Virus record (IMG/VR): IMGVR_UViG_3300034523_000298
Span: 1-33,186 of that record
From: a virus
Reading direction: 5' to 3' (one strand)
DNA length: 33,186 nucleotides
Shown: in pieces, positions 1-33,186 of the stretch
Position numbering within the stretch: the first letter of the stretch is position 1
Layout of the letters: each line of letters opens with the position of its first letter
Notes under the pieces: generated by a model
The model's input: only the letters and a program-made list of their open reading frames with translations
Databases searched by the model: none
What the model was told of the DNA's origin: nothing
Position numbers and translations under genes: made by a program

Positions 1-108
1 GACCCACTTGCGAATCGTGTTGCGCGCCAACCCGGTGCGCTTGGCTATCTCATGCAGCGACAGCTTGTCGCGGAAATACATCCGGCGAATTTTGCCCATC
101 ATTTCCAT
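1..108 (-). CDS. istA: IS21-family transposase IstA, N-terminal fragment
   Basis: Thirty-six codons read on the minus strand from ATG at 106-108 and continue off the window edge. The peptide starts MEMMGKIRRMYFRDKLS and runs on through a helix-turn-helix (HEIAKRTGLARNTIRKWV), the N-terminal DNA-binding segment of IstA. IstA is the DDE transposase of the IS21 family and normally works with the ATPase helper IstB, which is not in view. The truncation is caused by the window edge, so nothing can be said about whether the element is intact. Confidence 0.8.
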   Translation of the reverse strand, partial: MEMMGKIRRMYFRDKLSLHEIAKRTGLARNTIRKWV

Positions 109-161
109 ACTGATCACCCTGTGTTTTCCTGCTCAAAAATTGAGCAGAAGCAGTTGAACAC

Positions 162-213
162 CTGGGTCAGTTTTCAGTCGGCAGAACAGCCTCTACTGGG
201 TCAGTTTTCGGTC
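162..213. repeat. IS21 terminal direct repeats
   Basis: Two copies of CTGGGTCAGTTTTC(A/G)GTC lie at 162-179 and 196-213 with one mismatch, 34 bp apart and close to the inferred element tip. IS21-family ends carry such repeated transposase-binding sites. Confidence 0.75.
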
Positions 214-230
214 AGCGGCAACAATCCAAC

Positions 231-464
231 ATGATCAATCACCCAAAAGCGCAAGAGCAACGCTGGGTGGCCATTCATCGACTGGATACAGATGGTGATG
301 CTGAGTGGGCCGAGATCATGCGGATTCTGGAGGAGACTGACGGTCTGGAGATCACGCAGCTTGAGGACGGTGGAACAAAAATCGAATGGGAAATGCAGAG
401 CGAAGACGACCGAGAGGCACCGCCTGAGGAGCTGGAGGCGCTGGAAGAAGAAGCCCCGTTCTGA
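231..464 (+). pseudogene. DUF1654 family protein, 5' end probably removed by IS21 insertion
   Basis: The 77-residue reading frame shows the DUF1654 signature: INHPKAQEQRWVAIHRLD, then W..I...LEETDGLEIT..EDGG.KIEW, followed by an acidic tail rich in Glu. DUF1654 proteins are small pseudomonad and phage proteins of unknown function. Family members normally have about 20 to 30 residues (a Tyr/Leu-Gly-Arg-Val helix) before the point where this frame begins. Here the IS21 tip ends only 8 bp upstream, and there is no Shine-Dalgarno sequence before ATG 231, so this Met is probably internal to the original gene. It lies downstream of and convergent with the repressor gene. Expression from an IS-borne promoter is possible but nothing shows it. 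Confidence 0.6.
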
Positions 465-465
465 A

Positions 466-491
466 AAGAAAAAGCCCGCTCACGGCGGGCT
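466..491 (-). terminator. Rho-independent terminator of the repressor gene
   Basis: On the minus strand a stem GCCCGC-cgtga-GCGGGC is followed at once by TTTTTCTTTT, directly after the repressor stop codon. On the plus strand the hairpin also closes the DUF1654 frame, with a weaker T tract further on, so it may serve both convergent genes. Confidence 0.8.
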
Positions 492-494
492 CAA

Positions 495-1376
495 TCAGGC
501 TTTTTTTGCATTCCAGATCAGCAGGACCTTCGCGTGGATCGTAACGTCATCGATCCTGGCCTGCTGGTCTTTGTGTTTCTCGTTGTCGGAAATTAGCCAG
601 AAGTGGTCTTCATCGAAGAACTGCAGGCGCTTAATGTAAAGATGGCCGTGCCAGGTCAGGACGTAAATACCGTCTCCGACGAACTCGTTTACCCCGCGGT
701 CAACGATTAGCGGGTCTTTGTCGTTGATCGTGCCCTCCATGCTCTGCCCCCAGCCGAATATCATGGCCAATGCAGATTGGGAGGTATAGCTGACCCCTTT
801 TTCGTGCAGAACTGACTCCTTGACGATCACGTTTCGCATGACTTCGGTGTAGTCGGGAGGTACCTGTCCGTGCCCCATCGAAGCGCGTATGTCGTACTGT
901 GGGATGAAGATCTCGTCCTTCTTCACTTTCAGGCCTGAGAAATCTGCAGATACGACATTGCTTGGGCGTTCTTCGACCAGGGAGTCTGCAACTGCGGCCG
1001 CGATCTTCTGCTGGGCGTCCTCGTCCAGCTTCTTGCCGGCGTGCTTTTTCAGCATCGCCATTACCTTTTCTGCCGCGCCTTTCTTGTGGTCCTGATCACC
1101 GGTCGGAAGCGAGCGCAGCGATCGAATTTCGTCCGCCAGCCGCGGGCTGAACTGTTCGACAGGAACCTCCAAAAGCCTGGCCAGTACGGCTGCGAACTTT
1201 GCATTCAGTGGGTTGAGACCCTTGAAATAGAGGTTTACCGCAGCTGGTGTAATGCCGGCTTCGTCCGCGATTTTCTTCTGACTGAGCTTCAGATCGTTCT
1301 TGCGAGCGAGGAAAAGCGCGTGTGCCGCTTCGCATTCAGCCAGGCGGTCGGGAGGAAGGATTCGTTTCTTGGTCAT
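495..1376 (-). CDS. CI-like prophage repressor, HTH plus S24 peptidase
   Basis: This is the lysogeny repressor. Residues about 8-75 form an XRE/Cro-CI helix-turn-helix (LKLSQKKIADEAGITPAAV). The C-terminal half is an S24 (LexA/CI) domain with nucleophile Ser212 in GQSMEGT and general base Lys249 in LYIKRL, 37 residues apart as in LexA. RecA-stimulated self-cleavage, and so SOS induction, is expected. A textbook Ala-Gly cleavage pair is not visible; the likely cleavage region is RASMGHG. The start chosen is ATG 1376 (MTKKRIL). A slightly longer version from 1394 is possible. There is no Shine-Dalgarno before 1376, but a TATATG -10 box ends 8 bp upstream, which fits a leaderless mRNA like lambda PRM. 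The gene is divergent from cro across the operator region. Confidence 0.92.
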   Translation of the reverse strand: MTKKRILPPDRLAECEAAHALFLARKNDLKLSQKKIADEAGITPAAVNLYFKGLNPLNAKFAAVLARLLEVPVEQFSPRLADEIRSLRSLPTGDQDHKKGAAEKVMAMLKKHAGKKLDEDAQQKIAAAVADSLVEERPSNVVSADFSGLKVKKDEIFIPQYDIRASMGHGQVPPDYTEVMRNVIVKESVLHEKGVSYTSQSALAMIFGWGQSMEGTINDKDPLIVDRGVNEFVGDGIYVLTWHGHLYIKRLQFFDEDHFWLISDNEKHKDQQARIDDVTIHAKVLLIWNAKKA

Positions 1377-1384
1377 GGCGCGAA

Positions 1385-1390
1385 CATATA
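1385..1390 (-). promoter_or_regulatory. Candidate PRM -10 box for the repressor gene
   Basis: TATATG on the minus strand ends 8 bp before the repressor ATG, so transcription would begin at or next to the start codon. No good -35 is seen, as expected for an activated maintenance promoter. Confidence 0.4.
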
Positions 1391-1450
1391 CCAACGGTTA
1401 AAAAAATGGGAGAAACCATCGGTATGGACAGATAATCAACCGATGGTTAA
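1389..1450. promoter_or_regulatory. Operator region with three repressor/Cro-like sites
   Basis: Between cI and cro lie three related near-palindromes: ACCAACGGTTA at 1390-1400, AACCATCGGT at 1415-1424 and AACCGATGGTT at 1438-1448. The shared pattern is ACC(A/G)(A/T)(C/T)GGT. The third overlaps the space between the -35 and -10 of the cro promoter, and the first overlaps the putative repressor promoter. This is the layout of a lambda OR1-OR3 triad. The sites were read by eye; binding is inferred. Confidence 0.65.
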
Positions 1451-1453
1451 TAT
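1425..1453 (+). promoter_or_regulatory. Candidate PR promoter for cro and the early operon
   Basis: TGGACA at 1425-1430 matches TTGACA at five of six positions. It is followed by a 17-bp spacer and TAATAT at 1448-1453 (four of six to TATAAT). The spacer contains the AACCGATGGTT operator, so repressor binding would block this promoter. Confidence 0.55.
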
Positions 1454-1481
1454 CCGGGGTATGAACAACCGAGGCCTGATC

Positions 1482-1676
1482 ATGAGCGAGACCCCCCTCG
1501 ACAAATTCGTTGCTGAAAAAGGGCAGTCCGAAGCGGCCAGGCTTCTTCGCGTTACGGCACCTGCCATTCACAAGGCGCTGCTAGCAAAGCGAGACATCAG
1601 CGTCTTCGAGCTTCCGGGTGGCGGTTATTCGGCTATCGAGCGGAGGCCTTTTCCATCCCAGCGATCTGCTGCCTGA
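1482..1676 (+). CDS. Cro-like regulator
   Basis: This 64-residue protein is the first gene transcribed divergently from the repressor, the position of cro. Residues about 12-32 (GQSEAARLLRVTAPAIHKAL) fit a small helix-turn-helix of the Cro type. The C-terminus is basic, with Arg and Ser. The start at 1482 (MSETPLDKF) is preceded by GAGG about 7 bp upstream. An in-frame ATG at 1461 has no such site and lies only 8 bp from the putative -10. By family role it would repress cI and tune early transcription through the three operators. It could also be a YdaS-type antitoxin-like regulator, but its position favours Cro. Confidence 0.75.
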   Translation: MSETPLDKFVAEKGQSEAARLLRVTAPAIHKALLAKRDISVFELPGGGYSAIERRPFPSQRSAA

Positions 1677-1784
1677 CGAAGGAAGCCGCCATTTGATGGT
1701 GGTGATTATGTGAGATCTGGCATTGCGCCAGTAGATGGCTGAAACACCTGCGAATCCATCCAGTATTGGAATCGCAGACGAAAA

Positions 1785-1812
1785 AAAACCGCCTGGCAGG
1801 GCGGCTTTCTCT
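1785..1812 (+). terminator. Terminator-like hairpin between cro and the replication gene
   Basis: A run of A precedes a stem CCGCC/GGCGG (1789-1793 and 1800-1804), followed by CTTTCTCT. It lies where lambda has tR1, between cro and the replication genes, so it may limit early readthrough. The T tract is imperfect. No gene is seen in 1677-1834, and in particular no cII is recognisable. Confidence 0.5.
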
Positions 1813-1834
1813 ACAACTTGACACGAGTTGAAGC

Positions 1835-2692
1835 ATGACAAACATCGTCCCACTTGACAAGTCCAGGGGGTTTACCCGGATGGACAACCAGCTCATGGAT
1901 GGCCTGCTGGCTATCGATCTTCCGGCCCGGGAGATGAAGATTGTGCTGTATGTGGCCAAGGCCACCATCAACTACGGTGCGGGCGCTCAACGCATCCCGG
2001 CGACCGACATTGCGAAAGCCATCCATGCCCACCCTGACACCGTATCCAAGGCGGTTTCTAGTCTGCTGCGTCGTCGGGTTCTGTTCCGCGAGGGTGGTGC
2101 CCGGGGTGACATCGGCGTGAATGACCCGAAAGACTGGGTCTACGTCATTGAGCCGAAACAGACCAAAACAGCCGACTCGGCTGAAGTGGTCCGAATCGGC
2201 GACGAGTCGAAACAGACCAAAACCGCCGACTGCCTTCTTTATTCTAAGAATCTAACCCCCTATGTATTTCTTCCTTCGGAAGAAAATACATGCCCCCCCA
2301 GCGATGAGCAGCCGGCTCCGGCCAAAGCTGATCGCAAAGCACCGTTCGGGAAGGCCGCCATGCTGGCTGACAACCCTCACGGCCTGGATGAATCGCTGAT
2401 CGCTGACTACCTGACTGTCCGCAAGGCTGCCAAGGCCCCAGTGACCGCCCGGATTTGGGCGGGGCTGAACGTCAAACTGGAGCAGTGCAAGGCCTTCGGC
2501 ATCCAGCCAGCCCAAGCCCTGGAAGTCGCCGTTGAGAATGGATGGCGCGGCTTCGAGGTGGAGTGGGTGACCAAGCGCATCAGTGCGCAGTTGCCGGCCC
2601 AGGCAAAATCTCACAGCCGTCACCACGGCTTCAACGAACGCGACTACACCGCCGGCCTGGCCGAGCGTGAGGACGGCACCTATGCGATCTGA
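1835..2692 (+). CDS. Phage replication initiator, lambda O-like
   Basis: The 285-residue protein has an N-terminal winged-helix domain (about residues 10-95: MDNQLMDGLLAIDLPAREM, then IPATDIAKAIHAHPDTVSKAVSSLLRR), typical of phage O proteins that bind origin iterons. The middle is low-complexity, with KQTKTAD repeated twice. The C-terminal part (about 180-255, LIADYLTVRKAAK..VTARIWAGL) resembles the DnaT-like region that contacts the helicase loader. The gene is followed immediately by a DnaC-like ATPase, the usual O-P pairing. The DNA encoding the repeated middle looks like the origin itself. The start ATG 1835 gives the family N-terminus, and a GAGTTGAAG-type site precedes it. Confidence 0.82.
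   Translation: MTNIVPLDKSRGFTRMDNQLMDGLLAIDLPAREMKIVLYVAKATINYGAGAQRIPATDIAKAIHAHPDTVSKAVSSLLRRRVLFREGGARGDIGVNDPKDWVYVIEPKQTKTADSAEVVRIGDESKQTKTADCLLYSKNLTPYVFLPSEENTCPPSDEQPAPAKADRKAPFGKAAMLADNPHGLDESLIADYLTVRKAAKAPVTARIWAGLNVKLEQCKAFGIQPAQALEVAVENGWRGFEVEWVTKRISAQLPAQAKSHSRHHGFNERDYTAGLAEREDGTYAI
2155..2291. other. Candidate replication origin inside the O-like gene
   Basis: Two 23-bp direct repeats starting GAAACAGACCAAAAC lie at 2155-2177 and 2209-2231 with one mismatch. They are followed by an A+T-rich stretch (about 2235-2290) that is unusual in this G+C-rich gene. That stretch contains the palindrome ATTCTAAGAAT (about 2243-2253) and a long hairpin at 2262-2291, with arms of 13 to 14 bp and loop TTC. 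Iterons next to an A+T-rich unwinding region inside the O gene is the arrangement of lambda ori. Confidence 0.55.
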
Positions 2693-2705
2693 ATCGGTGA
2701 TCACC

Positions 2706-3494
2706 ATGTCCGAGGTGAAAAACGCCGCTGGTTTCCGTATCCAGCCAGCTGACTGTGAGCATCACGGCGCTTTCGAGCAGCGGGTGACCATGCTGATGGG
2801 GCGCGAAATCGTCGGGCGTTGCCCTGAGTGCGAGAAAGTTGCCATTGCCGAGCGCGAAGCCAAGCAGCTGGCGGAGGACACCCGCCTGAAGCGTGAGGCG
2901 ATGACCCGAAAGCTGGGTTCGGCGCTGATCCCGAAGCGTTTCGCCGACCGCACCCTGGCCAACTATCGCGTCGAGCACGAGGGCCAGCGCAAGGCCTTGG
3001 CCTACTGCACTCGCTACGTGGCGGCGTTCGAGGAAATCGAGCGCACCGGCCGCTGCCTGATGCTGCTGGGAAAGGTTGGTACCGGAAAGACGCACCTGGG
3101 CGCGGGCATGGCCAACGAGCTGATGCGCAACACCTCGGCCACCGCCGTCTACCGCACGGTGGGCGCGATTCTGCAGTCCATCCGCGCCACTTACGACCGC
3201 CACAGCGAGCAATCCGAGGCCGACATCCTGTCCAGCCTGATCGAGCCGTCGCTGCTGGTGCTGGACGAGGTTGGCGCGAGTAAGGAACAGCCGAGTGAAT
3301 TCGAGCTGACCACCCTGTTTTCAGTCATCAACGGGCGCTACGAGCAGATGCGCCCCACGGTAGTGATTTCCAACCTCGACCGAGACCAGCTGCGTCACGC
3401 CATGGGCGAGCGCTGCTACGACCGCCTGCGCGAGGGAGGAGGGGTGATTGTGCCCTTCGAGTGGGAATCGCACCGTGGCAAGGAGGAGTTCTGA
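2706..3494 (+). CDS. DnaC-like helicase loader ATPase (lambda P functional analogue)
   Basis: The 262-residue protein belongs to the DnaC/IstB-type AAA+ ATPases. The N-terminal region carries Cys/His pairs (CEHH near 17-20 and CPEC near 39-42), a probable small zinc site. Walker A is GKVGTGKTH at about residues 118-126, Walker B is LLVLDEVG near 181-188, and a sensor Asn lies in VVISNLD. It should load the host DnaB helicase at the origin marked by the O-like protein. ATG 2706 has GGTGA 5 bp upstream and follows the O stop by 13 bp. An alternative ATG at 2682, with a GAGGA upstream, would overlap O and add eight residues. Confidence 0.85.
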   Translation: MSEVKNAAGFRIQPADCEHHGAFEQRVTMLMGREIVGRCPECEKVAIAEREAKQLAEDTRLKREAMTRKLGSALIPKRFADRTLANYRVEHEGQRKALAYCTRYVAAFEEIERTGRCLMLLGKVGTGKTHLGAGMANELMRNTSATAVYRTVGAILQSIRATYDRHSEQSEADILSSLIEPSLLVLDEVGASKEQPSEFELTTLFSVINGRYEQMRPTVVISNLDRDQLRHAMGERCYDRLREGGGVIVPFEWESHRGKEEF

Positions 3495-3496
3495 CC

Positions 3497-3793
3497 ATGC
3501 GGCAAACCAAGCTGACCAAGGCCGCGCGCGGCAGGGAGTGCCAGGTGCGCATTCCGGGCGTATGCAACGGCAACCCCGAGACCACCGTCCTGGCACACTA
3601 CCGGCTGGCCGGCACCTGCGGAGTCGGCAAGAAGCCGCACGACCTGCAGGGCGCGTGGTGCTGCAGCGCCTGCCATGACGCTTGTGACGGGCGCAGCAAG
3701 GCCGTGGACCGCGATACCGCCCGCCAATACCACGCCGAGGGCGTCATGCGCACGCAGGCGCTTTTGCTGAACGAAGGGGTGCTGATCGCATGA
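3497..3793 (+). CDS. DUF1364 family putative nuclease
   Basis: The 98-residue protein shows the DUF1364 pattern: ARGRECQVRIPGVCNGN, then VLAHYRLAG.CGVGKKP, then GAWCCSACHDACDGR. The four cysteines and the CxxCHD motif form an HNH-like, metal-binding fold, and the family is found in phage recombination and replication regions beside Nin-type genes. The start at 3497 is preceded by GGAGG at 3482-3486 and lies 2 bp after the loader stop codon. It overlaps the next gene by 4 bp (ATGA). A role in DNA processing during replication or recombination is inferred from the motif and the neighbours. Confidence 0.8.
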   Translation: MRQTKLTKAARGRECQVRIPGVCNGNPETTVLAHYRLAGTCGVGKKPHDLQGAWCCSACHDACDGRSKAVDRDTARQYHAEGVMRTQALLLNEGVLIA

Positions 3794-4218
3794 ATGCCCC
3801 CGCCCTTCGCCCGTTCAAGGCCAAGCCGGCCCGCGCCAAGCCCGTCGACCGGGAAGGGCAGGAGCAGGCCGCGCTGATGCAGGAACTGCAGCTGCGCTAC
3901 CCGCAGGCCTACAAGCTGATCTATCACGTGCCGAACGGCGGGCACCGGGTCAAGGCCGTGGCCGCCAAGCTGAAGGGGCAGGGCGTGAAGGCCGGCGTGC
4001 CCGATCTGGTGCTGCCCATGGCGCGCGGCGGCTACTTCGGCCTGTACATCGAGTTCAAGGCCATGCCGCCGTTCGACGCGCCGGTATCGCCAAGCCAGGA
4101 CGCCTACCTGCAAGCGCTGGCTGCCCAGGGCTACCTGGCCATTGTGTGCCGGGGCAACATCGACGCGGTCGAAGCCATCCGATCCTACCTGCTGCTGCCT
4201 GCGACGGTGGCTGCATGA
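3790..4218 (+). CDS. VRR-NUC domain nuclease
   Basis: The 142-residue protein matches stand-alone phage VRR-NUC proteins of the PD-(D/E)xK superfamily. After a basic N-terminal tail, residues about 22-120 carry the domain: EGQEQAALMQ helix, HVPNGG, GVKAGVPDLVLP with the catalytic Asp, and LYIEFKA supplying the E-x-K pair, then a conserved Gln region (SPSQDAYLQALAAQGY). Such nucleases act on branched DNA or support recombination. It overlaps both neighbours by 4 bp, indicating translational coupling within the early operon. Confidence 0.85.
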   Translation: MNAPALRPFKAKPARAKPVDREGQEQAALMQELQLRYPQAYKLIYHVPNGGHRVKAVAAKLKGQGVKAGVPDLVLPMARGGYFGLYIEFKAMPPFDAPVSPSQDAYLQALAAQGYLAIVCRGNIDAVEAIRSYLLLPATVAA

Positions 4219-5513
4219 GCGCGACCCGGGAAGTGAAGCTGAGCGAAGCGGAGGTGCGCCGGCAGGCCGCCGACAAGTCGGTACGCGACCTGCGCGACCC
4301 ACGGCATCCCGGCCTGTACCTGCGCTTCTGGAGCAACCGCGAGCGCGGAACCTGGCACCTGGTGCGCGGCAAGCGGTGGGTGCCGATCGCACGCTGGCCC
4401 GACCTGACCGTGGCAGCAGTGTTGGCCGAGCTACCCACGCTTCGTCAGCGCCTGATGCGCGACCCAGCCACCGCGCCGGTCGCCTCGGGCATGGCCACCG
4501 TGGGCCAGCTGCTCGACTGGTACGGAGACCGGATGGCCCGCGACCGTTCGCTGTCTTCGAAGCGCCAGGCCGCTTGCCGTTCCGCCATTGGGCAGCACCT
4601 GCGCCCGTGCCTGGGTGATCTGCCAGTCAAGTATGTGACCGCTGAGCTTATCGACAAGCACTTGATCTGGCCGGGTCAGGCCAAGCTGTCGCTGTCCTAC
4701 CTGCGGCAGATGTTCGGCATGCTGCTGACCGCCTTCCGACAAGCCCTGAAGCTGGGGATTATCGACAGCAATCCCTTGGCCGGAGTGCGCTTCAGTGACT
4801 TCACCAGGGCACGAATCACCCCCAAGGCCGCCCGCCTGCGTGGCGTGCACCTGCCCGAGTTGATACAGCAACTGGCCCGGGCCTTCGATGCGGCCCCTCA
4901 CGACGCCATGCTGGCCCTGATGATGCTGGCCCACGGCACCCGGATCGGCGAGACCCGCATGGCCCGCTGGAGCGATATCACGCTGGCCGCTGCCGAGTGG
5001 TTCATTCCTGCTGCCCACGCAAAAAACCGCACCGAGCACCGTCTTCCTCTGACAGACCAGGTGAAGGCGCTACTGATCCGGTACCGGTCGATTCAGCAGG
5101 CCCAGGGGTATGAGGGTGTGTACCTGTTCCCGAACCGTCGCGGCCACTGCCTGAGCGAGACCCAGGCCAGCATGGTGTTCACTCGCCTGGGGCAGGGTGA
5201 GTGGACCAGCCACGATCTGCGCAAGGTATCCCGCACCACCTGGACTGACCTCGGGATCGACGGCCACATCGGCGAGATGCTGCTGAACCACACCCTGGGC
5301 AAGATCGCCAGCACCTACATCCACACGCAGGCCATGGAGCAGCGCAAGTTGGCGCTGGAGAAGTGGCATGCGTGGCTTGATCGGATCGGTTTCGCGGCCA
5401 TCCACGGCCTTAAAGAGACCTTATTTGAAATCCCGCAGAACTCGCCAGAAGCCAATGGCGACGAGGCCTCGGGCGACCTTAGCGAATTAGTGATTAGCGA
5501 GGATTCGAAATGA
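4215..5513 (+). CDS. Internal tyrosine recombinase (second integrase)
   Basis: The 432-residue protein is a complete tyrosine recombinase. Catalytic residues are visible: Arg243 (HGTRIGETR), a Lys in HAKNRTEHRLPL, His333 and Arg336 (SHDLRK), His359 (LLNHTLGK) and Tyr368 (ASTYIHT). Residues about 20-80 look like an arm-binding domain, and 95-190 form the SAM-like core-binding domain. It is encoded in the middle of the early operon with ATGA overlaps on both sides, not beside an attachment site, so its job may be dimer resolution or recombination during replication. The tail after about residue 390 is acidic and unlike the family core. Whether it can also integrate the phage is open. Confidence 0.85.
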   Translation: MSATREVKLSEAEVRRQAADKSVRDLRDPRHPGLYLRFWSNRERGTWHLVRGKRWVPIARWPDLTVAAVLAELPTLRQRLMRDPATAPVASGMATVGQLLDWYGDRMARDRSLSSKRQAACRSAIGQHLRPCLGDLPVKYVTAELIDKHLIWPGQAKLSLSYLRQMFGMLLTAFRQALKLGIIDSNPLAGVRFSDFTRARITPKAARLRGVHLPELIQQLARAFDAAPHDAMLALMMLAHGTRIGETRMARWSDITLAAAEWFIPAAHAKNRTEHRLPLTDQVKALLIRYRSIQQAQGYEGVYLFPNRRGHCLSETQASMVFTRLGQGEWTSHDLRKVSRTTWTDLGIDGHIGEMLLNHTLGKIASTYIHTQAMEQRKLALEKWHAWLDRIGFAAIHGLKETLFEIPQNSPEANGDEASGDLSELVISEDSK

Positions 5514-5773
5514 CGAATATCGACACGATCCGCGCCGAATTCGAGCGCACCAACGCCCGCGATCATCGCCGCACACCTCCAAAGGGCAATAACTACATCG
5601 ACCCAATGGCCCAGCCTGATTGGGAGTCGTTCCAGAAGGGGTGGGAAGCCTCTCGCAAGTCGATGTGTGTCAAAAACCCTTTCGAGCTGATCATCGGTGA
5701 CCCTGATGGGCAGTGGGCGCACGAGGTGGCTGAAAAGTCGTTGCGTGCCCAAGGCTTCAAGGTGGTCGGTTGA
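5510..5773 (+). CDS. Small phage protein, function unknown
   Basis: The 87-residue, hydrophilic protein overlaps the recombinase stop (ATGA) and the next gene (TGATG), so it is translated as part of the early operon. It carries DWESFQKGWEASRK, a segment common in small phage early proteins, but no catalytic motif, membrane span or zinc site is visible. No function can be assigned. Confidence 0.7.
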   Translation: MTNIDTIRAEFERTNARDHRRTPPKGNNYIDPMAQPDWESFQKGWEASRKSMCVKNPFELIIGDPDGQWAHEVAEKSLRAQGFKVVG

Positions 5774-6087
5774 TGAAGAAGCACGGCCCAGCCTTCAAGA
5801 AGGCCGTGATCAAGCTGGATCAGTGCCCTATGTGCCGTGGGAGAGCGGTCACCAAGGGCTTGTTTCACGAACTTCCATGCGGCCACTGCAACGCCTCGGG
5901 CTGGGTAGTGGCGGCAACTGGTGAGGCCCTGCCTCTGGATGAGCTGGTGACCCAGCTCAGCATGAGGCTGCACGCCGCGACACGGCAGATCGAGCAGTTG
6001 AAGAACCCTCAGGCATCCGGGCCTGAGGCGACATATCAGGGAAGCAACCAGCGTGGTGCTGGGCGCGCCAACTACATCGGGGATTGA
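5773..6087 (+). CDS. Small zinc-ribbon protein, DnaJ-type CxxCxG repeats
   Basis: The 104-residue protein has two paired-cysteine motifs, CPMCRG (about residues 17-22) and CGHCNASG (about 36-43). Their spacing is that of one zinc site of the DnaJ central domain. The C-terminal half is a short helix followed by a Gly/Gln/Asn-rich tail. It overlaps its upstream neighbour (TGATG) and is followed 11 bp later by the Q-like gene. Small zinc-ribbon proteins often sit in this place in Pseudomonas phages, but the function is unknown. Confidence 0.72.
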   Translation: MKKHGPAFKKAVIKLDQCPMCRGRAVTKGLFHELPCGHCNASGWVVAATGEALPLDELVTQLSMRLHAATRQIEQLKNPQASGPEATYQGSNQRGAGRANYIGD

Positions 6088-6098
6088 GGGGGAAGGAC

Positions 6099-6440
6099 AT
6101 GAGCAACGTAGAGAAGTCGGCTGAATACTTGCTGGAACACTGGGGCCGCTGGGTTGTGCTTGGCTCCGGCGTATCGTGCTGTGCATCGCGGGAAAACACG
6201 ATCCTCGATCCGATGATCACGGACGATGACGCGTTGTTCATTGATCGCCTGGTCGGGCGACTGAGCAAGCGGTACCCCGAGTGTGGTCAGGTCATCATCA
6301 AGTACTACTCCTCCCGCGACACCTCGCTCAGGGATGTGGGTAAGAAGCTCGGCTTTGGCGAGGAGAAGACAAGGCAGCTGTGGAAGGCAGGTGTGGCCTG
6401 GATCGATGGAGCAATCGATATTCGACGCGAAGCCGCTTGA
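6099..6440 (+). CDS. Antiterminator Q-like protein
   Basis: The 113-residue protein has the layout of the short phage Q-type antiterminators. The N-terminus contains WGRWV and a SCCASRE segment. The C-terminal half looks like a sigma-region-4-type helix-turn-helix (YYSSRDTSLRDVGKKLGFGEEKTRQLWKAGVAWID). The start at 6099 is preceded by GGGGAAGGA. It is the last early gene and is followed by a strong-looking promoter overlapping its stop codon, a terminator, and then the holin. That is the lambda Q-PR'-tR'-S order, which supports the assignment. It should let polymerase pass the terminator at 6528 and transcribe the late genes. Confidence 0.8.
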   Translation: MSNVEKSAEYLLEHWGRWVVLGSGVSCCASRENTILDPMITDDDALFIDRLVGRLSKRYPECGQVIIKYYSSRDTSLRDVGKKLGFGEEKTRQLWKAGVAWIDGAIDIRREAA

Positions 6441-6465
6441 CAACCCCGGTCCTCATCCGTATCTT
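6437..6465 (+). promoter_or_regulatory. Candidate late promoter PR'
   Basis: A perfect -35 TTGACA (6437-6442) overlaps the Q stop codon, with a 17-bp spacer and a -10 TATCTT (6460-6465). Transcription would start near 6472, about 55 bp before the terminator at 6528. The order of Q gene, promoter, terminator and lysis gene is that of lambda PR'. Confidence 0.65.
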
Positions 6466-6527
6466 TCATGTTACTTTGCGGTAGGTGCGCGAGAGCAAAC
6501 TCGCCATCACCAGCATCCTCCTTAGAG

Positions 6528-6552
6528 CCTCGGCATTTGCCGGGGTTTTTTC
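6528..6552 (+). terminator. Candidate tR' terminator ahead of the late genes
   Basis: The stem CCTCGGCA-ttt-GCCGGGG is followed by TTTTTTCG TTTT. It is the only terminator between the candidate late promoter and the holin, so it is the natural target of Q antitermination. No gene is seen in 6441-6639. Confidence 0.75.
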
Positions 6553-6639
6553 GTTTTCGGCTCCACCACACCCATCTCCCCGAGCTGGGTGTGCTGTTGG
6601 GGCCGAACCTATTCCGCTCCCCAAAAGGGAGGAACCGAG

Positions 6640-6963
6640 ATGCCGAACATGCCCGAGAAGGATCCTGGCCTGTGGGCCGCTGTGCTCGCCTGGGTGCTGG
6701 CTCACCAGCCTCAGCTGTACACCGGTGGAATGGCTGCCGCCGTGGCTATGTGTCGTGTCATCTACGGCGGAGGCCGCGGTCGTAAGATCGCCCTCGAGGG
6801 CACGATCTGCGGGCTGATCGCCATCAGTCTGCTGCCAGTGCTGGAGTACTTCGCGCTTCCTCCCAACCTTTCTGTCTTCGCCGGTTGCATGGTTGGATTC
6901 ATTGGCGTGGAGAAGCTGCGTGAGTACTCCGACCGGTTCATGAGCAAGAAGGTGGAAGGCTGA
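6640..6963 (+). CDS. Holin
   Basis: The 107-residue protein has two to three hydrophobic segments: about residues 10-45 (weaker, AAVLAWVLAHQ..GGMAAAVAMCRVIYGG), 56-72 (TICGLIAISLLPVLEYF) and 75-93. It ends in a charged tail (REYSDRFMSKKVEG). This matches the lambda/HP1-type phage holins of pseudomonads, which form membrane lesions that release the endolysin. The start at 6640 has GGGAGG 8 bp upstream. It is the first late gene, while the endolysin and spanins lie 21 kb away beyond the tail genes. It overlaps the HNH gene by one base. Confidence 0.82.
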   Translation: MPNMPEKDPGLWAAVLAWVLAHQPQLYTGGMAAAVAMCRVIYGGGRGRKIALEGTICGLIAISLLPVLEYFALPPNLSVFAGCMVGFIGVEKLREYSDRFMSKKVEG

Positions 6964-7301
6964 TGGCCAGGCTCAAGACGCTCGGCTCTCGCATCAAGGA
7001 GAGCGCAGGTTCTCGGGTCAAGGTGGTGAGCCCAGGCAGCTGGCGGAGCGGAATGACCAGCTCCCAACGAGGCTACGACTACAAGTGGCAGAAGGCCCGA
7101 GAACAGTACCTGCGCGATAACCCGCTGTGCGTCTACTGCGCTCGGCAAGGCCGAACAACTGCTGCCAACATCGTTGACCACATCGTTGCGCATCGCGGTG
7201 ATCAGGATCTCTTCTGGAATCAGGCGAACTGGCAGTCGCTGTGCAAGCCCTGCCATGACTCGGTCAAGCAAGCCGAGGAGGCTGCTGGCCTGATGGGCTG
7301 A
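6963..7301 (+). CDS. HNH endonuclease of the packaging module
   Basis: The 112-residue protein carries a complete HNH motif with paired zinc cysteines: CVYC near residue 57, then DHIVAHRGD (catalytic His), an Asn in NQANWQSL, and CKPCHD. HK97 gp74-type HNH proteins lie directly before the terminase and are needed for specific cos cleavage by TerL. The position here, one gene before TerS, fits that role. The start overlaps the holin stop (TGATGG). Confidence 0.88.
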   Translation: MARLKTLGSRIKESAGSRVKVVSPGSWRSGMTSSQRGYDYKWQKAREQYLRDNPLCVYCARQGRTTAANIVDHIVAHRGDQDLFWNQANWQSLCKPCHDSVKQAEEAAGLMG

Positions 7302-7342
7302 CCGTCAGCGGAATGGCGCGCGTTCGCCCGAGGCGCCTTCGA

Positions 7343-7440
7343 GGCACGCCAGTGGCGTGCCGCGAGGGTGGGGGGAGGTCAAAATATAGCGATTCGCATC
7401 TAGCTAGACCGCCACCGACCCCACGTACACATTTTTTCCC
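7343..7440. other. Candidate cos / packaging initiation region
   Basis: The 158-bp gap between HNH and terS holds a perfect 8-bp inverted repeat GGCACGCC-agt-GGCGTGCC (7343-7361). It is followed by a purine-rich GTGGGGGGAGGTC (about 7368-7380) and, some 26 bp further on, its pyrimidine-rich counterpart GACCGCCACCGACCCCAC (about 7407-7424). The space between the two is A+T-rich. Phages with an HNH-TerS-TerL order carry similar G-run/C-run elements at cos. The nick positions cannot be read from the sequence. Confidence 0.45.
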
Positions 7441-7459
7441 GTTTCAGGAAAAGTTAACC

Positions 7460-7951
7460 ATGGCTTTAACCGACAAGAAGCGGCGGTTTGTTGACGCTTT
7501 GCTGTCGGGGGCCACAAATCGCGAATCAGCGATCGCTGCTGGGTATTCAGAGAAAACCGCGTCGCAAGCGGGCTCGAAGCTGGCTAAGGATGAGGACGTG
7601 CTGACCGAAGTCGGTCGTCGGCTCAAGCAGAAACAGGCTACCAGCTCTGAGGTTAAACCCGGGCGAAAAGTTAAAGGTGAGGATGTTGCGGAGGAGGAGC
7701 CGGCTGAGGTCGCGCTCACTCAAACAGATGACCCGCGTGTCTTCCTTACCGAGCTCATGAACGCAAATGGGGCGGATATGCGCATGCGCCTGGAAGCAGC
7801 CAAAACGCTGATGCCCTACGCGCATGGCAAGGTCGCCGATCAGGGCAAGAAAGAGCAGAAGGCCGAAGCCGCCAAAGAGGCAGGCAAAGGCAAGTATTCA
7901 CAGGGCAAGCCGCCACCCGGCAAGCCGTCCCTCAGTATGGTCAAGGGGTAA
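7460..7951 (+). CDS. terS: Terminase small subunit
   Basis: The 163-residue protein starts with a helix-turn-helix segment typical of Terminase_2-type small subunits (KKRRFVDALLSGATNRESAIAAGYSEKTASQAGSKL, residues about 5-40). It has a charged middle and a helical oligomerisation region near 95-125. The C-terminal tail is rich in Lys, Gly and Pro. It should bind the cos/pac DNA and recruit TerL. The start at 7460 has AGGAAAAG upstream, and it is followed 3 bp later by terL. Confidence 0.85.
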   Translation: MALTDKKRRFVDALLSGATNRESAIAAGYSEKTASQAGSKLAKDEDVLTEVGRRLKQKQATSSEVKPGRKVKGEDVAEEEPAEVALTQTDDPRVFLTELMNANGADMRMRLEAAKTLMPYAHGKVADQGKKEQKAEAAKEAGKGKYSQGKPPPGKPSLSMVKG

Positions 7952-7954
7952 GTC

Positions 7955-9634
7955 ATGCAATGGACTACTGCCTGCCCGGACTGGTGGCGGCTATTGGCTG
8001 CCGGGGAGTCAATCATCCCGGAGCCACTGTTTCCGGATGAAGCGGAAGCCAGCCTTGAGGTGTTCAAGGGGCTGAAGATTGTCGACGCGCCTGGCAGCCC
8101 CACGATTGAGGCGTCATGTGCGCCTTGGGTGTTGGCCTTCGCCGGCGCGGTGTTTGGGAGCTACAACAGCGAAACCGGCGAGCGCCTGATCCGGGAAGTG
8201 ATGTTGTGCATCCCGAAGAAGAACAGTAAATCGACGATCGCTGCCGGCATCATGCTGACCGCGCTGATTCGGAACTGGCGGCTATCTGCAGAGTTCATCA
8301 TCTTGGCCCCGACCAAGGAAATCGCCGACAACTCGTTCATCCCGGCCAAGGACATGGTCAACAACGATGAAGAGCTGAAAGCCCTGCTGCATGTGCAGCC
8401 GCATCTGCGGTTGATCACCCATCGCGAGACGGGAGCCACGTTGAAGGTGGTGGCGGCGGACAGCGATGTGGTGGGCGGCAAGAAAGCCGTTGGCGTGCTG
8501 ATCGATGAAGCCTGGCTGTTCGGCAAGAATCCCAAGGCTGCGGACATGATCCGCGAAGCCACGGGCGGTCTGCTGTCTCGTCCGGAAGGCTTCATAATCT
8601 GGCTGACGACTCAATCGAACGAACCGCCGGCTGGGGTGTTCAGGTCGAAACTGAACTATGCCCGCGGGGTACGAGATGGTCGCATCGACGACAACCGCTT
8701 CCTCCCGATCATCTACGAGTTCTCACAGGAGATGATCAAGAGCGGTGAGGCCCGGAAGCCTGAAAACTTCCACCTGGTCAACCCGAACATCAACTACTCC
8801 GTTGACCGGCCCACGCTGGAGCGCCTGCATATGCAGGCCGAGATCGATGGCGAGGCGGAGATGCGCGGCTTCCTGGCCAAGCACCTCAACATCGAGATCG
8901 GCCTTGCTCTGATGTCCGACAGCTGGGTCGGTGCCGCTTTCTGGGAGCCCCAGGCCAAGGAAGGCATGACGCTGGACGACTTGCTCGAGCAGTGCGAGGT
9001 CATCGACGTTGGCGTCGATGGCGGTGGCCTTGATGACTTGCTCGGCCTGGCGGTGATTGGCCGGGTACGAGAATCCCGCACCTGGTTGCACTGGGCGCAC
9101 GCTTGGGCCCACCCCTCGGTGCTTGAACGCCGCAAGTCAGAAGCTCCCAGGCTCAGAGACTTGGAAGCGACCGGTGACCTGACCATCGTCGACAAGATCG
9201 GCGACGACGTTGATCAGCTGGCGGCCATCGTTTCGCGGATCAACCAGGCGGGATTGCTCGACAAGGTCGGACTTGACCCCGCCGGCATCGGTGCCGTGCT
9301 TGATGCGCTGGCTGATGTCGAGATTGATGAAGAGCAGGTGGTCGGCATCTCGCAGGGTTGGAAGCTCACCGGCGCGATCAAGACGACCGAGCGCCGGCTT
9401 GCAGAGGGCTCGTTCATCCACTGTGGACAGCCGCTCATGGCCTGGTCGTGCGGCAACGCCAAAGGTGTGCCCTCGGCCAACGCCTTCCTGATCACCAAGC
9501 AAGCATCGGGAACCGCAAAAATTGACCCGCTCATGGCGACCTTCAACGCAGTGTCGCTGATGGCCCTCAATCCCGAGGCCCGCGGCGGTCTCGACGACTA
9601 CCTCAACCACGGCTTTTTCGGATTAGTAGGCTGA
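7955..9634 (+). CDS. terL: Terminase large subunit, HK97 type
   Basis: The 559-residue protein is the packaging motor and nuclease. The ATPase domain has a variant Walker A (CIPKKNSKST, about residues 85-94) and Walker B VGVLIDEAW (about 178-186). The C-terminal RNase H-like nuclease begins near 350, with the metal-binding VGVDGGGLDD, and a further acidic cluster DPAGIG lies near 445. Length and motif order match the Terminase_1 family. It follows terS with a 3-bp gap and precedes the portal gene by 2 bp, the standard packaging order. Confidence 0.93.
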   Translation: MQWTTACPDWWRLLAAGESIIPEPLFPDEAEASLEVFKGLKIVDAPGSPTIEASCAPWVLAFAGAVFGSYNSETGERLIREVMLCIPKKNSKSTIAAGIMLTALIRNWRLSAEFIILAPTKEIADNSFIPAKDMVNNDEELKALLHVQPHLRLITHRETGATLKVVAADSDVVGGKKAVGVLIDEAWLFGKNPKAADMIREATGGLLSRPEGFIIWLTTQSNEPPAGVFRSKLNYARGVRDGRIDDNRFLPIIYEFSQEMIKSGEARKPENFHLVNPNINYSVDRPTLERLHMQAEIDGEAEMRGFLAKHLNIEIGLALMSDSWVGAAFWEPQAKEGMTLDDLLEQCEVIDVGVDGGGLDDLLGLAVIGRVRESRTWLHWAHAWAHPSVLERRKSEAPRLRDLEATGDLTIVDKIGDDVDQLAAIVSRINQAGLLDKVGLDPAGIGAVLDALADVEIDEEQVVGISQGWKLTGAIKTTERRLAEGSFIHCGQPLMAWSCGNAKGVPSANAFLITKQASGTAKIDPLMATFNAVSLMALNPEARGGLDDYLNHGFFGLVG

Positions 9635-9636
9635 CC

Positions 9637-10851
9637 ATGGCATTCAAATGGTACAACCCCTCGACCTGGGGTTTCTTCGGCTACACCGACCCGACCACGG
9701 GCGACTATGTCGAGGTTGACCTTGAGGTCGGCGGCAAGCGCACCAAGGCGGGGGTGAGGGTCAGCGCCAAGACGGCGTTGTCGATCAGCATGGTCTGGTC
9801 CTGCGTCAAGATCCTTTCCGAATCGCTGAGCGGCTTGCCGCTCAAGCTGTATGAGGACAAGGACGGCAAGCGGGCGCTGGTTCCGGGTAATGACCGCTAC
9901 GCCAAGCTGCTGCGTAAGCCAAACCCCTACATGACCATGCTGAACTTCCTCAAGTTCGTGGTCGTGAATATGGCCCTGCGTGGCAACGCCTTCGCGCTGA
10001 TCGAACGCAACGTGAACAACGATGTGATCGGCATCGTTCCCTTAGACGGCAAGACGGTCACCATTGATACGGACGAAGACCTGCTCTACTGGGTAACTCC
10101 CAGCAAGGGTGATCGGTTCCCGGTATCGCCGGAGAACATGCTGCATTTCAAGCTGTTCAGCCTGGACGGCATCGTTGGTCTGTCGCCCATCGAGCATCAG
10201 GCGGAAACCATGGGGCTGGCCAAGGCCGGCCAGCAGTGGTCGGCGCGATTCATGCGCAAAGGTGGATTCACCGGCGGCTACGTGATCTACGAACAGTTCC
10301 TCACCAAGGCCCAGCAGGCCCAGGTGATGGAGAAATTCCCCGACGTTCGAAAGGCTGACGCCGACGACATCGGCAAGATGGCGATCCTTCAAGGTAACCC
10401 GAAGATCGTTCCGGCCGGCATTAGCCAGAAGGATGCGCAGTTCATCGAGTCGCAGCAGTTCCAGGAAGAAGCCCTGGCGGGCATCTACGGTGTGCCGCTG
10501 TGGCTGGCCAACCGCGCCGGCAAGACCTCGATCATGGGTTCGAACCTCGAACAGCAGCTCACCGGTTACATCACCTTCGGCCTCAAGCCCTTCATCGATG
10601 CGGTGGAGGACGAATTCAACGACAAGATTTTCACCGCCGTCTCGCGCTTTTCCGAGTTTGCGGTTGAGGGACTGTTGCGCGCCGATAGCGCTGGGCGGGC
10701 CACGTATTACGGAAGCGCGCTTGGCGGCTCCGGCGGGTCCGGCTGGATGACCATCAACGAAGTCCGCACCAAGGAAAACCTGCCTCCCCTGGAAGGCGAC
10801 GAATACAACCGGGTCACCCGGTGGGAGATGCAAACAAATGGCGAACCTTGA
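9637..10851 (+). CDS. Portal protein, HK97 family
   Basis: The 404-residue protein fits the HK97-family portal in length and pattern. It shows an N-terminal clip-like start, the VSAKTALSISMVWSCVKILSESLSGLPLKLYE helix, the conserved LRKPNPYMTMLNFLKFVVVNMALRGNAFALIERN core, and a C-terminal stem region ending near the overlap with the protease gene. Twelve copies form the vertex channel through which DNA enters. It overlaps the protease gene by 14 bp, indicating coupled translation. The C-terminus is Gly/Ser-rich (about 358-370), which is normal for the family. Confidence 0.93.
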   Translation: MAFKWYNPSTWGFFGYTDPTTGDYVEVDLEVGGKRTKAGVRVSAKTALSISMVWSCVKILSESLSGLPLKLYEDKDGKRALVPGNDRYAKLLRKPNPYMTMLNFLKFVVVNMALRGNAFALIERNVNNDVIGIVPLDGKTVTIDTDEDLLYWVTPSKGDRFPVSPENMLHFKLFSLDGIVGLSPIEHQAETMGLAKAGQQWSARFMRKGGFTGGYVIYEQFLTKAQQAQVMEKFPDVRKADADDIGKMAILQGNPKIVPAGISQKDAQFIESQQFQEEALAGIYGVPLWLANRAGKTSIMGSNLEQQLTGYITFGLKPFIDAVEDEFNDKIFTAVSRFSEFAVEGLLRADSAGRATYYGSALGGSGGSGWMTINEVRTKENLPPLEGDEYNRVTRWEMQTNGEP

Positions 10852-11479
10852 AGTCCCGTTCGAGCTCAAGGCCGTAGACGAAGCCGGCAACTTCGAAGGC
10901 TACGCCGCGGTGTTCAACAACGTCGACCTGGGCGACGACGTAATCATGCCCGGCGCCTTCACCCGGGTGAAGGCCACCCGCAACGGCAAATTGAAGCTGG
11001 CCCTGTACCACGACCTGACCCGTCTGGTGGGGGCCGCCGACTACACCCAAGACGACCACGGCCTCCTGCTGAAGGGCCAGGTCAACCTCAATGTCAGCTA
11101 CGCCCGCGACGCCTACGAGCTCATGAAGGCCGACATCCTCGACAGCATGTCGATCGGCTTCAACACCATCAAGGCAGATTTCGAGGACCGCGCAGGCCGG
11201 CGCGTGCGCCTCATCAAGGAGGCCGAACTCTGGGAGGCCTCCTTCGTACCGTTCGGCATGAACCCCGAGGCCCAGGTCCTCAGCGTCAAGTCGGACATCA
11301 GGCTTTTCGAGAAGGCCCTGCACGAACGCATGGGTCTCTCGCAGAAGGAAGCGGCGGCAGTCGCCTCGCTCGGCTACACCGCGCTACGCCGTGACGGCGG
11401 GAGCGAGGCCACGGCGATCGTGGATGAGCTGAAAGAAATTCCCAACTTGTTCACCCAATATTTCGGAGTGTCGCCATGA
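10838..11479 (+). CDS. Prohead maturation protease, HK97/U35 family
   Basis: The 213-residue protein has the U35-family pattern: FEGYAAVFNNVDLGDDVIMPGAF near the N-terminus, catalytic His58 in LYHDLTRLVG, and the Ser region DSMSIGF with probable nucleophile Ser105. This is followed by EAELWEASFVPFGMNPEA. It should cleave the N-terminal delta domain from the capsid protein encoded next. It starts inside the portal gene and overlaps the capsid gene by 4 bp (ATGA). Confidence 0.92.
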   Translation: MANLEVPFELKAVDEAGNFEGYAAVFNNVDLGDDVIMPGAFTRVKATRNGKLKLALYHDLTRLVGAADYTQDDHGLLLKGQVNLNVSYARDAYELMKADILDSMSIGFNTIKADFEDRAGRRVRLIKEAELWEASFVPFGMNPEAQVLSVKSDIRLFEKALHERMGLSQKEAAAVASLGYTALRRDGGSEATAIVDELKEIPNLFTQYFGVSP

Positions 11480-12672
11480 GCGAAGTGAAAGAACTGAAGG
11501 ATTCCCTGGAACTGCAACTGAAGGCCGGCTTCGACGGCCTGCAGAAGAAGTACGATGCGGCCATGGATGAGGTCCAAAAGGGCAACCAGGTCACGACTGA
11601 CCTGAAAAAGCAGATCGAAGACCAGAAGGGCGAACTGCAGAAAGTCATCGACCAGGTCGTGGATCTGGAGCAGAAGGGCGTCAAACTGCGAGGCCAGCCC
11701 GGCGAGGGTAAGAGCTTCATCGACCTCATTCAGGGCGACGACGGTTATAAGTCTCTGAAAAAAGGTGGTGCCCTGGCTGAGCTCGACGTCACCAAGTCCG
11801 ATCTGGCCAGCATGAAGGAAATGAAGGTCACCAGTGCGGGCATCGTGGCACCGCAGTTCGACCCGGTGATTCAGCCGGGTATCCGCCAAGAGCTGCGCAT
11901 TCGCGACCTGCTGACCGCCGTGCCGGTCTCGGGGCAGAACTACACCTACTTCCGCGAAAACCTGCACACCCGTGGCGCCGCGCCGGTCGCCGAGGGCGGG
12001 CTGAAACCAACCAGCAACGTAACCTTCACCACCGAGACCGATCGCGTGAAGAAGATCGCGGTCTGGATGCCGGTCACCGATGAAGCGCTGGACGACGTCC
12101 CGCAGCTGTTCGCGTATCTCCAGCAGCTGCTGCGCTACGACCTCAAGCTCGAGGAGGAGGCTCAGATCCTCAAGGGCGACGGTACCGGCGAGAACCTCAA
12201 TGGCCTGATGACCCAGGCCACCAACTACAACACTGCCCTCAGCAAGGCCGGTGACACCGCCATCGACCTGGTCCGCCGATCCATCTATCAGGTGCGCAAG
12301 CAGTCGCAGATGTCGGCTGATGGCGTGGTGATGACCGAACTGGACTGGATGAATATCGAGCTGCAGAAGGACGGCGAGAACCGTTACCTGTTCGCAAACC
12401 TGCAAGGTCTGGTCACCCCTATCCTCTGGGGTCGCCCGGTGATCACCTCGGACAGCATGGACGAGGGCGACGGCACCAACGGTGGCGAGTTCCTGACCGC
12501 CAACTTCGCTCGTTCCACCACGCTTTTCGACCGCATGTCGTTCCTGTTCAAGATGGGCTTGATCAACGATCAGTTCATCAAGAACGAACGTGCTCTGCTG
12601 GTCGAGGAGCGCCTGGGCCTTGGCGTGCGCCGTAAGGAAGCCTTGGTGAAAGGGCGCTTCCCGACCGCCTAA
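11476..12672 (+). CDS. Major capsid protein, HK97 fold
   Basis: The 398-residue protein begins with a long charged coiled coil (about residues 5-75, LKDSLELQLKAGFDGLQKKYD), which is the scaffolding delta domain. A linker and the HK97-fold body follow (from about 110, AGIVAPQFDPVIQPGIRQELRIRDLL). A canonical protease site cannot be placed with certainty; cleavage between about residues 100 and 125 is likely. The family core AVWMPVTDEALDD..QLFAYL is present. It is followed by a hairpin that would isolate or stabilise its mRNA. No extra Ig-like domain is seen. Confidence 0.93.
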   Translation: MSEVKELKDSLELQLKAGFDGLQKKYDAAMDEVQKGNQVTTDLKKQIEDQKGELQKVIDQVVDLEQKGVKLRGQPGEGKSFIDLIQGDDGYKSLKKGGALAELDVTKSDLASMKEMKVTSAGIVAPQFDPVIQPGIRQELRIRDLLTAVPVSGQNYTYFRENLHTRGAAPVAEGGLKPTSNVTFTTETDRVKKIAVWMPVTDEALDDVPQLFAYLQQLLRYDLKLEEEAQILKGDGTGENLNGLMTQATNYNTALSKAGDTAIDLVRRSIYQVRKQSQMSADGVVMTELDWMNIELQKDGENRYLFANLQGLVTPILWGRPVITSDSMDEGDGTNGGEFLTANFARSTTLFDRMSFLFKMGLINDQFIKNERALLVEERLGLGVRRKEALVKGRFPTA

Positions 12673-12682
12673 CCCCACCGAA

Positions 12683-12709
12683 GGCCGGCATATCGCCGGC
12701 CTCTTCATT
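12683..12709 (+). terminator. Terminator-like hairpin after the capsid gene
   Basis: A perfect 7-bp stem GGCCGGC-atatc-GCCGGCC is followed by TCTTCATTT. The T tract is interrupted, so it may act as a partial terminator or a 3' mRNA stabiliser for the capsid message. Confidence 0.55.
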
Positions 12710-12721
12710 TCTGGAGGCAGC

Positions 12722-12940
12722 ATGAAAATCAAGATTCTGTGGGGCTTCGTCGGCAACGGGGCGCTGTTGGGCGGAACTTCGAACAAGGTCAAGGCCGGCG
12801 AAACCTTCGATGAGGCTGATGACGAATACGCTCACGCCTTGATCGGCAAGGGGTTAGCCGAAGAAGTCGATGGCGACGGTAAGGCGAAGGCGGTGAAACC
12901 CAAGGAAACCAAGCCTACCGCGCCGAAAGAGAGCAAGTGA
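12722..12940 (+). CDS. Small head-region protein with Lys-rich tail, function unknown
   Basis: The 72-residue protein has a compact N-terminal part (MKIKILWGFVGNG, then KVKAGETFDEAD, then HALIGKGLAEEV). A Lys/Pro/Thr/Glu-rich disordered tail follows from about residue 50. It lies between the capsid and connector genes and resembles the 58-residue protein encoded at 13574 in layout and key positions. A head-decoration or assembly role is possible from its position, but no family function is known to me. Its GGAGG site lies 5 bp upstream, and it overlaps the next gene (TGATG). Confidence 0.72.
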   Translation: MKIKILWGFVGNGALLGGTSNKVKAGETFDEADDEYAHALIGKGLAEEVDGDGKAKAVKPKETKPTAPKESK

Positions 12941-13239
12941 TGATCGACCTGGCCACCGTGAAGATGCACCTGCGGGTCGACGGCTACGAGGAAGACGCCT
13001 TGATCAGCGGCTACATCGCAGCGGCCAAGGCCCATGTCGAGCAGCACTGCGACCGCAAGCTGGTAGAGACTGACCCAGTTGAGCCCGAGGAGATGGGATT
13101 GACCGGCGATGTCGAGCAGGCGGTCCTACTGCTGGTCGGCCACTGGTACGCCAACCGCGAGGCTGTTGCCGTGGGCACCATCGCCACCGAGATGCCGCTC
13201 GCCGTTGAAAGGCTGCTCTGGTACAGGAAGCGCTTCTGA
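12940..13239 (+). CDS. Head-tail connector protein, gp6-like
   Basis: The 99-residue, mostly helical protein has the HK97 gp6-type pattern: MIDLATVKMHLRVDGYEEDALISGYIAAAKAHVEQH, then VEQAVLLLVGHWYANREA, then MPLAVERLLWYRKRF. These proteins form a ring under the portal and link head to tail. The ATG at 12940 overlaps the upstream stop codon. The gene sits in the expected place and abuts the head closure gene with a one-base overlap. Confidence 0.87.
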   Translation: MIDLATVKMHLRVDGYEEDALISGYIAAAKAHVEQHCDRKLVETDPVEPEEMGLTGDVEQAVLLLVGHWYANREAVAVGTIATEMPLAVERLLWYRKRF

Positions 13240-13565
13240 TGAAAGCCGGACCAATGCGGCATCGCTGCCGGATCTTCAAACCCCATCGCGAGCAGAACCG
13301 CTCCGGCGGGGCCACTGAAGCCTGGCTGGAGGTCGGCGAAGTCTGGGCAGAGGTCACCACGCCCACTGGCAGGGTTTCACCTGTGGCCGAGCAACTTCAG
13401 GCGGTGGTCAGTGCCGAGATCCGCATACGACCACGCTCGGACATTCTCGCCGGCTGGCGGCTGACCGAAAAGCGCACGGGCATTACCTACCAGGTCGAGG
13501 CGCCGCTGCTCAATAACGAACGGGACATGCTGCGGCTGCTGTGCTCCAGCGTCCCCAACCCATGA
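13239..13565 (+). CDS. Head closure protein / head-tail adaptor
   Basis: The 108-residue, beta-rich protein fits the head-tail joining family (SPP1 gp16-like): MRHRCRIFKP start, G....W.EVGEVWAEVTTPTGRV core, and a C-terminal part ending in the RDMLRLLCSSV strand. It closes the connector after packaging. It follows the gp6-like gene with a one-base overlap. Confidence 0.85.
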   Translation: MKAGPMRHRCRIFKPHREQNRSGGATEAWLEVGEVWAEVTTPTGRVSPVAEQLQAVVSAEIRIRPRSDILAGWRLTEKRTGITYQVEAPLLNNERDMLRLLCSSVPNP

Positions 13566-13573
13566 GGTGAAGC

Positions 13574-13750
13574 ATGAAAATTCAAGCACTGGGGCCACTG
13601 ACCGGCGCCTCTGGCGAGCGCGAGAAGGGCGAGATCTTCGTCGTCGAAAAGGCCTATGGCGAAGGGCTGATTGCCCGCGGCTATGCCGTGGAAATCAAGG
13701 ACGAAGCCACCCCCGACAAGCCAGCGAAGGCCGCCCAGGCCAAGGAGTAG
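13574..13750 (+). CDS. Small neck-region protein, related in layout to the 12722 product
   Basis: This short gene encodes 58 residues. It starts MKIQALGPLTG, then has EKGEIFVVEKAYGEGLIARGYAVE and a Lys/Ala-rich tail. It shares the MKI start, a K-G-E-x-F motif, LI-x-x-G and the charged tail with the protein at 12722, suggesting a duplicated small family. GAGGTGA lies 4 bp upstream, and the tail morphogenesis gene follows after 3 bp. Both its position and its translation signals support it as real. Function is unknown. Confidence 0.75.
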   Translation: MKIQALGPLTGASGEREKGEIFVVEKAYGEGLIARGYAVEIKDEATPDKPAKAAQAKE

Positions 13751-13753
13751 GCC

Positions 13754-14329
13754 ATGGCGCGCCGGTCCAGTATCCGCGGCGATATCCGGCTGCGCCGGAC
13801 GCTGCGCAACATACACAAGACGATGGACAACGAACTGCAGCCGGCCATGGCCAAGGCGGCGGCGCGCGTGCTGGCCACTCAGCAGCAGCTGATCCCGAAG
13901 GACACTGGCGCTGCGTCGGCGGCCCTGCGGGTCTACGTCGCCCCCAGCGGCCTGGATGCCCAGGTCGGTATCAGGGGCAAGCGGGACAACCGGCGATTCT
14001 TCTACCTGCGGTTCCTCGAGTACGGCACGAAGGGCTATTCCGGCAGCATGTACCAGCGAGCCGACCGCAACGCGGTTGGCGGTGTGCACACCAACAACCG
14101 CGACAAGTCGAAACTGAAAGGGCGCCGCAATGCGTTCCGTCAGCGTGACACCAAGAACAAGTCGGATGGGCAGCACTTCTTCGGCAAGTACCCGGACATA
14201 CCCGCCAGGCCGGCTCACCCATGGCTCAGGCCGTCTTTGGACGTCAACCGCGAGTACGTAATGGCCGACCTTGAGGAGGCCGTCCGACGCACGCTGCGCA
14301 AGGCGAGCCAGGGGGTAGGCAATGGCTGA
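13754..14329 (+). CDS. HK97 gp10-like tail completion/morphogenesis protein
   Basis: The 191-residue protein resembles the HK97-gp10 family: a basic N-terminal helix, AAARVLATQQQLIPKDTGAASAALRV, RFLEYGTKG, and IPARPAHPWLRPSLD. It is longer than many members because of a basic, Asn/Arg-rich insertion at about 95-140. The protein attaches to the neck or tail end during joining. It overlaps the next gene by 8 bp. Confidence 0.83.
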   Translation: MARRSSIRGDIRLRRTLRNIHKTMDNELQPAMAKAAARVLATQQQLIPKDTGAASAALRVYVAPSGLDAQVGIRGKRDNRRFFYLRFLEYGTKGYSGSMYQRADRNAVGGVHTNNRDKSKLKGRRNAFRQRDTKNKSDGQHFFGKYPDIPARPAHPWLRPSLDVNREYVMADLEEAVRRTLRKASQGVGNG

Positions 14330-14708
14330 TCCATCGCTGGCCCTGCAGGAGGCCATCTTCGCGAGACTTCAGACCGAGGTCAGCTGCCCGATCTACGACG
14401 GTGCGCCGCTTAATGCGGCGATGCCGTACGTGTCGATCGACCGGGAGGTCTCGGTCAACAGCAGCCCCATCTCCGGCCGAAAGCGCGAAACGCGCCTGCT
14501 GTACCTGTCGGTCTGGTCTGATGCCGTGGGCCAGGCCGAGGTGAAGCGCATCAACGGCGAGGTCATCGCCGCCCTGGACGAGCGCCGCCTACCGCTGGAG
14601 GTGGGGCGTGCCGTTTCCGTTCGGGTCGAGCAAGCGGACGCCCAACGCGACGCCGACGGCATCACTTACCAGGGTTCGATCACCGTCCGCGTGATCACCA
14701 CCCACTGA
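14322..14708 (+). CDS. DUF3168 tail completion/terminator protein
   Basis: The 128-residue protein fits the DUF3168 (gp17-like, lambda U-type) family: ALQEAIFARLQ start, CPIYDGAPLNAAMPYVSIDRE, RLLYLSVWSDAVGQAEVKRI, and a C-terminal GSITVRVITTH strand. It caps the tail tube where it meets the head. The gene precedes the tail tube gene, from which it is separated by a small hairpin. Confidence 0.85.
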   Translation: MADPSLALQEAIFARLQTEVSCPIYDGAPLNAAMPYVSIDREVSVNSSPISGRKRETRLLYLSVWSDAVGQAEVKRINGEVIAALDERRLPLEVGRAVSVRVEQADAQRDADGITYQGSITVRVITTH

Positions 14709-14719
14709 ATCACCCACCG

Positions 14720-14737
14720 GCCGCGACGCGGCTTTTA
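14720..14737 (+). terminator. Small hairpin before the tail tube gene
   Basis: GCCG-cgacg-CGGC is followed by TTTTAT. The stem is short, so it is a weak terminator or an mRNA end that sets the tail tube message apart. Confidence 0.4.
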
Positions 14738-14763
14738 TCCAATGTGCCTTTGGAGGAACCCTC

Positions 14764-15264
14764 ATGGCCGACGACAACCTCAACACAGCCGCCGGCTGCC
14801 GCCTCTTCATTGGCGGAAAGACCGGCGCAACCACCAAAACCGAGTACGAGGCCGACACCTACGTGCGTGTTGGTGAAATCGAAGATCTCGGCGAGTTCGG
14901 CGACACCTTCAGCAGCGTGACCTTCACGTCGCTCGAGGATGGCCGTGTGCGTAAGTACAAGGGCACGGCCGATGCCGGTGACATGACCCTCACTGTTGGC
15001 TTGGATAACGGTGACGCTGGCCAGAATGCGGTGAAGACCGCTCACAAAGATCGCAGCAAGGGTGACTACAACATCAAGGTCACCCTGAATGACGGCGACC
15101 CTGATGCCTCGCCGGCCATCAGCCCGACCACGTTCTACTACCGGGCAAAGGTCATGAACAACACCGTGGCAGCCGGTGCAGCTGACAACGTGGTACGACG
15201 TAACATCACCCTGGGCATCAACTCGGAAATCCTCGAACTGCTGCCGGCCCCGGTCACCCCATAA
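14764..15264 (+). CDS. Major tail tube protein
   Basis: The 166-residue protein has the siphophage tail-tube pattern: GCRLFIGGKTG, VGEIEDLGEFGDTFSSVTFTSLEDGRVRKYKGTAD, a Gly/Asp-rich loop near 75-95, and TFYYRAKVMNN near 120. It is expected to form the stacked hexameric rings of the tail, so it should be highly expressed. The gene stands alone between two hairpins and has a strong GGAGG site 7 bp upstream. The C-terminus lacks an Ig-like domain. Confidence 0.88.
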   Translation: MADDNLNTAAGCRLFIGGKTGATTKTEYEADTYVRVGEIEDLGEFGDTFSSVTFTSLEDGRVRKYKGTADAGDMTLTVGLDNGDAGQNAVKTAHKDRSKGDYNIKVTLNDGDPDASPAISPTTFYYRAKVMNNTVAAGAADNVVRRNITLGINSEILELLPAPVTP

Positions 15265-15268
15265 GCGC

Positions 15269-15286
15269 CCGGGGCTTCGGCCCCGG
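15269..15286 (+). terminator. UUCG-capped hairpin after the tail tube gene
   Basis: The stem CCGGGGC-ttcg-GCCCCGG has seven G:C pairs closed by a UUCG tetraloop, an extra-stable form. No T run follows, so an RNA-stabilising or attenuating role is more likely than full termination. Confidence 0.6.
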
Positions 15287-15304
15287 CCTCACAGGATCTG
15301 ATCC

Positions 15305-15634
15305 ATGAATAACACGCTGCACGGTACCATTACCGTCAAGCTGGGTGATGAAGAGTTCACCCTTACCCCAACACTGAAGGCTGTGAGGGCAATCGAGAGC
15401 CGCTTTGGCGGCCTTCGCGGCGCTTCGCAGGCGATCACCTCGCTCAGCGTTGACGGTTGCGCCGCCATCCTGGTGGCAGGTGCCGGCCTGGACGAAAAAG
15501 CCGCCAAGGCAGTTCCAGAGCAAGTCTGGCTACACGGCGTTCTTGATGTGTCGACGCAGCTGAACGCCTACCTAGTAGCGTTGTACAACCCGTGCGGCAA
15601 AGATGCGGGAAACGAACAAGCCGGGACGGCGTAA
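15305..15634 (+). CDS. Tail assembly chaperone, lambda G-like
   Basis: The 109-residue protein follows the tail tube gene and precedes the tape measure, the place of the lambda gpG chaperone. It begins with a beta-rich segment (TITVKLGDEEFTLTPTLKAVRAIESRFGG) typical of siphophage tail tube assembly chaperones of this type. Ribosomes that do not slip stop at TAA 15632-15634. A slippery heptamer lies eight codons before that stop. The product would coat the tape measure and recruit tail tube subunits. Confidence 0.85.
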   Translation: MNNTLHGTITVKLGDEEFTLTPTLKAVRAIESRFGGLRGASQAITSLSVDGCAAILVAGAGLDEKAAKAVPEQVWLHGVLDVSTQLNAYLVALYNPCGKDAGNEQAGTA

Positions 15635-15882
15635 GCGTCATTGAGGACGGGAGTTACGTCGACCGGCTGTACTCAATCGCAACGGGATGGCTTGGCTGGC
15701 AGCCAGATGTGGCCTGGCGAACACCGCTGCCCGAACTGTTCATGGCGCTGGATGCCAAGCTCGAATGGTCGCAGATGACCAACCCCTTCGGCAAAGGAAA
15801 GGCACAAGGGGGCAAGCCGAAACCCAGCGCCTCAGCTGTAGCCGACAAGCTTCGCCAGGCCCTGACAGGAAGGAAGACATAG
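15305..15882 (+). CDS. Tail assembly chaperone GT fusion, by -1 frameshift
   Basis: Slippage by one base at GGGAAAC (15607-15613) joins the first 103 residues of the G-like protein to 89 residues in the -1 frame, which read on from RTSRDGVSVIEDGS to the stop at 15880-15882, giving about 192 residues. The second half contains WLGWQPDVAWRTPLPELFMALDAK, a helical segment like the T domain of such chaperones, which contacts tail tube protein. The downstream frame has no sensible start signal of its own (its first ATG is inside the G frame), supporting translation only by frameshift. Confidence 0.82.
15607..15613 (+). promoter_or_regulatory. Programmed -1 ribosomal frameshift site
   Basis: GGGAAAC is in the X-XXY-YYZ register relative to the G frame (codons GGA at 15608 and AAC at 15611). 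Lambda uses GGGAAAG at the same place. The -1 frame is open from here for 89 codons. Confidence 0.85.
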
Positions 15883-15938
15883 GGGTCAGCGAGGCCAGAA
15901 TCTTGGTATGGTTTCCGGTTCAACAAACGGAGCCCTTC

Positions 15939-16265
15939 ATGATTAGGAAAATTACGCTTTCTGCTGCCCTTTCACTGCTTGTCTGTTCAGGGGCATTTGC
16001 TGCTGGAACAGCAGCTTCCAAGGCAGATCTGACTGCGCTGAAAAGCGCAATGGAAGATAAACTGAAAGATGCAGAAAGTGCGAAGTTTAAAGATGTTCGA
16101 ATTGCCAAGGATGGAACTACTTGCGGTCTTGTTAATGCTAAGAACTCCTACGGGGCGTACTCGGGGTTCGAGCCTTTCATTGCAATGAAGCTTTCTACCG
16201 GGAAGTTTTTTGTACTGAGTGTTGACGAAGCCGCTGGTCAAGTATGTTCTAGCAAAAATATCTAA
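15939..16265 (+). CDS. Small secreted accessory protein (moron)
   Basis: The 108-residue protein begins with a Sec signal peptide (MIRKITLSAALSLLVCSGAFA, cleavage likely near residue 21). Its periplasmic part has two Cys (in TTCGLVNAKNSYGAYSGFEPF and near the C-terminus in QVCSSKNI) that could form a disulfide. The gene interrupts the otherwise continuous chaperone-tape measure order, has lower G+C than its neighbours, and has its own terminator at 16284. These are signs of an independently acquired gene. A CGGAG site lies about 6 bp upstream. A role at the cell envelope of the lysogen or infected cell is inferred; no specific function is recognised. Confidence 0.75.
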   Translation: MIRKITLSAALSLLVCSGAFAAGTAASKADLTALKSAMEDKLKDAESAKFKDVRIAKDGTTCGLVNAKNSYGAYSGFEPFIAMKLSTGKFFVLSVDEAAGQVCSSKNI

Positions 16266-16283
16266 CTCTCTTTTTTACAGTTT

Positions 16284-16311
16284 AGGCTCGCCTTGTGCGG
16301 GCCTTTTTTTT
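16284..16311 (+). terminator. Terminator of the secreted accessory gene
   Basis: The stem AGGC-t-CGC / GCG-g-GCCT is followed by eight T. It comes 18 bp after the stop of the accessory gene and 12 bp before the tape measure start. Confidence 0.75.
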
Positions 16312-16322
16312 GGGGAGCGCAC

Positions 16323-19300
16323 ATGGCCGACCAACAAGTCCAGGGGATGCTGGTCCAGATTGAGGCGACCACTGCTCAGCTGCGTCGGGAGTTGGCCAAT
16401 GCGGATCAGCTGGTCGCGCGGTCATCCCAGGCGATTGACCAGAGTCTGGCTAAGGTCGACTCAGCTTTTGATCGGGCCGGTGCAGCAGCGCAGCAGGCCG
16501 GCACTCTCATTCGTGGAGCATTTGCGGCGGTGGCCGGAGCCGGTCTGATCGGCGGAATCATCCAGCAAGTCGACGTCTATGGGCAGATGTCTGACAGGAT
16601 GAAGGCTGCAGCTGGTAGCGCAAGCGAGTATCAGCTGGTTCAAGATCACTTGCTGCAAACTGCTCAGGAAACTTACCGGCCTCTGGCAGAGGCCCAAGAG
16701 CTTTATATCCGCACTGCGGACGTAATGCGTAGCCTGGGCTTCAACACCCAGGAAACTTTGGATATCACCGACAGCTTCAGCTTTCTGCTGGTGACCAATG
16801 CCGCAGCTGCTGATAAAGCCGGTTCGGCGCTGGATGCGTATTCGAAGGCGCTGCAGACCGGCAAAGTCGAGGCGGATGGCTGGGTGTCCATTCAGGACGC
16901 CATGCCGACCATCGTCACTGCGATTGCCACCGCCACCGGAAAGAGCGCCGAGGAGATCCGAAAACTCGGCGTCGAAGGAAAGCTGTCGCTCGATTACATC
17001 AATACCGGTCTGCTGCGCAATGTTGAGGTCAACCGCAAAGCTGCGGCCGAAATGTCCACCAGCGTCCAAGACGCCCTGATGAACATCAGCAACGCGATTG
17101 GTAGCTTCTTAGGGAAAATGGAGGAGCAGACCGGCGCTGTTGGCGGCCTATCCAAAGTACTCATTGCTCTCGGTGAGAACGTTGATCTGGTAGCTGTCGC
17201 GATTGGCGGTGCCGGTGTAGCCGCTCTCACTAACTACGCCGCCAAAACCTACTTGGCAGTGAAAGCAACACTTGCCCAGCGCGCCTCCCAAATACAGAGC
17301 GCTGAATCAGCTGTCAGAGCTGCAGAGGCTCAGCGGATCTACGTGCAAGCACAAGTGTTACAAGCCGAAGCCTCCGTTGCTGCAGCTACTGGCTTGCAAA
17401 GACTTTCTCTGGTTCAGACCCAGTTAATCCCCACGCAGGCTGCGCTCAAGTCGTCAACTGAAGCCCTTGCAATCGCGCAGGCGAATTTGGCGAGCACGAC
17501 CATAAGGGGTGGGCTGATGGCGGTCCTTGGTGGGCCAATGGGTCTAGCCATGCTGGCGGGCACTGCGGCGGCAAGTTTCCTCCTGCTTCGCGACAATGCT
17601 GACCAGGCCGGTGCCAGTCTTGAGGATTTGCACAAACCTGTCTCGCAGCTTCGAGAGGAATTCCAGAAGCTGAACCAGGACCAGCGCGAAGCAGCCTTGG
17701 TTAAGTGGCAGCAGGAGCAGATCAAGGCCACGGATGAAATCAAGGACGCCTACGGCGAACTTGCCCAAGCCATCCGCTCTGCAACAGTTACAGCGCCTGT
17801 CCGCGACTCGGGAGGTCAGTACAACAGGCAGCTGGCCGACTACCAGGGAATCATCGACCGGCTGAATGAAGCTCGGTCCTCGGGGGCAGACCTTGCTCCT
17901 ATCCTTAAGGAGGTGGGCGCTCGCCTGCAGCTGCCGGCGGCTACGTTGCAGGGTTGGATAACCCAGGCCGGGGCCGTCAGCGATGCTGACCAGCGTTCAG
18001 GACTGATTGCCGAGACCCTGCGCGTCCTCACCGGGGTTACCAAGGAAAACACGGTAGCGACCGAGGCGAACAATGCCGCCAAGACCGGCATGAGCAGTGC
18101 TGGCCAGACTTACCTGGAAACCCTCCAGAAACAGCTCGGCGGCCTACAGGACAACAACGACGCGATCAAGACGGCCAACCGTTATATCGCTGAGAATACG
18201 GACCTCACCGAGACCGATCGGCTGGCGATCCTTTCGGCAGCAAGTGCCATCGAGGCGCAAAAAAAGGCCAACGACAAGGCCAATAAGGCCAAGCGTGAGG
18301 GGGAGTCAAAGTCAGAACAGGCTGCGAAAAAGCAGCTGAAAGACTTCGCCACGGCCGAGGAAGGCTATAAGCGTCAGATCGAGCTGATCAACACCACTGG
18401 TGACAAGCAGAAGGACGCTACCGAGGTCGCCAAGCTGTCCTTCGAGTTGCAAGAAGGCAAGCTCGGCAACCTGTCGAAGGTCCAGCAGAAACGGCTACTT
18501 GAGCTGGCTGCTGAACTGGATGCGCTGAACAAAATCAAGAAGGCCAACGAGGACGACTTGAAGCTCAGTGCGTTCAGGGCGGCCCAGCAGGCCGGGACCC
18601 AGACGGCTGCGAACGGGTATGCCCAGGAGCTGGCCGGCATCGGCATGGGCGACAAGGCCCGTGACCGTATGCGCGCTGACCTGGCGCTGCGCCAGAAGTA
18701 TGTGGAAGACCTCCAGACCCTTAATGAGCAGCGAAACACTGGTCAGCTTGCCCCTGAGCTGTATGCCAGCGAAACACAGGTGCTTCAGGAAGAACTCGGT
18801 AAAAGGCTCCAGGCGCAGCAGGACTTCTACGCGGCGGTAGATGAGCAGCAATCCAACTGGATGAATGGGGTCCATGAGGCCTGGGCAAACTTCGCTGATG
18901 ATGCGCAGAACTACTCTGCCCAGGCGGCCGATGCTACCACCAACATATTGGGAAGTGCCCGTAGCGAACTGAGCACCTTCATGACCGATGTTGCCACCGA
19001 GACTGAAAGTGCTGGTGATGCTCTTGGCAACATGATCGGCGGGCTTGCTGAGTCTGTGCTCAATGCGCTGGCTGACATGGCCGCGCAGTGGCTTATTTAC
19101 CAAGGGGTCCAGCTGCTGGTCGGCAAAACCACTCAGGCAAGCGCAGCGGGCATGATGGCGGCGAATGCCCAGGCGACTGCGCTGCAGGCCGGCCTGGCTG
19201 CATTTGCTTCGACTGCGGCAATTCCAATCGTTGGCCCGGCGCTGGCACCAGGTGCAATGGCTACTGCGCTCACCATCGCCAACCCGCTGGCTTCGGCCGT

Positions 19301-19721
19301 GGGCATGACCGCGATGTCAGGTGTGGGCTTCATGGATGGCGGCTATACGGGCCACGGCCGCAAGGATGAGGTCGCCGGCCCGGTGCACCGCGGCGAGTAC
19401 GTGTTCGATGCGGAGGCTACTGCGCGTATCGGGGTTGGAACGCTGGAGGCCATCAGCGACGGCCGCGCTGCCTTCGTTGGAGGCCCCGGCAGTTCTTCGA
19501 CGCCCACTGCTGATTCAGTGGCCACGGGCGGGCCGGCACCGGCTCAGCCAGCTCCCCAGGTCAACCTGTATGAGGATGCTAGTCGCGCAGGGCAGGTCCA
19601 GATGTCAACGGGCCCGGATGGTCGCCAGATCATTGACCTGTGCGTGGCCAACATCCGGCAGGGCGGGGCACTCGCCAAGGCGCACGAACAATACTACGGA
19701 GCGAAAAGGATAGGCCGATGA
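16323..19721 (+). CDS. Tail tape measure protein
   Basis: The 1132-residue protein is the longest in the window and lies between the chaperones and the tail-tip genes, the tape measure position. The N-terminal part is helical and Gln/Ala-rich (VQGMLVQIEATTAQLRREL), hydrophobic segments occur near 60-80 and 400-420, and long charged coiled coils fill about 660-880. Near residue 1000 a Gly-rich motif (GFMDGGYTGHGRKDEVAGPVHRGEYVF) matches the conserved C-terminal region of phage tape measures. By the usual rule of about 1.5 angstrom per residue it implies a tail of roughly 150 to 170 nm. The start at 16323 has GGGGAG upstream. Confidence 0.92.
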   Translation: MADQQVQGMLVQIEATTAQLRRELANADQLVARSSQAIDQSLAKVDSAFDRAGAAAQQAGTLIRGAFAAVAGAGLIGGIIQQVDVYGQMSDRMKAAAGSASEYQLVQDHLLQTAQETYRPLAEAQELYIRTADVMRSLGFNTQETLDITDSFSFLLVTNAAAADKAGSALDAYSKALQTGKVEADGWVSIQDAMPTIVTAIATATGKSAEEIRKLGVEGKLSLDYINTGLLRNVEVNRKAAAEMSTSVQDALMNISNAIGSFLGKMEEQTGAVGGLSKVLIALGENVDLVAVAIGGAGVAALTNYAAKTYLAVKATLAQRASQIQSAESAVRAAEAQRIYVQAQVLQAEASVAAATGLQRLSLVQTQLIPTQAALKSSTEALAIAQANLASTTIRGGLMAVLGGPMGLAMLAGTAAASFLLLRDNADQAGASLEDLHKPVSQLREEFQKLNQDQREAALVKWQQEQIKATDEIKDAYGELAQAIRSATVTAPVRDSGGQYNRQLADYQGIIDRLNEARSSGADLAPILKEVGARLQLPAATLQGWITQAGAVSDADQRSGLIAETLRVLTGVTKENTVATEANNAAKTGMSSAGQTYLETLQKQLGGLQDNNDAIKTANRYIAENTDLTETDRLAILSAASAIEAQKKANDKANKAKREGESKSEQAAKKQLKDFATAEEGYKRQIELINTTGDKQKDATEVAKLSFELQEGKLGNLSKVQQKRLLELAAELDALNKIKKANEDDLKLSAFRAAQQAGTQTAANGYAQELAGIGMGDKARDRMRADLALRQKYVEDLQTLNEQRNTGQLAPELYASETQVLQEELGKRLQAQQDFYAAVDEQQSNWMNGVHEAWANFADDAQNYSAQAADATTNILGSARSELSTFMTDVATETESAGDALGNMIGGLAESVLNALADMAAQWLIYQGVQLLVGKTTQASAAGMMAANAQATALQAGLAAFASTAAIPIVGPALAPGAMATALTIANPLASAVGMTAMSGVGFMDGGYTGHGRKDEVAGPVHRGEYVFDAEATARIGVGTLEAISDGRAAFVGGPGSSSTPTADSVATGGPAPAQPAPQVNLYEDASRAGQVQMSTGPDGRQIIDLCVANIRQGGALAKAHEQYYGAKRIGR

Positions 19722-20203
19722 CCGCACTTGCAACGCTGTACGCCTCTGGCGGCAAGGCGTGGATCATTCCGACGCTTGAGCTTCGCTGCCCAGCCTGGCC
19801 GGCGCCGATCTACATCTGTGCCGGCTTCGATGATGTGGTGGCCACGCTGGAGACAGGGGTCCAGGTGAAGTTCACCGCGGCGGCCTTCGATGCGGCGCTG
19901 CCCAAGCGCGATGACAGTGGTAGCCAGACGCTGACCTTTGCCATCGACAACGTCACCGGCGTAGCGCAGCAGCTGATCGATCAGGCGCTGGAGGCCCGGC
20001 AGAAGATCACTCTGGTGTTCCGGATCTTCCTGTCATCCGACCTGTCCGCACCGGCAGAGAAGCCGTACCGGATGACGGTGCTCAGCGGGTTCATGGAAGG
20101 GGCCAGCGTGCAGCTGCAGGCTGGCTACTCCGACTACATCAATTTGGCCTGGCCAAGGCGCAAGTACACCTTGAGCTTCGCCCCCTGCCTTAGGTACGTG
20201 TGA
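19718..20203 (+). CDS. DUF1833 family minor tail protein
   Basis: The 161-residue protein matches the DUF1833 pattern: [66 protein letters not shown], and [14 protein letters not shown]. It overlaps the tape measure stop by 4 bp (ATGA) and the NlpC-like gene by one base. In these phages the gene stands where lambda has M and L, so it is probably a distal tail component. Confidence 0.82.
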
Positions 20204-20604
20204 TGTTTGACAGCTACCTTGCTGCCACCTACGAGGATGGCGGGCGCGGCCCTGCGCGCTTCGATTGCTGGGGGATGGCCAGAGCGGTGCGTCATGAGGT
20301 GTACGGCTTGCGGCTGCTGCCGAGCTGGGGTTATGTCCGAAACACCATGCCGATGGAGTTCACCCGAGCGGTCAACCACGAAGCCGCTGGCATGGAGCGC
20401 TGCGAGCCGGAGGTTGGCGCGATTGCTTGCGTCTGGCGGGGCGATATCTGCATCCACGTTGCACTGATCGTTGAGGCCGAAGGCCGGCTGCATGGCCTGG
20501 AGATGAAGCCCAGCGGGGCGACCATCAAGCCGCTTCGGCGATTTCAAGACCAGTACCTGAAAGTGAGTTATCACCGTGATCGAATTCTACCCGAGCAAGC
20601 TTGA
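20203..20604 (+). CDS. NlpC/P60-like tail tip peptidase, lambda K-like
   Basis: The 133-residue protein shows the NlpC/P60 core: [11 protein letters not shown] with catalytic Cys22, and [20 protein letters not shown] with His85, probably the catalytic base. This corresponds to the C-terminal peptidase half of lambda gpK. Such tail-tip enzymes cleave peptidoglycan peptides or process tail assembly. It overlaps DUF1833 by one base and the TipJ gene by 29 bp. Confidence 0.85.
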
Positions 20605-23600
20605 GGGCTCCCCCCTGGAGCGCCACAGAACCGACAAGGTGATGACGATCGAGGGGTGGCTGCAGCGCAACGTGCCAGGGTATGCGCCGCGCTCGGCACC
20701 GCCCATCAGCATCGAGGTGAACGGAGTTTTCATTTCGCCTGACCATTGGGGCAAGGTCGAATTTTCCCCGATGGACACGGTCCGCATCTATCCAGAGCCC
20801 AAGGGCACAGGCCTTGAGGTGGCTGTGTGGGCGGTGGTGGCGGCCGTGGTGGCGGTCGGCGTCATCATGCTCACCCAGAAGCCGCTGGCCACCCCGACGA
20901 ACAAGTCGCAAAAGGGGCAGAGCCTTAACCTGGCGAAGACCACCGGCAACCAGGTGAAGGTGGGGGACATAATCAGAGAGGTCGCCGGCCGTACAAGGAT
21001 ATTCCCCGACTACCTGGTGCCGCCTCGGCACTACTTCGTCAACGAGACGGAGCAGTGGGTGGAGATGCTGCTGTGCGTTGGCGTTGGCGAGTTTGAGATC
21101 AACCCGACCGACGTAAAGATCGGCGACACCCCGATCGCATCGCTCGGTAGCACCGCGCGATACCGGATCTACGGCCCAGGCGAGTCGCTGGCAGATGAAG
21201 CGGCCCGGCTCTGGTGGCACAATTCCACCGAGGTTGGTTCTACCAGCACCGGCGGGGCGGGGCTCACACTCACGACCACTACCACCGTTGCTCAGCAGTT
21301 TACGGGCGAATCGGTGTTGGTTGCCGACCATGTGCTGACCGTTCCGGAGGGGGCTGGCTGGTTCCCACTCGGTTGGGACAGCGGGATGATCGCTCGCATT
21401 GAGGTGCCGTACCCGTTCACGTTCACCGCTCCGGTTGACGGCAGCGCCACGGTGGTCAGCGGCCCGCATCTGCCAATGCTGCAGCCGTTTGTTGGAATGC
21501 GTATCGAGATATCGGGCGCCAATGCCGGCGAGTACGTGGTGGCCAGCTATACGCCAGAGGTTCCTGGCACCCCGGCTGTGCCAGGCAGCGCATCGATGGT
21601 TACTGGCAGCGCCGCACCGAAACGCTTCAACTTCGATGTTACACCGCTGAGCTTCACGGTTTCTCGTGGGGCCAGCGATTTCCCGATAGTCCTGACCACT
21701 GCCACCAACAACTTGGCCGGCCTGGTGTCTGCGGTAAACGCTGCTCTGGCCGGTACTCCGCTGGTGGCCAGCGCGTCGGGCGGTTACCTCAGGATTGCTG
21801 AGCAGGCCGCGCCGTTCACCGGTATCGGCCTGACCATCACTGGCGCGGTCGTCGACATTTTGGGAGCGAGCCCTGTGTTTGCGACGGGCGTTAAGTCTGA
21901 GGCGGCAACGGATGGGCAGTATGCCTGGATGACCATGGCATACGACGGCGGTGCTCCAGCCGTTGGCTTGCAAGCCGGTGAACTGCTTTCCTCGATCGGG
22001 TATCGCGACATGCGCTACCGGATCACGGAGGTTTCGGATGATTCCGCAGAAGATGACGACGAGACCCCAGAGGATGAGAGCCACGGCCCCTCAGCGATCA
22101 CAGTTGTTCGCCTGACCGACACCGGTTCAGTTGACGATGAGTGGGATGGGTTCGACGCGATCCAGAGCAACGGCGTGAGCGCCGTGCTGGACGGGTCAAC
22201 CACTGAAGGCGACTGGGCGGGTTCGTTCGTGGTCTGCCCGGAGGGCGAGACTGTACGGCGGGTGGAGCTGGACTTCTTCTTCCCGAGCGGCCTGATCCGC
22301 TACACCGAGAAGAACGGCAACCAGCGCCAGGTCAGCGTGAAGGTCGAAGCGCAATACCGCGATGCCAACACGGCAGGTGACTGGACCTCCGTTTTCTGGA
22401 CCTTTACTGCAACCCGCCGAGATCAGATCGCTTTCACCCGAGCGGTAACCTTCCCGACCTACATGCGCGGGGAAATTCGGGTCCGCCGAATCGGTGAAGA
22501 GTCTACTGCCAATACCAAGCAGGACCGTGTGCAGTGGTATGGCATGCGCGCCAGAATCGACAAGGCGCCGTTGCGCTATCCCGGCGTGACGGTGATCGCT
22601 GTGTATGCCCGGGGCGGTACCAAGCTGTCAGCGCAGTCCGAGAGTCAGGTATCAGTGATTGGCACGCGGAAGCTTCCGGTGCTGGTCGATGGCGCCTGGT
22701 CGGCGCCGACGGCCACCCGGAACATCGCGCCCTGGGTCCATTACGTAGCGGAGGATGCAGGCGCAACCGACGACGATCTGGATATCGAAGAGTTCGTGCG
22801 CCACGGCGCTACTTGGCAAAGTCGGGGGGACTACTTCGACTTCGCAGTAGAGGAGGCAGGCACGGTCAAGGACGCCCTGAACGATGCGTTGAAGGCCGGG
22901 TTTGCGAAGTTCACGCTTGAGCGCGGACGGATCACGCCCGTGCGCGATGAGCTGCGCACCCAGATCGGCAAGATGTACACGCCGCAGAACATGGCCAGCC
23001 CCCTCAAGCGCGCGTTCACACTGCCGGCACCGGATGACTACGACGGGGTGCTTATCAAGTACCGTGACGGGAACACCTGGGCGGAAGAATCGGTGAAGTG
23101 CAAGCTGGACGGTGACGCATTCATCAGAGTCGAGGAAATCACGCTCGATGGTGTCACTGACCGCGACCGTGCCTGGCGGTATGGCATGCGGCAGCGCCGG
23201 GCGCAGGTCTACCAGACCAAAAGCTACAGCTGGAGCACTGAGCTTTCTGCGCTCAACAGCGGTTACCTCAGCTATGACGCTGTGGCGGATGATATCCCTG
23301 GCTACGCCCAGTCGGCGGTGATGGTCGATTGCTCCCAAGGGGAGGGGCCGGTAATCGTCGAGAGCAGCGAGCCGTTCACCTGGGAAGCCGGGAAGTCCCA
23401 CGTCCTTGCAGTGCGCAGGCCTGACGGCTCTGTCAGCGGGCCATGGGCTGCAGCAAGACTGGATGACCACCGTGTCATCATCCCGACGATTGACTTCGAG
23501 CCGGACCTTTCCTTGGATATTGAGCCGCCGCATTTGCTGTTCGGCGTTTCGAACAGGTGGTGCTATCCAGTCCTTGTCACGTCCATCGAGCCGGGTGACT

Positions 23601-23680
23601 ACTCGGCGGACATGGAGGCGGTCAACTACGACGCGCGTGTCTACGCGGATGACGACAACTTTGCACCTGAGGACGCTTGA
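20576..23680 (+). CDS. Host specificity protein TipJ, lambda J-like central tail hub
   Basis: The 1034-residue protein begins at GTG 20576. Residues 1-75 form a small beta-grasp-like domain ([22 protein letters not shown]), followed by a hydrophobic segment near 80-100 ([17 protein letters not shown]). This N-terminus, which resembles the tail assembly protein I region, is fused to the J-type hub seen from about 110. A long variable part (about 215-620) contains an acidic stretch near 487-505. The hub ends with [14 protein letters not shown] and a C-terminal domain near 950-1034. It should form the base of the tail and hold fibre and spike proteins. The 29-bp overlap with the previous gene suggests coupled translation. 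Confidence 0.88.
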
Positions 23681-23682
23681 GG

Positions 23683-24159
23683 ATGCTGACCTTTCCGGAT
23701 GATCTCCCGCTGCCAGTGGGGGATGGATACGGCTTCAAGCCCGTGAGCCCGATTGTCAGGACCACAATGTCCAGCGGTCGGGCTATGCAGCGGCGGCGGT
23801 TCGGCAGCGTTCCCACGCTGCTGTCTGTCAGTTGGTTACTCTCGACAAAGGAGGCCAAGCTGTTCGAAGGGTGGTGTAAGTGGGGGATCGGGTGGGCAGA
23901 TTGGTTTCTCTGCCCGCTTCGCACGCCGCTGGGGTTAAAGCCGCATCGTGCCAGGTTCACCGATATCTACACCGGCCCTGAGTTCGTCGCTGATGACCTG
24001 TGGCGTTACACGGCCACCCTTGAACTGTTCGAACTTCCCATCCTGAACGAAGCTGAATTCACCGACCTGTTGGCCGGCATGGATGTTCGCGTCATGAACA
24101 CTCAGCTTCGAGGACTACTGGAACGCTGGTACACGAAATCCTGGCCCGGCGCGGTTTAG
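23683..24159 (+). CDS. Conserved phage tail-associated protein, function unknown
   Basis: The 158-residue protein carries FKPVSPIVRTTMSSGRAMQRRRF, SVPTLLSVSWLLSTKEAKLFEGW, WADWFLCPLRTPLG and LWRYTATLELFELP. This set recurs in phage proteins encoded near the tail hub, usually without a named function. It lies 2 bp after TipJ, with GAGG upstream, and is closed by a terminator. A tail-tip or fibre-attachment role is inferred from its place. Confidence 0.75.
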   Translation: MLTFPDDLPLPVGDGYGFKPVSPIVRTTMSSGRAMQRRRFGSVPTLLSVSWLLSTKEAKLFEGWCKWGIGWADWFLCPLRTPLGLKPHRARFTDIYTGPEFVADDLWRYTATLELFELPILNEAEFTDLLAGMDVRVMNTQLRGLLERWYTKSWPGAV

Positions 24160-24190
24160 CCGCTTTAGCAGTAGACCAACTTATTTTTCA

Positions 24191-24214
24191 GCCCGCCGCG
24201 AGCGGGCTTTTTTT
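24191..24214 (+). terminator. Terminator before the tail spike gene
   Basis: GCCCGC-cgcga-GCGGGC is followed by seven T. It separates the tail hub genes from the spike gene, whose GGAG site lies just after it. Confidence 0.85.
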
Positions 24215-24228
24215 CGCCTGGAGTATTT

Positions 24229-26142
24229 ATGAGCGGAGCATCGGACCTCGCACGTCTCACCGTGACGATCGATACAGCAAACGAACTGCTGCTGTCTGAC
24301 AAGATCAAGATGATGGATGTCGGCGACGGGGTAGTGCGCCCCACCAGCGCGATGGTCATGGCAAACCTGGCAACCCAGCTCGGCGGCGCGATGCCCTACA
24401 CCAGCGTGGCCCTTGGGCTTGCTGGAACGGTAACAGGCACTCAGTTCTCGGTATTAAGCGCGGATGACAACACATATGTCGACCTGTATCGAAATGAGGC
24501 AGGGGCTGCGGTCTATGTTGACTCGTACCCGAACAAGGATGCGGTTGCCGAAATTCGCGTGGATATAAGCTCGTCGGCCGGCGTTGGTAGTGATAGCGCC
24601 CATGACGTTATTGGTGATGACGATTTCGTGATCTCGAGATTCGTGACTGACGGATCCCTTGAAATGATGAGCGGTCGGATCTTCAATGACGTGGACGGTC
24701 TTGGGATTTCGGACCTGGCCGGCAAGAAAATCGGCAAATTTGGGGTGAGCGGCTCGGAAATCAACGGGCTTGTGGTTGAGTCGTCGAGCGCACCAGGCAT
24801 TGAAATCATCGATGACCTTGATTTCGTTTTACCTGGCGGCAACTTCTCCGACGTCACCGAACTTTCCGGGGGCAGCCCTGTTAGCGGGACTGCAAGCCTT
24901 GGACTGAACCAACAGCAGCGCACCAACCACATGGCTTTTATCGACTGGAGCCAGTCACTGGGTGTGGGCGCTTACGCCACGCCGCCGATCTCGACGGCCC
25001 AGCCCTACAACAACCTGATGCTCGCCAGCGGGACAAAGGTTCGCTTCGGCGATTCTGGCTACAACGCTTCGGCCTATGTGCCCCTTATCGAAACCGTGCG
25101 GGATATTGACGGGGAGTCCCCGGTTACCGGGTTGTGCAACGGTGTCGTGCGTCGGGCGGTTGAGGATGGAGAGGATGCGGCAAACTGGTCGCTCGTAGGG
25201 TGCGCACCTGGTCGCGGCGGTCAGAGCGTCGAAGCGTTGAGCCCTGGCGGTAACGGCGACTACGAGAAGCTGGTCCAGCTCATCAAGGATCAGGCCGCCC
25301 TGTCGAAAAGCATGGGCAAGACGTACTCCGTGTGGGGTTACGCCTGGATTCAGGGTGAGGCTAACTACTCGACCACGGGCTCTGGCGCTACCGCGACCAA
25401 GTCTGCCTACCAATACGCCCAACTGCAGCTTGAGCTGTTCGATGGGTTGTCACGCGAAGTGGCCACCATCACTGGCCAGAAGTTCCGCCCGTACCTTTTT
25501 ACCTATCAGGTCGGCGCTCACCGCAAGTATTCCAGCGACACCATGCAGATTGCGCTGGCTCAGTGGCGCGCCAGTCGCATGCGGCCGGACGTGGTGATGG
25601 CTGTTCCCGTCTACATGTTCCCGGTTCACACCGACAACCTGCACCTGACCAACGAAAGCAGCTGGCTGCTCGGCGAGTACCACAGCCGCGCCGTGTACGA
25701 AACGATGGTACGCCGCAACGGCAAATGGCGTCCGCTGGAGCCGGTTTCTGTCGACTGGACCAACACCTACGTCGACATCAAGTTTCATGTCCCGCGCGGC
25801 CAGCTGGTGCTGGACAACGCGCTGGCGGCGACTGCACCCAACTCCGGCTTCGATATTCGCGAGTCGGGCGCGGTGGTCACCAGCCTCATCAGCTCGGTGA
25901 GCGTGACCGGTCCCGACACCGTGCGCCTGGAGCTGAGTCGTCCGGCCGCCGCCGATGCCCTGCTGAGCTATGCGCGCGGCCGCTCTGGTGACGCCACGGC
26001 ATCCGGCCCGGTCATCGGCGCGCGGGGCAATCTGCGAGACACCCACGGTCTGTACGACACCGCCACATCGCCGCTCGGCAACACATTCGCACTGCATAAC
26101 CCGTGCGTGATGTTCGAATTCAACCGAAAAACAGGTTTCTAA
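24229..26142 (+). CDS. Tail spike/fibre with SGNH esterase domain
   Basis: The 637-residue protein has an N-terminal attachment part (about 1-60), a beta-rich linker, and an SGNH-hydrolase domain at about 235-485. The motifs are SQSLGVG with probable nucleophile Ser243, WIQGEAN at 374-379 as in sialate O-acetylesterase-type (CE6-like) enzymes, and DNLH with Asp469 and His472 as the rest of the triad. A beta-sandwich C-terminal region follows (about 500-610). Such spikes remove O-acetyl or related ester groups from surface polysaccharide during adsorption. The substrate here is inferred as host O-antigen or capsule. The spike is followed 12 bp later by a lectin-like protein. Confidence 0.82.
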   Translation: MSGASDLARLTVTIDTANELLLSDKIKMMDVGDGVVRPTSAMVMANLATQLGGAMPYTSVALGLAGTVTGTQFSVLSADDNTYVDLYRNEAGAAVYVDSYPNKDAVAEIRVDISSSAGVGSDSAHDVIGDDDFVISRFVTDGSLEMMSGRIFNDVDGLGISDLAGKKIGKFGVSGSEINGLVVESSSAPGIEIIDDLDFVLPGGNFSDVTELSGGSPVSGTASLGLNQQQRTNHMAFIDWSQSLGVGAYATPPISTAQPYNNLMLASGTKVRFGDSGYNASAYVPLIETVRDIDGESPVTGLCNGVVRRAVEDGEDAANWSLVGCAPGRGGQSVEALSPGGNGDYEKLVQLIKDQAALSKSMGKTYSVWGYAWIQGEANYSTTGSGATATKSAYQYAQLQLELFDGLSREVATITGQKFRPYLFTYQVGAHRKYSSDTMQIALAQWRASRMRPDVVMAVPVYMFPVHTDNLHLTNESSWLLGEYHSRAVYETMVRRNGKWRPLEPVSVDWTNTYVDIKFHVPRGQLVLDNALAATAPNSGFDIRESGAVVTSLISSVSVTGPDTVRLELSRPAAADALLSYARGRSGDATASGPVIGARGNLRDTHGLYDTATSPLGNTFALHNPCVMFEFNRKTGF

Positions 26143-26154
26143 GGAGATCAAAGT

Positions 26155-26910
26155 ATGGGCACTCAACTCAGAGCCAAGGGCACCAATGTTGAAGGGATCG
26201 CCAAAGTATATGCGGCGTCTGTACGGCGAGGGTTGCGCGGAATTCACTTCCTGAACACCGACGGGAGCAAGGCGGCGCACAACTACGCGCCCGGGAATCA
26301 GGGGGCTCAGGGTTCAGTCGCTGGCACCCCGACCATCACTGCCGGCTACGCATCGTGCAAAGGCCGGCTGAATTACATCCAGTCTGCCATCGCGGAAGCT
26401 GACGAGATGACAGTTTTCTGCATCGCTCGCAGCTCGGATACCGGCCTAGCCAGCGCGACCCGGCCGTCGTTTCTCGGCACGCAACAAGGTACCGCCACCG
26501 ACGGGGGAATATCTGACGGCATCAACATGTACATGACTTCGGCTGGCGGCGGCATGGTGTCCTTCACCGCAGCGTATGGGCATAACGACGTTGACCGCAC
26601 AAACCTTGTTTGCTCGCTGTCCTGGGCAAACATCACCAGCTTCGCCCTGTTCGTGGCGACGATCAGCTCGGCCGGCATCACTTTCCGTGACGTAACGAAC
26701 AACAGAACGAACACCGTCACTCCCCCCGTCGGCCTGCCCCGACGTCGATCACTGAACAAGCTTCGCCTCGGCAGTGCATTCAACTCGTTCGATGGTTTCG
26801 GTGATGTTGCGCTGGTCCAGGTCCATGACGTGGTACTTACTCCAGACGAGATAGCGGCGCAGGTTGCCCAGCATCGCCGGTACGCCTTGAGCAAGGGCAT
26901 AGCCGTCTGA
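26155..26910 (+). CDS. Tail fibre-associated protein with lectin-like fold
   Basis: The 251-residue protein has the composition and spacing of a concanavalin/LamG-type beta sandwich: MTVFCIARSSD, FLGTQQGT, MYMTSAGGG, LRLGSAFNSFDGFGDVALVQVHDVVLTPDEIAAQV. The last segment is the usual end of phage LamG-like domains. A strong AAGGAG site lies 8 bp upstream. It is probably translated with the spike and may bind the same polysaccharide. No enzyme motif is seen, and it could alternatively be a chaperone or accessory fibre. Confidence 0.65.
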   Translation: MGTQLRAKGTNVEGIAKVYAASVRRGLRGIHFLNTDGSKAAHNYAPGNQGAQGSVAGTPTITAGYASCKGRLNYIQSAIAEADEMTVFCIARSSDTGLASATRPSFLGTQQGTATDGGISDGINMYMTSAGGGMVSFTAAYGHNDVDRTNLVCSLSWANITSFALFVATISSAGITFRDVTNNRTNTVTPPVGLPRRRSLNKLRLGSAFNSFDGFGDVALVQVHDVVLTPDEIAAQVAQHRRYALSKGIAV

Positions 26911-26932
26911 CCCCCCTTAACGTAATGAATTG

Positions 26933-26953
26933 GCCGCATCGAGCGGCTTTTTT
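26933..26953 (+). terminator. Terminator at the end of the tail operon
   Basis: GCCGC-atcga-GCGGC is followed by TTTTTTG. From here to 27160 no supported gene is seen; a short open frame lacks a start signal and family resemblance. Confidence 0.8.
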
Positions 26954-27160
26954 GTTCCTGTCATTTGATCGTCTGTCGCGTGCGGCTTTTTTGCGGAGCG
27001 TCTTCCGTCAAATGTGCTCGGACAATTTGCGAGGTGGTAGCAGATATTCCATACGGATGTGACGCCCAGGAATACCAACGCCACCGCGCGGTTCTCGCCG
27101 AGTCAGAGATCCAGTTGGCCGCCAAAGACCTTCGGGGGGAATCTTGGTATGGGGCCAGAG

Positions 27161-27928
27161 CTAGACAATCCGGGGTTGAGGCCCGGGTGCAGGCATCTCT
27201 GTAGTTGTCATTTCACGAATTTGCTCTAGCAGCCTAATGTGTGTATCTAGATCTCGGCGTGGAGGTGTAGGGTTTTGATTAACACTAAATACTATAAGAG
27301 TGTAAATGGATGACTGGTAGCCATTACTTAGGTCTAGTCCTTTTGTGGAGTTAAAGTACTCATTCATTAGCGCTTCATTAATGCCGGTCTCCAGTTTTCC
27401 TCTGATGGCCTCTTCGTTTGACTTGATGAGGTTTAATACTTGTTGTCCGTAAGATATCGTTTCAGCTCTAGTAGGGATGTAGCCTTTGTGAACTGCTCTG
27501 TTTCTCAGGTTTACCGATTTCTCATTCAGTAGTGGTGGCGGGCTTCCAATGCTGATTGTGAATAGCGATATGTATGCGCCGAGTTGCCTCTCGGATGAAT
27601 TGGAAAGTGGCTTCCACATGCTCTCAATTACTTGCTCTGGTATTTTTTGCTCGTAAAGCACCGACCTTATAAGTATTTCGTAAAATCGTTCTAGCGCAGC
27701 GGCAAATGAGGATATGGCCTCTCGGTAGTACCCATCGGCTGCCGCATGGCATCCGAGTTCAAATAGAAGCTCGAACTTTGATTGCTGCATTCCGATTGTT
27801 GTTTCGTGCCCATGTTCGCACTTTAGTGAGTAAACTTGAGTGTCTTGTATGTTGATTTTGTAGTATTTGTTTGGTCTGTGTAATTTGCAAAGTGGAAAAC
27901 ATTTTATGCAGAACACTTCGAGCTTCAT
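27161..27928 (-). CDS. Zinc-ribbon plus HEPN-like protein, candidate defence or exclusion gene
   Basis: The 255-residue protein has an N-terminal zinc-ribbon-like part (Cys7-x2-Cys10, Cys14, then Cys37-EHGH) and a helical domain with FAAALERFYEILIRSV near 75-90. The motif LRNRAVHKG (Arg142-Asn143...His147) is the R-N-x3-H form of the RX4-6H signature of HEPN RNases. HEPN domains act in toxin-antitoxin, abortive infection and anti-phage systems. The gene is clearly A+T-richer than the tail genes and on the opposite strand, so it was acquired separately and can be expressed in the lysogen. The start at 27928 has GGAAGGA 6 bp upstream; a longer start at 27985 lacks this. RNase activity is inferred. 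Confidence 0.65.
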   Translation of the reverse strand: MKLEVFCIKCFPLCKLHRPNKYYKINIQDTQVYSLKCEHGHETTIGMQQSKFELLFELGCHAAADGYYREAISSFAAALERFYEILIRSVLYEQKIPEQVIESMWKPLSNSSERQLGAYISLFTISIGSPPPLLNEKSVNLRNRAVHKGYIPTRAETISYGQQVLNLIKSNEEAIRGKLETGINEALMNEYFNSTKGLDLSNGYQSSIYTLIVFSVNQNPTPPRRDLDTHIRLLEQIREMTTTEMPAPGPQPRIV

Positions 27929-27979
27929 CGTATCCTTCCAGATTTTGTTAAGGTCGGTCTGCCGACTGTCATAGATAAA

Positions 27980-27992
27980 GTGCATTATGCAC
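27980..27992. promoter_or_regulatory. Palindrome upstream of the HEPN-like gene
   Basis: GTGCATTATGCAC is a 6-bp-arm inverted repeat about 52 bp upstream of the chosen start, in an A+T-rich patch between two divergent genes. A further short inverted repeat GTCGG/CCGAC lies near 27954-27966. It may be an operator, and on the minus strand CATAAT within it could be a -10. Confidence 0.35.
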
Positions 27993-28048
27993 TGATTAGA
28001 CTAACGCGAGCCTGCCATTGTCAGGTATTTCTTTGCGTGGAGAAGACT

Positions 28049-28273
28049 ATGCCTTGCTTCGTTACTAACATGAGCAATAACTTTGACCCCGTCGACCAGC
28101 TCGGGTGCGCCACCAAGGAAGCAGCAAACGCAGCAGTGGGTGAGCTGCTGGTAGCACAACCTGCAGAAATCGTGCGAACTCCCGAAGTGCTCAAGCACTA
28201 CACCGCTGAAGTCGCTGTGACCTCTAGTGAAGCTGAGTCCTTTGCTCCTGTCGATCAGCAGGAGGTGGCTTGA
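28049..28273 (+). CDS. Small protein preceding the endolysin, function unknown
   Basis: The 74-residue, acidic protein (MPCFVTNMSNNFDPVDQLG...) has no membrane segment or known motif. GGAG lies 6 bp upstream of ATG 28049, and the stop overlaps the endolysin start (TGATG), so the two genes are translationally coupled. The upstream in-frame extension to 27980 lacks a ribosome site. Confidence 0.62.
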   Translation: MPCFVTNMSNNFDPVDQLGCATKEAANAAVGELLVAQPAEIVRTPEVLKHYTAEVAVTSSEAESFAPVDQQEVA

Positions 28274-28911
28274 TGCTCATTACCGAGCAGCAACTGCTGC
28301 AGATCCTCCCCAAAGCCCGCCCAGTTGCGGGCATTTTTTTGCCTGCGCTAAACCGGGCCATGGCGCGCTACAGGATCGATAGCCGGGTGCGCCAGGCGGC
28401 GCTCCTGGCCCAAGTTGGGCACGAGTCGGGGCAGCTGCGGAACCTGGTCGAGAATCTGAACTATGGCGCCGAAGGCTTGGCCGCCACCTGGCCCGGCCGG
28501 TACCGATGCGCCGACGGCAAGCCGAACGCGAAGGCCGTCAGCCTGGCGCGCAAGCCGGAAGCGATCGCAAACGATGCCTATGCCGGTCGCAACGGCAACA
28601 TTCACCCGGGTGACGGCTGGCGCTTTCGCGGGCGCGGCCTGTTGCAGGTCACTGGACGGGCGAATTATGCCGCCGCCGGCGCGGGCCTGGGCCTGCCGCT
28701 GGAAGCTGAGCCGCAACTGCTCGAGCAGCCGGAGCACGCTGCCATGTCCGCCGCCTGGTGGTGGGCGAAGCATGGCCTGAACGAGCTGGCCGATGCCGGC
28801 CGCTTCCAGGACATCGGAAGCATCATCAACACCGGCAAGACCGGCCGCGCGCCGCACGGGGCCGCTGAGCGCAAGGCACTGTATGATCTGGCGCTGCGGG
28901 TGCTGGCGTGA
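28273..28911 (+). CDS. Endolysin, glycoside hydrolase family 19
   Basis: The 212-residue protein is a GH19 (chitinase-like) muramidase-type lysin. The catalytic region is LLAQVGHESGQLRNLVENLNY, with Glu51 as probable acid and Glu60 in the second conserved site. WRFRGRGLLQVTGRANYAAAG follows near 115-135, the strongest family signature. It has no signal peptide, so it needs the holin at 6640 to reach the wall. It is followed by the spanin pair, overlapping by 4 bp. Confidence 0.92.
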   Translation: MLITEQQLLQILPKARPVAGIFLPALNRAMARYRIDSRVRQAALLAQVGHESGQLRNLVENLNYGAEGLAATWPGRYRCADGKPNAKAVSLARKPEAIANDAYAGRNGNIHPGDGWRFRGRGLLQVTGRANYAAAGAGLGLPLEAEPQLLEQPEHAAMSAAWWWAKHGLNELADAGRFQDIGSIINTGKTGRAPHGAAERKALYDLALRVLA

Positions 28912-29432
28912 TCAGCGGGCGCATGGCGGGTGCTGCTGTCACCCTGGCGCTGTTGGTCGCTGCTTACTGGGGCGCCTATCAGCATGGGCGCTCGACCATG
29001 GATGCGGAGTGGCAGGTCAAGAGTGCGAAGCGGGATGAATCATTTCAGCGTGAGCGAGAGGCTGCTGCTGTAGCGGTGATCGACTGGCAGAGTGCCGAGC
29101 AGGCCCGGCTTCGGGCCCTTGAAAACCAATTGCAGGCCAATGACAGGTCGCACCACCAGGAACTGTCCAATGCTCAAAGAAACCAGGATCGCCTGCGCGA
29201 TCGCCTCGCTACTTCTGATCTCCGGCTGTCAGTCCTACTCGCCGCCCCGGGTAGTGGCGGTGGGGTGCCAGCCAGCGCCGGCACCGGCAGCGTGGTTCAT
29301 GGAGCCGCGCGAGGCGAACTTGACCCAGCGGCTGCTCAACGAATTGTCACCATCGCCGGGGATGGTGACCAGGGACTGACTGCGCTTAAGGCCTGTCAAG
29401 CATACATTCAGGAGTTAAGTAATCAGCGATAG
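28908..29432 (+). CDS. Rz-like inner membrane spanin
   Basis: The 174-residue protein has one N-terminal membrane anchor (about residues 6-23, MAGAAVTLALLVAAYWGAYQ) and a long charged periplasmic coiled coil (about 35-110) that should span to the outer-membrane partner. The start chosen is GTG 28908, overlapping the endolysin stop (GTGA), with ATG 28923 as alternative. The gene contains the Rz1-like gene in another frame, which is characteristic of spanin pairs. Confidence 0.85.
   Translation: MISGRMAGAAVTLALLVAAYWGAYQHGRSTMDAEWQVKSAKRDESFQREREAAAVAVIDWQSAEQARLRALENQLQANDRSHHQELSNAQRNQDRLRDRLATSDLRLSVLLAAPGSGGGVPASAGTGSVVHGAARGELDPAAAQRIVTIAGDGDQGLTALKACQAYIQELSNQR
29170..29379 (+). CDS. Rz1-like outer membrane spanin lipoprotein, nested in Rz
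   Basis: In the +1 frame within Rz, 69 residues begin MLKETRIACAIASLLLISGC. This is a lipoprotein signal with lipobox LISGC, lipidated at Cys20. The mature part is short and Pro-rich (PAPAPAAW), typical of Rz1. It would join Rz across the periplasm to disrupt the outer membrane in the last lysis step. It lies entirely inside Rz, as in lambda. Confidence 0.85.
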   Translation: MLKETRIACAIASLLLISGCQSYSPPRVVAVGCQPAPAPAAWFMEPREANLTQRLLNELSPSPGMVTRD

Positions 29433-29534
29433 TGTCTATGGACGCAATCGCCATTTTTCGGAGGTCGCTGCGCGGAAAGTGTAGGCCAAGCATGGGGTGT
29501 TCAACGTTTCGATTTGACAGCCTTGCCACGAAAA

Positions 29535-30023
29535 TCAGCGTGCCTGAATACAGGCATCGATTCTGTCTGTGATGTTCTCTAATTCCTGAACTACATATTC
29601 AGGCGACCAGTGCCTTGACGCCATGAGAGGCCTACCTTGGTTGCCATCGTTGATGTAATTAAGGCGGTCGAAGGTGTAGACAGAGCTGTTGTCGCCGTGG
29701 ATGTTGAGTGAGTATCTGAAGGCCTTCGACATTCCGATCGCGGCAAAATAGAAGGAAGCTTTGCCTGATACCTGGATTGATCGACCTGTTTTCACAGGGA
29801 TGGCCTCAATATCGTTGATCTGACTTTGGGCGCAGTCGGCTCGATCATCGGCACTGGCTGCTGCCGGTCTGCTGAAGGTGACGGAGGTGAGGATTGGGTA
29901 TCCGTCCGGACCCATTGCCGTTTTTACACCCGGATTGCCAGCGATTGCCGGTGACACGGTAGTAGTGCCGCATCCGGTTAGGGCAGATGCCAGCAGTAGA
30001 GTAGCCGCAAGGGTGAGACGCAT
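29535..30023 (-). CDS. Lipoprotein, candidate lysogenic-conversion gene
   Basis: The 162-residue protein has a clear type II signal (MRLTLAATLLLASALTGC, lipidated at Cys18). The mature part has Cys residues near 65 and the C-terminus (DRADCAQSQ and DRIDACIQAR) that could form a disulfide, and no recognised enzyme motif. It is read leftward, against the late genes, and so belongs to the genes that can be expressed from the prophage. Small phage lipoproteins such as Llp and Cor block receptors against superinfection; a similar role is only a suggestion here. No gene is seen in the 100 bp between Rz and this gene. Confidence 0.72.
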   Translation of the reverse strand: MRLTLAATLLLASALTGCGTTTVSPAIAGNPGVKTAMGPDGYPILTSVTFSRPAAASADDRADCAQSQINDIEAIPVKTGRSIQVSGKASFYFAAIGMSKAFRYSLNIHGDNSSVYTFDRLNYINDGNQGRPLMASRHWSPEYVVQELENITDRIDACIQAR

Positions 30024-30110
30024 CAGAAACCGTCCTTGTTAATGAAAGGGCGGCATTTTGCCAGTGTAAGACCGCCTAATCCATCATCGAGGAGCTGTAC
30101 TGAATACGGA

Positions 30111-30428
30111 TCAACCTCGGGTGTCCGGCGCGGTAGGCATAGAGCCCCAGGTCGGTGATGGGCCCTTCATCTGCTGGTTCGCCAACTTGGTGTTCTCAAC
30201 GTGCGCGTCAGACAGGGCCCATGTCAGTCGCTCGTTCAGTTCATTCAGCTTGCTGATCTGGGCCGCCTGGTCCTGGTGGATTTCCACCAGCTTCTCGACG
30301 TTCTCTCTGGAGCGGTCAAGCTCGAGCCGCAGCTGATCGCATTCGGCTTCGACCAGGCGTGCGTGCTGGCGCAACATTTCAATGGGCGTAGGCATGCCCA
30401 GCGCAAAGCCGTCGTCTTCGATGTTCAC
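30111..30428 (-). CDS. SOS-box-controlled coiled-coil protein
   Basis: From GTG 30428, 105 residues are encoded, almost all in one coiled coil (about 20-85, with heptads in LRQHARLVEAECDQLRLEL and KLNELNERLTWALSDAHVE). The C-terminal tail contains Pro and Thr. AGGTGG lies 5 bp upstream of GTG, and a near-perfect LexA box begins 17 bp upstream. ATG 30395 is an alternative start. It is transcribed toward the lysis genes on the minus strand. LexA control suggests it is produced on DNA damage, at the time of prophage induction. An antirepressor or SOS-linked role is possible but not shown. Confidence 0.68.
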   Translation of the reverse strand: MNIEDDGFALGMPTPIEMLRQHARLVEAECDQLRLELDRSRENVEKLVEIHQDQAAQISKLNELNERLTWALSDAHVENTKLANQQMKGPSPTWGSMPTAPDTRG

Positions 30429-30445
30429 GATGCCACCTATTTGTA

Positions 30446-30461
30446 CTGTTTGGATATACAG
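30446..30461 (-). promoter_or_regulatory. LexA (SOS) box
   Basis: On the minus strand the site reads CTGTATATCCAAACAG, CTGT-N8-ACAG with A+T-rich centre, within TACTGTATATCCAAACAGTA. It matches the gamma-proteobacterial LexA consensus in both half sites and lies 17 bp before the start of the coiled-coil gene. Confidence 0.8.
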
Positions 30462-30562
30462 TAATCGAGGCGCATGGTTCTGGCCAGCCCTTGGTGATGA
30501 GCTGTAAAGGGGGAATTGTGTTTGGTCGGCAGGACGCCGGAGGAGGGTGGTGGCCCTGTCTA

Positions 30563-30588
30563 AAACCGCTCTTAATGATCTCGGTTTT
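30563..30588. terminator. Terminator-like hairpin between two minus-strand genes
   Basis: AAACCG and CGGTTTT flank a 13-bp loop. The larger hairpin AGGCCGC-gaacg-GCGCGGCCT at about 30645-30664 lies nearby and ends in a TCGATTTTT tract on the plus strand. One of them may close the membrane-protein transcript. The gap 30462-30703 holds no supported gene. Confidence 0.35.
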
Positions 30589-30703
30589 ACTGGTCGAAAC
30601 TCGCCAAAACTCGCCAATGCATATTAGACAGATGCAACGCATAGGCCGCGAACGGCGCGGCCTGGAGTCGATTTTTCACACTACTGCTGCAGTACAAGAA
30701 CCT

Positions 30704-31150
30704 TCAAAGTAGCGCAGGAGCAAGCAGGATTGAGGTCTGCCCCAAGTATGACCATGCCGCAGCCGCAAAAGCGATCATCCCTACCCAGAAAGCGGCCAGC
30801 CCAGCCAAGCCAATTGTCCAGGCACAAATATCCCACCACACAGAAAATCCCCAGTCCTTGTCCTGCTCAATGGCTGCTCGCCAGCGTTCGCCAATCACAT
30901 AATCTCTGGCGAGTACCACAACGAGAGCAAGGGAAAATAGCAGCATCGAGGCAGTTAAACTGATCCAGGCCCATCTGGCCGACAGCAGAATTTCTGATGG
31001 GAGACCGATTGTCCCTGAAAAGAAGGCGGAACAGGTGGCGAGTGCGCCGCCGCTGAGCACGAATAAAAGCTTGATGATTTCAAGCGCGTACTTGAGTGTG
31101 GCTTTTTGGTGTTCGTCGTGCCTCGCTACTTCTTTGTCATCCCATGCCAA
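30704..31150 (-). CDS. Small membrane protein, function unknown
   Basis: The 148-residue protein has a charged N-terminus (DDKEVARHDEHQK) and probable membrane segments at about 26-46, 57-81 and 107-138, the last long enough for two short spans. The start is TTG 31150, since no in-frame ATG is near and GGAG lies 8 bp upstream. It is the last gene before the attachment core and reads leftward. Small membrane proteins in this place often act in superinfection exclusion, but no such family is recognised here. Confidence 0.65.
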   Translation of the reverse strand: MAWDDKEVARHDEHQKATLKYALEIIKLLFVLSGGALATCSAFFSGTIGLPSEILLSARWAWISLTASMLLFSLALVVVLARDYVIGERWRAAIEQDKDWGFSVWWDICAWTIGLAGLAAFWVGMIAFAAAAWSYLGQTSILLAPALL

Positions 31151-31225
31151 GCGTATTACTCCGTAACGGACGCGGATTCACTCCGATTTTAGCGCTTAGC
31201 CATCTGGTTTCAAGGCTCATAAATC

Positions 31226-31299
31226 GGTTCCAAAACTGAAATGGCGACCCTTGCAGTATGCGGCCTGTAGCCATGCCGTTTTGCCTTTGTTTTGGAATC
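31226..31299. repeat. Inverted repeat beside the attachment core
   Basis: GGTTCCAAAAC at 31226-31236 and GTTTTGGAATC at 31289-31299 are inverted copies with one mismatch, 40 to 110 bp from the tRNA fragment. They may be arm-type integrase sites. The 31151-31339 stretch has no supported gene. Confidence 0.35.
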
Positions 31300-31339
31300 G
31301 ATTTTGCTGCTGGCCCCGCATAGATTGGGCGCTTGTACT

Positions 31340-31400
31340 ACGGTCTTGAAAACCGTCGATGGGCAACTATCCTAGAGTTCGAATCTCTACGCTTCCGCCA
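31340..31400 (+). other. Attachment site core: 3' half of tRNA-Ser(UGA)
   Basis: The fragment has a complete anticodon arm (ACGGT-CTTGAAA-ACCGT, anticodon TGA), a long variable arm (GATGG-gcaa-CTATC), a perfect T arm (TAGAG-TTCGAAT-CTCTA), the acceptor 3' strand CGCTTCC and encoded CCA. No matching acceptor 5' strand GGAAGCG or standard D arm lies upstream. Phages and islands that use tRNA genes carry exactly such a 3' half. The integrase gene starts 110 bp further on and reads toward it. Confidence 0.75.
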
Positions 31401-31405
31401 CATTC

Positions 31406-31440
31406 AAAGCCCTGATTATTCAGGGCTTTTTGCGTTTTTG
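31406..31440. terminator. Terminator after the tRNA fragment, also facing the integrase gene
   Basis: AAAGCCCTGA-ttat-TCAGGGCTTT is followed by TTTGCGTTTTT. It is near symmetrical, so it could end both the tRNA transcript and the integrase transcript. Confidence 0.82.
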
Positions 31441-31510
31441 GGGTATAGAAAAACTACCCATGGGAACACCCTTTGGAATGGTTTGATTTGTCAGCGCTGA
31501 CAATACTTTG

Positions 31511-32422
31511 CTACTTGGTGGGTTTCGCCAAGGCTCCAACTCGACGATAAACCCGCTCGGTAATGTCGCCCTTCGTGTGCCCCAGCAACAGGCTGGCGTG
31601 GTCGACATCGGTGATTTCCGAGGCCGCTTTAGGGCGGATATCTCGGAACTGGAACTGGCTGATACGGCCGGCCAGGACCTGGTCACCGGCGGCAACTGCT
31701 TCCTTCACTGCGTCCTCCCTGGCATCGTCCCAGCGATGGCGAAGCATCGCAGCCGTGACCCGTTTGCCTGCATCGGTCAGGATGAGGTACGGGGAACTGT
31801 GACTAGAGTTGCGCTCCAGAATTTTCCTGATCAGCTTGCCCAGCCCGCTCTCCACACCATCCACTTCAAGCATGATGCGAAGCTTCTTGTGGGTCTTCTT
31901 TTGTTTCACGCCGAGGGCCTTGTCCTCGATATCGTCCCGCCTCATCACCAGCACGTCTGCCGGACGCTGGCCCGTCAAATACGCCAAGTCCATGGCAACC
32001 TTCAGTTCATCCACCGCCTTGGCATAGACAGCCTTCCAGATTGCATCGTTCGCGTAGAAGTCACGGGGTACTTCCTTGTTCTTGCGCACGCCCTGACAAG
32101 GGTTCTCTCGGCTTGTCAGCCCCCATTCCCGAGCGATGTTGAAGACGTGGGAGAGGGTTGCGATCTCGCGGTTGGCCCGCACCTTCGCGCTCCGGGCGTC
32201 TCGGTACTGGGCGACTTGCGCCGGCGTGACGCCATCAATGGGCGCTTTCTCGAAGTACGTCCGCAACTGGCGAATTTCGGCCAGGTTGTCTTTCTGGGTG
32301 CGCGGCGCCTTCTTCGGGATGATGTCGCGCTCGTACCGGTCGAAGATCGCGCCCATGGTCACCAAGTCCTTCGGCTTTTCCTTCGCTTCTAGCTCAGCCC
32401 ACTTCAGCCGGGCCAGGCTCAA
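31511..32422 (-). CDS. int: Tyrosine integrase, N-terminal domain missing
   Basis: The 303 residues comprise the core-binding domain (about 20-105) and the catalytic domain. Arg is in YLTGQRPADV and in FRDIRPKAASE, where the usual His is Arg, as in some phage integrases. His is in LLGHTKGD and the nucleophile Tyr in ERVYRRV. The frame extends upstream of TTG 32422 as GEWSLPLGTD, which reads like the end of the arm-binding domain. It then meets an in-frame TGA at about 32453-32455, and no integrase sequence lies beyond. Full-length relatives have some 40 to 60 more residues. The gene reads toward the tRNA fragment, as lambda int does toward attP. It may be inactive. Confidence 0.75.
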   Translation of the reverse strand: MSLARLKWAELEAKEKPKDLVTMGAIFDRYERDIIPKKAPRTQKDNLAEIRQLRTYFEKAPIDGVTPAQVAQYRDARSAKVRANREIATLSHVFNIAREWGLTSRENPCQGVRKNKEVPRDFYANDAIWKAVYAKAVDELKVAMDLAYLTGQRPADVLVMRRDDIEDKALGVKQKKTHKKLRIMLEVDGVESGLGKLIRKILERNSSHSSPYLILTDAGKRVTAAMLRHRWDDAREDAVKEAVAAGDQVLAGRISQFQFRDIRPKAASEITDVDHASLLLGHTKGDITERVYRRVGALAKPTK

Positions 32423-32450
32423 GTCGGTGCCCAGCGGTAGGCTCCACTCT

Positions 32451-32462
32451 CCTCACATGAGG
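32451..32462. repeat. Palindrome at the integrase breakpoint
   Basis: CCTCA-ca-TGAGG is a 12-bp inverted repeat exactly where similarity to the integrase ends and 11 bp before the divergent gene. It may be an operator, or a mark of the rearrangement. Confidence 0.35.
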
Positions 32463-32472
32463 TCACGGTGCA

Positions 32473-33186
32473 ATGACTGAACTGTTCACCCTCCCGCTTA
32501 TACAAGCTATCAGTGACTGGCAGAACGGTGGTGATGTAAAGACTGCCAGGGCGCGAGGACTGGCCTTGGAGCGTGAGTGTGCGGCGCTTCCAAGTGAGTT
32601 CAAGGTCGTCTCATTAGCCTGTTTTCGGAGAGTAGCGCTCAAAAAACGAAGCATCTGGGATCTCCTTGGGGAGCAGGCGCTGCCCGAGAAGATTTCCTCC
32701 TGGACATTTGACCTCGGTCTTGCGAAGGGCTTCAAGAACGGGGTTCCACCCAAGGGGGCGGGCCAGCAAGGCGTTATTTTCGAGAGAGTGCCCCATTCAG
32801 AAGAGATTATTGTCAATCTGTGGAAGCTGTTTCGCGACCCGGACTTCAAAGCGGCAGTGAAAAAGCATAAGCGCTCGGTAGATAACTTTCCGCAGGGAAT
32901 GGGAAGGTACGAGAATACCCAATCTGAGGTCGTCCTCAAGGTCGAAACGCTGTCCCAAGACCATATCTATTCTCTGGGCGGGCACAGCGGATCGCGTGAG
33001 GAGATCCTTCAGCTACTCATTGCTAAGGTTTGCGGAGCTCACGCAACGGCGAGTCAAAAGGATTGGCTTAGGTGGGTAATGTCGGTAGGCCCAAATGTTA
33101 CGGGCCCTAAGTGGCTGAGCCCAAAAGCGACTCGGATTATATTGAACAGTGTCGAGCCCGAGATAGCTAATCTAAGGAAGGGTTAG
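32473..33186 (+). CDS. Unrecognised protein encoded next to the truncated integrase
   Basis: The 237-residue protein is mixed helical and charged, with no signal peptide or membrane span. Features include LACFRRVALKKRSIWDLLGEQ, VIFERVPHSEEIIVNLWKLF, a Gly-rich SLGGHSGSREE near 173, and WLRWVMSVGPN near 202. I recognise no family or catalytic motif. It is divergent from the integrase, with only 50 bp between the two starts, and its ribosome site is weak. It ends exactly at the window edge with TAG, so possible partner genes are out of view. Its base use differs from the phage late genes. An accessory cargo gene is likely. Confidence 0.6.
   Translation: MTELFTLPLIQAISDWQNGGDVKTARARGLALERECAALPSEFKVVSLACFRRVALKKRSIWDLLGEQALPEKISSWTFDLGLAKGFKNGVPPKGAGQQGVIFERVPHSEEIIVNLWKLFRDPDFKAAVKKHKRSVDNFPQGMGRYENTQSEVVLKVETLSQDHIYSLGGHSGSREEILQLLIAKVCGAHATASQKDWLRWVMSVGPNVTGPKWLSPKATRIILNSVEPEIANLRKG

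Follow-up and report, generated by a model that had tools for sequence, protein, structure and literature searches.

A predicted zinc-ribbon-like HEPN protein of PHROG 19381, carried as cargo by a Pseudomonas-type prophage and a candidate single-gene defence effector

What a temperate phage gains from an A+T-rich gene lying on the opposite strand between its tail and lysis genes is the question raised by an IMG/VR virus record of 33,186 bases, the whole of which was analysed and is here called the window. The head and terminase block of the record is approximately 79% identical to Pseudomonas phages, which points to a Pseudomonas-type temperate phage.

The gene and its place in the prophage

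An earlier note, made from the letters alone, had described the gene as A+T-rich, encoded on the opposite strand between tail and lysis genes and carrying CxxC...CEHGH and RNRAVH motifs. This description was confirmed: the gene is on the minus strand, has a GC content of 0.436 against 0.596 for the whole window (only 0.5% of the window's 768-bp windows are as low) and encodes C7-I-K-C10, C37-E-H-G-H41 and R142-N-R-A-V-H147. The ATG at 27928 is preceded by GGAAGGA at proper spacing and the start lies six residues ahead of the first cysteine in nearly all homologues, so that 27928 is the likely start of a 255-aa protein, which fits the earlier numbering of Arg142 and His147. The features of the locus are as follows.

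26155-26910: tail-like gene on one flank (phrog_4390, E 5e-32)
26932-26948, plus strand: terminator-like stem-loop with T-run that follows the tail gene and marks the cargo's left edge
26961-28009, no strand: inferred cargo insert with the HEPN gene, from the limits of homology to prophages lacking the gene
26965-27204, plus strand: ORF overlapping the 3' end of the HEPN gene in antisense
27161-27985, minus strand: ORF from the first ATG, 274 aa
27161-27928, minus strand: zinc-ribbon-like and HEPN protein of PHROG 19381, 255 aa, from ORF, Shine-Dalgarno site, conservation, phrog_19381 match and model
28010-28026, plus strand: terminator-like stem-loop, right edge of the cargo
28049-28273, plus strand: small ORF, 74 aa, a lysis-side gene outside the cargo, from 71-aa homologues beside the endolysin
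28270-28911: endolysin on the other flank (phrog_181, E 8e-78)

Homology between the window and one related prophage (L186) stops at 26960, just past the tail-gene terminator, and homology to four others (L130, L131, L133 and L136) resumes at 28024-28032, which sets the cargo at approximately 26,961-28,009. The HEPN gene is absent from the examined prophages sharing the endolysin or the tail gene, and in related Pseudomonas prophages its place is taken by different A+T-rich genes, among them a GtrA/GtrB/GtrII operon, a gene for an O-acetylase-type acyltransferase-SGNH protein and several of unknown kind. The gtr and O-acetylase genes are of kinds that alter the phage receptor. The best explanation is that a prophage of Pseudomonas type carries the HEPN gene as solitary cargo (a moron). 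Position and distribution support the proposal that it is prophage cargo with a role in defence or exclusion, of which the defence itself is a role that we infer.

The tail-lysis slot of Pseudomonas-type prophages is a hotspot for A+T-rich cargo (L129, L135, L139, L185, L187 and L188). One prophage carries two low-GC genes there (L187:5358-7040). The first product is a membrane protein of 289 aa; the second, of 264 aa, has a helical part and, at its C-terminus, CxxC clusters. The pair may be another exclusion system, one in which the order of helical and zinc parts is reversed. A different prophage carries a 310-aa minus-strand gene (L188:5295-6224) whose product faintly resembles DUF2971 and the defence candidate PDC-S31.

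Two further elements of the locus were considered. A palindrome had been suggested as the control site of the gene; it is real and, as AGTGCATTATGCACT at 27979-27993, slightly longer than the 27980-27992 given before, but the window contains six perfect palindromes as large as this, which is chance level, and it is therefore no evidence of a control site. The antisense ORF at 26965-27204 has no match in phages and is probably a chance ORF or a remnant. No tRNA was found in the window, and a sigma-70 promoter scan of the window found none, a result that says little. The ORF next to the integrase with which the record ends (32473-33186) matched nothing significantly in Pfam, PHROGs, PADLOC or NCBIfam.

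Fold, catalytic motif and N-terminal part

The AlphaFold2 model, made with a 97-row alignment, reached a pLDDT of 90.9 and a pTM of 0.88, and consists of a small beta domain with Cys/His ligands followed by helices at residues 51-64, 68-93, 98-108, 112-127, 136-148 and 154-175. The parts of the protein are as follows.

27404-27778, minus strand: HEPN helical domain, residues 51-175, from the model helices; PDB HEPN chains align over residues 48-181
27488-27505, minus strand: Rx4H motif R142-N-R-A-V-H147, predicted RNase active site, from its conservation in 97 of 97 homologues and its place at the end of helix 136-148
27788-27928, minus strand: zinc-ribbon-like domain, residues 1-47, with ligands C7, C10, C37 and H41, from conservation and the beta strands of the model

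Comparison with the PDB by VIA-align placed HEPN superfamily structures in all eight best positions (Z 9.8-6.0), ahead of a match of another fold at 4.2, on a scale where values below 13 between helical bundles can reflect a common arrangement. These structures included 4nqf (Z 9.8, 2.7 A over 117 residues), 2hsb (Z 9.6), 2q00 (Z 9.0), AbiV (Z 6.8), Csm6 (Z 6.1) and the toxin-antitoxin structure 7bxo (Z 6.0). Foldseek gave 2q00 a probability of 1.00 and 2hsb one of 0.90, with E-values above 0.1. Searches of the PDB by sequence, with the single protein or a profile, and a fold search of BFVD gave no matches.

An Rx4H motif alone would be a chance feature, and this one is meaningful because it is invariant in all 97 homologues. 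In the alignment of these homologues, from which conservation was counted, C7, C10, C37, E80, SERQ, G117, R142, N143, H147 and G149 are invariant and H41 is kept in 96. The invariance of SERQ is partly due to selection, as the pattern used for the genome scan was built around it, with R-N-H, E80 and the cysteines outside the pattern. In HEPN proteins, Rx4-6H closes helix 3 ahead of a loop to helix 4, the position after its arginine is polar (N, D or H), and helix 2 commonly but not universally holds an acidic residue, typically within Ex3[KR] (PMC3710099). The protein agrees with each of these rules: R142 to H147 close helix 136-148 (helix 3) ahead of helix 154-175, the polar residue after the arginine is N143, and helix 68-93 holds both the invariant E80 and E84xxx[KR]88, the latter in 63 of the 97 homologues.

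Weak profile matches of single members among the 97 go most often to HEPN models, with Csx1/Csm6 models matched by 21 members (best 5e-5), RiboL-PSP-HEPN (PF18735) by four (best 8.5e-5), and Cas13a, CARF-HEPN and MAE_28990 among the others; the match of the window protein itself to HEPN profiles is weak (E 0.14). A match to TPR_2 (E 0.03) was rejected, being below cut-off and overlapping HEPN helices 1-2. The fold matches, the motif at the end of helix 3, the helix-2 acid and the weak HEPN profile matches are the grounds on which membership of the HEPN superfamily was accepted, and make it well supported as a prediction from model and sequence. The suggestion of a HEPN fold with a conserved Rx4H thus passed both the fold check (model and PDB matches) and the conservation check. 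Catalytically dead HEPN proteins exist (PMC3710099), but a dead protein acting by RNA binding only is highly improbable here, where every motif residue is invariant.

The N-terminal part was also expected to bind zinc. Its four Cys/His ligands form two pairs, CxxC...CxxxH, as in a zinc ribbon, and this pattern held up as invariant or nearly so. Residues 1-52 were modelled at a pLDDT of 77, and the best fold match of the N-terminus, the ZitP zinc finger 2nb9, is weak (Z 2.7). A classical zinc-ribbon fold is therefore likely from the ligands and weakly supported by fold, and the sensing role proposed for this part is a guess.

Spread of the family and its neighbours

The window protein matches phrog_19381 (E 1e-55), a PHROG listed as of unknown function. 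The protein stays below the cut-off of every Pfam and NCBIfam model, and no defence model of PADLOC 2.0.0 (2023) matches it up to E 10, so that the family looks like an uncharacterised HEPN family of a known effector kind. No paper on it was found in the literature; look-up by sequence was impossible and prior work under another name is conceivable. Patterns from the single protein had no matches in viral or genome contigs, unlike alignment-based patterns, which retrieved homologues from both. The homologues come from phages and plasmids, from viral contigs (32 loci) and from bacterial genomes (92 places), and include members at 38% in the SPbeta-like phages L4 (SPbetaL4, protein WIT27454.1) and L6. 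Phyla are mixed in the tree of the family, and copies from different families of bacteria can be 91-92% identical.

In unrelated phages the gene again stands alone, in other places and often on the strand opposite to the structural genes: beside the terminase (L018, L019, L021, L035, L044 and L045), beside tail genes (L017, L036 and L039) or beside lysis genes (L014 and L041-L043), the kinds of these neighbours being read from sequence and size. Its presence in phages, the SPbeta-like ones included, is what would be expected of a gene used in the phage's own lytic cycle, for host mRNA shut-off or counter-defence. In the window, however, the gene runs against the late operon with a terminator-like site on either side, it is missing from close tail and endolysin relatives, and chromosomal and plasmid copies are common, all of which make a lytic role improbable.

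No neighbour was found to be conserved with the family as a whole, which bears on a possible classical toxin-antitoxin pair, in which this protein would be the toxin and the antitoxin would be encoded by the small ORF at 28049 or by another neighbouring gene. Such a pair would agree with the fold shared with 7bxo, but a type II system would call for a conserved adjacent antitoxin, which the family lacks. The 71-aa homologues of the 28049 ORF adjoin the endolysin in L130, L131, L133 and L136, all of them without the HEPN gene, and the ORF had no match in the phage records searched. As it stays with the endolysin where the HEPN gene is absent, the earlier proposal of its product as antitoxin was rejected, and the toxin-antitoxin reading as a whole has very little probability.

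In bacterial genomes, among the genes adjoining it are those for a CBASS cyclase, for restriction enzymes and for other HEPN proteins as well as phage-defence candidates, an enumeration made with no control set of random genes, and also the housekeeping gene guaA. A member sits between guaB and guaA in Haemophilus (L066:2365-6196) and members adjoin guaA in two Bacillota bins (L109 and L113), so entry at the gua locus may be recurrent. In nine close pairs of the family dN/dS was 0.04-0.37, indicating purifying selection on the gene.

This strong purifying selection, with dN/dS values down to 0.04 that are low for a defence gene, and the members beside housekeeping genes such as guaA make a cellular role possible, in which the HEPN RNase would serve the cell or lysogeny in RNA processing, stress response or regulation and not in phage defence. 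In keeping with such a role, a predicted HEPN gene of the Salmonella Gifsy-1 prophage has been considered as a source of the RNA damage by which the RNA repair operon is activated during the SOS response (PMC9879122). The patchy spread over phages, plasmids and phyla, and a slot common to exclusion-type cargo, fit conflict genes better, and a cellular role is accordingly judged unlikely.

As a separate observation, a plasmid copy of the gene in Methylobacter is split by an IS630-type insertion (L007:3518-5513), and another Methylobacter holds an unsplit copy (L081).

Proposed action and nearest counterparts

The role favoured here, with somewhat better than even confidence and by analogy with known effectors, is that of a single-gene HEPN endoribonuclease, expressed in the lysogen, which would stop growth upon infection by a rival phage. 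Lying against the late operon between two terminators, the gene may be driven in the lysogen by its own promoter. The protein would be kept quiet as a dimer with its HEPN active sites facing each other, as in other HEPN proteins. A product or process of the rival phage would then release its activity, probably through the side bearing the computed metal ligands, which is the least certain step. Given the computed motif and fold, R142, N143 and H147 would be predicted to cut cellular and phage RNA without metal. The outcome may be growth arrest or death before the rival phage is released, protecting sister lysogens as in the analogy with Tha.

Tha is a prophage HEPN RNase of S. aureus with the motif RNSIMH, the histidine of which is needed for defence; its trigger is the minor tail proteins of the phage that infects (PMC11087260). 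Like Tha-1 and Tha-2 (prophages 80alpha and phiNM2; PMC11087260), the window protein is a prophage-borne single effector candidate with a C-terminal HEPN domain and RNxxxH; Tha likewise acts in the lysogen and outside a classical toxin-antitoxin pair. The window protein probably works like Tha, on the strength of this analogy. In contrast, Tha-1 has 301 aa, lacks a discernible N-terminal domain and has an antisense overlapping inhibitor, ith. Comparison with the one sequence used, Tha-1 of 80alpha, revealed no kinship (hhalign probability 0.6%, BLASTP E 2.6), and no ith-like inhibitor gene was found, either as a family-conserved neighbour or as an antisense ORF with a phage match. The lack of sequence kinship and of an ith-like gene, together with the different N-terminus, is why the protein was not filed as Tha.

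Few Tha-like single-gene prophage HEPN effectors, in which one small protein senses a rival phage and stops the cell, are known. The present family is compact (approximately 250 aa), spans many phyla and has invariant predicted metal-binding and catalytic residues; being compact, conserved and widespread, with members on SPbeta-like phages for which a laboratory Bacillus strain serves as host, it makes the triggering of a one-protein system testable. The family would also add a defence candidate unnamed in Pfam, NCBIfam and the 2023 PADLOC. A broader version of the favoured reading, that of a phylum-spanning one-gene immune family in which direct recognition of a conserved phage product by the zinc ribbon would switch on the HEPN RNase fused to it, and which would move among phages, plasmids and the genomic islands of bacteria as distant from one another as Pseudomonas, Bacillus, Bacteroidota and Cyanobacteria, is offered tentatively and as less probable than a lysogen-expressed effector.

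Other HEPN families are more distant counterparts. HEPN proteins fused to zinc ribbons, DUF4145 among them, have the same combination of domains (PMC3710099), whereas the DUF4145 model is touched by only one of the 97 members (E 0.009) and no REase, helicase or TM fusion was seen in the PHROG 19381 family. RiboL-PSP-HEPN, MAE_28990 HEPN (PF18737) and Csx1/Csm6 HEPN share the Rx4-6H RNase motif and the HEPN fold, but their matches are weak, those to Pfam models lying below cut-off where shown. PHROG 19381 is the same protein family as the window protein, and the HEPN assignment is here added to that entry; without the CARF or L-PSP domain of the others, the family has a zinc N-terminus and a SERQxG motif of its own.

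What the first reader, a model, noticed from the sequence alone, without database searches (positions are those of the whole stretch)
30111..30461. LexA box drives a coiled-coil gene in the prophage right arm
Seen: CTGT-N8-ACAG 17 bp before a GTG start with a good ribosome site, read against the late genes. Known: LexA-controlled phage genes such as 186 Tum and Gifsy antirepressors link induction to SOS. This phage also appears to have a RecA-cleavable repressor, so the gene would be a second SOS input or a damage-timed effector.
Basis: partly seen in the sequence, partly recalled or inferred. Interest (0 to 1): 0.7.

Follow-up and report, generated by a model that had tools for sequence, protein, structure and literature searches.

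The report
Damage-switched gene family in Pseudomonas phages
A small phage gene in this sequence sits behind a genuine DNA-damage switch (a LexA site); about nine in ten of its relatives, in phages and other mobile DNA across Pseudomonas, keep that switch, so it marks an undescribed family of damage-triggered proteins whose task is still unknown.

Summary
A LexA operator, TACTGTATATCCAAACAGTA (30463-30444, minus strand), lies 17 bp (core to start) before a GTG gene of 105 aa (30428-30111) that runs against the late genes. The core alone could be chance. The 20-bp match is not. Conservation settles it: 92 of 100 loci encoding relatives have an exact CTGT-N8-ACAG within 40 bp upstream, as do 31 of 40 members fetched after a profile search (within 45 bp). 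In 7 Pseudomonas genomes chosen because they carry the family, 17 of 41 strong LexA boxes sit in front of it.
The protein is a conserved N-terminal motif plus one long helix, with no convincing Pfam, PHROG or NCBIfam match. In relatives it sits at the attachment-site end beside the lysis genes, often followed by a SRAP repair gene, which the window lacks.
This phage group has a separate LexA-boxed gene, DUF1654, whose KT2440 member PP_3901 is reported to be needed for damage induction. In the window DUF1654 is truncated by ISPst3. I favour a damage-timed effector on a host target. LexA binding, induction and target are untested.

The parts
30444..30463 (-). LexA operator TACTGTATATCCAAACAGTA (core 30446-30461)
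   Evidence: conserved upstream of relatives
30433..30438 (-). ribosome-binding site AGGTGG before the GTG start
   Evidence: read from sequence
30111..30428 (-). 105-aa gene, GTG start: conserved N-terminal motif (FALGMPTPIEM) then one long helix; member of an undescribed Pseudomonas family
   Evidence: only weak coiled-coil matches
29535..30023 (-). 162-aa ORF next downstream on the same strand, lipoprotein-like start; possible cargo of the same transcript (unproven)
   Evidence: no relative in 37 other loci; a weak terminator-like site lies between
30704..31150 (-). 148-aa ORF upstream of the box, same strand
   Evidence: relative in L039
31341..31401 (+). 3' part of a tRNA-Ser-like sequence, the likely attachment core; also found in L004, L034 and L035
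   Evidence: no whole tRNA by ARAGORN; tRNA identity read by eye
31511..32422 (-). tyrosine integrase, 73% identical to that of phage PseuP_222
28270..28911 (+). endolysin, converging on the gene
28908..29432 (+). Rz-like spanin, converging on the gene
495..1376 (-). CI-like repressor, HTH plus Peptidase_S24; Ser/Lys motifs present, no Ala-Gly in the cleavage region
231..464 (+). DUF1654 ORF (PP_3901 family) lacking its first 10-12 profile positions and its LexA-boxed leader
1..226 (.). end of IS21-family element ISPst3 (istA start on the minus strand) joined to the DUF1654 ORF

Best explanation
The gene is a LexA-repressed accessory gene of a temperate Pseudomonas phage. In the lysogen, host LexA sits on TACTGTATATCCAAACAGTA just upstream of the GTG and keeps it off. 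After DNA damage RecA drives LexA self-cleavage and the gene is expressed while the cell decides between repair and lysis. The product is a small, probably dimeric coiled-coil protein whose conserved N-terminal half (residues about 9-50) binds a host target shared across the genus; the variable C-terminal helix gives dimerisation or specificity. In many relatives the same promoter probably also serves a SRAP abasic-site repair gene, so the likeliest role is to modulate the host damage response (repair, replication restart or division) for the prophage, not to inactivate the phage's own repressor. Shown by sequence: box, gene, conservation, neighbourhood, coding selection. Inferred: LexA binding, induction, dimer, host target, effector role.
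For: Box next to the gene in 92 of 100 loci (35 of 37, 56 of 62 at 15-25 bp) and in 31 of 40 members fetched after the profile search. Of 108 exact cores in the 917,821 bases of the 100 loci, 92 are at the family gene. 17 of 18 family places taken from 7 genomes have a strong box, and these are 17 of the 41 strong boxes there. Columns that were not selected for are also conserved in 58 dereplicated promoters, e.g. A at -4 and T at -2 in 58 of 58, C, T and C at -8, -7 and -6 in 55 of 58 each. SRAP directly downstream in 42 of 89 subfamily A loci. Phages with different repressor classes carry the gene. A separate LexA-boxed DUF1654 gene in 8 of 31 records.
Against: No binding or expression data. 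8 of 100 loci and 9 of 40 further members lack an exact box in range. Subfamily B, the window's, has SRAP adjacent in 0 of 10. The window repressor lacks Ala-Gly, so in this phage an antirepressor would have something to do. N-terminal conservation is partly built in: the scans looked for those peptides. No promoter was found by consensus. Databases only offer generic coiled coils. 23 of the 32 records other than KT2440's show no DUF1654 (some are fragments), so DUF1654 cannot be the trigger everywhere.
Confidence: 0.55

Rival explanations
1. LexA-controlled antirepressor: after damage the protein binds the CI-like repressor and triggers induction, as Tum, AntC, GfoA and GfhA do.
For: LexA box outside the immunity region, small protein, window repressor without an Ala-Gly dipeptide; known kind (abstract and passages of PMC3121763).
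Against: 12 of 18 readable repressors of family-bearing phages keep Ala-Gly; 8 of 31 records also carry LexA-boxed DUF1654, which already fits that role; the N-terminal half is conserved across unrelated repressor classes.
Confidence: 0.2
2. The box is real but the protein is mainly the leader of an SOS-driven cargo site; selection keeps the promoter for downstream genes (SRAP, other accessory genes; here a lipoprotein-like ORF).
For: SRAP directly downstream in 42 of 89 subfamily A loci; other same-strand ORFs downstream in L045, L054 and L083; Dam-like methylase nearby in some, on the other strand.
Against: The protein itself is under purifying selection, and the window's downstream ORF has no relative in the other 37 loci compared.
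Confidence: 0.2
3. Chance LexA-like palindrome before a spurious ORF.
For: The core alone appears in 22 of 100 shuffles.
Against: 0 of 100 shuffles for the 20-bp site; conservation upstream of relatives; dN well below dS.
Confidence: 0.03

Closest known systems
PP_3901 of Pseudomonas putida KT2440 (DUF1654, PF07867)
   Same: Small Pseudomonas prophage gene with an exact LexA core 19 bp before its GTG; a truncated relative is in this window.
   Different: Unrelated sequence (no family match at E <= 1 in that prophage record). PP_3901 is reported, via PMC4595014 citing Abella 2007, to be needed for damage induction of prophage genes; nothing is known of the present family.
LexA-controlled antirepressors: 186 Tum, N15 AntC, Gifsy GfoA/GfhA
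   Same: LexA-controlled small phage genes outside the immunity region (PMC3121763, abstract and passages).
   Different: No DinI match in Pfam or NCBIfam scans; found in phages with repressors that look cleavable; a separate candidate inducer coexists in some.
SRAP / YedK / HMCES (SOS response-associated peptidase)
   Same: Frequent downstream partner, 42 of 89 subfamily A loci; SRAP in temperate phages is noted in PMC3765255 (passages).
   Different: Different protein; no SRAP next to the window gene. The word coiled occurs 0 times in that paper's main text.
DinI homologues of enterobacterial prophages
   Same: Damage-timed small protein; in Gifsy phages the first gene of a LexA-regulated unit (PMC3121763 passages).
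   Different: No sequence relation detected.

Membership tests
LexA regulon | operator matching the gamma-proteobacterial LexA consensus | tested here: met
   20-bp site with 3 mismatches, 0 of 100 shuffles
LexA regulon | operator conserved upstream of homologues | tested here: met
   92 of 100 loci, 31 of 40 profile-found members, 17 of 18 places in 7 genomes
LexA regulon | LexA binding and damage induction | not testable with these tools
   needs gel shift and expression data
Tum/Gifsy-type antirepressor | LexA-controlled gene outside the immunity region | tested here: met
   box at 30444-30463; repressor at 495-1376
Tum/Gifsy-type antirepressor | cognate repressor not RecA-cleavable | tested here: inconclusive
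   window repressor has Ser/Lys motifs but no Ala-Gly; 12 of 18 family-phage repressors have Ala-Gly
Tum/Gifsy-type antirepressor | DinI-like half, as in Tum | tested here: not met
   no DinI match in Pfam or NCBIfam at E <= 0.1
Tum/Gifsy-type antirepressor | binds and inactivates the repressor | not testable with these tools
   needs binding assay
PP_3901 / DUF1654 | DUF1654 domain | tested here: not met
   gene 30111-30428 has no DUF1654 match; the window's DUF1654 is 231-464
Rz-like spanin | spanin domain, lysis cassette position | tested here: not met
   only phrog_13 at E 0.0027 over the helix; the window's Rz is 28908-29432 on the other strand
SRAP operon | SRAP gene directly downstream | tested here: not met
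   met in 42 of 89 subfamily A loci; 0 of 10 in subfamily B including the window

The most novel reading that the evidence does not exclude
A genus-wide, mobile-element-borne protein family unrelated to any known SOS protein is installed behind LexA boxes across Pseudomonas, so often that in carrier genomes it owns around two fifths of the strong LexA sites. Its conserved N-terminal half targets one universal Pseudomonas protein of replication, repair or division, making prophage cargo a large part of the host's SOS response.
Probability: 0.4. Interest if true: 0.78.

Novelty: new variant of a known kind. Interest (0 to 1): 0.6.

Why it matters
SOS regulons of Pseudomonas are described as small: a review passage gives 15 genes for P. 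aeruginosa (PMC13114513). If a prophage-borne family holds 17 of 41 strong LexA sites in 7 carrier genomes, the damage response of environmental pseudomonads is shaped by their phages. The family also gives a clear test of what a prophage wants done to its host between damage and lysis. The pairing with LexA-boxed DUF1654 makes the two roles, trigger and effector, separable by deletion.

Tried and rejected
Single-sequence scans of genome contigs and viral contigs with the window protein found no relative; an alignment with three phage relatives was needed. Plasmids gave no match to the PseuP_222 relative. Rfam found nothing at gathering scores. Pfam Med9 and CENP-F, PADLOC LmuB, PbeC and JetC, the PDB matches (designed coiled coils, CP12, prefoldin) and the PHROG spanin were rejected as generic helix similarity. 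Antisense control of the lysis genes was considered and not pursued: a terminator-like site at 29556-29541 (minus) lies before the spanin. I suspected PP_3901 was a family member; it is not. Repressor class against DUF1654 presence gave Fisher p = 0.13, not significant, and some rows are near-copies. A fold search was not run: one helix would match anything.

Limits of counts. One search found 203 of 398 genomes at E <= 1e-3; many sit near 1e-4 and are probably coiled-coil noise. One search found 1 of 194 genomes of the order at E <= 1e-7, the centre genome itself. The 40 places were picked by me's listing: 27 with E between 2e-16 and 3e-11 (19 with an exact box in range) and 13 stronger (12 with one). 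The 7 genomes were picked because they had family hits; strand duplicates were merged by hand, and two matches (a third in G281, not listed, and one in G002 at E 5e-4) were left out. In one search, 18 of 22 repressors could be read by the script. Start codons were chosen by script, partly by nearness to the box, so distances (not box presence) lean on that choice. The record searches left out some virus loci of the family (L002, L014, L017, L026, L035, L039) and all loci of genome contigs.

Literature. Searches listed no paper whose title or abstract start describes this family; the library holds open-licence papers only. Read: passages of PMC3765255, PMC3121763, PMC2647930, PMC10305613, PMC4595014 and PMC13114513. 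Abella 2007 was not held and is known here through passages of PMC4595014 and recall. That IMG number 637000222 is KT2440 is recalled; that L177 holds PP_3901 rests on two published primers matching it exactly.

Full report
What is there. The window is an IMG/VR virus record of 33,186 bases. On the minus strand a site TACTGTATATCCAAACAGTA (30463-30444) is followed by CAAATAGGTGGCATC and a GTG start at 30428; the frame is open to 30111, 105 aa. The site is the only exact CTGT-N8-ACAG in the window. The core alone is not remarkable (expected 0.28, present in 22 of 100 shuffles), but the 20-bp form was reached by 0 of 100 shuffles. The gene opposes the endolysin and Rz spanin and lies near a tRNA-Ser 3' piece (31341-31401) and an integrase on the minus strand (31511-32422, 73% identical to that of phage PseuP_222). 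In the isolated phage PseuP_222 the integrase, the same tRNA piece and the relative of our gene come in the same order.

The protein. No library gives more than generic helix matches. AlphaFold predicts one helix from 15 to 87 (pLDDT 82, pTM 0.45). Conservation over 55 aligned sequences is highest in residues 9-29 and falls off after 50 (3.4, 2.8 and 1.9 bits for 9-29, 30-50 and 51-87). Part of this is ascertainment, since the scans looked for N-terminal peptides; more distant members found by profile vary there. dN is 0.14-0.16 and dS 0.71-0.96 against the 7 relatives compared.

Relatives and the box. Three phage relatives all had the box. An alignment led to 34 virus loci and 62 loci in Pseudomonas genomes. 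Exact boxes: 35 of 37 (L008 begins at its gene, L023 has none) and 57 of 62, 56 of them 15-25 bp from the start (L060's is 132 bp away). Together with the window, 92 of 100 loci have a box within 40 bp of the gene, and of 108 exact cores in 917,821 bases 92 are those. Among 58 dereplicated promoters, positions outside the half-sites are also conserved, notably CTCGATTA before the core. From a 398-genome profile search I fetched 40 places: 31 have an exact box within 45 bp, three more within 53 bp, three have a one-mismatch site, three none. In seven carrier genomes 17 of 18 family places have a strong box, and these are 17 of the 41 strong boxes. A draw of 194 genomes of the order gave only the centre genome at E <= 1e-7.

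Neighbourhood. The spanin cluster was found within about 6 kb of the gene in 65 of 99 loci clustered. SRAP follows directly in 42 of 89 subfamily A loci and 0 of 10 subfamily B loci; the window is B, and one locus (L101, a broken copy) was unclassed. Host genes beyond the gene differ between loci. Of eight divergent places read more widely, some look like other mobile contexts: L198 beside a DNA methyltransferase-like gene and a very large ORF, L199 after what look like the pheT-ihfA-merR genes, L201 beside an endolysin-like ORF (gene names by eye, from recall).

A second LexA gene. PMC4595014 (passages) reports that PP_3901, a prophage gene of P. putida, is under both LexA proteins and needed for damage induction of other prophage genes, citing Abella 2007. 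Its published primers led to L177. PP_3901 is 86 aa with an exact box upstream, is not a member of our family, and is DUF1654. The window has a DUF1654 ORF at 231-464, 31% identical over 59 residues, lacking the first 10-12 profile positions and preceded by 226 bases that are 99.6% identical to ISPst3 copies. Nine other DUF1654 copies, PP_3901 among them, all have an exact box 3-22 bp upstream; 8 of 31 family-bearing records carry one. So part of this phage group has two LexA-boxed genes, one in the early region and one at the far end; in the window's record the first has lost its leader.

Which function. If the coiled-coil gene were the antirepressor, its conserved half should follow the repressor. 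It does not: 18 readable repressors fall into several classes, 12 with Ala-Gly and 6 without, the window among the latter. DUF1654 fits the trigger role better where present. This makes a host-directed, damage-timed effector the best reading, with SRAP neighbours hinting at repair. It is inference; the protein's target is unknown. The antirepressor is not excluded for this phage, whose repressor lacks Ala-Gly and whose DUF1654 is cut.

Verdict.

Noticed in passing
window 231-464; L179-L187: DUF1654 (PF07867, PP_3901 family) has an exact LexA box 3-22 bp upstream in 9 of 9 copies read besides the window's; 5 of 6 Ala-Gly-less repressor phages carry it against 4 of 12 others (p = 0.13). It may be a widespread LexA-controlled prophage inducer of Pseudomonas.
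   Followed up: partly
window 1-226: The window starts inside an ISPst3 end (IS21 family) fused to the DUF1654 ORF, removing its leader and LexA box.
   Followed up: yes
L004 5965-6303 (OP626800): The relative in PseuP_222 is annotated as minor tail protein, though it lies next to SRAP on the strand opposite the tail genes. In PseuP_224 the gene appears split over the two record ends.
   Followed up: partly
L034 4573 relative to the gene start: An exact LexA core lies about 110 bp before a SRAP gene that is not next to the family gene, so SRAP may have its own box.
   Followed up: no
L198, L199, L200: Divergent members lie outside obvious prophages: beside a DNA methyltransferase-like gene, after an ihfA-like region, and beside a UvrA-like gene (names by eye).
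   Followed up: no
window 29535-30023 and 30704-31150: Two ORFs flank the gene on the same strand, a lipoprotein-like one and one with a relative only in L039 among 37 loci; neither has a confident family.
   Followed up: no
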